45,216 nucleotides of DNA, from positions 1 through 45,216 of IMG/VR virus record IMGVR_UViG_3300033146_001628; one strand, 5' to 3'. This DNA comes from a virus. A program made the translations under genes and the position numbers. Shown here in pieces: positions 1 through 45,216 of this stretch; position 1 is the stretch's first letter, and the number at the start of each line of letters is the position of its first letter. Below the pieces are notes generated by a model, which saw nothing but the letters and a program-made list of their open reading frames with translations, was not told the DNA's origin and made no database searches.

Positions 1-114
1 CGAAGATCAACAGGACTCTACATTTAACAAGTTGAACAAAGATGTTACGCTTTTAGAAAAAAAAGGTGGAGATAGGTATGATGTCTGGTGGCATGATGAT
101 GTAACCGGTAATGG
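1..114. repeat. Terminal direct repeat, left copy (circle closure)
   Basis: These bases are identical to 45103-45216. One gene reads in frame across the join, so the repeat marks a closed circular assembly of 45,102 bp or a circularly permuted genome, not a gene boundary. The right edge falls where a tandem repeat begins. Confidence 0.95.
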
Positions 115-226
115 CAATAGCAATGGCAATAGCAATGGCAATAGCAATGGCAATAGCAATGGCAATAGCAATGGCAATAGCAATGGCAATAGCAATGGCA
201 ATAGCAATGGCAATGGCAATAACTAA
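1..226 (+). CDS. 3' part of the junction-spanning gene: exported protein with Asn-Gly-Asn-Ser repeat tail
   Basis: This is the C-terminal part of the gene that starts at 44636; the reading frame continues from base 2. The joined protein is about 230 residues: an N-terminal signal-like segment, a charged middle, and a tail made almost wholly of Gly-Asn-Ser-Asn units coded by a 12-bp tandem repeat. The stop codon at 224-226 overlaps the next start by one base (TAATG), so the next gene is probably translationally coupled to it. No family is recognised. Its place just before the tail nozzle-like gene suggests a virion or host-surface protein, which is inference. Confidence 0.8.
   Translation, partial: EDQQDSTFNKLNKDVTLLEKKGGDRYDVWWHDDVTGNGNSNGNSNGNSNGNSNGNSNGNSNGNSNGNSNGNGNN
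111..220 (+). repeat. 12-bp tandem repeat AATGGCAATAGC
   Basis: About nine units of a 12-bp repeat code for Asn-Gly-Asn-Ser. The array starts at the edge of the terminal direct repeat. All frames are open through it, so long minus-strand ORFs here are artefacts of the repeat. Copy number may vary and may have been collapsed in assembly. Confidence 0.95.
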
Positions 227-2190
227 TGACAGCAATAAGAATAAATACTTTTGCAGGAGAACTGCCTAGAGTAGAACCGAGACTTTTATCCAACACGCAG
301 GCACAAAAAACGCTTAATTGTCACTTTAGACGTGGCGTTGTTAACCCGATAAAAGAAAGTTCACTTGTTGCCTCCCTCCCCGATAGCCTGAGATTAAGCA
401 TATATAACTATAAATGGAATAGTGTCGATAACTGGTTGAGCTTTTTACTAGATACCGATGTCGCAGAAAACTTTTTATCTGATGATCAATACAACAGAAT
501 ATATGCAATGGATGGTGTCAAGCCAACTGTTAAATATACATTAAGTGGTGTTGAGCAACCTTGGGCATGGTGGGGAGTTCCTAAACCTACATTAGTGCCT
601 ACTTTAGCTGTGCAGGACAAAACGTCAACCACATGGACACGGAATTGGGTCTATTGGTACGAGGAGCCAGACGGAACAAGAGTTGATGAGGGTACATTAA
701 CAGAAGGCGGAGTCGGTGGTGTTGTAGTGACTACACCGGGAAGCGTATATACTTTAGCCTCTGGAGATGTACCAACAAAGGTTGATGCATCGGCAGCGGC
801 ATTCTTTGTAATGGCCTTTGACTCAATATCTCAAACAGGAACTATTCTAGGGCGTGTAATACCAAGTCTAAGCAAAGCGAGTGTAACCTCTGATTTATTT
901 ATTGATGGATCAAAGGTAAGTGCTACACAGACATCAAGTGGCGATAGAGTTATGACGTTAAGTTATGACACAACGGAAACCAGTAATTATGAAGCCGACC
1001 GCAGTTATGTCTACACGTATGTTAATATTTTAGGAGAAGAAGGACCACCGTGCGACCCATCTAATTTTATAGGTGTTGAACCAGATCAAGATGTCTTAGT
1101 ATCTAACATGGATGTGACGCAGCCCACAGGCAGTTATATTCCAATTCAATACAAGAGAATTTACAGAACGGTTACAGGGAATGCAGGGACAGCATATCAA
1201 TTTGTGGCAGAAATTGATCTTCTTGATGCCACATATACAGACAGCTTGACTGATTTAGATACAGAAGATGTTTTGCCAAGTGCTATTTTTGATGTTCCCG
1301 CTGATGAACTCCATGGTTTGCGAGCAATGCCCAATGAATTCTATGTGGCGTTTAAAGGAAAGACGGTATATTTTTCAGTTCAGCAATATGTTTACGCATG
1401 GCCTGAACAATATGGATATAGTGTTGACGATGACATCATAGGTATTGATGTCAGCGGAAATACGGTAGTAGTTGGAACCGTTGATAAAACCTATCTTATA
1501 ACGGCCATTGATCCCGTGAATGTAAGCATCCATAAAATCCCATCAAGGCAATCTTGCGTAAGTAAACGCTCTATGATTACGGCTGGCGGTTCTGTTATGT
1601 ATGCCTCACCAGACGGAGGGTGTGCAGTAGTAGGGGCTACTATTTCAGTTGTAACAGAAGCCTATTTTGCAAAAGAGGACTGGGAAGCCATGAACCCAGC
1701 ATCAATGGTTTTCACTTATTTCGAAGATCATATATATGTCATGCACGATACAGCTTATGAATATCCTGATGGAACAGAAACCTATATGTTTAGCTTTCAA
1801 GCTGGAAACTTAGAAAAAGGTATTATCAGGTATCCGGATATCTTGAACGGCGCAATATATACGCCAGAAGATGATAGTATGTACGTCATAGATGGTAATG
1901 AAATAAGACGTTGGGAAGGATCAACCACTAATAGGAAATTCACTTGGAAATCAAAGGAATTCAATGTAAACCGACCAAGGCATTTTGTCTGTATAAGAGA
2001 TACATCTGATTTTTATCCAGATACATTTAATATTTACGCTAATAATATTTTGGTTCAGACAATAACAATGAATGACAATGTTGCGCGCAAAATACCAAAG
2101 CTCAGGCGTGAAAAGTTTTGGGCAATAGAAGTTGTATCGGATTCAGAGGTTCAGGAATTATTAATGACTACATCAATGGGTGAGGTATGA
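226..2190 (+). CDS. Tail nozzle / tubular-type virion protein
   Basis: This 654-residue protein starts with an Ile-Arg-Ile-Asn-Thr-Phe-Ala-Gly-Glu motif followed by Pro-Arg and Arg-Leu-Leu, a start I associate with podovirus nozzle or stabilisation proteins. The rest is beta-rich with many Thr, Tyr and Gly residues and no membrane segment. It overlaps the preceding stop by one base and has no clear ribosome site, so translation is probably coupled. It lies between the tail fibre block and the internal virion proteins, where such proteins are usually found. The family is assigned from pattern and position only. Confidence 0.55.
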   Translation: MTAIRINTFAGELPRVEPRLLSNTQAQKTLNCHFRRGVVNPIKESSLVASLPDSLRLSIYNYKWNSVDNWLSFLLDTDVAENFLSDDQYNRIYAMDGVKPTVKYTLSGVEQPWAWWGVPKPTLVPTLAVQDKTSTTWTRNWVYWYEEPDGTRVDEGTLTEGGVGGVVVTTPGSVYTLASGDVPTKVDASAAAFFVMAFDSISQTGTILGRVIPSLSKASVTSDLFIDGSKVSATQTSSGDRVMTLSYDTTETSNYEADRSYVYTYVNILGEEGPPCDPSNFIGVEPDQDVLVSNMDVTQPTGSYIPIQYKRIYRTVTGNAGTAYQFVAEIDLLDATYTDSLTDLDTEDVLPSAIFDVPADELHGLRAMPNEFYVAFKGKTVYFSVQQYVYAWPEQYGYSVDDDIIGIDVSGNTVVVGTVDKTYLITAIDPVNVSIHKIPSRQSCVSKRSMITAGGSVMYASPDGGCAVVGATISVVTEAYFAKEDWEAMNPASMVFTYFEDHIYVMHDTAYEYPDGTETYMFSFQAGNLEKGIIRYPDILNGAIYTPEDDSMYVIDGNEIRRWEGSTTNRKFTWKSKEFNVNRPRHFVCIRDTSDFYPDTFNIYANNILVQTITMNDNVARKIPKLRREKFWAIEVVSDSEVQELLMTTSMGEV

Positions 2191-2840
2191 CAACATTAAA
2201 ATTACCACATGCTATACCAACAGTTGAGAATATTAAAGACTTAGAGTCTCAGCGGATTATAACGGCGATACGTTCCGATGTAGAGGTGGCTTATGGAGTT
2301 ACCGGTAGCCAGTTAGATAGATTTATGCAAGTCAAAGAAATGATTGAGCTAGGCATTTTAGCCGTAGATGACAAGAATAGATTATACTTTACCCCCGGAG
2401 GATTAACGCAGACAACGGTTGCCACAAGTTCTACTGACAGCACAATTGCACAAGAGGGATGGTTAACGGGAAAGCTGGATCTAACAGGAGCCGCAGCAGG
2501 GAGTTCGATTTCATTGCCATTTACATTACCGCCTTTTGCAAGAATAAATAAAACATTCTATGAGGTTTTGACTGGTTTTACGGCTGGCTCTGGTGCCCCT
2601 ACTGTAGGAATTTCCGTACAGTATGACGGCGTTCCTAGTTTTACCGATTTAGTAACTGCATCTATTTTAGGAACCGGCTGGACAGCAGGGGTGCATGATG
2701 GTATACAAGACTATGCAGCAGTAAATATTTCTGATATAACAGATAATAATTATTATGCACCGCAAGCCGATATCGCTGGAACAGGGGATATTAGTGCTGG
2801 AGTTTTTAGAATATTTGTGCATTATTTCGTTATAACATAA
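2187..2840 (+). CDS. Virion protein of unknown function
   Basis: This 217-residue protein overlaps the preceding gene by four bases (ATGA). An N-terminal charged half is followed by a Gly/Thr/Ser-rich beta-type half with a Phe-Thr-Leu-Pro-Pro-Phe-Ala segment, as in small tail or decoration proteins. No cysteine motif, signal peptide or membrane helix is seen. It is probably a tail-associated structural protein because it is coupled to the nozzle-like gene. I do not recognise a family. Confidence 0.6.
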   Translation: MTTLKLPHAIPTVENIKDLESQRIITAIRSDVEVAYGVTGSQLDRFMQVKEMIELGILAVDDKNRLYFTPGGLTQTTVATSSTDSTIAQEGWLTGKLDLTGAAAGSSISLPFTLPPFARINKTFYEVLTGFTAGSGAPTVGISVQYDGVPSFTDLVTASILGTGWTAGVHDGIQDYAAVNISDITDNNYYAPQADIAGTGDISAGVFRIFVHYFVIT

Positions 2841-2847
2841 TAAATAA

Positions 2848-2877
2848 AGCCAGAAGGTAATTTTTCTCCTCAGAGCT
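2848..2877 (+). promoter_or_regulatory. Leader hairpin, copy 1
   Basis: A 29-nt segment beginning AGCCAGAAGG matches 38020-38048 at 27 of 29 positions; both differences are in the loop. AGC can pair with GCT and AGG with CCT, enclosing a symmetric CAGA/CAGA internal loop able to form tandem G-A pairs. It sits 23 bases before the start of the next virion gene and contains no ORF. Confidence 0.6.
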
Positions 2878-2899
2878 GTTAGGATAATAAAGGATTATT

Positions 2900-3979
2900 A
2901 TGACAGCTTTTACATTTCTCAGAAGGGCATTTAAATATAGTCCATTTCTTCCAAAAGCATTTTATAGATTAATTGAGAATAATAGATTTTTGATTACTGG
3001 ATTAAGAATAGAAGGAGCTGAAATACCTATTGATAGATTAACGGCAGAACAGGTTGAAAAATACACAGAAGGAGCAACACCTGATACAGTTACAGTGCCA
3101 TGGAACGAATTGACAGATAGCCAAATGGCATATCAAAAGGCAACAAATCCTACATCTTATACAGACTATATAGCTGGCCCATATTATGACCGTATAAGGG
3201 CAGCTCAAGAAAGCCAAAATCAAATAGCACAGGAACAAATAGGCTTAGCTGAAAGGCAAGCTGGAATAGCAGACGAAAGGCTAGCCTATTATAGACAGTA
3301 TTTTGAACCCCTGCAAGATGATATGATCGACAGGGCAATGGTCGGAATTGACCAAGGTTATGCCGCGGATTTAGCCCAGAATAAAACAGAGCAGGGTTTT
3401 AAAGATGCCAAAGCAGCCGCTCGTAGAGATATGCAACGCATAGGCATAAACCCAGATGATGAACGTTTTAAATCAATCAGGGATGATGCAAAGCTAAACG
3501 AGATGACGGCTATAGTAAATGCCAGAAATCAGGCAAAGTTAGGCGCCATTGATGAAACCCAGAATTTGAGAATGAATGTAGCTGGCATGGGAAGAGGTGT
3601 TCCTGTACAGGCTCAACAATCTTTAGCTGGTGCAGCTAGTACAATGGGTGGAGCTAACCAACGTTTGGCAACGGGTTCGCAGGGTTTATTGTCTGCCCAG
3701 AATATGGCAATTAATAGTGGGTTACAGGGTTTAAGTGGGCAACTGCAATCACAACAATTCCAAAGTGATTTGGCTTCTCAGAATAGATTAGATCAATTAT
3801 ATGGTCAGCAGGCTTTAGCGGCAACCGTTGGAGACCTTGGCGCTACTTATATGGGTTATAAAATGAACCAACAACCCAGCATATATGGATCACAGAACCC
3901 GACATCATTTAGTCCGGGCAATAATGCCTTTAACCCAAGTTTTAATATTCAATCAGGAACAGGATTAGCAGGATATTAA
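2900..3979 (+). CDS. Internal virion (ejection) protein, paralogue 1
   Basis: This 359-residue protein has an AAAGGA ribosome site. An N-terminal region is followed by a long helical Gln/Ala-rich part with a Gly-Leu-Ala-Glu-Arg-Gln motif, then Ile-Asp-Arg-Ala and Gly-Ile-Asp, and ends in a Gly/Asn/Ser-rich tail. The same ordered motifs occur in the protein at 4360, so the two are probably diverged copies. Helical, Gln/Ala-rich proteins between the tail and a giant internal protein are typical of podovirus ejection proteins. The assignment rests on composition and synteny. Confidence 0.6.
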   Translation: MTAFTFLRRAFKYSPFLPKAFYRLIENNRFLITGLRIEGAEIPIDRLTAEQVEKYTEGATPDTVTVPWNELTDSQMAYQKATNPTSYTDYIAGPYYDRIRAAQESQNQIAQEQIGLAERQAGIADERLAYYRQYFEPLQDDMIDRAMVGIDQGYAADLAQNKTEQGFKDAKAAARRDMQRIGINPDDERFKSIRDDAKLNEMTAIVNARNQAKLGAIDETQNLRMNVAGMGRGVPVQAQQSLAGAASTMGGANQRLATGSQGLLSAQNMAINSGLQGLSGQLQSQQFQSDLASQNRLDQLYGQQALAATVGDLGATYMGYKMNQQPSIYGSQNPTSFSPGNNAFNPSFNIQSGTGLAGY

Positions 3980-3981
3980 TA

Positions 3982-4350
3982 ATGGATATACGTGTAAAAA
4001 AGATAATAGATCCAGATGAAAAACAGAGGATGATAAATTGGATAAAAAAGAATGAATCCTATGAGAATTATTCTATTAAAGCTGGAACACATATTTACGC
4101 GATAGTCGGAAGGGAAGGTGACAATGTGGAGATATTGGGAGTGTTTGAACTATCTAATATCCCATTTATAAGGATTGCTTTGAATAAAGATAAGAATGCC
4201 CATATTACCTACAAATCATATGAAAAGATAAGAACAGTTATGGATGGCTTTGATATACACCCATTGATGCTTTTGGATGAGGACAACATTTTGAAAGAAT
4301 ATGCAGATGAGAAATTAACGAAAGACAATAGTAAAGTATATATGTTTTAG
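3982..4350 (+). CDS. Small protein, weakly acetyltransferase-like
   Basis: This is a 122-residue protein with an AGGA ribosome site. It has alternating strands and helices and a start like those of small GNAT-type proteins found among podovirus internal protein genes, but I cannot see a clear acetyl-CoA loop. It lies between the two paralogous internal virion proteins. Function is unknown and the GNAT idea is weak. Confidence 0.55.
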   Translation: MDIRVKKIIDPDEKQRMINWIKKNESYENYSIKAGTHIYAIVGREGDNVEILGVFELSNIPFIRIALNKDKNAHITYKSYEKIRTVMDGFDIHPLMLLDEDNILKEYADEKLTKDNSKVYMF

Positions 4351-4359
4351 GAGTTTATT

Positions 4360-5178
4360 ATGGGAGGAAATGCACCAACACAGCCAACACCAGTGGTAAC
4401 TGCGCCGGCGAATATAGGACCAGCGTTAAATATTCAGGCCGAAAATGCTGAGGCGCAAGCCGCACTAGCTGAAAGGATATATGGTTTATCTGAACGCCAA
4501 GAAGGTGTAGCCGAGGATCAATATAGCCGTTGGCTTAATCAGTTCAAGGATGTTGAGCTAAAGGTAATAGATGAAGCCGACATAGGTATTGATCCCACAT
4601 TAATAGAGGGAAGAGCGAGAGCTGACCAGATGCAGCAAATGCCATCTATGATGCAGGAGGGACGGCGTAGCTTGGCAGGCAGGGGCATAAGTTCTGATAG
4701 TCCTGCACAAATGGCTCTTAGTAGTGATATCGAAAATACAGTTGGTAATCAATTGGGTTCAGCTCAGACCACGGCAAGAAATCAGGCTAGGAGCATGTCA
4801 GAGGCCAAGAGGATGGGAACCTTTGCATTAGGTGCTAATGTGCCCCAAGAGGTTGTCCAAGGCTATGGCACGGCTGCTGGGATCATGGGCAGTGCCGGAC
4901 AGTCTATGTCTCAAGCCGCTGGGCAATCTGCGTCAGCAGCACAGCAAAGGGCAGAGGGACAACGACAATCAAATATGATGTTGGCTGCGCAACAGAACAG
5001 GGACATGATGAACAACTATAATCAGCAACTGGCTGCGTATCAAAGGAATCAGATGTATGGAGGAACTGCTGGGGGTCTTATTGGTATGTATGCTGGTTCC
5101 GTTGGTGGTCCTATAGGTATGGCCGTTGGTAGTGCATTGGGATCATTCGTAGGTAGTGAACTTGGAGGATTATTTTAG
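4360..5178 (+). CDS. Internal virion (ejection) protein, paralogue 2
   Basis: This 272-residue protein has an AGGAG ribosome site. Its order of motifs (Gly-Leu-Ser-Glu-Arg-Gln, then Val-Ile-Asp-Glu-Ala, then Gly-Ile-Asp) follows that of the protein at 2900. The middle is Gln/Ala/Ser-rich and helical. The last 40 residues are Gly/Ala/Met-rich and hydrophobic, suited to membrane insertion during DNA ejection. Known podovirus internal proteins have this composition; the role here is inferred. Confidence 0.6.
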   Translation: MGGNAPTQPTPVVTAPANIGPALNIQAENAEAQAALAERIYGLSERQEGVAEDQYSRWLNQFKDVELKVIDEADIGIDPTLIEGRARADQMQQMPSMMQEGRRSLAGRGISSDSPAQMALSSDIENTVGNQLGSAQTTARNQARSMSEAKRMGTFALGANVPQEVVQGYGTAAGIMGSAGQSMSQAAGQSASAAQQRAEGQRQSNMMLAAQQNRDMMNNYNQQLAAYQRNQMYGGTAGGLIGMYAGSVGGPIGMAVGSALGSFVGSELGGLF

Positions 5179-5232
5179 TTGAGACATTGAGTCTCTGAAT
5201 GTCTCAAGTTTGTTGTGGCATCTCGGTAATGT
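5179..5232 (+). promoter_or_regulatory. Two hairpins between ejection-protein genes
   Basis: TTGAGACATT (5179-5188) and AATGTCTCAA (5198-5207) form a perfect 10-bp stem with a 9-nt loop. A second stem follows (GTGGCAT with ATGTCAC, one G-T pair). There is no good T-run, so a simple terminator is unlikely. Processing or an mRNA-stabilising or translation-setting role is possible. The next ribosome site follows about 12 bases later. Confidence 0.6.
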
Positions 5233-5256
5233 CACAGAAATTAAAAGGAGTTATTT

Positions 5257-6411
5257 ATGGCAAGGAAAAACATAGAATCAAGTTTAGCAAATCTGGGGCA
5301 AAGCCTTTTGTCTGCTTATGAAACAGGATCACGTTTAAAAGATAGACAAGAAGATAGAGCTATGCGTAGACAGCAATACAGGGATCAACGGTCATCCTCA
5401 GCAGGACAACAGAGATTGCAGCAAAGGAAATTAGGTTTAGAAGAAAGAAAGCTTGGACTGGCAGAGAAAAAACTTGGCTTTGATGAAAAGCGTAGAGAGG
5501 AACTTGCCGAGCTGATGTTCAATGAAAAGAAAGTCAATTATGACTTAAAGAGAATGAAAGCAGGTCAGTTATCAGATGAAATTGCCAGTGATTATTTACT
5601 TGGTGCTGCTGGTTTAACTGGTTCATCCAAGGATAAAACGCCGACACAGATTAAAAACTTTGCGGCTGGTTACTTGAATATAGTTAAGAAAAAAACAGGC
5701 AAGGATGAATACAAGGCGGAGGAGGTTGATATAGCCATGTCTCCAGAAGGTTTGGTTATGTCTCGAACTGTGGATGGCAAAGAGGAGGTAATAGAAACAA
5801 TTCCAAAGCAATTCATTGACCAAGTTAGGCAAAGGCGTTCTGCCGGTAAAGGCCAACAGGCTCAATTAGGACCCGGATTTGAGGGTGCTCAGGTTGATCC
5901 AGTGACTAAGATGATCACGAGAAGAAACCCTCAAACCAATAGACCTGAAATATTTAATAAGACCTTAGGTACTTGGCAAGAACAAGTGGCACCGAGAGAC
6001 ATGCCGAAGGCACGTGGTTTAGCCACTCAGATAGGTCGAGAAGCCGAAAAGGGTACATTTCCCTTCAGGGCTGGTATTCCGTTTGTTGGCGAGGGTATTT
6101 GGGAAGGCGTAACAAGCCAAAAGAAAATGGAAGAGCTACAGCTACAGCTTTTTGATGCCGGTGTTGACTCTATTACGATGGAGAACAAAAAGGGAAATGT
6201 CAAAAATGTAGATGTTGAGGACATAGGTGACGAATATAAAAAGGGTTACAGACCCGCGAGGCAAGGGGCTAGAACAATACAATCAGGTGGACTAGCAGCA
6301 CAGGGAACTTCTGACATGGTTGAGATCAGAGACCCGCGAGGTAATCTTAGACGGGTTCCCAAAAATAGAGTTCAAGAGTTCTTAGATGCTGGTGGTGAAT
6401 TAGTAGAATAG
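5257..6411 (+). CDS. Coiled-coil internal virion protein
   Basis: This 384-residue protein has an AAAAGGAG ribosome site. Residues about 50-85 hold three successive Lys-Leu-Gly-Leu/Phe-Glu/Asp-Glu-Lys heptad-like repeats, indicating a coiled coil, with Gln/Arg-rich sequence before them. The C-terminus has an Asp-Pro-Arg-Gly-Asn-Leu-Arg-Arg-Val-Pro motif ending in Gly-Gly-Glu-Leu-Val, a tail common in phage internal proteins preceding the giant ejection protein. Function within the ejection complex is inferred from position. Confidence 0.6.
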   Translation: MARKNIESSLANLGQSLLSAYETGSRLKDRQEDRAMRRQQYRDQRSSSAGQQRLQQRKLGLEERKLGLAEKKLGFDEKRREELAELMFNEKKVNYDLKRMKAGQLSDEIASDYLLGAAGLTGSSKDKTPTQIKNFAAGYLNIVKKKTGKDEYKAEEVDIAMSPEGLVMSRTVDGKEEVIETIPKQFIDQVRQRRSAGKGQQAQLGPGFEGAQVDPVTKMITRRNPQTNRPEIFNKTLGTWQEQVAPRDMPKARGLATQIGREAEKGTFPFRAGIPFVGEGIWEGVTSQKKMEELQLQLFDAGVDSITMENKKGNVKNVDVEDIGDEYKKGYRPARQGARTIQSGGLAAQGTSDMVEIRDPRGNLRRVPKNRVQEFLDAGGELVE

Positions 6412-6415
6412 TATT

Positions 6416-9400
6416 ATGGCTGAAAAAAAAGACATATGGGCAGAAGCGGAATATGTTGAGACGAAACAGGCAGCACCCAAGGCGCCAACCCAAAAATCTA
6501 TATGGGATGAGGCTGAGGTAGTTGATACTGGTGCGCCACAAATAGAAGAGCGTAGTTTCTTGGGAGATATCAGTGAGGCTTACAAGCGTGGGGATAAGCA
6601 AGCCGCGAATGACTTCTTAGGTTTTCAGGCCATGCTTGGACTTGTGCCCGAAAAACAAGCATTTCAGGCTCGCGATGATTTAAGAACTTTAGAGCAAAAA
6701 GATCCCGTAACATCAGGTAATATGTTTAGTAAAGTCGTTCAAGGTACTGCTAGAATGATCCCTCATATGGCCAAAGGTTCTGCTGTTGGCATGACAACGG
6801 GTTTAGGTGCTGCTGGCATTGCTGGCATTGCTGGTCAGTTAGGTCCTCAGGCAGCATTACCTGAAGAAGTGATAACAATGCCTGCCGCATATGCAGGAGG
6901 TTATGCCTCTGGTTCTATTAAGTATTGGATGGCACAGGGGGCTGGCGGTCTTTACATGGATTTAAGAGAACAAGGCATAACCCCTGAAACAGCCAAGTGG
7001 GCTGCTACAGTTGGCAGTATTCCTTATGCTTTTATTGAAAGAAGCCAGTTAGATAAAATAATTCCCGGACTTGGACGCAAAGGTAAAGAATTCGCAAAAA
7101 AAACCTTTATGAAGGGATTACGTAAATTGGCTTTGAGATATGGCAAGAATTGGGCTGAAAACGTTACCCAAGAAGGATTACAGGGCGCGGTCTTACAAAC
7201 CACAGAAGAGGTTACAAAATATATTGAAGACAAAATAGACAAAGATAAGGATTTATCTGATTCGGCAAAATCAATTGCCAAGAGGGCATACGCAGAAGCG
7301 AAAGAATCTATTGGTCCTCTGGGTCTCTTATCTGCACCGGGAGCCATAGCAGGAGGCGTTTCAATGGCATCGGAGGTAAAGAGGCAACAAAGTGCTGATA
7401 ACTTCATGAAAGAGGTGCTGAACCCATCTGAGACTGAGAAACAAGCCGTTCAGGCGGAAGCCGTAGGACAACAGCAGCAACCAGCGGAAATGCAACAACA
7501 AGAATTGGAATCTTTGACGGATAAGCAGTTAATTGATCTGGCTAATATGACCATAGATGAGGCAGTGAATGTCCCGGACGTACAGCAAAAAGGCATGATT
7601 ATAAATAGAGTCAATAATATTAGGGGAATATTAAAGGCTAGAGCAGCAGATCAAAAGGCCGTTGGTATAAATATGTCGGAGGCTCAAAACTTTGATAACA
7701 AAGAAAAGCTTGATGATATCGCAAATACCGGAACCACGGACGCATTAGGTGCACCGCTAGCAATAAACAGGTTGCAACAAGAGGAAATACTTACAGAACA
7801 GTTACAGGATCAAGCCTCAGGTGTTGTACGGGAAACCGTACAGGAGCAAGGAGCTGACATTGAAAAGACTCCATTAAGCGAAGTATCGGAAGACCAAAAA
7901 CAAACAGAATCATTAATTCAAGAGGCTAATAAATTTAATAATGAAGAAGATTTTATAGTTTCAAAAATTGAAGATGGATATTTTAAAGAGATGTCAAGAG
8001 CAGAGCAGTTTAAAGAAGAAAATAAATTAGCTAATATATATAAACAGTCAAGGATTCAGAAGATCTATAGAGGTGATAATTTAAAAGGGCAGCCATCAAT
8101 AAAAGAAGCCAATCAAGAGCAAATATCAGAAGATGTTCCACGTGGAACAATTGAGCCAACTGTTTCCAGAACTGAAACGGTTCAGGATATAGAACAGGCG
8201 GCTAATAAAAATGCTAAAGGTTTGGGCTTGGGGATAACCACTCAAAAAGGCAAGGGCGACACTATCTCTTATGTAAGCGTGAAAGACCCAGCAACCACAG
8301 ATAATATAGATGTTGCTTTGAATCCCACTGAAAAGAAAACAGTCTCAAAGAAACAGATGATTCAGGAGGTTGACCGCAAACGGCAACAACGCATTGAGAC
8401 AGGGGAATATGATTATTATAAAACCAAAGATGGCAACATTGTCTTTGAACCCACGTCTCAGGAATTAGCAGACAAGTTTGGACAAAAGGTAACTGAGGGC
8501 AGAGAGATTATTCCCGCACTTGAGAGACCTACCTTTGCGACATTGGTACAGAAAAAGATAGAGCTAAAAACACCATTTTTTAAAAAGGTCGCAGATAAAT
8601 TAGGGCTTGAGTTCGTAGATACTAAAAGAGGCAAGGTCGAGTTCAAAGATAATCAGACAGGGGAAACTCTTAAAGTTGATATTGACGCAGACCAGAAAGC
8701 AATTCAATCCGAACTTGATAACGTTAGAAAGACCTCTGATAGAAAGGTGTTATTATCGTCTATCACAAGGGCTCAAAAAGTTTTAAATAACAAAAGACTT
8801 AAACCACGTATTAAATATAGGAATGATGTCAAAAAAGTCCTCAAAGCATACCCAGAGGTTGCTCAGGTATTAAAGAAAGACTTTGATATAGAATTGATGA
8901 ATAAGGAAGAAATTAAACCTTTGGTCGAGTCTATAAATAAAGCCTTTGATTTTATCAAAGAATCTCAGAGAGACTTGCCTGTCTTAAACGCAGAGGTCGA
9001 AAAAACGGCAATAAGCAAAGATTTAAAAAAGGCAGAACAAAAGACATTGCGTAGGGAAGAAAGAATAAAAGCATTAAAAGGTAGGCAAAAGGACGTAGTC
9101 AAAGAACAGAAGGAATTATCTCAATATGTGAGAAAGAATTTGCCTCTAGATATGAGATTCAAAGCCGATGCAAAGATAAGAAAATTGGCTACAGCAATGC
9201 GTGGAGCAACTGCTGACAAGTACATGGATCACGGCAAGAGAATAGTTGACAAGATGTCTGAACAAAGAAAATCAAAGGATTCAGTCAAGTCTATTGAAAA
9301 GCTTTTAAAGAAAACAAAGCCGTTTAAAAAAGATGGTGTACTAAAAGGCAAGTTAGATGCCAATGCGAATAAAAACCTCAATGAAGTACGTAGAGTTATT

Positions 9401-11827
9401 AAATTAGATCAAGCCGAGGTAGACAAAGAATTAGAGGCTATATTCAAATCATTAGAAGATGGCAAAGATACTAGAGACCCTACACCAGAAGAAATAGATC
9501 AATTATATGTTTTGCAGATGTTTGGCAATCTGAAAGAAAAATCATCGAAACAAATCAAGCAAGCCGAAAATGAATTAAAGGATTTCATAAATAAGTCTAG
9601 GTTTAAGAACAAGATATTAGATGAGGCTCAAAGGGTTGAGCGAGCCAAGTTAAGAGATGAATTTGTAAACATAATAACTGGTGGCAAGGGTGAAAAGACA
9701 CTTACCCAAAAACAACAGGAAGAAATAGACAAAAGTACTGTTCAGTCTATGAGAGAATCTATTCGCGGCTTTGATGACATGAATCAAAACTTTGAATGGA
9801 TGATGGATAAACTATCTAGGTATGACAAGGATTCTAAACCGTTAGAAAGCAAGCTCAATACATGGGCTGCGGACAAGGTTTTTGATGCAACACGTGCTGC
9901 GGAATCAGGAAATATAGAACAGGCCGATTTGATTAACTCAAAGTTGCAGGAAATATATGGCAAAAAGGGAAGAGCCCTTGAAAAAGAATTAGCAGATAAT
10001 ACACGTATATTAAAGAAAGGTGATAAGACAGGAATCTTTATAAACGAAAAAGGAAAGAAAACAGAATTGTTAGTCAATCAAAATCAAGCCTACAAGCTGT
10101 GGCAATTATATCAAGATCCCACGACTTGGGAAACGTTTAACAATATGGGATTCAGTCATAAGACATTTGAACAGATAGATGCCTATATGAAGCCAGAGGT
10201 CAAGAAATGGGCTGAATGGCAGATGGAGGAATTTTATCCTAAATACTATGAAGGAATCAATGATGTATATAAGAAGTTATTCAATGTCGATTTACCATTT
10301 AATGAATTTTATTCACCTATATCAAGAGATTATGAGGGACAAGTAGAAGACGATCCTTTCTTGCAAGCTCAATCTCATTACGGCTCTGTAATGAATAGAC
10401 ATTTACAAGGCAGGGTAGATAGCAAGATTCCTTTTAAACTAGTTGATGGAGATACAACATTATTAAGTCATATAAGTGAGATGGAGCATTTCAAAGCATG
10501 GGCATTGCCTATGAAAGATTTGCGTAGCGTATTGGGTGGAAAGAATGTAATGAAGGCCATCAGGGAATACCATGGAACAACAGCAACAAAGGTCATTAAT
10601 GGATTCCTTAATGACTTTGCACGTGGCGGTATAGATAGAGCAACGGCATTAAATTTTCTCGACAAATGGCGGTCTACTTATACCGGAGCAGTGACTCGCG
10701 GCAATCCCACAATTACAATAAAACAATTAACATCTATACCAGCATATGCAGCAGATATGCCTATTAAAGAATTTAATAAAGGTTTAGCTGATTTCATGAA
10801 AAATCCTAAAAAGGCAATTAAGACCTTGATGGATACTGATTTCATGAAGGCAAGATACGACAAAGGTTTTGAGCGTGATTTAATTCTAGCCTTTAGAGGA
10901 AGTCAGGAAAAGGGACTAGCAAAGTCTAAAGGGTTAAATGATTTCTTGAGTGGATTTATCAAAGCAGGAGATGGTGCTGCAATTGTATTTGGTGGCTGGG
11001 CTGCTTATAAGTACGCATATGATAAAGCTATATCAGAGGGAAAGAGCGAAGCCGATGCCAAGCAATTAGCAGAAAAGTTTTTTATAAAGACTACAGAACG
11101 TTCTCAGCAGGCTGGAAATATAAAAGACTTATCATTTTTCCAACGTGCAGGATCTTTGGCTAAATTATTCACGATGTTTGCCACGTCCCCATTGTCTTAT
11201 TATCGTTCCGTATATGGAGGATTAAGAAATTTAAAACAAGGACGTGGATCTAAAAAGGCAAATGCAAAACGTATTGCAATAGGTCAATTTGTTTTACCTA
11301 TGATTTTCCAGCTTGCAGCTAATGGCATGAGATGGGAAACCGAAGATGAGCTAAGGGCAGCATTACTTGGTCCCTTGAATAAACTCTTTATTGTTGGTGA
11401 TTTTCTAGAAGGTTTTGTTAATGCTGTAACTGGTGCAGATTGGTACAAGCGGATGTTTGATGAAAAAGAATCCGTGCCATTATTAAGCACATTCGCTGAT
11501 ATTAATAAAATTGCATTTAAGATGTTCAATGACAATGAAATAACTACAGAGGAATTTCTGGATATTGCAGGAGATATATTACAGACAGCAAGTAAACTCC
11601 CCGGAACACCTGTAAGCGGTATACCTATTACATCATTGCGTAGAATAGCTGGAGGAGCTTTTGATGCCGCAGCAGGTAACACAAGTTATCCTCTGAGACG
11701 TGTTTTAGGATTTAGTAAATATGCCTTGAAAGAGGGATCATTGCCAAAAACTAAAAAGAAGGCCAACGAGATTAAAAATAACAGATTCAAAGCACGTTCA
11801 AAAGGTAGATTTAAAAGTAGATTTTAA
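6416..11827 (+). CDS. Giant internal virion / DNA ejection protein (large polyvalent type)
   Basis: At 1803 residues this is the largest gene. The N-terminus has two copies of an Ile-Trp-Asp/Ala-Glu-Ala-Glu-x-Val motif (about residues 7-15 and 29-37). A Gly/Ala-rich hydrophobic stretch follows at about 121-150, with further amphipathic helices. The centre is Lys/Glu-rich and helical, and the C-terminal third is more globular. I see no lytic transglycosylase or polymerase motif. Size, helical content and position after the smaller internal proteins fit a podovirus ejection protein. There is no clear ribosome site, and the gene follows the previous stop by four bases. Confidence 0.65.
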   Translation: MAEKKDIWAEAEYVETKQAAPKAPTQKSIWDEAEVVDTGAPQIEERSFLGDISEAYKRGDKQAANDFLGFQAMLGLVPEKQAFQARDDLRTLEQKDPVTSGNMFSKVVQGTARMIPHMAKGSAVGMTTGLGAAGIAGIAGQLGPQAALPEEVITMPAAYAGGYASGSIKYWMAQGAGGLYMDLREQGITPETAKWAATVGSIPYAFIERSQLDKIIPGLGRKGKEFAKKTFMKGLRKLALRYGKNWAENVTQEGLQGAVLQTTEEVTKYIEDKIDKDKDLSDSAKSIAKRAYAEAKESIGPLGLLSAPGAIAGGVSMASEVKRQQSADNFMKEVLNPSETEKQAVQAEAVGQQQQPAEMQQQELESLTDKQLIDLANMTIDEAVNVPDVQQKGMIINRVNNIRGILKARAADQKAVGINMSEAQNFDNKEKLDDIANTGTTDALGAPLAINRLQQEEILTEQLQDQASGVVRETVQEQGADIEKTPLSEVSEDQKQTESLIQEANKFNNEEDFIVSKIEDGYFKEMSRAEQFKEENKLANIYKQSRIQKIYRGDNLKGQPSIKEANQEQISEDVPRGTIEPTVSRTETVQDIEQAANKNAKGLGLGITTQKGKGDTISYVSVKDPATTDNIDVALNPTEKKTVSKKQMIQEVDRKRQQRIETGEYDYYKTKDGNIVFEPTSQELADKFGQKVTEGREIIPALERPTFATLVQKKIELKTPFFKKVADKLGLEFVDTKRGKVEFKDNQTGETLKVDIDADQKAIQSELDNVRKTSDRKVLLSSITRAQKVLNNKRLKPRIKYRNDVKKVLKAYPEVAQVLKKDFDIELMNKEEIKPLVESINKAFDFIKESQRDLPVLNAEVEKTAISKDLKKAEQKTLRREERIKALKGRQKDVVKEQKELSQYVRKNLPLDMRFKADAKIRKLATAMRGATADKYMDHGKRIVDKMSEQRKSKDSVKSIEKLLKKTKPFKKDGVLKGKLDANANKNLNEVRRVIKLDQAEVDKELEAIFKSLEDGKDTRDPTPEEIDQLYVLQMFGNLKEKSSKQIKQAENELKDFINKSRFKNKILDEAQRVERAKLRDEFVNIITGGKGEKTLTQKQQEEIDKSTVQSMRESIRGFDDMNQNFEWMMDKLSRYDKDSKPLESKLNTWAADKVFDATRAAESGNIEQADLINSKLQEIYGKKGRALEKELADNTRILKKGDKTGIFINEKGKKTELLVNQNQAYKLWQLYQDPTTWETFNNMGFSHKTFEQIDAYMKPEVKKWAEWQMEEFYPKYYEGINDVYKKLFNVDLPFNEFYSPISRDYEGQVEDDPFLQAQSHYGSVMNRHLQGRVDSKIPFKLVDGDTTLLSHISEMEHFKAWALPMKDLRSVLGGKNVMKAIREYHGTTATKVINGFLNDFARGGIDRATALNFLDKWRSTYTGAVTRGNPTITIKQLTSIPAYAADMPIKEFNKGLADFMKNPKKAIKTLMDTDFMKARYDKGFERDLILAFRGSQEKGLAKSKGLNDFLSGFIKAGDGAAIVFGGWAAYKYAYDKAISEGKSEADAKQLAEKFFIKTTERSQQAGNIKDLSFFQRAGSLAKLFTMFATSPLSYYRSVYGGLRNLKQGRGSKKANAKRIAIGQFVLPMIFQLAANGMRWETEDELRAALLGPLNKLFIVGDFLEGFVNAVTGADWYKRMFDEKESVPLLSTFADINKIAFKMFNDNEITTEEFLDIAGDILQTASKLPGTPVSGIPITSLRRIAGGAFDAAAGNTSYPLRRVLGFSKYALKEGSLPKTKKKANEIKNNRFKARSKGRFKSRF

Positions 11828-11849
11828 TAATAAAGTTTAGTGTTGCAAC

Positions 11850-11867
11850 AGCAATAATAATATTGCT
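11850..11867 (+). promoter_or_regulatory. Hairpin upstream of exported fibre-like gene
   Basis: AGCAATA and TATTGCT form a perfect 7-bp stem with an ATAA loop. It is followed by an A/T stretch and then by a strong GGAGG ribosome site. It has no T-run and might be a processing or stability element. Confidence 0.4.
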
Positions 11868-11893
11868 TAAATATAAAACGGAGGTCAGAAGGA

Positions 11894-12745
11894 ATGAAGA
11901 TAATAAAAATAATAACAACTATTTTAGCTTTGTCAGTAGCGAGCGTTTTTGCTTTGGACGGCGGCAATGGTGAAAAGAGTATTACAATAGGAACAAGTAC
12001 AATTCAGTTGGTATTTAACCAAGCTGATATGGTGAGTATTGTTCCTCATTCGGCGGTTACTGTATATGCGGCAATAAATCAAAGTGTAGCAGAATTTAAT
12101 AGGGTCATGACCACAACAAATGCCGTGCCCATAGATACCGATACAGGCGCTTATACCTTTAAAAGTAATCAGAAAATAAACTATGTCTGTTTAAAAACGC
12201 TATCGGGAACCGCGGATATAACCATCAGTGGGTCGGGGTTCTATACGGGTCCCGGAGCTGGTGCCGGTGCTCCTGTAATCGTTACGAACACCGTAGATGT
12301 AAGCATAGTAAGTACTGCTGCAGTAAACATTGTTACCATGCCAGCACCTGGAGGACCTACGGCATTAGCCGGAATACCTCAAGACTTCACAGCAAGTTGG
12401 GTTGATTTAGGAGCTGAGATAGATTGTTCAGGATTTAATTCACTGGTTCTTTGGGTTGACGTAGATGCCAATGACAGCGTAGACATGCAGATCCGGGCAT
12501 TGGGAAAACATACAACTGCTGGTGCCGATGAATACGTGTTTCCGATAAAAAATCCTTCTTCTGGGACAGTTACAGAAATATCACCACAATATTTTGAATT
12601 TATTGAAGACAGTGATAATGAATATCTGATACCGGTTGAAGTAGATAACCTCATAGGATATGTCCAGTTCCAGATCAAAGCCGGAACGGTTGGCGCAACT
12701 GCTGGACAAATAGACGATGCTAAATTCACCACAGGTTATAGATAA
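11894..12745 (+). CDS. Exported structural-type protein of unknown family
   Basis: This 283-residue protein has a GGAGG ribosome site. The first 20 residues are a classical signal peptide: Lys near the start, a hydrophobic core and an Ala-x-Ala-like end at Val-Phe-Ala-Leu. The mature part is beta-rich with Thr, Val, Gly and Asp and two similar-looking halves, resembling phage decoration or fibre proteins. Export of a presumed virion protein is unusual. It may instead act at the host surface or periplasm. Confidence 0.6.
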   Translation: MKIIKIITTILALSVASVFALDGGNGEKSITIGTSTIQLVFNQADMVSIVPHSAVTVYAAINQSVAEFNRVMTTTNAVPIDTDTGAYTFKSNQKINYVCLKTLSGTADITISGSGFYTGPGAGAGAPVIVTNTVDVSIVSTAAVNIVTMPAPGGPTALAGIPQDFTASWVDLGAEIDCSGFNSLVLWVDVDANDSVDMQIRALGKHTTAGADEYVFPIKNPSSGTVTEISPQYFEFIEDSDNEYLIPVEVDNLIGYVQFQIKAGTVGATAGQIDDAKFTTGYR

Positions 12746-12772
12746 TTTTAAATAAAAGCAGCGGAGGATTAT

Positions 12773-14263
12773 ATGATGAAATACTTTCTAACATTATTGA
12801 TGGCTTTATTTATAAGCACAGCGAATGCAGAAATAGGGATTACAGTTTCTGGCGGAGGCGGAGGCGGAGGCGGAGAACCTGCTCCAATTGATGGTCAATT
12901 GCAATATAATAACGGCGGAGCTTTTGGGGCAACGACTAATGTCTGGTATGATGATGTTAATAATCGCTTAGGTATTGTTCCGTCTTTATCAGATGTAAAG
13001 AGGGAATTTACATTTAATGGAGCCGACATACGGACGCAGCAATGTCTTGATGAAGACACTAATCTTAATTTGGGTTTTGAGTCTTTTGGTGCAGGAAATT
13101 TGGCTCATAGTTTATTTAGAACTGGTTGGGATAATGTCGCACTGGGTTATCAAAGTTTGTATTCAATTACTGAGGGTGAAAAAAATATCAGTATCGGGAG
13201 CTCGTTATACGATCTCACCACAGCAGTTAATAATATAGCCATTGGTCATAATGCAGCAAATGCCCTCACGGCCAAAGGACAAGATAATAATATTGCCATC
13301 GGTATTTCAGCAATGAAAGATGCTCAATGTAGTGGTAATGTTGCCCTTGGTTTTGAAACATTAATGACTAATTCTTTGGGTTTTAATGTCGCAATCGGCT
13401 ATCTAGCTTATAGAAATGCTACTACTGCGTCAAGAGGGGTTTGTATAGGTAGGCAAGCAGGTGAAAATATTACGTCAGGTTGCTATAACGTCGCGATTGG
13501 ATATCTCTGCCTTAATGCGATGAGTACAATGGGCGCGACGGTAGCCATTGGATACAAGGCGATGGAACAAGCTACAGGGACTAGGAATACTGGTGTAGGT
13601 GCATATTGTTTGGATTCACTTATTTCTGGAACTCAAAATACCGCATATGGTAGAGATGCATTAGGCGTTTTGCAAACTGGAAGCTATAATACAGCCGTGG
13701 GTGAAGATATTCTAAAGGCATGTACAGGGTCTAGGAATACGGCAATAGGTAGACGAACAGGGAAAAATATTACTTCTGCGGATAGGTGTGTTATAATTGG
13801 ATATGATATAAATGCACCTTCAACAACAGAGGATGGGCAGTTAGTTGTAGCCAACCTAATTTTTGGTAGGAATTGTATATCTGGTGATGGAACAATTACT
13901 GATACAGCTAATTGTGGTATTGGTGAAAATGATCCAAAGTCAAGACTACATGTAACTGGTGGGTTTTCTACAACGGTGACACCTGTTACTAATGCAACCT
14001 ATCAAACAACAGGATTGGAATCAATACTACATGTTGAATATACGGCTACTGGGGCAGTCACAGTGACATTAGATAGAGATGAGGTAACAGATGGGCGGCG
14101 TATTGTTATCAAGGACGCTGGCGGCAATGCCACGGCTCAGAACATAACAATTGATACAGAGGGAGCAGAGACTATAGATGGTGCTGCTGATTTAACCATA
14201 AGCACAGATTACAATTCTGTTGTCCTGTATAGTGATGGTTCAAATTGGTTCACAATAGATTAG
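12773..14263 (+). CDS. Exported fibre-like protein with YadA-head-like repeats
   Basis: This 496-residue protein has a GGAGG ribosome site; a second ATG follows directly. The first 20 residues form a signal peptide ending Ala-Asn-Ala. A Gly run follows, then a Gly-Gln-Leu-Gln-Tyr-Asn module common at the start of phage fibre domains. Residues about 100-370 carry about ten repeats of the type Asn-x-Ala-Ile-Gly, the pattern of the left-handed beta-roll in YadA-like adhesin heads. A C-terminal beta domain follows. It is probably a receptor-binding or adhesin-like trimeric fibre, with the signal peptide unexplained. Confidence 0.65.
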   Translation: MMKYFLTLLMALFISTANAEIGITVSGGGGGGGGEPAPIDGQLQYNNGGAFGATTNVWYDDVNNRLGIVPSLSDVKREFTFNGADIRTQQCLDEDTNLNLGFESFGAGNLAHSLFRTGWDNVALGYQSLYSITEGEKNISIGSSLYDLTTAVNNIAIGHNAANALTAKGQDNNIAIGISAMKDAQCSGNVALGFETLMTNSLGFNVAIGYLAYRNATTASRGVCIGRQAGENITSGCYNVAIGYLCLNAMSTMGATVAIGYKAMEQATGTRNTGVGAYCLDSLISGTQNTAYGRDALGVLQTGSYNTAVGEDILKACTGSRNTAIGRRTGKNITSADRCVIIGYDINAPSTTEDGQLVVANLIFGRNCISGDGTITDTANCGIGENDPKSRLHVTGGFSTTVTPVTNATYQTTGLESILHVEYTATGAVTVTLDRDEVTDGRRIVIKDAGGNATAQNITIDTEGAETIDGAADLTISTDYNSVVLYSDGSNWFTID

Positions 14264-14318
14264 GAGCTTTGGATTCTGAAATCGAGGATACTATTGATTT
14301 TTAATTATATCATATAAA

Positions 14319-14456
14319 ATGGAATTATATTGCCCATTCTGCAATAGCCGTCTTAAGTTTGAGAAGGAATATTTAAAATACAGGTGCCTGATTTGCAAGA
14401 AAGAATATTGCGAAGAAGATTTGCCAGAGTTAGAGGAGTATAAACTAAATGAATAG
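14319..14456 (+). CDS. Small zinc-ribbon protein
   Basis: This is a 45-residue ORF with two Cys-x2-Cys pairs (Cys-Pro-Phe-Cys and Cys-Leu-Ile-Cys), a zinc-ribbon pattern, and an acidic tail. The last eight bases overlap the start of the next gene. It may bind nucleic acid or host protein, but no function is recognised. Confidence 0.6.
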   Translation: MELYCPFCNSRLKFEKEYLKYRCLICKKEYCEEDLPELEEYKLNE

Positions 14457-15225
14457 CGAGATTAGTAAAATTATAATAGGATGGGGGGCAAAATGGTTTG
14501 CTAAAACAATTCTAAAAAAGGAAACAGAAGTTGTAAAAGAGGTATTAGAAAATGTGGGTGAACCTAGTAAACCATTGGATATCGACTATTATAAAAAGAC
14601 CTTTAGAGATCCATCGTTTCAGCAGAAATTTGAAACTCTAAAAGATAATATCCCTGAACTACTGATGGAATTTGCTATAAATCACTCGTGGTTTTCGATA
14701 CCAAGAGTCGAAGAGATGCTTGATTTTGTTACAGATAAAACAAACAAAGTCATACTTACAGAGCCAGTAGAAGCATTAACTGACTTAGAAAAAGTACATT
14801 CTTCTATTTGGGGTGAAAGATCCAATATCAGCCCCTTGGGTAAAGTAGACACTAGAGTTCAACTTGAAATAATTGATATCAATCTAGAAAAACAAGAAGC
14901 AAAATTTAAACATAATGCTTATAAGTTCTGGACTGATGAAACAGAATTGAAGAAAAAGCAAAAAGAAGAAGGCAAGAAATTAGCTCCTTGGATTTTATGT
15001 GCAATTTTAGAATATGAGCCTAGTAAATGGTATGCTATAAGTTTTGAATCTATAGCTGGTGGTAAATGGAAAAATATCGGTCGTGTATTAAGAGGGGGGC
15101 CCACGAATAACCCACAAGAAAAATATGCGCCTAAACGAGATCAACTAGTTGGGTTTTGGATACAACCTGCATTTGATATTGATCAAGGCATGTCTGAGGT
15201 AACATGGATTAAGCTGATTCAATGA
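14449..15225 (+). CDS. Unknown protein
   Basis: This 258-residue protein has a GAGGAG ribosome site inside the preceding gene. The N-terminal half is helical with a Gly-Trp-Gly-Ala-Lys-Trp start; the C-terminal half is beta-rich with several Trp residues. No signal peptide or catalytic motif is seen. It overlaps the first of three tiny membrane proteins, so it may belong to the lysis or host-takeover cluster, but it has no recognisable peptidoglycan hydrolase motif. Confidence 0.6.
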   Translation: MNSEISKIIIGWGAKWFAKTILKKETEVVKEVLENVGEPSKPLDIDYYKKTFRDPSFQQKFETLKDNIPELLMEFAINHSWFSIPRVEEMLDFVTDKTNKVILTEPVEALTDLEKVHSSIWGERSNISPLGKVDTRVQLEIIDINLEKQEAKFKHNAYKFWTDETELKKKQKEEGKKLAPWILCAILEYEPSKWYAISFESIAGGKWKNIGRVLRGGPTNNPQEKYAPKRDQLVGFWIQPAFDIDQGMSEVTWIKLIQ

Positions 15226-15323
15226 ATGAATCTACGATAAACATCGGCATGCTGATAATATTAGGATTAATACAAATAATATTAATATGTATAATAGTTT
15301 ACGTTTTATTTAGGAACAAATGA
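15222..15323 (+). CDS. Tiny single-pass membrane protein 1 (holin-like size)
   Basis: This 33-residue ORF overlaps the previous stop (ATGA). Residues about 9-29 form one Ile/Leu-rich membrane helix ending in Arg-Asn-Lys. It is the first of three consecutive overlapping membrane mini-genes. It could be a holin, antiholin or pinholin; no sequence family is recognised. Confidence 0.6.
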   Translation: MNESTINIGMLIILGLIQIILICIIVYVLFRNK

Positions 15324-15439
15324 CTACAGATAACTTAATTTTCATAAGAATAAGAGCATTATTAATAACACCTTTTCTGGTTGCGTTTTGGTTATTTATG
15401 GTGATTGTTGAGATAGCTCAAAAACTTATAAATAAATGA
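15320..15439 (+). CDS. Tiny single-pass membrane protein 2
   Basis: This is a 39-residue ORF with ATGA overlaps on both sides. One hydrophobic helix lies at about residues 14-32, after an Arg-Ile-Arg stretch. It is coupled to its neighbours and is a possible member of a holin/antiholin set. Confidence 0.6.
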   Translation: MTTDNLIFIRIRALLITPFLVAFWLFMVIVEIAQKLINK

Positions 15440-15582
15440 AAAAGTTAAAAAAAGTATTAGGTAGTATTTTGTATTATGCTTTAGTTCCTGTTTTGTTTGT
15501 AGTCATATATGCCTTTGGCGGTATCGTTGTGTTAACCAGATATATAGTTAGGATATTCAATGTCGTTCGAAGAAAATGTTAA
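15436..15582 (+). CDS. Tiny single-pass membrane protein 3
   Basis: This is a 48-residue ORF. A basic N-terminus (five Lys in the first six residues after Met) precedes a hydrophobic helix at about 10-34 and a basic C-terminus. It overlaps the next gene by 23 bases. It is the third of the small membrane proteins. Confidence 0.6.
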   Translation: MKKLKKVLGSILYYALVPVLFVVIYAFGGIVVLTRYIVRIFNVVRRKC

Positions 15583-16366
15583 ACCCTTTATAACTATATT
15601 AGGTTATTTGATCACAGCATCTGTCACTGGTTTTGCGGCTGTTTATATTCCAAAGCTTAGAGAAAGAATTAAATCTAATATAGATTCATTTAGCAGGTGT
15701 AAAAAGAAACCTCTTAGAAATTATTTCAGCGATAGGATGAATAGAGAGTTTGATGATGCTATTATGTCCTGTCTTAATGCAACGAAAGCAGATAGATGCT
15801 TTGTCTATTTTTATCACAACCATTGTAAGATTTCTATGACTCACGAATATGTAAGAGTAGGATTTAGGCGCTTATCTAAATATCGTCAAAATATAAGTCT
15901 ATTAGAAAACGGAAAGAGTTTAGTCTTTTTAAGAGAAGCAGATTCTAATCCGCTTAAAGGGGTTCAGGAAATAGATGTTTCACGAAAAAAATATAAAGAT
16001 GAGGACGAGATAAAAAGACAAACAGGATATAGACAGGTTGTGTATCTCAAAAGGGATGATATGAGGACTGAGAGCATTCCATCGCTATTGATGAAAGAAT
16101 CTAATACAGCTCATGTTTTGTTGTCTCCAATCATGTCAAAAAAAATTGGTTTGCCTTATAGGGAATATAGACAAGTGGATAGAGAGCATGAACTGTCGGA
16201 TAAGATAATAGGTATTATAGGATTAGATTATTTACATAATGATATAAATATTTTAGAGCTCTGGAAACATCATGCTCAGGAATTAGCAAATACAGTAGAA
16301 TCTTTGCATGGTTTTTTCGAGGTGGAACTAATGAGGACTAATATCAAAAAGAGGTTAGGGTTATGA
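15560..16366 (+). CDS. Membrane-anchored GAF-like protein
   Basis: This 268-residue protein has an AGGA ribosome site. Residues about 9-30 form one membrane helix followed by a basic stretch. The rest resembles a divergent GAF-type sensory domain: Ala-Asp-Arg-Cys-Phe-Val-Tyr-Phe-Tyr-His-Asn near residue 75, a Met-Thr-His-Glu motif soon after, and a late Ile-Gly-Ile-Ile-Gly-Leu-Asp strand. GAF domains bind small ligands or proteins. A membrane-bound form in a probable lysis cluster might sense or signal, which is inference. Confidence 0.55.
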   Translation: MSFEENVKPFITILGYLITASVTGFAAVYIPKLRERIKSNIDSFSRCKKKPLRNYFSDRMNREFDDAIMSCLNATKADRCFVYFYHNHCKISMTHEYVRVGFRRLSKYRQNISLLENGKSLVFLREADSNPLKGVQEIDVSRKKYKDEDEIKRQTGYRQVVYLKRDDMRTESIPSLLMKESNTAHVLLSPIMSKKIGLPYREYRQVDREHELSDKIIGIIGLDYLHNDINILELWKHHAQELANTVESLHGFFEVELMRTNIKKRLGL

Positions 16367-16929
16367 GTGAATTAAATTCTATTTTTGTAAAGAAATATGT
16401 CAAAGGACGTGATGTGTTTATTGGTCATAATAGCAGGGAAAAGTTAACCAAACAGATGCGAATTGATTACGGTATAGGTCAAAAGCATTGGTGGGAAAAT
16501 GAAAAATATTTAGTTACCCAGAACATCGAAGATCCGCGGTGTTTATCCAGAGGTAATGTTCGAATACGTACACAATACAAATTCATTACGGATGGTATAA
16601 GTACCCCTTTTTTTACACACATGATACCGTCAATGCGCCCGGATCATTTCCTGGATGCTGCTGACTTACATGATGATGCCTATGATCCGGACAGCAAAGG
16701 TGTGCATAAACTATATGTCTGTTATTGCGACAACATAAACGAAATAGTAGGCATTAATGATGAACGTTGGAAGGAAGTAAATATAACAAAATCTGAGGCA
16801 GATACTTTATTAAAGATAAGTGTTAGAGCAGAAGGCGGCAATATTATGCAAGCAATGATTAGATATTTAGGTGTAAAAAATCATATTGCTAAAAGGGCAT
16901 GGAAAAAGAGTAATGCTAAATTGTACTAA
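16363..16929 (+). CDS. DUF1353-like protein
   Basis: This 188-residue protein overlaps the previous gene by four bases. It has Phe-Ile-Thr-Asp-Gly-Ile-Ser-Thr-Pro (about 74-82), Ala-Ala-Asp-Leu-His-Asp (about 99-104) and a later Glu-Ala-Asp with Val-Arg-Ala-Glu-Gly, the signature order of DUF1353 phage proteins. That family is common near phage lysis genes, and its function is not established as far as I know. It is the last late gene before the IS element. Confidence 0.6.
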   Translation: MSELNSIFVKKYVKGRDVFIGHNSREKLTKQMRIDYGIGQKHWWENEKYLVTQNIEDPRCLSRGNVRIRTQYKFITDGISTPFFTHMIPSMRPDHFLDAADLHDDAYDPDSKGVHKLYVCYCDNINEIVGINDERWKEVNITKSEADTLLKISVRAEGGNIMQAMIRYLGVKNHIAKRAWKKSNAKLY

Positions 16930-16990
16930 AAATTTAAAAAGTAGCATTTGGAGTAAATATATGTAACTTTAAGACAACCTATCAAATACG

Positions 16991-17059
16991 ACTTGGGGTC
17001 ACGGAATAGTTTACTTGCTTGCTATTCCTCACCTGTCACTTATTATCTCGGCCCCAAGT
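16991..17059 (+). ncRNA. Structured RNA element at the end of the late region
   Basis: ACTTGGGGTC (16991-17000) pairs fully with GGCCCCAAGT (17050-17059), including one G-T pair. Inside, GGAATAG (17003-17009) pairs with CTATTCC (17022-17028). There is no T-run after the outer stem, so an ordinary terminator is doubtful. It lies 62 bases after the last late gene and just before the IS target site. It may be a transcript-end, processing or independent RNA element. Confidence 0.55.
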
Positions 17060-17064
17060 TCGTA

Positions 17065-17072
17065 CCTAAAAA
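17065..17072. repeat. 8-bp target duplication, left (CCTAAAAA)
   Basis: The same 8 bases occur at 18424-18431, directly outside the imperfect inverted ends of the IS element. An 8-9 bp duplication is usual for the IS256 group. Confidence 0.75.
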
Positions 17073-17080
17073 GATAGCGT

Positions 17081-17443
17081 TTAAAAGATTGTGTCTGTAG
17101 AAGCCAAGAAAGGCTTGAGATCCATAGGTAACTGAATCCATTGTACTTCGATAAAGATACCAATCAAGTAATTTTCTAGAGATACAGGATTAGCAAAAGA
17201 GCCAATTAATTTGGTTCTAGATCTAACATCTCTGAAAAGACGTTCTATTAGATTGGTAGTTCTGAATTTTTTATGAAGAGCTGGAGGCAAAGATAAATAA
17301 GAAAGAGTTTGATCAAGATTTGCTTTAAAATATTTGATAGCATTAGGTTCTCGTTTTTCCCAATGCTTGATAAAGCGCTCTAATTCTCTCTGAATCTTTA
17401 CAGACTCATTTGCTCTGTAACATCTAGCAGCTTCTTTCATCAT
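17081..17443 (-). CDS. Transposase C-terminal part (third catalytic residue)
   Basis: This is a 120-residue ORF in the -1 frame relative to the upstream ORF, overlapping it by ATGA. It contains Arg-Thr-Thr-Asn-Leu-Ile-Glu-Arg with Glu about residue 67, the usual setting of the catalytic Glu in Mutator/IS256 transposases. Alone it cannot be active. Either a programmed -1 shift, re-initiation at ATGATG, or a simple frameshift mutation explains the split. Its open frame extends back about 40 bases before the ATG, which overlaps the window where a shift could occur. Confidence 0.8.
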   Translation of the reverse strand: MMKEAARCYRANESVKIQRELERFIKHWEKREPNAIKYFKANLDQTLSYLSLPPALHKKFRTTNLIERLFRDVRSRTKLIGSFANPVSLENYLIGIFIEVQWIQLPMDLKPFLASTDTIF

Positions 17444-18291
17444 GATTCTAGCTGTTTTGATATCCGATGCATGATATATTTAAGAGTTTGCAAGTTGTGC
17501 CAGCAACAACGTTGAAATGTAGCCCAAGGGTAAACTCTAGCCGCAGCAGACTGAAAGCCGCTTGCACCGTCAGCAACAAAGATTCTCAGATTGAAACCAT
17601 CCAAACCTCTTTGTTTTAGATTTTGAAGCAACCGTGAAGAATCCATCTCCGATTCAGATTTTGCTGTATGAAACCCCAACAAAACAATTTGGCCATTACT
17701 TCTAACACCCAGAACAGCAAGAAGAACACGCTTAGGGCCATATAGCTGTCTAAAACGGAACCAGGCACCATCAATGATCAAGCCGACATAATCATCGTCC
17801 ACGGGGCAAGAGCGAAACAAATTCAAAGCTTCTTGAAGATGTTTTGAGAGCCGACTAATAACAGATGGACTTAAGCTCCAGTTATAATAACGGTTCATAA
17901 TCTTAACAGCTCTCCTACAACTAAGACCACCGACTAAACAATCTAAAATTAAACGATCTACTTTTTTCCAGCGGCGTTGATAATGACCAAACCATGGTTG
18001 TGGCTGAGGATCTTTGCGCAAACGAGGTACTCGTAGTTTTTCTAAAGATCCAAAAGTAGTATCCAAATGTCTTGAATAGTATCCATTAGCCTTATTCCAG
18101 ATTCCAGCCTGTCTGGAGCTCTCTAAATACCGATATCGCTTCAGATCCATTGTCAATTCAATGGTTGAGCGTACCAGCTCTTGAATAACCTCCTGAGGAT
18201 TGAATGTTTCTTCATCTAACTGGGTATACCAGTTATTGACTAACTCCCACTGCTTTCGTATTGTTTTCTTGCAGAAATCTATTTCTCTCAT
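17440..18291 (-). CDS. Transposase N-terminal part (IS256/Mutator DDE)
   Basis: This 283-residue ORF carries the first two catalytic Asp: Leu-Ile-Ile-Asp-Gly-Ala (Asp 174) and Phe-Val-Ala-Asp-Gly-Ala (Asp 241). A Cys-Cys-Trp-His motif near 262-265 corresponds to the C/H motif after the second Asp. The family is normally one ORF of about 400 residues. Here it stops between the second Asp and the Glu. The stop overlaps the start of the second ORF (ATGA), and an A-AAA run lies about 20 bases upstream of the stop. Confidence 0.8.
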   Translation of the reverse strand: MREIDFCKKTIRKQWELVNNWYTQLDEETFNPQEVIQELVRSTIELTMDLKRYRYLESSRQAGIWNKANGYYSRHLDTTFGSLEKLRVPRLRKDPQPQPWFGHYQRRWKKVDRLILDCLVGGLSCRRAVKIMNRYYNWSLSPSVISRLSKHLQEALNLFRSCPVDDDYVGLIIDGAWFRFRQLYGPKRVLLAVLGVRSNGQIVLLGFHTAKSESEMDSSRLLQNLKQRGLDGFNLRIFVADGASGFQSAAARVYPWATFQRCCWHNLQTLKYIMHRISKQLES

Positions 18292-18423
18292 AGGGCTGTG
18301 CTCCTTTCGTATTAGTTGTTTCTTACTTTAGGATCTACAGCCCTTCTTTTATGTCAACTCATCCCCTTAACCTAGTTAACTTTTTCCTCTTTTTATAAAA
18401 GACACACAACCAGAAACACTACC

Positions 18424-18431
18424 CCTAAAAA
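18424..18431. repeat. 8-bp target duplication, right (CCTAAAAA)
   Basis: This is the partner of 17065-17072. Removing the IS and one copy restores an AT-rich stretch running directly into the early promoter. Confidence 0.75.
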
Positions 18432-18449
18432 ATAAATATAAAAAAATTG

Positions 18450-18477
18450 TTTACAACAGTAAAAATTTGTGTATAAT
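18450..18477 (+). promoter_or_regulatory. Strong early promoter
   Basis: TTTACA (18450-18455), a 16-base spacer and TATAAT (18472-18477) give a near-consensus sigma-70 promoter. TTGTTTACAA at the -35 is a small inverted repeat that could be an operator. It drives the replication region through the structured leader that follows. Confidence 0.8.
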
Positions 18478-18483
18478 TTAGAT

Positions 18484-18600
18484 CTGGATAAGATAAAAGC
18501 ACGCAAGCTAATAGTCAGGTCAACACAATTTGAGATCCCGCTTCCTCTTTTTTAGTCTTCTTGCGTCGACTATTCTTTTCGAGAGGTTGCGGGGTTTTTT
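18484..18600 (+). ncRNA. Terminator-containing leader with possible pseudoknot (attenuator or small RNA)
   Basis: CCCGC-TT-CCTC (18537-18547) pairs with GAGG-TT-GCGGG (18583-18593) and is followed by a T6 run, a textbook terminator. Its large loop contains CTTGCGT (18560-18566) and GACTATT (18568-18574), each an exact complement of upstream ACGCAAG (18501-18507) and AATAGTC (18510-18516), in pseudoknot order. TAGTC/GACTA within the loop gives an alternative pairing. The next gene starts ten bases after the T-run, so the leader is either an attenuator of the early operon or a small RNA with its own terminator. Confidence 0.7.
18583..18600 (+). terminator. 3' arm and T-run of the leader terminator
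   Basis: GAGGTTGCGGG plus TTTTTT forms the closing arm of the intrinsic terminator located between the early promoter and the replication gene. The AAGG ribosome site of that gene directly abuts the T-run. Confidence 0.7.
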
Positions 18601-18610
18601 AAGGTTAAAT

Positions 18611-19363
18611 ATGAATAGTAGCTGGTTTAAGCACGACACCCATGCAATAAACGATCCTAAGGTAATCCATTTAATATCAAAAGGCGGAATAGAGTATTAT
18701 GGCTTGTTCTGGATTTGTCTCGAAACCATGTTCTTGAACAAGGGGTATATAAGCCAATCAGATATAGGGGTTATTGCTTACAGAGTTAGACTAGATGAGA
18801 AATACATACAGGACTTTTTCACCGATTGTGTTAGATGTGATTTGTTTGTTCTGGATGAACTAGGTTACTGCTCGTTCCGAATGCTGCAGCAGTTGGACTA
18901 TATAGACGAACGAAGCCAGAAGGCAAGAGAGAATGCTAATAAGCGTTGGAATAGTAGCCGTAAAGCAAAAGTAATATTAAGGCATAAGGATAGTAATGCG
19001 ACCGTAATGCGACCGCATACCAACCGCAATGCAGATAAGATAAGAGAAGATAAGATAAGAGAAGATAAGATAAGAGAGAATGCACCCGCGACTATAAAAG
19101 ATTTTGTAAATTTGGTCTATGAAAGCCATGAAGATTTTAAAACAGTCCCTATTGTCACAATTGAGAATATAATTAAGACATGGATTGTCAGCCATAAGGA
19201 TCTAATCAAGCCAGCGATAGATGACATGTCTACAAGCTACAGTGGCGTTGACATGAAAACACCAGCCGGTCACCTGAAGAACTATTTACAAAAGCATTTA
19301 GACATAAGAGAGAAAAAGAAAGTTGATGCCGGAGAAGACACAAGGCATAGCACATTAACGTAA
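18611..19363 (+). CDS. DUF4373 (Lin1244/Lin1753-type) replication protein
   Basis: This is a 250-residue protein. The N-terminal domain (about 1-105) has Trp-Phe-Lys-His-Asp, Ile-Glu-Tyr-Tyr-Gly-Leu-Phe-Trp and a Leu-Asp-Tyr-Ile-Asp-Glu-Arg segment, typical of the DUF4373/Lin1244 winged-helix domain of phage replication initiators. A basic linker leads to three Asp-Lys-Ile-Arg-Glu repeats, then a C-terminal helical domain. The ATG at 18611 follows AAGG; an upstream ATG at 18530 lies inside the structured leader and is rejected. It probably binds the origin and recruits host helicase. Confidence 0.75.
   Translation: MNSSWFKHDTHAINDPKVIHLISKGGIEYYGLFWICLETMFLNKGYISQSDIGVIAYRVRLDEKYIQDFFTDCVRCDLFVLDELGYCSFRMLQQLDYIDERSQKARENANKRWNSSRKAKVILRHKDSNATVMRPHTNRNADKIREDKIREDKIRENAPATIKDFVNLVYESHEDFKTVPIVTIENIIKTWIVSHKDLIKPAIDDMSTSYSGVDMKTPAGHLKNYLQKHLDIREKKKVDAGEDTRHSTLT
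18995..19078 (+). repeat. Direct repeats inside the replication gene, candidate origin
   Basis: AATGCGACCG occurs twice (18995 and 19006), followed by three 15-bp units of GATAAGATAAGAGAA (19034-19078). The protein repeat is Asp-Lys-Ile-Arg-Glu. Iteron-like repeats inside phage initiator genes often mark the origin, so this is a candidate. The repeat may equally be kept as a protein linker. Confidence 0.45.
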
Positions 19364-19372
19364 GGAGAACGT

Positions 19373-19888
19373 ATGAATCAATGGTACCAAACATTAGGAG
19401 AGCTGACAGGGGTCACGATAAGGCAAGCAAGTATTGAATCAATGGAAGAGGTGATACAAAACCAAATAACTGACGTCACGCCTTATGAGATCAATGAGGC
19501 TGTGTATATCTTAGCAGAGGCTAAACGCACGGGTAAGATTAAATATAAGATCAGTGGTAATAATATCATATCTCAGATCATATATAATCGATATCAAGAC
19601 AGGAATCCGACAATAGATCCGCAGACCAAAATTGAAAAGATAGTAAACCAATTAAAAAATAAGATCATTAATGCCAGAGATAATTATGAGCGCTGGGAAA
19701 TTATCTGTTGTGATAAGGGAGCCCGTCAATATGACATGGATGATAAAGATGTTACAGAGAAGATATGTAAACCTCTTCTGACATTTACTAGTGATAAATT
19801 TAAAGACTTTGCGCGTCCTTTGTTTAGGCAGGGTCATGCGACATGGAGAGATATGATAGAAAGCGATATTAAGTTGTCGGAGGTATGA
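19373..19888 (+). CDS. Unknown early protein, possible replication partner
   Basis: This 171-residue, mostly helical, charged protein has an AAGGAG ribosome site directly after the replication gene. An Asp-Val-Thr-Pro-Tyr-Glu-Ile segment and Lys/Asp-rich C-terminal half are seen, with no recognised motif. The position suggests a helicase-loader-like or replication accessory role, which is inference only. Confidence 0.6.
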   Translation: MNQWYQTLGELTGVTIRQASIESMEEVIQNQITDVTPYEINEAVYILAEAKRTGKIKYKISGNNIISQIIYNRYQDRNPTIDPQTKIEKIVNQLKNKIINARDNYERWEIICCDKGARQYDMDDKDVTEKICKPLLTFTSDKFKDFARPLFRQGHATWRDMIESDIKLSEV

Positions 19889-19889
19889 T

Positions 19890-20189
19890 ATGAAAACAAC
19901 ATCTATAACTAGAGATAAAAATAATACTAAGAATAAAAGCCAATTGTTAAACAAGATATTCTTATCGGCAATGATTATTGCTGGAGTCTTTATCTTAAGG
20001 AATTATCTCGATTGTTGGCAGGAACCAGAACAAGTGTCTGAATATATTATTAATCAAGATACAAAGACTGGAGATAATAGTGTAATAGTTAATTCTAATC
20101 ATGTAAGTGTTTTTATTAGTTCTTCAGGATTCCATAATCCGTGTGGAGATCGTAGTGTAACATTTGGTTATGAAACTTTAAATAAATGA
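19890..20189 (+). CDS. Small membrane protein
   Basis: This is a 99-residue protein with a GGAGG ribosome site. A basic N-terminus precedes one membrane helix at about 24-40, followed by an extracytoplasmic-type tail rich in Asn/Ser/Val. Its last 20 residues (Asp-Arg-Ser-Val-Thr-Phe-Gly-Tyr-Glu) resemble one turn of the YadA-like repeat in the fibre protein at 12773. It might be a host-surface or exclusion protein. Confidence 0.6.
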   Translation: MKTTSITRDKNNTKNKSQLLNKIFLSAMIIAGVFILRNYLDCWQEPEQVSEYIINQDTKTGDNSVIVNSNHVSVFISSSGFHNPCGDRSVTFGYETLNK

Positions 20190-20201
20190 TGAGGTTTAGG
20201 A

Positions 20202-20330
20202 ATGACCAGACAGAAACAAATAGAAATAATAGCAGATTATCTGAGGCAAGGCTACCACTACCAAGATTTACTGGGGTATAAAAAGTATGCCGAGATATTG
20301 CTGGACAAGATTAATGGAAATGATAAATAA
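20202..20330 (+). CDS. Small unknown protein
   Basis: This is a 42-residue ORF with a GAGG-type site, containing Gln-Gly-Tyr-His-Tyr-Gln-Asp-Leu-Leu-Gly-Tyr. The pattern resembles a short helix-turn-helix fragment but is not assignable. It abuts the next ORF. Confidence 0.45.
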   Translation: MTRQKQIEIIADYLRQGYHYQDLLGYKKYAEILLDKINGNDK

Positions 20331-20438
20331 ATGAACAAGCAAAGTAAAAACGGAATATCATGGTGCGACTACACATGGAACCCCGTAGTCGGCTGCAAAC
20401 GCGCCCAGTTGTACCAAATGGCACCCCATAACCATTAA
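20331..20438 (+). pseudogene. Truncated start of a DUF5131 (Gp37/Gp68-type) gene
   Basis: The 35-residue ORF reads Ile-Ser-Trp-Cys-Asp-Tyr-Thr-Trp-Asn-Pro-Val-Val-Gly-Cys, the unmistakable N-terminal motif of DUF5131 phage proteins (radical-SAM-like family, usually about 250 residues). It then runs into unrelated sequence and stops. The remaining family cysteines are missing. A deletion joining this start to downstream non-coding DNA is the simplest explanation. Confidence 0.65.
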
Positions 20439-20525
20439 GTTTAATAACCCAAGATTGATATATAAGATGGCAAGATGTAGACGAAAAATTTGGGAGACTT
20501 TAAAAAATAAAAAGTAAAAAAAGTG

Positions 20526-20554
20526 TTGACAAAAGTTTAAAAATAAAATATCTT
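20526..20554 (+). promoter_or_regulatory. Promoter P1 of a duplicated pair
   Basis: TTGACA, 17 bases, then TATCTT. The block from about 20517 is nearly the same as that at about 22893, so the two are copies. It drives the gene at 20595 and RecT. Confidence 0.65.
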
Positions 20555-20594
20555 TTACTTTAATAATGCAGGTCGTATTAATTAAGGAGATAAT

Positions 20595-20939
20595 ATGCAA
20601 ACAACATTTATTGCAAGACAGGATCAGGCTCATATTGAAGAATTGGAGTTTTTGCTCAACTCTAGTGCTAATGTCAGATACAGAGAAACCACAAAAAAAG
20701 AGCCAGAAGAATATACTAAGCATTACGATAAATGGTGGCAGTTAGTAGATGTAAATCCATCATGGTCATACAATGATGCAATGGAGTCAGGCATTGCATT
20801 AGCAGAAAACGAGATAGAAAAAGAAATAGAGAAAGCTCAGATCATAAAAGAAATCGAACAAGGGATTATAAAAAACTTTGACGTTGTAGATAGAGTTCTT
20901 TGGGCTATGAATAAAGAAGAAAAATATAAAGAAGTGTAG
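20595..20939 (+). CDS. Unknown early protein
   Basis: This 114-residue acidic, helical protein has an AAGGAG site just after promoter P1. Lys/Glu-rich helices lie at about 72-92. No family is recognised. It is the first gene of the RecT transcript and may be an accessory of recombination. Confidence 0.6.
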   Translation: MQTTFIARQDQAHIEELEFLLNSSANVRYRETTKKEPEEYTKHYDKWWQLVDVNPSWSYNDAMESGIALAENEIEKEIEKAQIIKEIEQGIIKNFDVVDRVLWAMNKEEKYKEV

Positions 20940-20988
20940 AGGGTAGCGGTAAGAGTTTTTGAAATGAAATATAGATAAGGAGCAAATA

Positions 20989-22221
20989 ATGGACAATCAA
21001 CTAACAACAATACAGAAAAGAATTAATTCGCCAAAGGCTATGGAGCACTTTAGAAAAGTATTACCAAGCATTATGACACCTGATAGATTCGCTCGTGTAG
21101 CATTATCGCAATTAACCAAAAATCCAAAGTTACAAGAGTGCAAACCTGAATCAATAATTATGTCAATAATGGATTGCGCTGAACTTGGTCTTGAACCTGA
21201 TGGTCGTAGAGCGCATTTGATACCATATAAAAACTTATGTAAGCTTGTTATAGATTACAAAGGCTTGGTCGAATTGGCAAAGCGCAATGGAAACATATCT
21301 CTTATTCATGCCGACGTTGTGTGTGATAACGATATATTTTCTTACAAAAACGGACAGGTAAATCATGAAATAGACTTCCGTAAAGAGCGAGGACGAATGT
21401 ATGCAGTATATGCCTATGTAAGGTATAAAGACGGCACTGAACAATATGAGGTAATGTCCAGATCCGAAGTAGACAAGGTCAGAGACGATTCGCCCGCTGG
21501 TAAATATGGTCCTTGGGTAACTCATTATCATGAGATGTCGAAGAAAACCGTGTTCAGGAGACTTGCAAAATGGTTGACGATGTCGCCTCAATACTTGGAT
21601 GCTTTTGATAAAGACTATGACACTATCAACATGGAATTGAAAAATGATGTTAATAAGTTTGATGAAGCCAACGCAAGACGTGACGGTAAAGGCAATGCAA
21701 TTCCAAAGATTAATCAAAGCGACGTTAATATAATATCTGAATTACTTAATAGTCCCGATAAGCAGGATAATATCACAGATGACCAAAAGCTTAAATATAT
21801 AAACGGCTGGTTAGAAAGGCGTGGTGGTTACCCCGTTGAATCAATTAACGAGCTCTCAGCTCCGGAAGGAAAGCAATTAATCTTTGATTTATTGAATGAC
21901 GCCGTGCCAGAGAAAAAACAAGGGATCAGCAACCAAGAATTAAATGAGTCGTTAATAGATACAGAGGAGACGTTAGACGCAATAATGCCTCCTGAAAATC
22001 TGCCACGAACAATTAAATCAACACGAAAGAAAATGATTGATAAGTTAAGAATTAGCATTGAGAAATTAATCGGTCTGAATAAAGCCGATAGAATTTCTTG
22101 GATGAATGATGTCTTAGTCGTAAAGGGAATTGATAAGAAAATTAATTCATTTACTGAACTAAGTGATGATGAATTAAAAATTATGCTGGATTATATAAAA
22201 CAAGATAATACCGAGAAATAA
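20989..22221 (+). CDS. recT: RecT-type single-strand annealing recombinase
   Basis: This is a 410-residue protein with an AAGGAG site. The RecT core lies at about 10-210. It includes Ala-Glu-Leu-Gly-Leu-Glu-Pro-Asp-Gly-Arg-Arg (about 64-74), Tyr-Lys-Gly-Leu-Val-Glu-Leu-Ala (90-97) and a later Trp-x-Thr-His-Tyr-x-Glu-Met-x-Lys-Lys-Thr with Arg-Arg-Leu-Ala-Lys-Trp, all hallmarks of RecT. It anneals complementary single strands in phage recombination or repair. The C-terminal 200 residues are an acidic helical extension not needed for the family core. A partner exonuclease is not recognised in the window. Confidence 0.85.
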   Translation: MDNQLTTIQKRINSPKAMEHFRKVLPSIMTPDRFARVALSQLTKNPKLQECKPESIIMSIMDCAELGLEPDGRRAHLIPYKNLCKLVIDYKGLVELAKRNGNISLIHADVVCDNDIFSYKNGQVNHEIDFRKERGRMYAVYAYVRYKDGTEQYEVMSRSEVDKVRDDSPAGKYGPWVTHYHEMSKKTVFRRLAKWLTMSPQYLDAFDKDYDTINMELKNDVNKFDEANARRDGKGNAIPKINQSDVNIISELLNSPDKQDNITDDQKLKYINGWLERRGGYPVESINELSAPEGKQLIFDLLNDAVPEKKQGISNQELNESLIDTEETLDAIMPPENLPRTIKSTRKKMIDKLRISIEKLIGLNKADRISWMNDVLVVKGIDKKINSFTELSDDELKIMLDYIKQDNTEK

Positions 22222-22228
22222 TAATATT

Positions 22229-22516
22229 ATGACAACTGAAGAAGATGTTTGTGAAAGAATAAGGTTATCTTTGCTTCCCAACCATATAAGAATTTGCCAT
22301 AGGCTTGTTGACGTTGGGTTGGCTTTAGAAAAACTATCATCTGTGACAGAAGATGTTTGCAATGTCATAGATAATGATCATGAAATAAAGAACAAATTCT
22401 TGCCTCTATTTAGTAGATTAACAGAGCGTTATGATGCATCTAATGACAAGGCTATAGAATTAGGTCAGGAATTATTAAATATTAAATCACTTATAGAGGA
22501 GGCTGTAAACGAATGA
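22229..22516 (+). CDS. Unknown small protein
   Basis: This is a 95-residue helical protein with no strong ribosome site, seven bases after RecT. It has Cys residues at three places and an acidic C-terminus. It ends in an ATGA overlap with the next gene. Confidence 0.5.
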   Translation: MTTEEDVCERIRLSLLPNHIRICHRLVDVGLALEKLSSVTEDVCNVIDNDHEIKNKFLPLFSRLTERYDASNDKAIELGQELLNIKSLIEEAVNE

Positions 22517-22725
22517 GATCATTGATTTTATTATTATGTTTACTCACTTTAGGCTGTTCCACAACACAACCGCAAAAGGCTAAGATCATCGGCTTTAAAA
22601 AGTATGAAGCCGGTCACTATGGTTTGAGATGTAAGACGGTGATAAGATGGGATAATGATAAAAAGATTAGTATATGTTATGGAAAATTAGGAGGGCTATA
22701 TGATGAAGTCTACCTATGTCGTTAA
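22513..22725 (+). CDS. Small lipoprotein
   Basis: This 70-residue protein has a GAGGAGG site. A hydrophobic signal ends with Leu-Thr-Leu-Gly-Cys, a good lipobox with Cys about residue 15. The mature part has three further Cys. Phage lipoproteins of this size include outer-membrane spanins and superinfection exclusion proteins. The early location favours exclusion, but this is inference. Confidence 0.65.
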   Translation: MRSLILLLCLLTLGCSTTQPQKAKIIGFKKYEAGHYGLRCKTVIRWDNDKKISICYGKLGGLYDEVYLCR

Positions 22726-22891
22726 TCAGTTTATTTCTCTAGCTGCCTTTGCTTTTATCGCATGGTTAACGCTTCCTCTTTTTTGCTGGTTTATATTCGC
22801 GATTGTGGATTATGTAAGCGGTAAAAACATAACAACAATTAGTGAGGTATACCAGTTGTATTTTGATTTAATGTATTTGTTTAAAAAGTAA
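22700..22891 (+). CDS. Small membrane protein
   Basis: This 63-residue protein has an AGGAGG site inside the lipoprotein gene, overlapping it by 26 bases. One long or two short hydrophobic helices lie at about 8-40. It is probably coupled with the lipoprotein and may form a membrane pair with it. Confidence 0.55.
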   Translation: MMKSTYVVNQFISLAAFAFIAWLTLPLFCWFIFAIVDYVSGKNITTISEVYQLYFDLMYLFKK

Positions 22892-22900
22892 TAAAAAGTG

Positions 22901-22929
22901 TTGACAAAAGTTTAAAAGTAAAATAAAGT
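22901..22929 (+). promoter_or_regulatory. Promoter P2 of a duplicated pair
   Basis: TTGACA, 17 bases, then TAAAGT. The upstream and spacer sequences match P1 at 20517-20549 almost base for base, with a weaker -10. It would drive the coiled-coil gene at 22969. Confidence 0.6.
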
Positions 22930-22968
22930 AAGCAGAGATAATAAAACAACGTGACAGGAGAATATAAA

Positions 22969-23874
22969 ATGAATGATAAACTTTTGCAGATAGTAGAAGA
23001 AAGCAATCTCGAAACCACAAAGGCTGATTACATCCTTAATAACTTCAAAGATTATTTTAAAATAGCCTCAGAGTGGGAGGGAAAAGCCAAGGCTATAAAA
23101 GTAACCGATGCCTCGCAGGTAGCAGAAATGAAGATGGCAAAAGAAGGGCGCTTATATCTGAAGCAGAAAAGAGTGGATGTTGAAAAGGCTAGAAAGAAAC
23201 TCAAAGAACAATCATTGTGCGAGGGAAAAACCATTGATGGAATTGCTAATGTGTTAAAGGGTTTAATACAGCCAATAGAGGGGTACTTATCGGATCAAGA
23301 AAACTTTATAAAAGTTCAGGAGGAAAAGCGTAGGATAGAAAGAAAAGCTAGACGAATTGAGCTCATAAAATCTAGGGGTTTAAACCCTGATGACTTTTTT
23401 AATGAAACACTTATGGTCGATAATGATCTTCTATTTGCTGATATAGTAAAAGCCAGAGAAGAACGAAAGAAACAGGAGCAACAGGAAGCCGAAGAACGTT
23501 TAAAAAGGGTACAAGAGGAAAACAAGGCTAGAGAAGCGCAACGACTTGAAAACGAACGTTTGAAAAAGGAATCAGCTAAAAAAGATGCTGCTTTGGCTAA
23601 AGAGCGCAAAGCCAGAGAAGATGCTGAAAGGGTCATAAAAGAAAAAGAACAAAAAGAAAAAGCAGCCCAAGAAGCCAAGGCTAAAGCTGAGAAAGAGGCA
23701 GAAGAAAATGCAAAAAATGCAGATGACAAAACCAAGCTTGAAGAATTAAAAAGAGGCATATCAGAAATAGAGTGTCCAGAGGTTGAAAGCGTATCTGCGC
23801 AAGCACTTATAGAGGCGGTAGTAAAACGTATGTTTCAGATTGTTGAGCTGATAGATGAGGAGTTAAACCATTGA
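22969..23874 (+). CDS. Coiled-coil protein near RecT (DUF1351-like position)
   Basis: This is a 301-residue protein; the ATG at 22969 follows AGGAG and is preferred over the GTG at 22951. The N-terminal 100 residues are a compact helical domain. Residues about 110-260 form a long Lys/Glu/Ala/Arg coiled coil. Such proteins commonly accompany RecT/RecE-type genes in phages. Function is unproven. Confidence 0.6.
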   Translation: MNDKLLQIVEESNLETTKADYILNNFKDYFKIASEWEGKAKAIKVTDASQVAEMKMAKEGRLYLKQKRVDVEKARKKLKEQSLCEGKTIDGIANVLKGLIQPIEGYLSDQENFIKVQEEKRRIERKARRIELIKSRGLNPDDFFNETLMVDNDLLFADIVKAREERKKQEQQEAEERLKRVQEENKAREAQRLENERLKKESAKKDAALAKERKAREDAERVIKEKEQKEKAAQEAKAKAEKEAEENAKNADDKTKLEELKRGISEIECPEVESVSAQALIEAVVKRMFQIVELIDEELNH

Positions 23875-24122
23875 GGGAAACAAAAGAACATAATAAACAC
23901 ATATTCTGTATAATCATTTGCTTTGTGCTTTGTGGCTTTGCTAACCAACACGGATACCGAACATGTCAGCAGGATTTAAATGCCTCTGACTTACATGGTA
24001 GAGTTATACAGTTAGAAAAGGACAAACACAGACAATCCAAAAAAATCAGGGAGCTTGTTATCGAAAACAACAAGCTAAAGATTTACAGGAAAATTCATAA
24101 AATTAAAGGAAATAATGAGTAA
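23871..24122 (+). CDS. Membrane-anchored coiled-coil protein (spanin-like form)
   Basis: This 83-residue protein probably starts at TTG, overlapping the preceding stop, with GAGGAG eight bases upstream. One hydrophobic helix lies at about 11-22, followed by a helical coiled-coil tail rich in Lys/Arg/Leu. The layout resembles inner-membrane spanins, but its early location is unusual for that role. Confidence 0.5.
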   Translation: MRETKEHNKHIFCIIICFVLCGFANQHGYRTCQQDLNASDLHGRVIQLEKDKHRQSKKIRELVIENNKLKIYRKIHKIKGNNE

Positions 24123-24492
24123 GCATGAAGTAATAAAAATAGATGATATTGAATATGTTAGAAAAGATAGCTTGCAAAACAAGGAAGCTGAGAAGTTAGA
24201 TAACATGCCTTATGTCTGTATTAGGAGTTATGATGCTGGTTGTTTTTGCGGTTATCTGAAATCAGAGTCAACAGATGGGAGAAAGGTTGAATTAGTTAAT
24301 TCCAGACGATTGTGGTATTGGTCAGGAGCTGCTAGTTTATCTCAATTAGCAATGGATGGTGTTAATAACCCTAATCTTTGTAAATTCCCATGCGAAGTAA
24401 TATCTGAAAAAATTATGAATGTGTGTGAAAATATAATTATGACAGAAAAAGCTAGAATAAGCATTACTGAGGTTCCTGTATGGAAACAATAA
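24115..24492 (+). CDS. DUF6948-like phage protein
   Basis: This 125-residue protein has an AAAGGA site. Tyr-Asp-Ala-Gly-Cys-Phe-Cys-Gly-Tyr-Leu-Lys, then Glu-Leu-Val-Asn-Ser-Arg-Arg-Leu-Trp-Tyr-Trp and Ala-Ala-Ser-Leu-Ser-Gln-Leu-Ala form the characteristic run of this phage family. The end Val-Pro-Val-Trp-Lys is also typical. Function is not known to me. It overlaps the Gly-repeat gene. Confidence 0.65.
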   Translation: MSKHEVIKIDDIEYVRKDSLQNKEAEKLDNMPYVCIRSYDAGCFCGYLKSESTDGRKVELVNSRRLWYWSGAASLSQLAMDGVNNPNLCKFPCEVISEKIMNVCENIIMTEKARISITEVPVWKQ

Positions 24493-24671
24493 ATAAAGAG
24501 TATATGTATGGCACTGGCACTGGCACTGGCACTGGCGATGGCACTGGCTATGGCGATGGCACTGGCGATGGCGATGGCACTGGCTATGGCGATGGCACTG
24601 GCTATGGCTCTGGCTATGGCACTGGCGATGGCACTGGCTATGGCGATGGCACTGGCTATGGCGATGGCTAA
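24480..24671 (+). CDS. Gly-Thr/Asp/Tyr repeat protein
   Basis: This 63-residue protein is almost wholly Gly-x dipeptides with x being Thr, Asp, Tyr or Ser, coded by 6-bp units (GGCACT, GGCGAT, GGCTAT, GGCTCT). It starts inside the DUF6948-like gene with a GAGG site nine bases upstream. From memory, Gly/Asp/Tyr-repeat mini-proteins often follow DUF6948-type genes in phages. A second open frame codes Ala-Leu/Met repeats and is probably a shadow. Adhesive or phase-separating behaviour is speculation. Confidence 0.55.
   Translation: METINKEYMYGTGTGTGTGDGTGYGDGTGDGDGTGYGDGTGYGSGYGTGDGTGYGDGTGYGDG
24511..24670 (+). repeat. Hexanucleotide tandem repeat (GGCNNT)
   Basis: About 26 units of six bases, with the variable codon being ACT, GAT, TAT or TCT. 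All three plus frames and one minus frame are open through part of it. Copy number is likely to vary between isolates. Confidence 0.9.
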
Positions 24672-24732
24672 TAATGGCACAGTATGTGCTAAAAAAGATT
24701 TACAGGAAAATTCACAAAATTAAAGGAGGAAA

Positions 24733-24903
24733 ATGCCAGAAATAACACAAGAACAATATGATAAGATAAAACATCTAATCGAGAAAGAAGAACAAAAGAT
24801 CGAATCATTACAATGCTTAGTTAGAAAAAATGTTTTTTTCAGAACTGTAACCTATTCGTCCAATTTGTTAATTTTGAATCTGTTACTGATTTTGGAATTT
24901 TGA
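24733..24903 (+). CDS. Small helical protein with hydrophobic C-terminus
   Basis: This 56-residue ORF follows a strong AGGAGG site. The charged helical N-terminal half leads to an Asn/Leu/Ile-rich C-terminal stretch that could associate with membrane. A run of seven T lies inside it and might have shifted the frame, so the end may be altered. Confidence 0.55.
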   Translation: MPEITQEQYDKIKHLIEKEEQKIESLQCLVRKNVFFRTVTYSSNLLILNLLLILEF

Positions 24904-24942
24904 ATCACGATATACCTAAAGGGCAAAAATGATTAAAATAAA

Positions 24943-25140
24943 ATGATAATAATAAGAAAAAACAGCGAGGGAAAGATCGAAGAACCGATGCGTTTGGTTA
25001 CACATAGCATATATGGCGGTGGAATCTTGTACAAGGCTGTAGAATGTTCTGATAATGTGCAAATGGTTTTAAATAATGGTCGAATGAAGGAAGTTAGCCC
25101 TGTTGATTTAACATGGGGCGTAGTGATTAACAATATATAA
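24943..25140 (+). CDS. Unknown small protein
   Basis: This is a 65-residue ORF with no strong ribosome site. It is beta-type with Gly-Gly-Gly near the centre, and no motif is recognised. Intact frame and tight spacing to the next gene (AAGGAG within 16 bases) support it. Confidence 0.5.
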   Translation: MIIIRKNSEGKIEEPMRLVTHSIYGGGILYKAVECSDNVQMVLNNGRMKEVSPVDLTWGVVINNI

Positions 25141-25155
25141 AAGGAGTAAATCAAA

Positions 25156-25341
25156 ATGGATAAAGTAAAAAAAGATGGTGCGACAGTAGTTATAACAATT
25201 CCTGAACACGTTATGGCTACCATGCAGGAAGCAAGAAATAAGCATAAACTGACGATCAGACACATGGCTACGGTTGCTATTATGAGACTAATGGAACAGC
25301 TTGCAAAAAAAGGATTAGCTGCTTTAGAGGATGAAATATAA
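25156..25341 (+). CDS. Ribbon-helix-helix-like small protein
   Basis: This is a 61-residue protein with an AAGGAG site. A strand (Thr-Val-Val-Ile-Thr-Ile-Pro) followed by two helices, Ala-rich and Met-rich, fits the Arc/MetJ ribbon-helix-helix layout, so it may be a DNA-binding regulator of the early operon. The order and length fit; specific residues do not decide. Confidence 0.5.
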   Translation: MDKVKKDGATVVITIPEHVMATMQEARNKHKLTIRHMATVAIMRLMEQLAKKGLAALEDEI

Positions 25342-25636
25342 TCCGTTAATAGTAAAAGCTTGGTTTATGGAGTGTGGTTTGCCGGAGCCTAAGTTCGAAG
25401 TCAAGTTTCATCCAAAAAGGCGCTGGGCTTTCGATATATGCTTTCCTGAATATAGGCTTGCCGTAGAGGTGCAAGGGGGCATTTGGGTCGGTGGCCGTCA
25501 TTCGCGTGGTAAAGGCATGGTTAATGATATGGAAAAGAATAACGAGGCAATAAGGCTTGGCTGGCGTGTTCTCTATATGCAGCCCAAAGATGTGATGAAA
25601 ACAGAAACCATAGAACTAATAAGGAAGTGTTTATGA
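25331..25636 (+). CDS. PD-(D/E)XK-type small nuclease
   Basis: This is a 101-residue protein. Trp-Ala-Phe-Asp-Ile (Asp 35), then Ala-Val-Glu-Val-Gln-Gly-Gly (Glu 46, Gln 48) form the core D-(x)n-E-x-Q variant of the PD-(D/E)XK fold, followed by a basic helix and Leu-Gly-Trp-Arg-Val-Leu. It resembles Vsr/DUF559-like and VRR-NUC-like phage nucleases. A Holliday-junction or DNA-end role next to RecT is plausible. It overlaps the preceding gene by 11 bases. Confidence 0.7.
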   Translation: MKYNPLIVKAWFMECGLPEPKFEVKFHPKRRWAFDICFPEYRLAVEVQGGIWVGGRHSRGKGMVNDMEKNNEAIRLGWRVLYMQPKDVMKTETIELIRKCL

Positions 25637-25863
25637 TATATTATATAGCTTTATCTATTATAATATTCTTTTCAATATTTACCCTGAAAAACCTTTGGAA
25701 TATATTTGTTCTTACCACTTCTTTTAATATCAAGGGTGTAAAGGTTGGGCAAATCTGGGTCACGAAAGAACCTTTTACAAAAGTTTGTATAATGGGTTAT
25801 AAAGTTTTGAAAATTGAAAATGGTAAAGTTCAATATCTGTATAATATAAAGGATGAAAGATGA
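25633..25863 (+). CDS. Small membrane-anchored protein
   Basis: This is a 76-residue protein; the ATG at 25633 overlaps the nuclease stop. One hydrophobic helix lies at about 2-22, followed by a beta-type domain with Val-Gly-Gln-Ile-Trp-Val. It is coupled with its neighbours; function is unknown. Confidence 0.55.
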   Translation: MIYYIALSIIIFFSIFTLKNLWNIFVLTTSFNIKGVKVGQIWVTKEPFTKVCIMGYKVLKIENGKVQYLYNIKDER

Positions 25864-25970
25864 AAAAAGAAGATAAAGATATTTTATCTGTGTTTTTATG
25901 GCAGGTCACAATTACAGCAATTGCTTTTATAATATGCTTATACATTATAAAAAAATATTCTTTAATATAA
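25860..25970 (+). CDS. Tiny membrane protein
   Basis: This 36-residue ORF overlaps the previous gene by ATGA. An acidic/basic start precedes a single Ile-rich helix at about 14-30 and a Lys-Lys end. It is too short for the usual ORF limits but has good coupling. Confidence 0.5.
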   Translation: MKKEDKDILSVFLWQVTITAIAFIICLYIIKKYSLI

Positions 25971-25985
25971 ACCTAAGGAAAACAA

Positions 25986-26594
25986 ATGAAAGCAAAATTA
26001 ATAGCGTTCTTGGTATCAGTATCAGTTCTTAATGCACAAGAAAACCTTTAACTGCACCTGTGTTGCAATAGCTGGCTTTGGAACTGGCGTAGCCCAGCAG
26101 ATGGAACTATTATCGTATGTCCTTTGTTTGCATTGCCAGCAGAAGCTGTAGAGGCTGGTTCAGTTGGTTTATTTGTCGGTGCATTAGCATATAATGCTTG
26201 TAAGAACCAAGAGACATTTACTATGCCACCTTTAGAATCGATGCTTCCACAAGCCGATGTTGTTGTCGTAGATCAGAAATTATTAGATCAGATATATCAG
26301 CAAACAGGAACTCAATTAGTTTATGCCGAGGATATAGGAGGCTTCTTTCCTATTCCTGATATCGAAGAGTTAAACATGATGTCAGAAGCCATAGACTGGA
26401 CTCCTGTCAAAGATTTAGGAGACAACATGGAGATAAATAGTATTGAGACATTATTGTGGACAGAAAGATTGCTTAGAAAAAGACAAAACAATTGCAACAG
26501 CCCTGAATACAGAAGGTTACACAAGACAGAATGTGGACAATTAGCAAGTAAATTAAACCGTATCTCTCAGTTCTTGAGAGACTTGAGGAGATAA
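25986..26594 (+). pseudogene. Decayed exported protein gene (interrupted frame)
   Basis: ATG at 25986 follows an AAGGA site and codes a signal-like start (Leu-Ile-Ala-Phe-Leu-Val-Ser-Val), then meets TAA at 26046-26048 after 20 codons. The same frame reopens and, from a TTG at 26124, runs 156 residues to 26594. Between them, a different frame reads a plausible stretch, Val-Ala-Ile-Ala-Gly-Phe-Gly-Thr-Gly. This suggests at least two frame changes in a once exported protein. The 26124-26594 part may still be made. Confidence 0.5.
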
Positions 26595-26599
26595 TACAA

Positions 26600-26821
26600 A
26601 TGAAAATAATGTTTAAGCCGTTGCCAAGAGAACCTTTAAAAGAAAAGATTCGTAGATTATTCTTAAGAAGAGAAAGAGATTTAGAAGTTGTAAGAGTGGA
26701 ACTTAATGAATATAGAATTGTAATAAAGAGAGGTGAAGTAGTTGATGTACCGTCATGGGTTAAAGAGGTGATTGACCATTCAGGAATAAAAGAACATTCA
26801 TATAAGATAATTAAAGACTAA
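26600..26821 (+). CDS. Small basic protein
   Basis: This 73-residue protein has a GGAG site. The N-terminal half is Arg/Lys-rich (Arg-Arg-Leu-Phe-Leu-Arg-Arg-Glu-Arg), and the C-terminal half is mixed with Trp. It might bind nucleic acid. The stop overlaps the next start (TAATG). Confidence 0.55.
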   Translation: MKIMFKPLPREPLKEKIRRLFLRRERDLEVVRVELNEYRIVIKRGEVVDVPSWVKEVIDHSGIKEHSYKIIKD

Positions 26822-26910
26822 TGACCACAAAAGAACTAATTAAAAGGTTACTCAAATATCCTGAAGATGCTGAGCTCAAAATAGACGGAGTTTTTGCAGG
26901 AATATTTTAA
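26821..26910 (+). CDS. Short phage protein fragment
   Basis: This is a 29-residue ORF beginning Met-Thr-Thr-Lys-Glu-Leu-Ile-Lys-Arg-Leu-Leu-Lys-Tyr-Pro-Glu-Asp-Ala-Glu, the common start of a small phage protein family that is usually about 60-80 residues. It is therefore probably truncated. It overlaps the preceding stop by one base. Confidence 0.5.
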   Translation: MTTKELIKRLLKYPEDAELKIDGVFAGIF

Positions 26911-26918
26911 CTATCTTA

Positions 26919-26946
26919 GACAATCCCAAAGCAAGGTCGGATTGTC
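26919..26946 (+). terminator. Hairpin, possible terminator
   Basis: GACAATCC and GGATTGTC form a perfect 8-bp stem with a 12-base loop. There is no T-run, so termination would be weak. It lies between a truncated gene and the gene at 26975. Confidence 0.4.
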
Positions 26947-26974
26947 CTAATTGTAATAAATAAAAGGAGATAAT

Positions 26975-27628
26975 ATGTCAGTAAACACAGAAGCGCCAGT
27001 AAAAGAAAGACTATCAATAGCACGAGCATTAGTAGAGTTAAAAACCATTGATAAGAAAATTAACAAGACTGCAACAATCCTTGAACCATTGGCTATAGAG
27101 GTCGGGGGAAAGATACGAAATAATCCCAACAAGACCAAAGAGGAATTCATCGCAGATGTTAAGTCTAAGTACCAATCCATTGAGGCTTTAATAAAAAGGC
27201 GTCGGTCCCTAAAATCAGCAATCGTTAAATCTAATGCCGCAACAATTGTTGAAATCAATGGCCAACCTATGGTTGTAGCTGAAGCCATAGAGAGAAAGAC
27301 ATCTATACAAATAGAAGGAAATTTCTTGTTACACCTAAGAAAGAAATATGGTGAGTCAATTAATGAACTTGAGTCTATCAATGTCAACGTCCAAGCTCGT
27401 CTTGACAGCTTACTGACGGCAACCTTTTCAAAAGAGGCATCAAAGGTCAAGAATGATGAACATAAAGCCGTAGCAGCACCGTTCTTGGCGAACAATCAGG
27501 CTTCTTTAATAGATCCTTTAAAGATAAGCGATTTATCTCAGAAGTTAGAAAAAGAGATAATTGATTTTGAACAGGAAGTGGACATCGTATTAAGTGAATC
27601 CAATGCCAAAACAATAATTGAAATTTAG
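26975..27628 (+). CDS. Unknown phage protein
   Basis: This is a 217-residue protein with an AAAAGGAG site. A helical N-terminal half is followed by Ile-Val-Lys-Ser-Asn-Ala-Ala-Thr, then a strand pair with Gly-Gln-Pro-Met-Val-Val-Ala-Glu-Ala-Ile-Glu-Arg-Lys, and a long helical C-terminus. The central segment resembles DIP1984/DUF6847-like helical proteins, but I am not certain. It ends just before the structured RNA region. Confidence 0.55.
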   Translation: MSVNTEAPVKERLSIARALVELKTIDKKINKTATILEPLAIEVGGKIRNNPNKTKEEFIADVKSKYQSIEALIKRRRSLKSAIVKSNAATIVEINGQPMVVAEAIERKTSIQIEGNFLLHLRKKYGESINELESINVNVQARLDSLLTATFSKEASKVKNDEHKAVAAPFLANNQASLIDPLKISDLSQKLEKEIIDFEQEVDIVLSESNAKTIIEI

Positions 27629-27639
27629 TTTATCACGGT

Positions 27640-27940
27640 TGCCGACACGAAAGTCTATAAAAGTCAAGGAACCGCGCCCGTCGGTATATCCGGGCTCCAA
27701 GACACATAGTTCAATGGTTGAACGCATGACAGTTAATCATGAGTTCCGGTGTGACAAAGTCAAGCACCTCATAAGTGCAGAAGAAAAGATCAGTACTTAT
27801 TCTTCAAGACTCAGGTGTCAGATGTCAAAGTATTAGAGATTAAGATATCAGGATTCTTTCAGCAAAGATCATGAAATCCTAGATCAAAAGTAAAACAGGT
27901 ATCCTTGACAGCCCTTTGACGCTTCTAGGCTGTGTCGGCA
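27640..27940 (+). ncRNA. Large structured RNA with tRNA-Asn-like arms
   Basis: The gap 27629-27962 has no credible gene. TGCCGACAC (27640-27648) pairs perfectly with GTGTCGGCA (27932-27940). Inside are: GCCCG/CGGGC (27676-27680/27691-27695); GTTC-AATGGTT-GAAC (27709-27723), like a tRNA D-arm; CATGA-CAGTTAA-TCATG (27725-27741), like a tRNA-Asn anticodon arm but with A where T33 is expected; GGAAC/GTTCC around these; GGTG-TGAC hairpin (27748-27768); GAAGAA/TTCTTC; AGGATT/AATCCT; and CAGCC/GGCTG. No RNase P, tmRNA or group I core could be matched. It is a probable novel RNA or a tRNA-derived relic. Confidence 0.55.
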
Positions 27941-27962
27941 GTAAATTATAAAAAGTAAAGCA

Positions 27963-28103
27963 ATGAGAACAGACTTTAACTTTAAAATAAAATGCAGTTA
28001 TTGTGGGCAACTACTGGAAGCAGATATTGATAAGTCTAAACTTACAGCATCATCGGCATACAATGAAGAGTTTATAATACTGATTTTTATAGGTTTTCAG
28101 TGA
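27963..28103 (+). CDS. Small Cys-motif protein
   Basis: This is a 46-residue ORF with Lys-Cys-Ser-Tyr-Cys-Gly-Gln-Leu-Leu-Glu-Ala, a half zinc-knuckle found in small phage proteins, then a hydrophobic end. The stop overlaps the next GTG start. It may be shortened at its C-terminus. Confidence 0.45.
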   Translation: MRTDFNFKIKCSYCGQLLEADIDKSKLTASSAYNEEFIILIFIGFQ

Positions 28104-28393
28104 TAAAAAACAAGAGACCCTATAAAACATTACAGAACTTTCACGCATCAGGATTTAATTTTAATGTTGACGGTATAAAAATGGATATCGAAGGTGCTGA
28201 ATTCGAGTTGATTGAACAGGGTTTGTTGCCACCATCAAAAAAGTTAGTTATGGAATATCATTTCAGTAAAGATAGATCTTTTAGAAATTTTGTTATGAGA
28301 ATGAATATTTTAAAGAAGAGATACAATAATGTTTATTATATACCGTCTTTGCATACGATATCAAAGTATTCTGTTATCAATAACAATGATTGA
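28100..28393 (+). pseudogene. FkbM-like methyltransferase fragment
   Basis: This is a 97-residue ORF from a GTG. Asp-Gly-Ile-Lys-Met-Asp-Ile-Glu-Gly-Ala-Glu-Phe-Glu is the FkbM-family core, but the SAM-binding Gly-rich N-terminal half is absent. The C-terminal part (Leu-Val-Met-Glu-Tyr-His-Phe-Ser-Lys-Asp) fits the family's end. It is probably a truncated remnant. Confidence 0.6.
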
Positions 28394-28418
28394 CAACCAA
28401 TCAATAAAAAGCTAAAAG
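28390..28418 (+). promoter_or_regulatory. Candidate promoter for the packaging genes
   Basis: TTGACA (28390-28395), 17 bases, then TAAAAG. The -10 is poor. A 12-bp palindrome TTGTC-AA-GACAA follows at 28463-28474 and could be an operator just before the small terminase gene. Confidence 0.4.
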
Positions 28419-28488
28419 AAACACGCTGTAATAAAATAATTATAACAACACGATTTTTTAAATTGTCAAGACAAAAGGTCTAGAGCGT

Positions 28489-28926
28489 ATGCCGAGAACC
28501 GAAACGAAAACCAACATCCAAAAAAAAGCAATGTTAAAAGCATTGGTTAAAACACTTGGTATTGTTGCCCCTGCCGCAAAGTTGACCCACTTAGAGCTAA
28601 AGAAAACCTTAAAGTCAAAAGCCCCTGCTGCAGAAACAATAAGATTGGCACATTACACTTGGTTGAAGTCTGATGAAGACTATAAAGAAAACGTAGAAAG
28701 CATGGATAACATAGCACTAGACTTTGCTGAAAGCCATTTACACAAACAAATAGAAGGCGATATCCCATCGTCAACAATATTTTATTTAAAGACTAAAGGC
28801 AAAAGCAGGGGTTATATAGAACGCACAGAGGTTACAGGAGAGGACGGCGGCAACCTAAATCTAACCATAGTCACAAAGACTAAGAAGGCCAAGGAGGCCG
28901 TACAAAAGTTTATGGAGAAACCATGA
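28489..28926 (+). CDS. terS: Terminase small subunit
   Basis: This is a 145-residue protein. The N-terminal helices fit a helix-turn-helix domain. Residues about 86-112 hold Pro-Ser-Ser-Thr-Ile-Phe-Tyr-Leu-Lys-Thr-Lys-Gly-Lys-Ser-Arg-Gly-Tyr, followed by Glu-Val-Thr-Gly-Glu-Asp-Gly-Gly, the usual central signature of phage small terminase subunits, which recognise the packaging site. It sits two genes before the large subunit, as expected. AAGG lies about 13 bases upstream of the ATG. Confidence 0.7.
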   Translation: MPRTETKTNIQKKAMLKALVKTLGIVAPAAKLTHLELKKTLKSKAPAAETIRLAHYTWLKSDEDYKENVESMDNIALDFAESHLHKQIEGDIPSSTIFYLKTKGKSRGYIERTEVTGEDGGNLNLTIVTKTKKAKEAVQKFMEKP

Positions 28927-29267
28927 AAACAATAATACATGACTGCGTAAGTACTGACAGAGAAATAGAATTTATAGATATCGCTGGGTATAATAGGGCA
29001 TATATATGTAAGAACTGCAAAAGCATTTCATTTGATACTGCACAAATAATAAAGGATGTTGAGTTTAAAGATGATTCTAACACCAAGATTAGATTTGTTC
29101 CGGTTCAAGATATTCTTATTTTAGCAAGAAAGATAAAAGAAAGATTCCCAGATCTGGCAAAAATTGATGAAACTTATTTAGCTAGTAGGCAAAAACATGA
29201 CCAAGGTCTATTATGTAAACTTAGAAACCGTAACGGAAAGGAGCCCGGCGTGATTAGCGTATGCTAG
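28923..29267 (+). CDS. Unknown protein between the terminase genes
   Basis: This is a 114-residue protein with a GGAG site, overlapping TerS by four bases. A Cys-Lys-Asn-Cys pair lies at about residues 30-33, followed by a mixed and a helical segment. Its stop abuts the start of the TerL N-terminal piece. It might be a packaging accessory, but no family is seen. Confidence 0.6.
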   Translation: MKTIIHDCVSTDREIEFIDIAGYNRAYICKNCKSISFDTAQIIKDVEFKDDSNTKIRFVPVQDILILARKIKERFPDLAKIDETYLASRQKHDQGLLCKLRNRNGKEPGVISVC

Positions 29268-29621
29268 ATGCGATGGTTAGATATGGACATAGGAAGACTA
29301 TTTGAAGAAACCACAGAGAGCGATGACAGGTACATCATCCATCAGGGGGGGACTAGGTGTTTCCATCCTGACACAAAGGTAATAACTTCTAAAGGGTTGG
29401 TTAAAATTAAAGATATAAAAGAGGGGGACTTGTGTTTGTCTAACGCTAAAGGGTGCAAGTGTTATAAAAAAGTCTTGAATACTTTTAAGCTAAAGAACTC
29501 AAAACCAACAGTAAAGATAAAGTTTAAAAACGGTAAGGAAATCATAGCTACAGATGATCATAAGTTTTTCTATGAAGGTGGTTGGCAGGAAATAAAATCA
29601 ATATTATCTAATATAAATTAA
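29268..29621 (+). CDS. terL-n: Terminase large subunit N-extein fused to intein N-half (Int-N)
   Basis: This is a 117-residue ORF. Residues 1-30 are the start of TerL and end in Gly-Gly-Thr-Arg, the first part of a Walker A loop. Cys31 opens an intein: Cys-Phe-His-Pro-Asp-Thr-Lys-Val with Gly-Leu-Val-Lys-Ile-Lys-Asp-Ile (block A), and Ala-Thr-Asp-Asp-His-Lys-Phe (block B, Thr-x-x-His). The ORF then stops, giving an Int-N of 87 residues, close to known natural split inteins. The partner half is at 29843. The protein should be active only after trans-splicing. Confidence 0.85.
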   Translation: MRWLDMDIGRLFEETTESDDRYIIHQGGTRCFHPDTKVITSKGLVKIKDIKEGDLCLSNAKGCKCYKKVLNTFKLKNSKPTVKIKFKNGKEIIATDDHKFFYEGGWQEIKSILSNIN

Positions 29622-29641
29622 AACATACACAGGCTCTAAAT

Positions 29642-29842
29642 ATGAAGGTATATTGCAAAAACTGTAGATATTATAGGTTTGGAATTATTAATACAGAATT
29701 TTGTAAAGCAAAGACTTTTAACAGCCGTGACCATTTAACTGAGTATACGAGTTATAGCAATCCAGCTTTCTTTAATGAAAATAATGATTGTTCTATGTTT
29801 GAAAGAAAATTTTCTATTTTCCAAAAAATTAAGAAATATTAA
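29642..29842 (+). CDS. Cys-rich small protein lodged inside the split intein
   Basis: This 66-residue ORF fills the gap between the two intein halves. It has Cys-Lys-Asn-Cys near the start, a Cys about residue 21 and a Cys about residue 50 in Asn-Asp-Cys-Ser-Met-Phe-Glu, a pattern common in small phage proteins of unknown role. It has no homing-endonuclease motif. It shares frame with the downstream ORF and ends one base before its ATG. Confidence 0.6.
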   Translation: MKVYCKNCRYYRFGIINTEFCKAKTFNSRDHLTEYTSYSNPAFFNENNDCSMFERKFSIFQKIKKY

Positions 29843-31099
29843 ATGGAAACACGTCTAAACCTAAACGATATTGCGTCATGGGGATATGTTAATGACGTTG
29901 AATATATCCATGACATAGAGATAGAAGATAGCCACAATTATTATTTAGAGGATCAGATATTAGTTCACAATTCGGGGAAGACTTACACAATCCTTTTTAT
30001 CCTTGCATTAACAGCTCTCAAACGTCAGAAGAACATCAACCCCACGATTATATCCGTTGTCAGTGAATCCATGCCACACCTAAAGCGAGGCGCCATGCGT
30101 GATTTCTTAGCAATCCTCAAAGGCGAAGGGCTGTACAACGAAAAGAACCACAACAAATCAGACCACATTTACACCATAGGTAGTGTAATCATCGAATTCT
30201 TTTCCGCGGATAATGAAAGCAAGATGAGGGGTTCCGGGCGCGACATACTGTTCATGAACGAATGTAATAACGTCAAGTACGCAGCAGCTAAACAGGCAAT
30301 GCAGAGGACAAAAGAAAAGATATATCTTGATTATAATCCAGTTGCAGAGTTCTGGGTGCATAACAAAGTTATGCCGTTTTTCAAACACACTTATATTCAC
30401 AGCACTTACAAAGACAATATAGACCACTTGCCAGAATCGCAGGTCGAGGAGATAGAGCAAGGCAAGAATATAGACAAGAACTGGTGGCGTATATACGGCG
30501 AGGGTCTAGTTGGCGTGCCTCAAAATGTTGTATTTCCTGACTGGAATATCGTTGATGAATTCCCAGCTAATGCAAAAAAGGTTGCCTATGGCTTAGACTT
30601 GGGTTACACAAATGATCCATCTGCTTTAATCAAAGGCGGTTTTTATAATGGTGAGGTCTATTATCATGAGGTCTTTTATGAAAAAGGTCTGGCTCCTATA
30701 ATCAATCCAAGAAAGAAAAGAAAAAGTGTAGAGGAATATTTAATTCTTAATGGAGTCGAGAAATTCAAACCTATTTACTGTGATCCGTCTGCGCCTCTAT
30801 ATATCAAAGAACTGCGAAACGTTGGGTATAATACGCAAAAGTCAGATTCTCACAAGATCAGAGACGGTATTGAAATAGTCAAAAAGCATAAATTTAATGT
30901 TACGAAAGATTCTTTGAATCTAATAAAAGAGCTCAGAAATTATACTTGGTTAGAAAAGAAAGATGGAGAAGACAACTTAGAACAAGAACCTATTGATGAC
31001 TGGAATCACGGGATTGATTCCCTACGCATGTATACATACATGACTTTTGGCGTGAAACACGCCATACCTTATGAGCTTGCGGCATCAGGTGCGATGTAG
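29843..31099 (+). CDS. terL-c: Intein C-half (Int-C) fused to terminase large subunit C-extein
   Basis: This is a 418-residue ORF. Residues 1-43 are Int-C: block F Tyr-Ile-His-Asp-Ile-Glu-Ile-Glu-Asp-Ser-His-Asn and block G Ile-Leu-Val-His-Asn. Ser44-Gly-Lys-Thr then completes the Walker A loop as Gly-Gly-Thr-Arg-Ser-Gly-Lys-Thr when joined to the N-part. Walker B is Ile-Leu-Phe-Met-Asn-Glu (135-140). The RNase-H-type nuclease shows Asp252 (Leu-Asp-Leu-Gly-Tyr), Asp314 (Tyr-Cys-Asp-Pro) and Asp-Asp-Trp-Asn-His-Gly-Ile-Asp (385-392). Spliced TerL would be about 405 residues, normal for the PBSX-like group. The start has no clear ribosome site and follows the previous stop directly. Confidence 0.85.
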   Translation: METRLNLNDIASWGYVNDVEYIHDIEIEDSHNYYLEDQILVHNSGKTYTILFILALTALKRQKNINPTIISVVSESMPHLKRGAMRDFLAILKGEGLYNEKNHNKSDHIYTIGSVIIEFFSADNESKMRGSGRDILFMNECNNVKYAAAKQAMQRTKEKIYLDYNPVAEFWVHNKVMPFFKHTYIHSTYKDNIDHLPESQVEEIEQGKNIDKNWWRIYGEGLVGVPQNVVFPDWNIVDEFPANAKKVAYGLDLGYTNDPSALIKGGFYNGEVYYHEVFYEKGLAPIINPRKKRKSVEEYLILNGVEKFKPIYCDPSAPLYIKELRNVGYNTQKSDSHKIRDGIEIVKKHKFNVTKDSLNLIKELRNYTWLEKKDGEDNLEQEPIDDWNHGIDSLRMYTYMTFGVKHAIPYELAASGAM

Positions 31100-31106
31100 A
31101 AAAGTA

Positions 31107-31135
31107 TTTACAAAGATTAGAAAAAGTTATATATT
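31107..31135 (+). promoter_or_regulatory. Promoter after the terminase gene
   Basis: TTTACA (31107-31112), a 17-base spacer and TATATT (31130-31135) lie just after the TerL stop and before a perfect AAAGGAGG site. This suggests separate control of the genes at 31162 onward. Confidence 0.65.
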
Positions 31136-31161
31136 ATGAGGGAGATAATAAAGGAGGTAAT

Positions 31162-31497
31162 ATGAGTGATAAGGCCAAATATAAATCCAGAGATTTTATA
31201 GCGAAAGAATTAGACAGGATTAATAAAGACCTCTATGACGATAACCTAAATATAAATGAGAGAATGAGAGCCTGTCTCGTCCCTATTGAGAGTATGAAAA
31301 CCTTATTCTCTCTATGGGGATATAAAAGCAGAATGCATACAGAGCGTGCTGTACTGATTAGTGAATGGCTTGCCTTTTTATACATATTCTTAATAATAAA
31401 TAAATGCGAAAGCCTTGATGAAATAAATGCAAAAGAAAAACTTGAGGCTGATGGATATAGCTTTGAAAATGTTTTTAATTTTTTAAAAGGAATATAA
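31162..31497 (+). CDS. Unknown helical protein
   Basis: This 111-residue protein is the first gene after the promoter at 31107, with an AAAGGAGG site. It has charged helices with a hydrophobic segment at about 68-80. No family is recognised. Confidence 0.6.
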   Translation: MSDKAKYKSRDFIAKELDRINKDLYDDNLNINERMRACLVPIESMKTLFSLWGYKSRMHTERAVLISEWLAFLYIFLIINKCESLDEINAKEKLEADGYSFENVFNFLKGI

Positions 31498-31512
31498 AGG
31501 AGCAATATACTT

Positions 31513-31857
31513 ATGGACAAAGAAGAAACCAATACTAACGTTGATTTACACTTTACCTCAATGATCGTTGAGTATCTGGCATTGGCAATTAGCTTAAAGA
31601 CTGATTCCCCTGCTAAGGATTATAGAAAGGCCAATGAATTGTCTTGGCATTTAGCTACATTCCTAAGTGCTGACCTTTACAGAAGGATTTTGAAGGCAAT
31701 AATTAAGCCTAACGAATTTTTAAATCCTTTAACAATTGTTATGGAACTCAAAAATATGAATGATGGTTCTGAGAAAAACCCATTGAAAGAAGGCGAAATA
31801 GCCCATCACGCACCGAATATAGGAATAAAAAATGGAAAGCTAACATGTGATTTTTAA
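31513..31857 (+). CDS. Unknown small protein
   Basis: This 114-residue protein has an AAAGGAG site. A helical core is followed by a charged C-terminus with two His. No motif is identified. Confidence 0.55.
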   Translation: MDKEETNTNVDLHFTSMIVEYLALAISLKTDSPAKDYRKANELSWHLATFLSADLYRRILKAIIKPNEFLNPLTIVMELKNMNDGSEKNPLKEGEIAHHAPNIGIKNGKLTCDF

Positions 31858-31861
31858 ATAA

Positions 31862-32119
31862 AAAAGATACAAGATAATAATTACTGAGAAGTGTTTTGAG
31901 ACTAAGTTAATCGGTAAAGATTGGGAAAAGAATGGACAAAAACAACAAATAAGAGATGAACGATTATTAAATGGCGAAGAGCCAGAACCTTATATTGTTG
32001 ACACCTATGGGTACACACCAGAAATAGAAAAACAAGTTGAAGTCGAAAGAGAAATATACATGCAAGATACAAAAGGATTAGACTTAAAGACTGTAATCAA
32101 AGCCATTAATGGGTTTTAA
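31862..32119 (+). CDS. ORF without a normal start codon
   Basis: This is an 85-residue open frame beginning Lys-Arg-Tyr-Lys-Ile-Ile-Ile-Thr-Glu and containing Tyr-Gly-Tyr-Thr-Pro-Glu-Ile and an end Val-Ile-Lys-Ala-Ile-Asn-Gly-Phe, a pattern seen in phage proteins that normally start Met-Tyr-Lys. Here no ATG, GTG or TTG precedes Lys; ATA at 31874 or ATT at 31880 are the only near-start options. The gene has either lost its start or uses a rare one. Confidence 0.45.
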   Translation, partial: KRYKIIITEKCFETKLIGKDWEKNGQKQQIRDERLLNGEEPEPYIVDTYGYTPEIEKQVEVEREIYMQDTKGLDLKTVIKAINGF

Positions 32120-32153
32120 GAGAGAATCATAAATAAGTAAAAAGGAGAAAGCT

Positions 32154-32453
32154 ATGAAGGAAAAAACATTAGAAAATTCAGATATTTCAAAAACACATAA
32201 AAATGTTCCTGACGTTAAAGTGGTTGGCAATGGAGACATGTTTAAACTCTTGAGCAAAGCCTCCAGCAAAGAAGAAGGCTGGATGAAAAGTACGAAGGCA
32301 ATGCAAACTCCTGTAGGTTGTGTGATACAAGTAACAACACAACAAAGAAATAGTGATGCAACCTATTCTCTTGCGGAGGCCTTGACCTTTGTTCCCGGAG
32401 TGGAGATAGTCGAAGACGAAAACAACGGAAGAAAACTTACTGTGGTTGGATAA
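32154..32453 (+). CDS. Unknown small protein
   Basis: This 99-residue protein has an AAAAAGGAG site. It is Lys/Ser-rich at the start, then beta-type with Gly-Cys-Val-Ile-Gln-Val-Thr-Thr-Gln. The layout resembles small phage proteins with a conserved Gly-Cys-Val core, but no function is known to me. Confidence 0.55.
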   Translation: MKEKTLENSDISKTHKNVPDVKVVGNGDMFKLLSKASSKEEGWMKSTKAMQTPVGCVIQVTTQQRNSDATYSLAEALTFVPGVEIVEDENNGRKLTVVG

Positions 32454-32461
32454 TTGTTACG

Positions 32462-32487
32462 TAGTGGGATGTTTCAACACCCCACTA
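32462..32487 (+). terminator. Hairpin, weak terminator
   Basis: TAGTGGG and CCCACTA form a 7-bp stem with a 12-base loop just after the gene at 32154. No T-run follows, so it is more likely processing or partial termination. Confidence 0.45.
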
Positions 32488-32507
32488 TAAAACGTGGAGG
32501 CTAACCA

Positions 32508-32825
32508 ATGCTAGACATATTATCAGGGATAGATCCAGAAAAGCTGGATAGTGACGAGATTGCTTTGATATTTGCAATAGATACTCTTTGCGATATGCAA
32601 AGGCGTAGTTTAATCCGTGGCCCAGATATTGTATTGAACCGAGGCTTAATCCGTGGCGTGGTAGAACAGCTCGTAGACTTAGGTAAGGAACCCCCAAAAG
32701 AAGCAGTTCAATGGGCTGCTAAGAGTTTAATTGTGCATGTTAATGGTGCAGGAGGAATTGACCAATTCTTAGATGGATCTTATTTGAATCTATTGCCAAA
32801 GAAAAAAAGAAATAAGTTAAGGTAA
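32508..32825 (+). CDS. Unknown small protein
   Basis: This 105-residue helical protein has a GGAGG site. An Arg-Gly-Pro-Asp-Ile and Arg-Gly-Leu-Ile-Arg-Gly centre and a basic Lys-rich end are seen. It overlaps the next gene by one base. Confidence 0.55.
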   Translation: MLDILSGIDPEKLDSDEIALIFAIDTLCDMQRRSLIRGPDIVLNRGLIRGVVEQLVDLGKEPPKEAVQWAAKSLIVHVNGAGGIDQFLDGSYLNLLPKKKRNKLR

Positions 32826-33460
32826 TGGCAATAATCCCACCAACCAAATCCGATTTAGTAGAAGATAAACGCAACAATAGGAAATTAACATTTGAATATC
32901 CGTCAAAAGATGTTTCCGTAAACTTGCCTAAAACGGGTGAATATATACTTGCCCCGTCAATATGTTGGCCTAGATTCACGGGCAGCGGTTATGACGGCTA
33001 TTATGGTTGTTGTATGCTGGGAATAAAGAACGTTGAAGATGAAAAGATATACATCATAGAAGAAAGAATGTTCGAAACCATAGACAATATCATTGACGAT
33101 GAAAGTGGAGTGATGACTAAGCGAGGATTCTCTTCCTTTTGTGGCTATCTCAAAGACAAGTATTTATTCAACAGGTATTATTGCAGCAATGAGAAAGAGG
33201 TGTTCAGGCGTTATGCCCGGCAAGTCAAACAATCCAAGTTTATAACTGACCCCAAACCGAGAATGATGCACAGCCAGTATAAAAAATTTGAAAAGTGCCT
33301 CTCTGATATATATGAATTCTTAACCTTGGGTAAATTATTTTACAACAGGGATTCTGATTTATTTAAAATGATAACTACATTAAGGTATGAGGAAAAGAAG
33401 TTTCTGCCTCAGAGCATGGAGGCATTGAGTTATATTTTAATGGCTTTTGAGAAAGGATAA
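32825..33460 (+). CDS. Unknown protein
   Basis: This 211-residue protein has an AAGG site. The N-terminal half is beta-type with a Gly-Ser-Gly-Tyr-Asp-Gly-Tyr-Tyr-Gly segment and several Cys; the C-terminal half is helical and basic. Its position before the portal suggests a late or packaging role, not confirmed. Confidence 0.55.
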   Translation: MAIIPPTKSDLVEDKRNNRKLTFEYPSKDVSVNLPKTGEYILAPSICWPRFTGSGYDGYYGCCMLGIKNVEDEKIYIIEERMFETIDNIIDDESGVMTKRGFSSFCGYLKDKYLFNRYYCSNEKEVFRRYARQVKQSKFITDPKPRMMHSQYKKFEKCLSDIYEFLTLGKLFYNRDSDLFKMITTLRYEEKKFLPQSMEALSYILMAFEKG

Positions 33461-33556
33461 TCTTGTGGGAAAATGGAGAAGATATAAAATGTTGTCGAAA
33501 GCTATAGAACCACTTTGTTAGGGCTACCCGTAAAGGCCTGAATGGTGAAATAAGAA

Positions 33557-33727
33557 ATGAAAAAGATTAAACAAGACTGCCAGCATGATTATGAAAATCC
33601 TATTCACAAGGGTTGGGCTCATTATACTTGCCCAAAGTGCAAGAAAGATATAACTATGGATTTGGTGCTGTTATATGAATGTAATAATATAAGTGAATTT
33701 GAAGAAAAGTTTTTAAATAAAAAATAG
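33557..33727 (+). CDS. Small zinc-ribbon-like protein
   Basis: This is a 56-residue ORF with Cys-Gln-His near the start and Cys-Pro-Lys-Cys-Lys-Lys in the middle, a short metal-binding form. It has no strong ribosome site. It lies between unknown genes upstream of the portal. Confidence 0.5.
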   Translation: MKKIKQDCQHDYENPIHKGWAHYTCPKCKKDITMDLVLLYECNNISEFEEKFLNKK

Positions 33728-33729
33728 AT

Positions 33730-34044
33730 ATGAAAGAACAAATTTACTATAAAAAACCTGTAGTAGTTGAAGCAATGCAAGTCAATAAGGATAACATACA
33801 TCATTTAATATCTTGGGCTAATAAAAATAACCATCCTTTATCAAGTTCTATAGTGCTGCCAACTCATGGAGGTATAAATCTTAGATTGGAGTCTGAAAAT
33901 AAATTTGTTCCATTTGGTGATTATGTAGTTAAAGATGTTAAAGGCTGCTACAGTGTAAATGAAAGTTCATTTAAAACTGATTATGATTTATTAGATAAAC
34001 CTTTCCCACCAAAAAATGATTGGTTTTTAAATAAAAACATTTGA
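33730..34044 (+). CDS. Small phage protein (PGDYIVKG-like)
   Basis: This is a 104-residue protein with Pro-Phe-Gly-Asp-Tyr-Val-Val-Lys-Asp-Val-Lys-Gly near residues 61-72, typical of a widespread small phage protein of unknown role whose motif is Pro-Gly-Asp-Tyr-Ile-Val-Lys-Gly. The N-terminal Pro-Val-Val-Val-Glu-Ala-Met-Gln also fits. Confidence 0.65.
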   Translation: MKEQIYYKKPVVVEAMQVNKDNIHHLISWANKNNHPLSSSIVLPTHGGINLRLESENKFVPFGDYVVKDVKGCYSVNESSFKTDYDLLDKPFPPKNDWFLNKNI

Positions 34045-34081
34045 CAACTTAGATTTTTAGTGCTCTTATCTACTTATTGCC

Positions 34082-34104
34082 AGAGGGTTTATGCTCAACC
34101 CTTT
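34082..34104 (+). promoter_or_regulatory. Hairpin directly before portal start
   Basis: AGAGGGTT pairs with AACCCTTT (one G-T pair) around a 7-base loop, followed by T residues that run into the ATG at 34107. No other ribosome site is visible, so the stem either attenuates transcription or controls portal translation. Confidence 0.5.
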
Positions 34105-34106
34105 TT

Positions 34107-36347
34107 ATGAGTAGTAATACGAAATACAAAAGCCTTTCAGATTATGTTGCATCAACTCTTAACGATTGGTACAACAACCGCCTTAGAATCCAGCATAAAT
34201 GGGAAAGAAATTATCGCCTTTATAATGGCTTAGATATTGATGTTTGGAAACGTCATGAAGCCGATCACACAAGCAGCCACGGATTCAATGAGGGTTATGG
34301 TTCCGTAACCACAAAAGAAAACGAAGAAGAAGAAAGAAACTGGAGATCCAGAACGTTTATCAAGGCCTTAAAGCAGAAAACCGTTTCGGCTTTTTCTCAG
34401 GTAGTTGATATCGTATTACAAAATGGTCGTATGCCTTATGCGTTAAAGACAAAAGGAGAACTCGAATATTCTCCAACTCCTCAACCACCTGCACAGATTG
34501 CTCCCGAAATACAACAAAAGATCCAGCAATTACCCCCAGACCAACAACAAATGGCTATGGCATTAGTTCAAGAACAAATGCAGAAAGTGGCTAAAAAGGA
34601 TCTTGAGGGTAAAATGGAAAAATCACGAATTGCAATGGAGAAAAGAATTGGGGATCAACTCACAGAGTCTAAGGCAAATATAGAGATGGCTAAGTCTTGT
34701 CTTTCGTTACCTCTGTATGGTGAGTCCATTTTAAAGAAAATAATTAAATTAGTTCCTAAAAAGGCTTATAAGAATGAAGTTACAGATGATGGAACTGAGG
34801 TATCTATAGTGGTGCATAAAACGAAAAAGGTTCCAGGTATAGTCCATGTTCCTGTATGGGATATATTTAGGGACTTGGAAGCCGATGATATCCAAGACGG
34901 CAAAGGAATTATTCACAGGACATTGTGGGAACCCTATGACCTATGGCTTAAACTCGATAATCCAAACTATATAAAAGAAAACGTACAAGAAGCTATTGAT
35001 AAATATAAGGATTCTGGAGATTCAGAATGCTTTAAAGATTATCATTACATCACAGATATTAATTCCTACCAGCCTAAATTTAGAAGAATAAATCAAAAAG
35101 AAAATATACTCCATTATGTCGAATACTGGGGAAGAGTTCCCAAGGAATTAGCTCTGCAGTTTGAGGCTGAGATAGATGAGAAAAGTGAAAAGTCTTACGA
35201 GATAATACTTAGAAACTCTAAAAAGGTTGATGAATTAGCTACAAGCGGCAATGAGGTAGAGGTAGTTCTGGGAATGATAGGAGATATTATTATTTCTTAC
35301 GAAAGGACTAGAGCAGAAGACAGACCCTTTATGCGTGCTGTATGGGAATGGAACCCAGATGAGCCATACGGCATAGGAGTAGCAGACAATACAGAAGATG
35401 ACCAAATATTATTAAATGGTGCGACACGGGCATTTGAGGATAATAAGAAATTATCTAGCAATATAGGTTTTGCTGTCCGAACAGATAAAGTTGGCAAGTT
35501 ACCCAAAGATTTAACTCCGGGATTCAGGATACAAGTCGATGAGGACGAGGATATAAGACGAGCCTTTATGCCTTTGACGATACCAGACGTAGGCGAATCC
35601 CTGATGTCAGTCATTAACTTGGCAAGCCGATTTATGGAAGAGGATAGCCTAATTCCTAGAATCACACAAGGCATGGCAGAAAATGTTCCCGGAACAGCTT
35701 TTGCAGCCGCCCAGCAAATTGATAAGGCTGGTAAATATATGGCCGCGGTAATACAGAATATAGATAGTGGGCAGATTGAACCCACCATAAGTTGGTATTA
35801 TGAGTTCAATATGCGAGACCCCGAAGTCAAAGCCAAATCAGATTTAGTAGTCGTTCCTGAAGGATTCAAGGTTTATAAAGAAAGAATTCAAGCGCTTAGC
35901 CAATTCAATTCTTATGTATCTTTTGTTATGAATAATCCCTTATCTGCTTCTCAGATTGATATAAGAAAAACAATTGAGGAGTATGGAAGAATCTTAGATA
36001 TTGATTATACATATCTACTCAAGCCCATAGAACAAGTCACAGAAGAGGCTCAGGCACAAGCCAAACAACAACAGGCTTTAGCTGCCGCTGGTGCACAGAA
36101 AGAAAGAGTTGAACTTGAAAACAAAATGGCAGATACATTGAAAAAGCAAACCGATGCCAAAAAGAACCTCAATGATATAAAAGTAGATAACGCAGAAACC
36201 ATATCGCAAATAGAAAAAAATAAAAATGATATGGCGGTTACCACAGAAGAAATGATACAAAAAAGACAGAAGGAACAGGCTATATTGACACCGAGAGCAC
36301 CAACTGTTCCATCATTGCAGCAAATGCTAGAAAGAGATGTTGGATGA
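34107..36347 (+). CDS. Portal protein
   Basis: This is a 746-residue protein. It begins with a Leu-Asn-Asp-Trp-Tyr-Asn-Asn-Arg-Leu helix and a long Tyr-Arg-Leu-Tyr-Asn-Gly-Leu segment, typical of P22/podovirus portals. A Gln/Pro-rich loop lies at about 130-165, the core at about 170-600, and a helical Lys/Glu/Gln-rich C-terminus with coiled coil. It forms the DNA-entry ring with TerL and the adaptors. ATG at 34107 is chosen over TTG at 34077, which sits before the hairpin. Confidence 0.75.
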   Translation: MSSNTKYKSLSDYVASTLNDWYNNRLRIQHKWERNYRLYNGLDIDVWKRHEADHTSSHGFNEGYGSVTTKENEEEERNWRSRTFIKALKQKTVSAFSQVVDIVLQNGRMPYALKTKGELEYSPTPQPPAQIAPEIQQKIQQLPPDQQQMAMALVQEQMQKVAKKDLEGKMEKSRIAMEKRIGDQLTESKANIEMAKSCLSLPLYGESILKKIIKLVPKKAYKNEVTDDGTEVSIVVHKTKKVPGIVHVPVWDIFRDLEADDIQDGKGIIHRTLWEPYDLWLKLDNPNYIKENVQEAIDKYKDSGDSECFKDYHYITDINSYQPKFRRINQKENILHYVEYWGRVPKELALQFEAEIDEKSEKSYEIILRNSKKVDELATSGNEVEVVLGMIGDIIISYERTRAEDRPFMRAVWEWNPDEPYGIGVADNTEDDQILLNGATRAFEDNKKLSSNIGFAVRTDKVGKLPKDLTPGFRIQVDEDEDIRRAFMPLTIPDVGESLMSVINLASRFMEEDSLIPRITQGMAENVPGTAFAAAQQIDKAGKYMAAVIQNIDSGQIEPTISWYYEFNMRDPEVKAKSDLVVVPEGFKVYKERIQALSQFNSYVSFVMNNPLSASQIDIRKTIEEYGRILDIDYTYLLKPIEQVTEEAQAQAKQQQALAAAGAQKERVELENKMADTLKKQTDAKKNLNDIKVDNAETISQIEKNKNDMAVTTEEMIQKRQKEQAILTPRAPTVPSLQQMLERDVG

Positions 36348-36607
36348 AAGTTGACTTAACAAAGGTATTTGAAAACAGAGAAAAAGCTTTAGTTTTGTCA
36401 AGGATGTTAGTTGTAGATGGGTGGAATATTTACATAAAGATATTAGAATACATGCTTGACAAGGCCAGATACGATTACGAAAATAAACCTGAAATCAATG
36501 ATACAATATATCAACGTGATTGGAGATATAAAATTGGATACTTACAGGCAATTAAAGATGTTCTAAGCATACCAGAAGCAACGGTAAAACTTGCTAAAGA
36601 GCAATAA
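36344..36607 (+). CDS. Unknown small protein
   Basis: This 87-residue protein overlaps the portal by four bases. It is helical with a Trp-rich centre and Lys-Val-Phe-Glu-Asn-Arg near the start. It may be a portal-associated or injection accessory; no family is recognised. Confidence 0.55.
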   Translation: MKVDLTKVFENREKALVLSRMLVVDGWNIYIKILEYMLDKARYDYENKPEINDTIYQRDWRYKIGYLQAIKDVLSIPEATVKLAKEQ

Positions 36608-36622
36608 TAATAAGGAGATAAT

Positions 36623-37648
36623 ATGGACAATAATGTAATAGACAAGACTATAGATGCAGTCTTGGAAGAAGATAAGCAAGCCGCGACTTCAGAAGGTAAT
36701 GATTTTATGGCTGGATTAATGATGGATGATGAAGAAAGCACCACAAGCAAAGAGCCAAAAAAGAAAGAATCTAAGAAAGTAGAAAAAAAGGGAGAGGAGC
36801 AAGTTGACAATGATAAAAAAGAAGGAGATACGGCAGAGGTTATTGACAATGATAAAAAGACTGACAAAGTCGAAGACACTCCTAAAGCAACACCATCAGC
36901 CATGGAAGAGCTTAATAAAAGAGCCGACCAGATAAGAAAAGAACACGAGGAAGAACTTCTTAAATTAACAGACAAATCTAAAGAAAATAGTGGAGATGGT
37001 CAAAAAGCCAGTGACAACATTGATAAAAAGAATTTCATGCAGGCTTTGGAAGAACTTGATATGTCGGATGTAATGATTGATTCTGATGGGAATAAGAAAT
37101 CATTTAAAGATATTAAAGAAGATTTCCCGGAAGTTGTTCAGGTTGCAGCGGCCTTAAATCATAAGATGACAAAAGCTGAGATAAAGTCTTTAGTTGAGTC
37201 AGGGAGCCTGATAACAAAAAAACAATACAATGATGATGTCAATTACTTGGCCACCGAACTTGCTAACCTCAAGTTTGCATCAAAACTGCGTGATTTTCAC
37301 AATGATGCGTTTAAGATCATAGACACTCAGGAATACAAAGAATGGGCTGACAAACAGGAGCCCATGATTAAAAAGCTTTATACATCAAGTGACCCTAGAG
37401 ATGCAGCAAAAGTTTTAGATGCTTATAAAGAGTATACAAAGGCTTCCCTAGATGCAGAAGAGAAAAAGAGAAAAGAAGCCGATATAAAAGCTAACGCAGA
37501 TAAAGAAAACAAGCATCAGGATAAAATACATGGTAGTTCCGCGAGAACAAGTCATGGTCCATCGCTATCAGAATTAACAGGAGGAGAAAAACAAGAATCT
37601 GACAACCCTGCTAATTTTGCATCGGCGTTATATAGTGATGATGATTAA
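36623..37648 (+). CDS. Scaffold protein
   Basis: This is a 341-residue protein with an AAGGAG site. A strongly acidic/basic charged N-terminal 120 residues (Glu/Lys/Asp with few hydrophobics) is followed by a helical middle and a Lys-rich C-terminus. This low-complexity charged layout immediately upstream of the capsid gene is typical of podovirus scaffolds, which guide procapsid assembly and leave before DNA packaging. Confidence 0.65.
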   Translation: MDNNVIDKTIDAVLEEDKQAATSEGNDFMAGLMMDDEESTTSKEPKKKESKKVEKKGEEQVDNDKKEGDTAEVIDNDKKTDKVEDTPKATPSAMEELNKRADQIRKEHEEELLKLTDKSKENSGDGQKASDNIDKKNFMQALEELDMSDVMIDSDGNKKSFKDIKEDFPEVVQVAAALNHKMTKAEIKSLVESGSLITKKQYNDDVNYLATELANLKFASKLRDFHNDAFKIIDTQEYKEWADKQEPMIKKLYTSSDPRDAAKVLDAYKEYTKASLDAEEKKRKEADIKANADKENKHQDKIHGSSARTSHGPSLSELTGGEKQESDNPANFASALYSDDD

Positions 37649-37650
37649 TA

Positions 37651-38001
37651 ATGCAAAGAATTAATAAGATGTTTTTCAATACCTTTTTTAGAGGAAAAAA
37701 AATCTCTATGAGAGGAACAAAGCTTTATAAGTGCTCAAAGTGTAGCAGAGTTGCTTTTAAAGGACGTTTAACGGTTGGAAGTAGAATTGAATTTATGTGC
37801 TTGTATCATCCCGCACATGAGAAAACCTGCAAACATATAAATGTCTTTGGTGAAAAGAACGAAAAGAATTTTAAAAAATGTATAGACTATAGATGTCCAA
37901 TATGTGATAAATTATTATTTAAAGGACATTTAGAAAGAGGTTCCTTAACAGGAATCAAGTGCTACAAGTGTGGCAATATGACCATGATGGAATGGTTATA
38001 A
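37651..38001 (+). CDS. Tandem Com-like zinc-ribbon protein
   Basis: This is a 116-residue protein with two similar halves: Lys-Cys-Ser-Lys-Cys with Ala-Phe-Lys-Gly, then Arg-Cys-Pro-Ile-Cys-Asp-Lys-Leu-Leu-Phe-Lys-Gly and Ile-Lys-Cys-Tyr-Lys-Cys-Gly. The second half matches the pattern of phage Mu Com, a zinc-binding RNA protein that controls mom translation. It sits between scaffold and capsid, directly before a hairpin leader, so a translational regulator of late genes is plausible. Confidence 0.6.
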   Translation: MQRINKMFFNTFFRGKKISMRGTKLYKCSKCSRVAFKGRLTVGSRIEFMCLYHPAHEKTCKHINVFGEKNEKNFKKCIDYRCPICDKLLFKGHLERGSLTGIKCYKCGNMTMMEWL

Positions 38002-38019
38002 TAATAAAATAGTATTTAG

Positions 38020-38048
38020 AGCCAGAAGGTAACATTTCTCCTCAGAGC
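38020..38048 (+). promoter_or_regulatory. Leader hairpin, copy 2, before capsid gene
   Basis: This is the partner of the element at 2848. TCTCCT at 38037-38042 could pair either with AGG in its own stem or with the capsid gene ribosome site AGGAGA at 38064-38069, so it could act as a translation switch. The Com-like gene ends 19 bases upstream. Confidence 0.6.
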
Positions 38049-38076
38049 CATTAAAGGTATAAAAGGAGATGCTATC

Positions 38077-39114
38077 ATGCTAAATACAACTAATGATATA
38101 TCCGCTAGAACCAATGGGTACGCCACTAAGAGTTTATTGAAACGTGGTGCTATTCTAAACATCCTAGGGAGATTCGGACAAGTAGATCCTCAGGGTTATA
38201 AGAACACCACAGTTAGACGGTATCGCCGATATGAGAGTTTGGCACCAGCCATTGCTCCATTGGCTGAGGGTGTAACTCCTCCGGGCAAAAAGCTGTCATG
38301 GACTGATGTTATAATCAATCTTGAGCAGTACGGTGATTTTGTTAAAATTACTGATGTCGTGGCCGACACTCACGAAGATCCTATCCTAAATGAAGCAGTC
38401 AAGCTTATTGGTGAACAATGTGCTGAAACTGTTGAAATCATTAGATTCTACGTCTTGCGTGCAGGCTCCACGGTATATCGTGCTGGTAGTGTTGCTACAA
38501 GACTTCTTGTTAATGGAACCATCACAAAGGGAATGCTGGGAACAATTGACAGAGGATTCCATAGAGCAAAAGCTAGAATGATCAATGAACAGATCACAGC
38601 TAGTGCGTTAATTGCTACAGAGCCTTGTGAACAGGGTTGGATTGCTCTTTGTTCTACTGACCTTAACTGGGATGTAAGAAATATTGAAGGATTCAAAACT
38701 ACTGTAGAGTACTCACGTCAAACAGGTATTGTCGATGGTGAATTGGGTTCAGCTCAAAACTTTAGGTTTATATGCAATAGATTGTATGAACCATGGTTAA
38801 GTGCAGCAACAAGTGTTTCTAGCACAACTTGGTTGGCTAATGGTATTGCCCCTGCTGCTGCTGCAAACCCAGATGTTTATCCTATTCTTTTTGTAGCTGC
38901 TGATGCCTATGCATTAGTTCCTCTACAAGCCGATAAGAGAGACAAAATGGGTAAGAATGCACCTGTAAATCTAACTGTTAGAAATCCAGTGGCAACAACT
39001 GGTGATGAGTTGGGTCAACGCGGATTCGTCTCATGGAAAATGATGCAGGGAACAGGTATTCTAAATCAATCATGGCTTGCACGTGGTGAAGTTTGCGCCA
39101 CAGCAAATCCTTAA
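38077..39114 (+). CDS. Major capsid protein, N4-gp56 family
   Basis: This is a 345-residue protein with an AAAAGGAG site. The N-terminal Leu-Asn-Ile-Leu-Gly-Arg-Phe-Gly-Gln and Arg-Arg-Tyr-Glu-Ser-Leu (about 27-55), Leu-Ala-Glu-Gly-Val-Thr-Pro-Pro-Gly (62-70) and Leu-Glu-Gln-Tyr-Gly-Asp-Phe (82-88) match the N4-gp56-type fold. The C-terminal Gly-Trp-Ile-Ala-Leu and long beta/helix regions fit. It assembles the icosahedral head with the scaffold. Confidence 0.8.
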   Translation: MLNTTNDISARTNGYATKSLLKRGAILNILGRFGQVDPQGYKNTTVRRYRRYESLAPAIAPLAEGVTPPGKKLSWTDVIINLEQYGDFVKITDVVADTHEDPILNEAVKLIGEQCAETVEIIRFYVLRAGSTVYRAGSVATRLLVNGTITKGMLGTIDRGFHRAKARMINEQITASALIATEPCEQGWIALCSTDLNWDVRNIEGFKTTVEYSRQTGIVDGELGSAQNFRFICNRLYEPWLSAATSVSSTTWLANGIAPAAAANPDVYPILFVAADAYALVPLQADKRDKMGKNAPVNLTVRNPVATTGDELGQRGFVSWKMMQGTGILNQSWLARGEVCATANP

Positions 39115-39174
39115 TTGTTAGGCTTGAAAATTAGAAATAAGTTCTTAACAAAAAATTAAAAAAGGAGAATAGAA

Positions 39175-39849
39175 ATGCAATCAAGAATATCAAGAACATT
39201 TAATGGAACTGGCGCAGCCCTATATTTGGGTCTGGGTTTTGTACCTGACTGGGTGAAAATCCATAATATTGAAGACGCAAACTTTTGCGAGTTGCGTTAT
39301 TCAGTTAACAGTAGAGTTCCGGGACAAGTAGAAGGTGTACTTTACACTGACGGAGTTCCTTCTGCTTTGGCATATGGTGCTGGTGTAGCCCCGTATCGAG
39401 GTGGTGATTATCTGCCTTCTGGCGGAACAACTGTTTATCTCGTAGAAGATCCTGAAAGGGATAAAAGAGATGCAGGAATATTGGGAACTGTTAACAAATG
39501 GACATTGGACACAGCAGCTAACAGAACTGGTCACGTTGACGCTGGTGTTAATACCACATACGTTGGTGTTGGAAGTCGTATGCTTATCAAGCCTACTAAT
39601 ATTCCTGCATCTGCGCCTATATGGGTAACTGTATTGGCAATTACCAATGATGGTGATGCCGCTGATGAATTAACACTTAGTGAAGTTGTTCAAAGTGGAG
39701 ACGTGCTATTCATTTCAGGAATGTATGACATGATAGCTGCACCATCTGAGGCAATTATGCCAGCAGGAATTATCATCAATGAAACCGGAGCTTTAAATGT
39801 TAGTGGTGAATACTGCTACATTGAAGCCGGAATCTATGGTGATGAATAA
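39175..39849 (+). CDS. Capsid decoration or head fibre-like protein
   Basis: This is a 224-residue protein with an AAAAAAGGAG site, immediately after the capsid gene. It is beta-rich with many Gly, Val and Thr residues and no membrane or signal segment. Position suggests a head decoration protein; no family is recognised. Confidence 0.5.
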   Translation: MQSRISRTFNGTGAALYLGLGFVPDWVKIHNIEDANFCELRYSVNSRVPGQVEGVLYTDGVPSALAYGAGVAPYRGGDYLPSGGTTVYLVEDPERDKRDAGILGTVNKWTLDTAANRTGHVDAGVNTTYVGVGSRMLIKPTNIPASAPIWVTVLAITNDGDAADELTLSEVVQSGDVLFISGMYDMIAAPSEAIMPAGIIINETGALNVSGEYCYIEAGIYGDE

Positions 39850-39861
39850 TATATAGTTTTC

Positions 39862-39928
39862 AGGGCAGGGGTATATTTAAGAAATTTACCCTCTGGCGAT
39901 TGTAAAGTTCTATTACAACCCCTGCCCT
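39862..39928 (+). ncRNA. Large stem-loop element between head genes
   Basis: AGGGCAGGGGT (39862-39872) and ACCCCTGCCCT (39918-39928) are exact 11-bp complements enclosing 45 bases, inside which TGTAA and TTACA form a smaller hairpin. It precedes the AAAAGGAG site of the next gene and has no T-run. At about 67 bases it matches the size and plan of the element at 16991. Confidence 0.55.
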
Positions 39929-39950
39929 CTTAACAAACAAAAGGAGATAC

Positions 39951-40421
39951 ATGAGCCAAGAGCAAACTAAAAGCCGAGAGCAACAAGTAACAATCACGCC
40001 TAAGAAAAAAAGAGGAAGAAAACCAGCTAGCAAAGGCGAGTTTAAAAGCAACGGAGGAAACCAACCATCAACAACAGATAAATATGTCGAACGGTATTAT
40101 CGTGTAAGATTTCACGAAAAAGCTGTCGATCATGATACTGATAATGTCCCCTTATGTTTAAACGGGGAAGTCTTAAATATTCAAAGAGGAGTTGAGATTA
40201 TATTGCCCGGAAGATTTAAAGAAGTTGCAGATCAAACGGTCTACCCTAAATTTTCTTTAAATCCGGGAGAAGACCTCAAGGTCAAAGCCAAAATCAAGAC
40301 CTATGGTTATGACGTCTTGGGTGAGGCAACTGCTGACGAATACTTTGAAAAGAAGGCAGTAGGCGACCTAAAGACTCGCGAATATTATGATGATATATCT
40401 GGCGATGCAGTAAGACTGTAA
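39951..40421 (+). CDS. Small late protein, Lys-rich
   Basis: This is a 156-residue protein with an AAAAGGAG site. A Lys/Arg/Gln-rich N-terminus (Lys-Lys-Lys-Arg-Gly-Arg-Lys) suggests DNA or RNA binding; the C-terminal part is beta-type. Its place before the adaptors suggests a head-tail or stability role, unconfirmed. Confidence 0.55.
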   Translation: MSQEQTKSREQQVTITPKKKRGRKPASKGEFKSNGGNQPSTTDKYVERYYRVRFHEKAVDHDTDNVPLCLNGEVLNIQRGVEIILPGRFKEVADQTVYPKFSLNPGEDLKVKAKIKTYGYDVLGEATADEYFEKKAVGDLKTREYYDDISGDAVRL

Positions 40422-40422
40422 G

Positions 40423-40791
40423 TTGTTGGTTGACTTCATAAACAATATGAAAGTCTCTGAGATATTAACAATAGTTAGAAGGCAAATAGACGATCAGAAA
40501 ACTCCTTATCGTAACACGCCTGAGGAACTCATTGATTATTATAATATAGCAAAGAACACACTATACGGGACAAATCCCGAAGCCTACTACCTCAATGGAA
40601 TAATAGTAACAATGCCTGCTGATGTCTCTACGGTTAACGACGAGACCTCTCTTTGTCCTCTATACAAGATGCAAATAGTTGATCTTATGGCATCATATGT
40701 ATTCCAAGAAGATGCAGAAGATGCCAACAATATGGCTGTTTCAAATGACCATTTGAATAAATATACAGCAGGAAAAAGAGGTATTAAATAA
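40423..40791 (+). CDS. Head-tail adaptor (DUF6682-like)
   Basis: This is a 122-residue protein from TTG, or 114 from ATG at 40447; neither has a clear ribosome site. Val-Arg-Arg-Gln-Ile-Asp-Asp, Glu-Leu-Ile-Asp-Tyr-Tyr-Asn and a C-terminal helix fit small podovirus adaptor proteins that sit under the portal. It couples with the next gene by TAATG. Confidence 0.6.
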   Translation: MLVDFINNMKVSEILTIVRRQIDDQKTPYRNTPEELIDYYNIAKNTLYGTNPEAYYLNGIIVTMPADVSTVNDETSLCPLYKMQIVDLMASYVFQEDAEDANNMAVSNDHLNKYTAGKRGIK

Positions 40792-41453
40792 TGACTACTT
40801 GTAATCCCGTTTCAGGTTGCGGAGGGAGTGGGACAATAAACACTGGTCAAGAGGTATGCAAATTAGAAGACTTGTTTCCATACATGATGCCTGAGTTGCC
40901 CAGTTGCCCCCCTTCTTTGCTTTTGCAGAATTTGAGAATGAGTGCAAGGGAGTTCTGTATAGATACAGAGGCTTGGCGAGAGGTGCTTGAGCCTATAAAT
41001 ATAAGAGAAGGTGTACGAACCTACGAGATGGATATTGATTATTGTGCAAAGATAAAAAGAATTAAACGAGTTGAATACAAGACACAGGATCAAATTGACT
41101 ACAATCCTAACCAAAGAGGTTCGTTTCTTAGGCCATACGAATATGATATCAAAACACCATATGATTTTATATTAAGATTTGACCCTTTAGAAGATGTGAG
41201 GAAGGGATTGATTATTGATGTGATCTTATATCCTACTTTTGACTCTGATTCAATACCTGTTGAATTTATGAATGAATGGTTTGAGGGTATAGTTGGCGGC
41301 GCAAAATACTTACTGATGAAACAAAAGAATAAGCGATGGAGCAATCCAGAAGAGGCAAACTTTTATAGATATGAATATCGAAAATTTAAGAACAGGGCAG
41401 TTCAAGAAATATTAAGACAGCATAAAGATGCTGATTTGGGTTTTTCTGCATAG
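40791..41453 (+). CDS. Adaptor / tail tube-type protein
   Basis: This is a 220-residue protein. Phe-Pro-Tyr-Met-Met-Pro-Glu-Leu-Pro-Ser-Cys-Pro and Leu-Arg-Met-Ser-Ala-Arg-Glu-Phe-Cys-Ile-Asp-Thr-Glu-Ala-Trp (about 29-63) are the standard start of podovirus gp11-like adaptors that join the portal to the nozzle. The last third is helical and basic. It overlaps the preceding gene by one base. Confidence 0.65.
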   Translation: MTTCNPVSGCGGSGTINTGQEVCKLEDLFPYMMPELPSCPPSLLLQNLRMSAREFCIDTEAWREVLEPINIREGVRTYEMDIDYCAKIKRIKRVEYKTQDQIDYNPNQRGSFLRPYEYDIKTPYDFILRFDPLEDVRKGLIIDVILYPTFDSDSIPVEFMNEWFEGIVGGAKYLLMKQKNKRWSNPEEANFYRYEYRKFKNRAVQEILRQHKDADLGFSA

Positions 41454-41462
41454 GAGAATATT

Positions 41463-42254
41463 ATGATAACAATGATGAGGGGAGATACAAGGCCAGATTT
41501 AATTGCTTATCTCTATGAGAGAAATGGTTGTTGTCCAATAGATATGTCGGGATTAAATACCACTGTTCAGGTTAAGTTTAGGGAAAAAGGCGAAGACACG
41601 AATATATTTAGTGTATATGCTCAAAAGGTTCTTGGTGGTGCATACGGTCACGCCATGTTGGAGTGGCCTTTATTCGGAACAGATGTAGAGCCCGGAAGAT
41701 ATGAGTTAGAATTTAATGTAAATTATGGGCATAAATGGGTTACTGCTTATCCATTTGTTCAGGTTAAAATTGTTGGAACATTTGGTGATGTCTCATATAT
41801 AAACGATAGTGAAAACGCAATATATAGAGGTGGACGAGTTTATTTGAGAAACTTAGATACAAATATGTTTCATAGATTTTCTATGATTGGAGAGGTTCCA
41901 TCAACTCTTGAAATTGACCAATCTAATTCAAGTTTAGAATTTGATCCAATAAATGAGGACTATGATAATACCTCTACGGTATTTTTAAGACTAATCAAAG
42001 GCCAGCTCTATATGCAAAGCACAGATGCCGACAACGAGACATGGCGATTGCTTTCGTTAACAGGTAATCCAGTTTCTACATTGACGTTATCTGACAAGGT
42101 TGTTCACTTTAGTATGGGTTCACCTGAATGGAATGAAGATGATATAAAAGTCAAAATAGTTGACGGAAAATTTTATATGAAAAACACAGATACGGGTTTA
42201 TGGCACGAGGTTCAACTAAGAGGAACAGGCGTGTCAACAATAAGTATAGTTTAA
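41463..42254 (+). CDS. Tail or baseplate-like protein with BppU-like N-terminus
   Basis: This is a 263-residue protein with an AGGAG site. Met-Arg-Gly-Asp-Thr-Arg-Pro-Asp-Leu and Val-Gln-Val-Lys-Phe-Arg-Glu-Lys form the BppU-type N-terminal beta domain. The rest has three repeats of the form Tyr-Leu/Met-Arg/Lys/Gln-Asn/Ser-x-Asp-Thr, each with a Trp or Phe near, followed by Val-Ser-Thr-Leu/Ile. It probably holds fibres at the tail. Confidence 0.6.
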   Translation: MITMMRGDTRPDLIAYLYERNGCCPIDMSGLNTTVQVKFREKGEDTNIFSVYAQKVLGGAYGHAMLEWPLFGTDVEPGRYELEFNVNYGHKWVTAYPFVQVKIVGTFGDVSYINDSENAIYRGGRVYLRNLDTNMFHRFSMIGEVPSTLEIDQSNSSLEFDPINEDYDNTSTVFLRLIKGQLYMQSTDADNETWRLLSLTGNPVSTLTLSDKVVHFSMGSPEWNEDDIKVKIVDGKFYMKNTDTGLWHEVQLRGTGVSTISIV

Positions 42255-42312
42255 TAGCTATCAATTTATTATAAATATCTGCTAAATTAGTAGATAAAAA
42301 AAAGAGAAGAGA

Positions 42313-43113
42313 ATGAAAAAAATAATAACAATATTAAGTCTTTTATGTGGAATAGCTTCAGCACAGCCATGGTATGCGGTAATGGTTGATGAAGACGGGT
42401 ATATAGCCTACCCGACAAACGGAATAATCAATGGTGTTCTGTTTACAAATGTGCAGGTAATAGCTGATTCAGGTGCTTATTATACAGGGACGGATACAGA
42501 AACAGCATTGCAAGAGATAGGGGCAAGCGGGGTTCTAACTGCATTTACTGAAGGCTCTATTATTTTCATGGGTTCATCTGCTTTGACACAAGACAATTCA
42601 AATCTTTTTTGGGATGACACTAACAAAAGATTGGGAATTGGAACAGCCAACCCTATGGTTGACCTGCATTTGTACACAGCAACTGGAACAGCAATACAGA
42701 GGTTAGAAAGTGATGATTCTGCTGCTGGAATTATGCAGGTGCAACTTTACAATGATGGTAACAAAGAACTATCAGCCGGGAAACTAGGTACAGCCGTCAA
42801 TTTTTTTGGTCTAGGAAGTGGGGCAATACTTAACCGAGATGGAAACATGAATATTATCAGTGATGGCAATGATCCTATAATATTTTATACAGATGTAACA
42901 GATGCCCAGAGCTTAGCAGCGACTGAAAAGATGAGGCTTGCAGCAGATGGTGAATTGATCCTTGTAGGAGACACTATATCAATAAGAACCTCAAAAACTC
43001 CAGCAAGTGCTGCTGCCACAGGTTTGCCCGGGGAAATAGTATGGGATACTGATTATATATATATTTGTGTTGGAACTAATACATGGAAAAGGGCGGCTAT
43101 TTCGACATGGTAG
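42313..43113 (+). CDS. Exported tail fibre-like protein
   Basis: This is a 266-residue protein with a GAGAAG site. A signal peptide (Lys-Lys-Ile-Ile-Thr-Ile-Leu and Ala-Ser-Ala end at about residue 18) is followed by a fibre-type sequence: Arg-Leu-Gly-Ile-Gly-Thr, a Leu-His-Leu-Tyr-Thr segment and beta repeats common in phage fibre shafts. The final Trp-Lys-Arg-Ala-Ala also fits fibre tips. A signal peptide is unexpected for a virion protein. Confidence 0.6.
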   Translation: MKKIITILSLLCGIASAQPWYAVMVDEDGYIAYPTNGIINGVLFTNVQVIADSGAYYTGTDTETALQEIGASGVLTAFTEGSIIFMGSSALTQDNSNLFWDDTNKRLGIGTANPMVDLHLYTATGTAIQRLESDDSAAGIMQVQLYNDGNKELSAGKLGTAVNFFGLGSGAILNRDGNMNIISDGNDPIIFYTDVTDAQSLAATEKMRLAADGELILVGDTISIRTSKTPASAAATGLPGEIVWDTDYIYICVGTNTWKRAAISTW

Positions 43114-43131
43114 ATTTTACTGGAGGATATT

Positions 43132-43491
43132 ATGAGTAATGCTTGTTGTAATGATGATTGCGGTGTTGGTGTAAAGATTATATGTCTTTCACAAACAGAC
43201 GGGCTTATGGTAGTTGATGTGACTGGCATAACGGCAACTATAACGATTGACATTCCAAATGGAGGCGTGTATTGGTATAGACTCTGGTTGTCTGACTCGA
43301 ATGACCCTGATCTAGCTAGAGAAACAGTTCATAAGCCTACAAGTGGAACTACTGTTAGGTGGGAAGGTTTGACTGATTCCAATGGTGATGCTACCCTTGT
43401 GTTTGAAAATAGTAATAGTGCACGGACATGGTATTTATGGTCTATATTTGTAAAAGCAAACGTAAGCGATGCAATAACAGTGGGGGTATAA
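43132..43491 (+). CDS. Small tail protein
   Basis: This 119-residue protein has a GGAGG site. A Cys-Cys-Asn-Asp-Asp-Cys N-terminus leads to an Ig-like beta domain (Gly-Gly-Val-Tyr-Trp-Tyr-Arg-Leu-Trp, Val-Arg-Trp-Glu-Gly). It may be a small decorating or fibre partner. Confidence 0.55.
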   Translation: MSNACCNDDCGVGVKIICLSQTDGLMVVDVTGITATITIDIPNGGVYWYRLWLSDSNDPDLARETVHKPTSGTTVRWEGLTDSNGDATLVFENSNSARTWYLWSIFVKANVSDAITVGV

Positions 43492-44643
43492 ATGATTAAA
43501 GTTTTAAAAGTATTAGCTATTGTTGTTGGATTAATAATTGCATCTTGGTTTGCAGTTGATTTATTTGTTTTAGTTGGTAAGACACAGGATCTAAATAGCG
43601 GTTACAATATACCACATTATTACTCAGAATCATATGTTGTATTAGATGAAAGATATAGGAATGATATAGTTCTTACTAATGCACTGGCGTTAGCACCTGA
43701 TAATGTAACTATCGGAATGACTGGTGGAAGATGGACTATTAGCAATGATATGACAATAGCAGAAAATAAACATTTATTTTTTGATTGTGATACATATTTA
43801 TATCTACCATCAAATGTAACATTAACAGTAAACGGATCATTAGACTGTGCTGGACATTGTTTAATGATTGATGGATATGGTACAGTTACTGGAGATATAT
43901 TAAATACATGTATAGATCCTGAATGGCTTGGAGATGATATAGTAAACGGATTTGATATTCCTTTCTGTGATGAATACGCGACAACGAATTGGGTTATATG
44001 GTATGTAGGAGATCACTTCACGAACACAATTCAACCATGGGTTACTAATTGGGTCGTTGATTATGTAACAAATTCTGTTGGTGATCTTACGTCGACAAAT
44101 TGGGCGTCACTTATTACTAATAACTATTTTATAGATGGCGTTACTAACAATATGGAAACATTAATTGTTAGAAGTAATATGACGGTTAATGGATATGATT
44201 ATACTGATTTTATTTCTGAACAAATTACCTTTAGTTATTCAGCTAGTACTGTATCAATAGGTGGTCCAGTTACATATGTAGATGATTGGGATGGTGAATT
44301 TTATGATCCTTATAATGCTTTTACCTTAACAAATGGCGTTTTTATACCACCAAAAGATGGATATTATTGGTTGATTGGAAATGTATTATTAACGGTTAAT
44401 GTAGCTGCTGAAAATAATGAACTAGATATATTCTTTGATATAGATAGAGCTGGAAGTAGTAAACCCTATGGCTATACAACATTTACTGATGACAGCTCCC
44501 AAATGGGATGTTTACATTCCCGCATTTATAAATTATATACCACAAATAGTGTAGAACTGGCTGTATATGAAGAAGATGGGGCAAATGAATGGATAGTTCA
44601 ATCATTCTTTCATGCTTTATACCTAGGAGGATTAAATGATTAA
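43492..44643 (+). CDS. Membrane- or signal-anchored fibre-like protein
   Basis: This is a 383-residue protein. The first about 28 residues are a hydrophobic anchor. A beta-helix-like segment (Asn-Gly/Asp-Gly repeats at about 90-140) and Trp/Asn-rich region are followed by a C1q/TNF-like C-terminal domain (Thr-Phe-Ser-Tyr, Pro-Pro-Lys-Asp-Gly-Tyr-Tyr-Trp). It probably binds the host surface. It follows a GGGGG ribosome site. Confidence 0.6.
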   Translation: MIKVLKVLAIVVGLIIASWFAVDLFVLVGKTQDLNSGYNIPHYYSESYVVLDERYRNDIVLTNALALAPDNVTIGMTGGRWTISNDMTIAENKHLFFDCDTYLYLPSNVTLTVNGSLDCAGHCLMIDGYGTVTGDILNTCIDPEWLGDDIVNGFDIPFCDEYATTNWVIWYVGDHFTNTIQPWVTNWVVDYVTNSVGDLTSTNWASLITNNYFIDGVTNNMETLIVRSNMTVNGYDYTDFISEQITFSYSASTVSIGGPVTYVDDWDGEFYDPYNAFTLTNGVFIPPKDGYYWLIGNVLLTVNVAAENNELDIFFDIDRAGSSKPYGYTTFTDDSSQMGCLHSRIYKLYTTNSVELAVYEEDGANEWIVQSFFHALYLGGLND

Positions 44644-45216
44644 AATTATTATAATAATACTATTATCACTTAATATTTTATGTTTTGCAAAAAAACAACC
44701 TTCTAGTGACGTTGAAGCTCAGGTTATTCTTTACCTTATGAACAATGGTCTAGATGAAAATGAAGCATATAAAGAAACTCGTGGAGGTGGTGCTTTTGTT
44801 GCCACAGATAAACAAGGCACAAGAATAATGAAATGGGCAGTTAAAGGTGTACCAGAACCAACTGATATTGATTTATCAACAGTAGAGAATGCTAATGAAG
44901 TTCTTTATGCTAATCAAAGTGAAAGAAAAAAAGTTAAGGGCAAATGGGAAAAGATGACAATAAAAGAAATTCAGATGGCAAAACCAAAGGACATTAAAAA
45001 GATAGAAAACAAGATAGTAACATTCTTTAAAGACGAAGGAGTTATTCCCGTCGAACGTGATCATTTAATAGATGGCGACTGGGAAAACATGTATACCTAC
45101 CTCGAAGATCAACAGGACTCTACATTTAACAAGTTGAACAAAGATGTTACGCTTTTAGAAAAAAAAGGTGGAGATAGGTATGATGTCTGGTGGCATGATG
45201 ATGTAACCGGTAATGG
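44636..45216 (+). CDS. 5' part of the junction-spanning gene: exported protein with repeat tail
   Basis: This is the start of the gene that ends at 226. The ATG at 44636 overlaps the preceding gene by eight bases and follows AGGAGG. It has an N-terminal signal peptide (Ile/Leu-rich, ending Cys-Phe-Ala-Lys-Lys), then a charged region of about 150 residues. Reading to the window's end stays in frame with the repeat array at 111-220. No family is recognised. Confidence 0.75.
   Translation, partial: MIKIIIIILLSLNILCFAKKQPSSDVEAQVILYLMNNGLDENEAYKETRGGGAFVATDKQGTRIMKWAVKGVPEPTDIDLSTVENANEVLYANQSERKKVKGKWEKMTIKEIQMAKPKDIKKIENKIVTFFKDEGVIPVERDHLIDGDWENMYTYLEDQQDSTFNKLNKDVTLLEKKGGDRYDVWWHDDVTGN
45103..45216. 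repeat. Terminal direct repeat, right copy (circle closure)
   Basis: These 114 bases are identical to 1-114. They show the sequence closes at this point. Confidence 0.95.

What the first reader, a model, noticed from the sequence alone, without database searches (positions are those of the whole stretch)
29268..31099. Large terminase subunit split inside its Walker A loop by a two-piece intein
Seen: the first ORF ends its phage part with Gly-Gly-Thr-Arg, then Cys opens intein blocks A and B and the ORF stops. A second ORF begins with intein blocks F and G ending Val-His-Asn and continues Ser-Gly-Lys-Thr into the terminase. Joining the exteins restores Gly-Gly-Thr-Arg-Ser-Gly-Lys-Thr. The two intein pieces (87 and 43 residues) are split where a homing nuclease usually sits, as in natural split inteins such as the phage gp41 type. 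So DNA packaging in this phage should depend on trans-splicing of two proteins. Inference: placement in the nucleotide-binding loop makes each half useless alone.
Basis: partly seen in the sequence, partly recalled or inferred. Interest (0 to 1): 0.9.

Follow-up and report, generated by a model that had tools for sequence, protein, structure and literature searches.

The report
Split intein inside phage packaging motor
In this environmental phage the gene for the DNA-packaging motor is cut in two inside its ATP-binding loop, and each half carries part of a self-splicing protein element that should rejoin them; many uncultured phages have the same mobile arrangement with a DNA-cutting gene in the gap, but here that gene is gone and another small phage gene sits in its place.

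Summary
ORF1 (29268-29621) is a 30-aa TerL start fused to an intein N-half (87 aa). ORF3 (29843-31099) is an intein C-half (43 aa) fused to the rest of TerL. The junction falls inside Walker A (GGTR|SGKT), and all class 1 splicing residues are present. A 405-residue TerL should form by trans-splicing; this is inferred from sequence, with no experiment.

First, the gap holds a real 66-aa gene (29642-29842) related to stand-alone genes in other phages; its stop directly abuts ORF3's ATG. Second, at least 15 distinct IMG/VR loci have the same split at the same site, all with a ~172-aa HNH/NUMOD4 endonuclease in the middle. The window's intein nests among these (support 96/94), but no HNH is found in the record, so the homing gene seems lost or replaced. 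Third, intein and extein trees conflict (AU p = 3e-5), so the cassette moves between terminases.

Split inteins in TerL, and split genes with a free endonuclease between the halves, are known kinds. This is a new variant: typical split site, P-loop insertion, homing gene replaced. In passing, three contiguous relatives overprint the HNH gene in another frame of the intein.

The parts
29268..29357 (+). ORF1, N-extein: first 30 residues of TerL, ending HQGGTR (first half of Walker A)
   Evidence: sequence; aligns with N-exteins of split relatives; uninterrupted relatives L002/L003 read NQGGTRSGKT
29358..29621 (+). ORF1, intein N-half, 87 aa plus stop: Cys1 (29358-29360), block B TDDH (29550-29561)
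   Evidence: NCBIfam intein_Nterm E 4.7e-12 above cutoff; gp41-1 intein E 3e-8; alignment A1
29642..29842 (+). ORF2, 66-aa cysteine-containing protein (MKVYCKNC...) filling the slot that holds an HNH endonuclease in relatives
   Evidence: homologues as stand-alone genes in L023, L024, L025, L122; no HNH match
29840..29845 (+). TAA|ATG: stop of ORF2 directly followed by start of ORF3, no Shine-Dalgarno; likely stop-restart coupling (inferred)
   Evidence: sequence; Shine-Dalgarno survey; overlapping starts in relatives
29843..29971 (+). ORF3, intein C-half, 43 aa: block F (VEYIHDIEIEDSHNYYL) and block G ending VHN
   Evidence: NCBIfam intein_Cterm 15.9 bits vs cutoff 15.6; alignment A2
29972..31099 (+). 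ORF3, C-extein: rest of TerL from Ser+1 (SGKT), ATPase and nuclease regions, with stop
   Evidence: TIGR01547 E 4.7e-26, Terminase_3 E 1.6e-10; phrog_2 E 1.4e-29
28489..28926 (+). probable small terminase subunit gene upstream (context)
   Evidence: weak match only: phrog_4044 terminase small subunit E 0.024; position

Best explanation
The phage makes its large terminase subunit as two polypeptides. ORF1 ends in an intein N-half and ORF3 begins with the matching intein C-half. After translation the halves associate and fold as one Hint domain. Cys1 attacks the Arg-Cys bond, the chain passes to Ser+1, the terminal Asn cyclises, and a seamless 405-residue TerL with an intact Walker A loop (GGTRSGKT) is released. 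The element descends from a mobile split cassette (IntN, HNH endonuclease, IntC) that invades the Walker A codons of phage terminases. In this phage the endonuclease gene has been lost and a 66-aa gene of another phage family fills the slot, probably keeping the translational relay towards ORF3. Shown by sequence: the halves, residues, insertion site, middle gene, kinship to HNH-bearing split cassettes, and intein/extein tree conflict. Inferred: that splicing occurs, that packaging needs it, that homing ability is gone, and that translation is coupled.
For: Family models for both intein halves and for TerL; splicing residues intact and shared with relatives; nearest solved structure is gp41-1 split intein; uninterrupted relatives with GGTRSGKT; at least 15 distinct loci split at the same codon with a middle HNH gene; window nests among them, 96/94; extein data reject the intein clade, p-AU 3.2e-5; no HNH in the record; middle ORF is a real gene.
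Against: No experiment. The C-half score is only just above its cutoff. The window's intein branch is long (1.04), so decay of activity cannot be excluded. The 'endonuclease lost' step rests on one tree, and the record may be an incomplete genome. The weak start contexts of ORF2 and ORF3 leave expression of the C-half unproven.
Confidence: 0.88

Rival explanations
1. A contiguous intein-containing terL that only looks split because of sequencing or assembly errors.
For: Contiguous inteins exist at the same codon (L058, L062, L078). A two-piece transposase elsewhere in the window could be a frameshift.
Against: The two halves are in different frames separated by 221 bases that encode a gene with homologues in other phages. 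At least 15 distinct loci show the same split.
Confidence: 0.02
2. The gene is rejoined at the RNA level by a group I or II intron, as in Jug phage terL genes (PMC12363816).
For: terL genes of some phages are split by group I introns.
Against: No Rfam match in the window at gathering threshold, and none relevant in 28800-31200 at E up to 1. Removal of the DNA between the exteins would remove intein coding sequence whose splicing residues are conserved.
Confidence: 0.02
3. The intein has decayed: the halves no longer splice, and TerL is either inactive or works as two associated pieces.
For: The homing gene is gone and the window's intein branch is long (1.04). Phage genes in pieces that work without splicing are known (the nucleotide reductase split by an endonuclease gene, mentioned in PMC10448857).
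Against: All splicing residues and both open frames are intact. The break is inside Walker A after only 30 residues, where non-covalent complementation is improbable. A search of the record with the C-half found no second terL.
Confidence: 0.07

Closest known systems
'Fractured genes': split inteins with a free endonuclease gene between the halves (Dassa et al. 2009, known here by citation only; PolB of phage MIJ3, PMC6892783)
   Same: Split intein at the usual endonuclease position, halves as neighbouring genes, an ORF in between; in the relatives found here that ORF is an HNH endonuclease, as in MIJ3 PolB.
   Different: Host gene is TerL at Walker A; in the window the middle gene is not an endonuclease.
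AceL-TerL, GOS-TerL and Cat-TerL split inteins (PMC11766414)
   Same: Naturally split inteins in phage-type TerL.
   Different: Those have an N-part of only 25-37 aa, a C-part of 104-115 aa and Cys+1; here 87 and 43 aa and Ser+1. The differing +1 residue suggests another insertion site; their sequences were not compared.
gp41-1 split intein (PDB 6qaz, 6riz)
   Same: Nearest solved structure for the N-half, E 3e-8; same split position.
   Different: Host protein is a helicase (from memory); its sequence similarity to the window is partial.
Contiguous TerL inteins (e.g. phage TaPaz gp49, PMC8228797; L058 and L062 here)
   Same: Intein in TerL; L058 and L062 are at exactly the same codon.
   Different: One polypeptide, cis-splicing.
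ShiLan insertion with hidden HNH (PMC11855218)
   Same: Out-of-frame HNH gene overlapping an open host frame, like L029, L033 and L078 here.
   Different: ShiLan has no splicing domains; applies to the relatives, not to the window.

Membership tests
Naturally split intein (class 1) | Intein N and C splicing regions on separate ORFs | tested here: met
   intein_Nterm on ORF1, intein_Cterm on ORF3, both above cutoff
Naturally split intein (class 1) | Cys/Ser1, block B TxxH, penultimate His, terminal Asn, nucleophile at +1 | tested here: met
   Cys1, TDDH, HN, Ser+1 in sequence and in alignments A1, A2
Naturally split intein (class 1) | Protein trans-splicing activity | not testable with these tools
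   needs expression of both halves
Fractured gene with free-standing endonuclease | Homing endonuclease ORF between the split halves | tested here: not met
   middle ORF is not HNH; no HNH_3 in the record. Met in the 15 relatives
Atypical split TerL inteins (AceL/GOS/Cat) | Very short N-part (25-37 aa) and Cys+1 | tested here: not met
   N-part 87 aa, Ser+1 against values in PMC11766414
PBSX-type large terminase subunit (TerL) | TerL ATPase and nuclease domain similarity | tested here: met
   Terminase_3 E 1.6e-10 above cutoff, phrog_2 E 1.4e-29; TIGR01547 E 4.7e-26 but 92.1 bits, below its 105 cutoff
PBSX-type large terminase subunit (TerL) | Complete Walker A | tested here: met
   only after joining the exteins: GGTR + SGKT; relatives L002/L003 have GGTRSGKT uninterrupted
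Group I/II intron | Conserved ribozyme structure | tested here: not met
   No Rfam match

The most novel reading that the evidence does not exclude
The split intein has outlived its homing gene and is kept with a non-nuclease phage gene (ORF2) as a linked three-gene relay. Translation of ORF2 would set the amount of TerL C-half, so that packaging-motor assembly is gated by trans-splicing and by ORF2, not merely tolerating a parasite.
Probability: 0.15. Interest if true: 0.8.

Novelty: new variant of a known kind. Interest (0 to 1): 0.58.

Why it matters
It suggests that a split intein can persist in an essential phage gene after the homing endonuclease is gone, with unrelated cargo in the slot. 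It gives a series at one codon of terL for testing how inteins become split: contiguous mini-intein, contiguous intein with the endonuclease overprinted in another frame, split with a free endonuclease, split without one. It also adds about 15 candidate split inteins (typical split, Ser+1) for protein engineering, and warns annotators that terL may lack its Walker A N-part in such phages.

Tried and rejected
Sequencing error or frameshift: rejected by frames, a conserved middle gene and independent loci. RNA introns: no Rfam hits. HNH remnant in the gap or elsewhere: none by tblastn, HMM or PF13392. AlphaFold of ORF2 with 4 sequences gave pLDDT 42, unusable, so no fold search was made. A genome-contig search with the C-half alignment found nothing; with the N-half alignment it found one Lacinutrix MAG contig with the HNH-bearing arrangement, its N-half ORF apparently cut short. 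ORF2 has no tblastn match in named phages. Loci from the plain N-half search that were read (L005, L016) were inteins in ribonucleotide reductase, not TerL. The Dassa 2009 paper is not held.

Full report
Observation. ORF1 is 30 residues of terminase followed by an 87-residue intein N-half. ORF3 is a 43-residue intein C-half followed by 375 residues of terminase. ORF1 matches the NCBIfam intein N-terminal model at E = 4.7e-12, well above cutoff. ORF3 matches PBSX-type TerL (E = 4.7e-26, 92.1 bits, below that model's 105 cutoff), Pfam Terminase_3 (E = 1.6e-10, above cutoff), and the intein C-terminal model just above cutoff (PHROGs agree). Among solved structures the N-half is closest to the gp41-1 split intein (E = 3e-8). 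Uninterrupted relatives L002/L003 read NQGGTRSGKT across the joint, and Flavobacterium and Bacteroides phage TerLs align from about the first residue after the intein. The break therefore lies inside Walker A.

Positions 29642-29842 encode a 66-residue protein (MKVYCKNCRYYRF...). It has homologues as stand-alone genes in four other viral contigs (L023, L024, L025, L122; 27-39% identity), so it is a real gene and not spacer. It has no known domain and no match in named phages. Its TAA is followed at once by the ATG of ORF3. ORF1 likewise follows a TAG directly. Most genes of the window have a good Shine-Dalgarno sequence, whereas ORF1, ORF2 and ORF3 do not. Stop-restart coupling is the likely way the C-half is made; this is inference.

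Relatives. Two DNA-pattern scans and one alignment search of IMG/VR gave at least 15 distinct loci with terL split at the same codon: L028, L055, L056, L057, L060, L063, L065, L066, L067 (with five near-identical copies), L074, L075, L076, L077, L079, L080. In every one the middle ORF is a ~172-residue (222 in L060) NUMOD4/HNH_3-type protein (Pfam HNH_3 on L028, L055, L056, L057, L060 and L063; the others by evident similarity). It overlaps or abuts both halves: N/middle overlap 0-44 bases, or a short gap in L056; middle/C overlap about 8-20 bases where a start could be placed. One bacterial MAG contig (Lacinutrix, L118) has the same arrangement with an apparently shortened N-half. The window is the only member found without HNH. 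No HNH_3 match exists anywhere in the 45-kb record, and neither tblastn nor an HMM of 12 relatives' HNH proteins finds a remnant. The record may be incomplete, so an HNH gene elsewhere in the genome is not excluded.

History. On a maximum-likelihood tree of the intein halves the window falls in a clade of eight (96/94), all others being split and HNH-bearing. The simplest reading is that the window descends from an HNH-bearing split cassette and lost the endonuclease. Its intein is 56% identical to that of L063, but the terminases are only 36% identical. The extein data reject the intein clade (p-AU 3.2e-5; the window+L063 pair 8.2e-5). The groups were taken from the intein tree, not from the extein tree they were tested on. 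The cassette has thus moved between terminases, as expected of a homing element.

Mechanism. Class 1 trans-splicing: Cys1, block B TDDH, block G HN and Ser+1 are all present and shared with relatives. The product would be a 405-residue TerL. Splicing itself, its rate, and dependence of packaging on it are not shown.

Related oddity. In three contiguous members of the family (L029, L033, L078) the HNH gene lies inside the intein in another reading frame, and the terL-intein frame across it has 0 stops against 12-13 expected in synonymous shuffles (0 of 5000 shuffles each). In the split members L063 and L028 that frame is not depleted of stops; L075 shows a mild deficit (9 vs 15). This resembles the hidden out-of-frame HNH of the ShiLan insertion in a phage methylase (PMC11855218), but within a true intein.

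Comparison. Split inteins in TerL are known (AceL, GOS, Cat; N-parts 25-37 aa, Cys+1; PMC11766414). Split genes with an endonuclease between the halves are known (fractured genes, cited; MIJ3 PolB with an HNH gene, PMC6892783). No paper found in eight searches describes a typically split Walker A TerL intein or a replaced homing gene, but most subscription papers are not held. I class it as a new variant of a known kind.

Noticed in passing
L029 (reverse complement 1628-3697), L033 6510-7640, L078 4980-7118: Contiguous TerL inteins at the same codon carry an HNH/NUMOD4 gene overprinted in another frame; the intein frame across it has 0 stops against 12-13 expected in synonymous shuffles.
   Followed up: partly
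window 17081-18291 (minus): Mutator-type (PF00872) transposase in two adjoining ORFs covering successive parts of the model, apparently one gene broken by a frameshift or using one.
   Followed up: no
window 28100-28393: 97-aa ORF matching only the C-terminal part of the FkbM methyltransferase domain (PF05050), a probable gene fragment next to the terminase genes.
   Followed up: no
window 29642-29842; L023 5001, L024 5001, L025 1557, L122 3001: Small phage protein family beginning MKVYCKNC with further conserved Cys, of unknown function, in varied gene neighbourhoods.
   Followed up: partly
window 6416-11827: 1803-residue ORF with no PHROGs or Pfam match.
   Followed up: no
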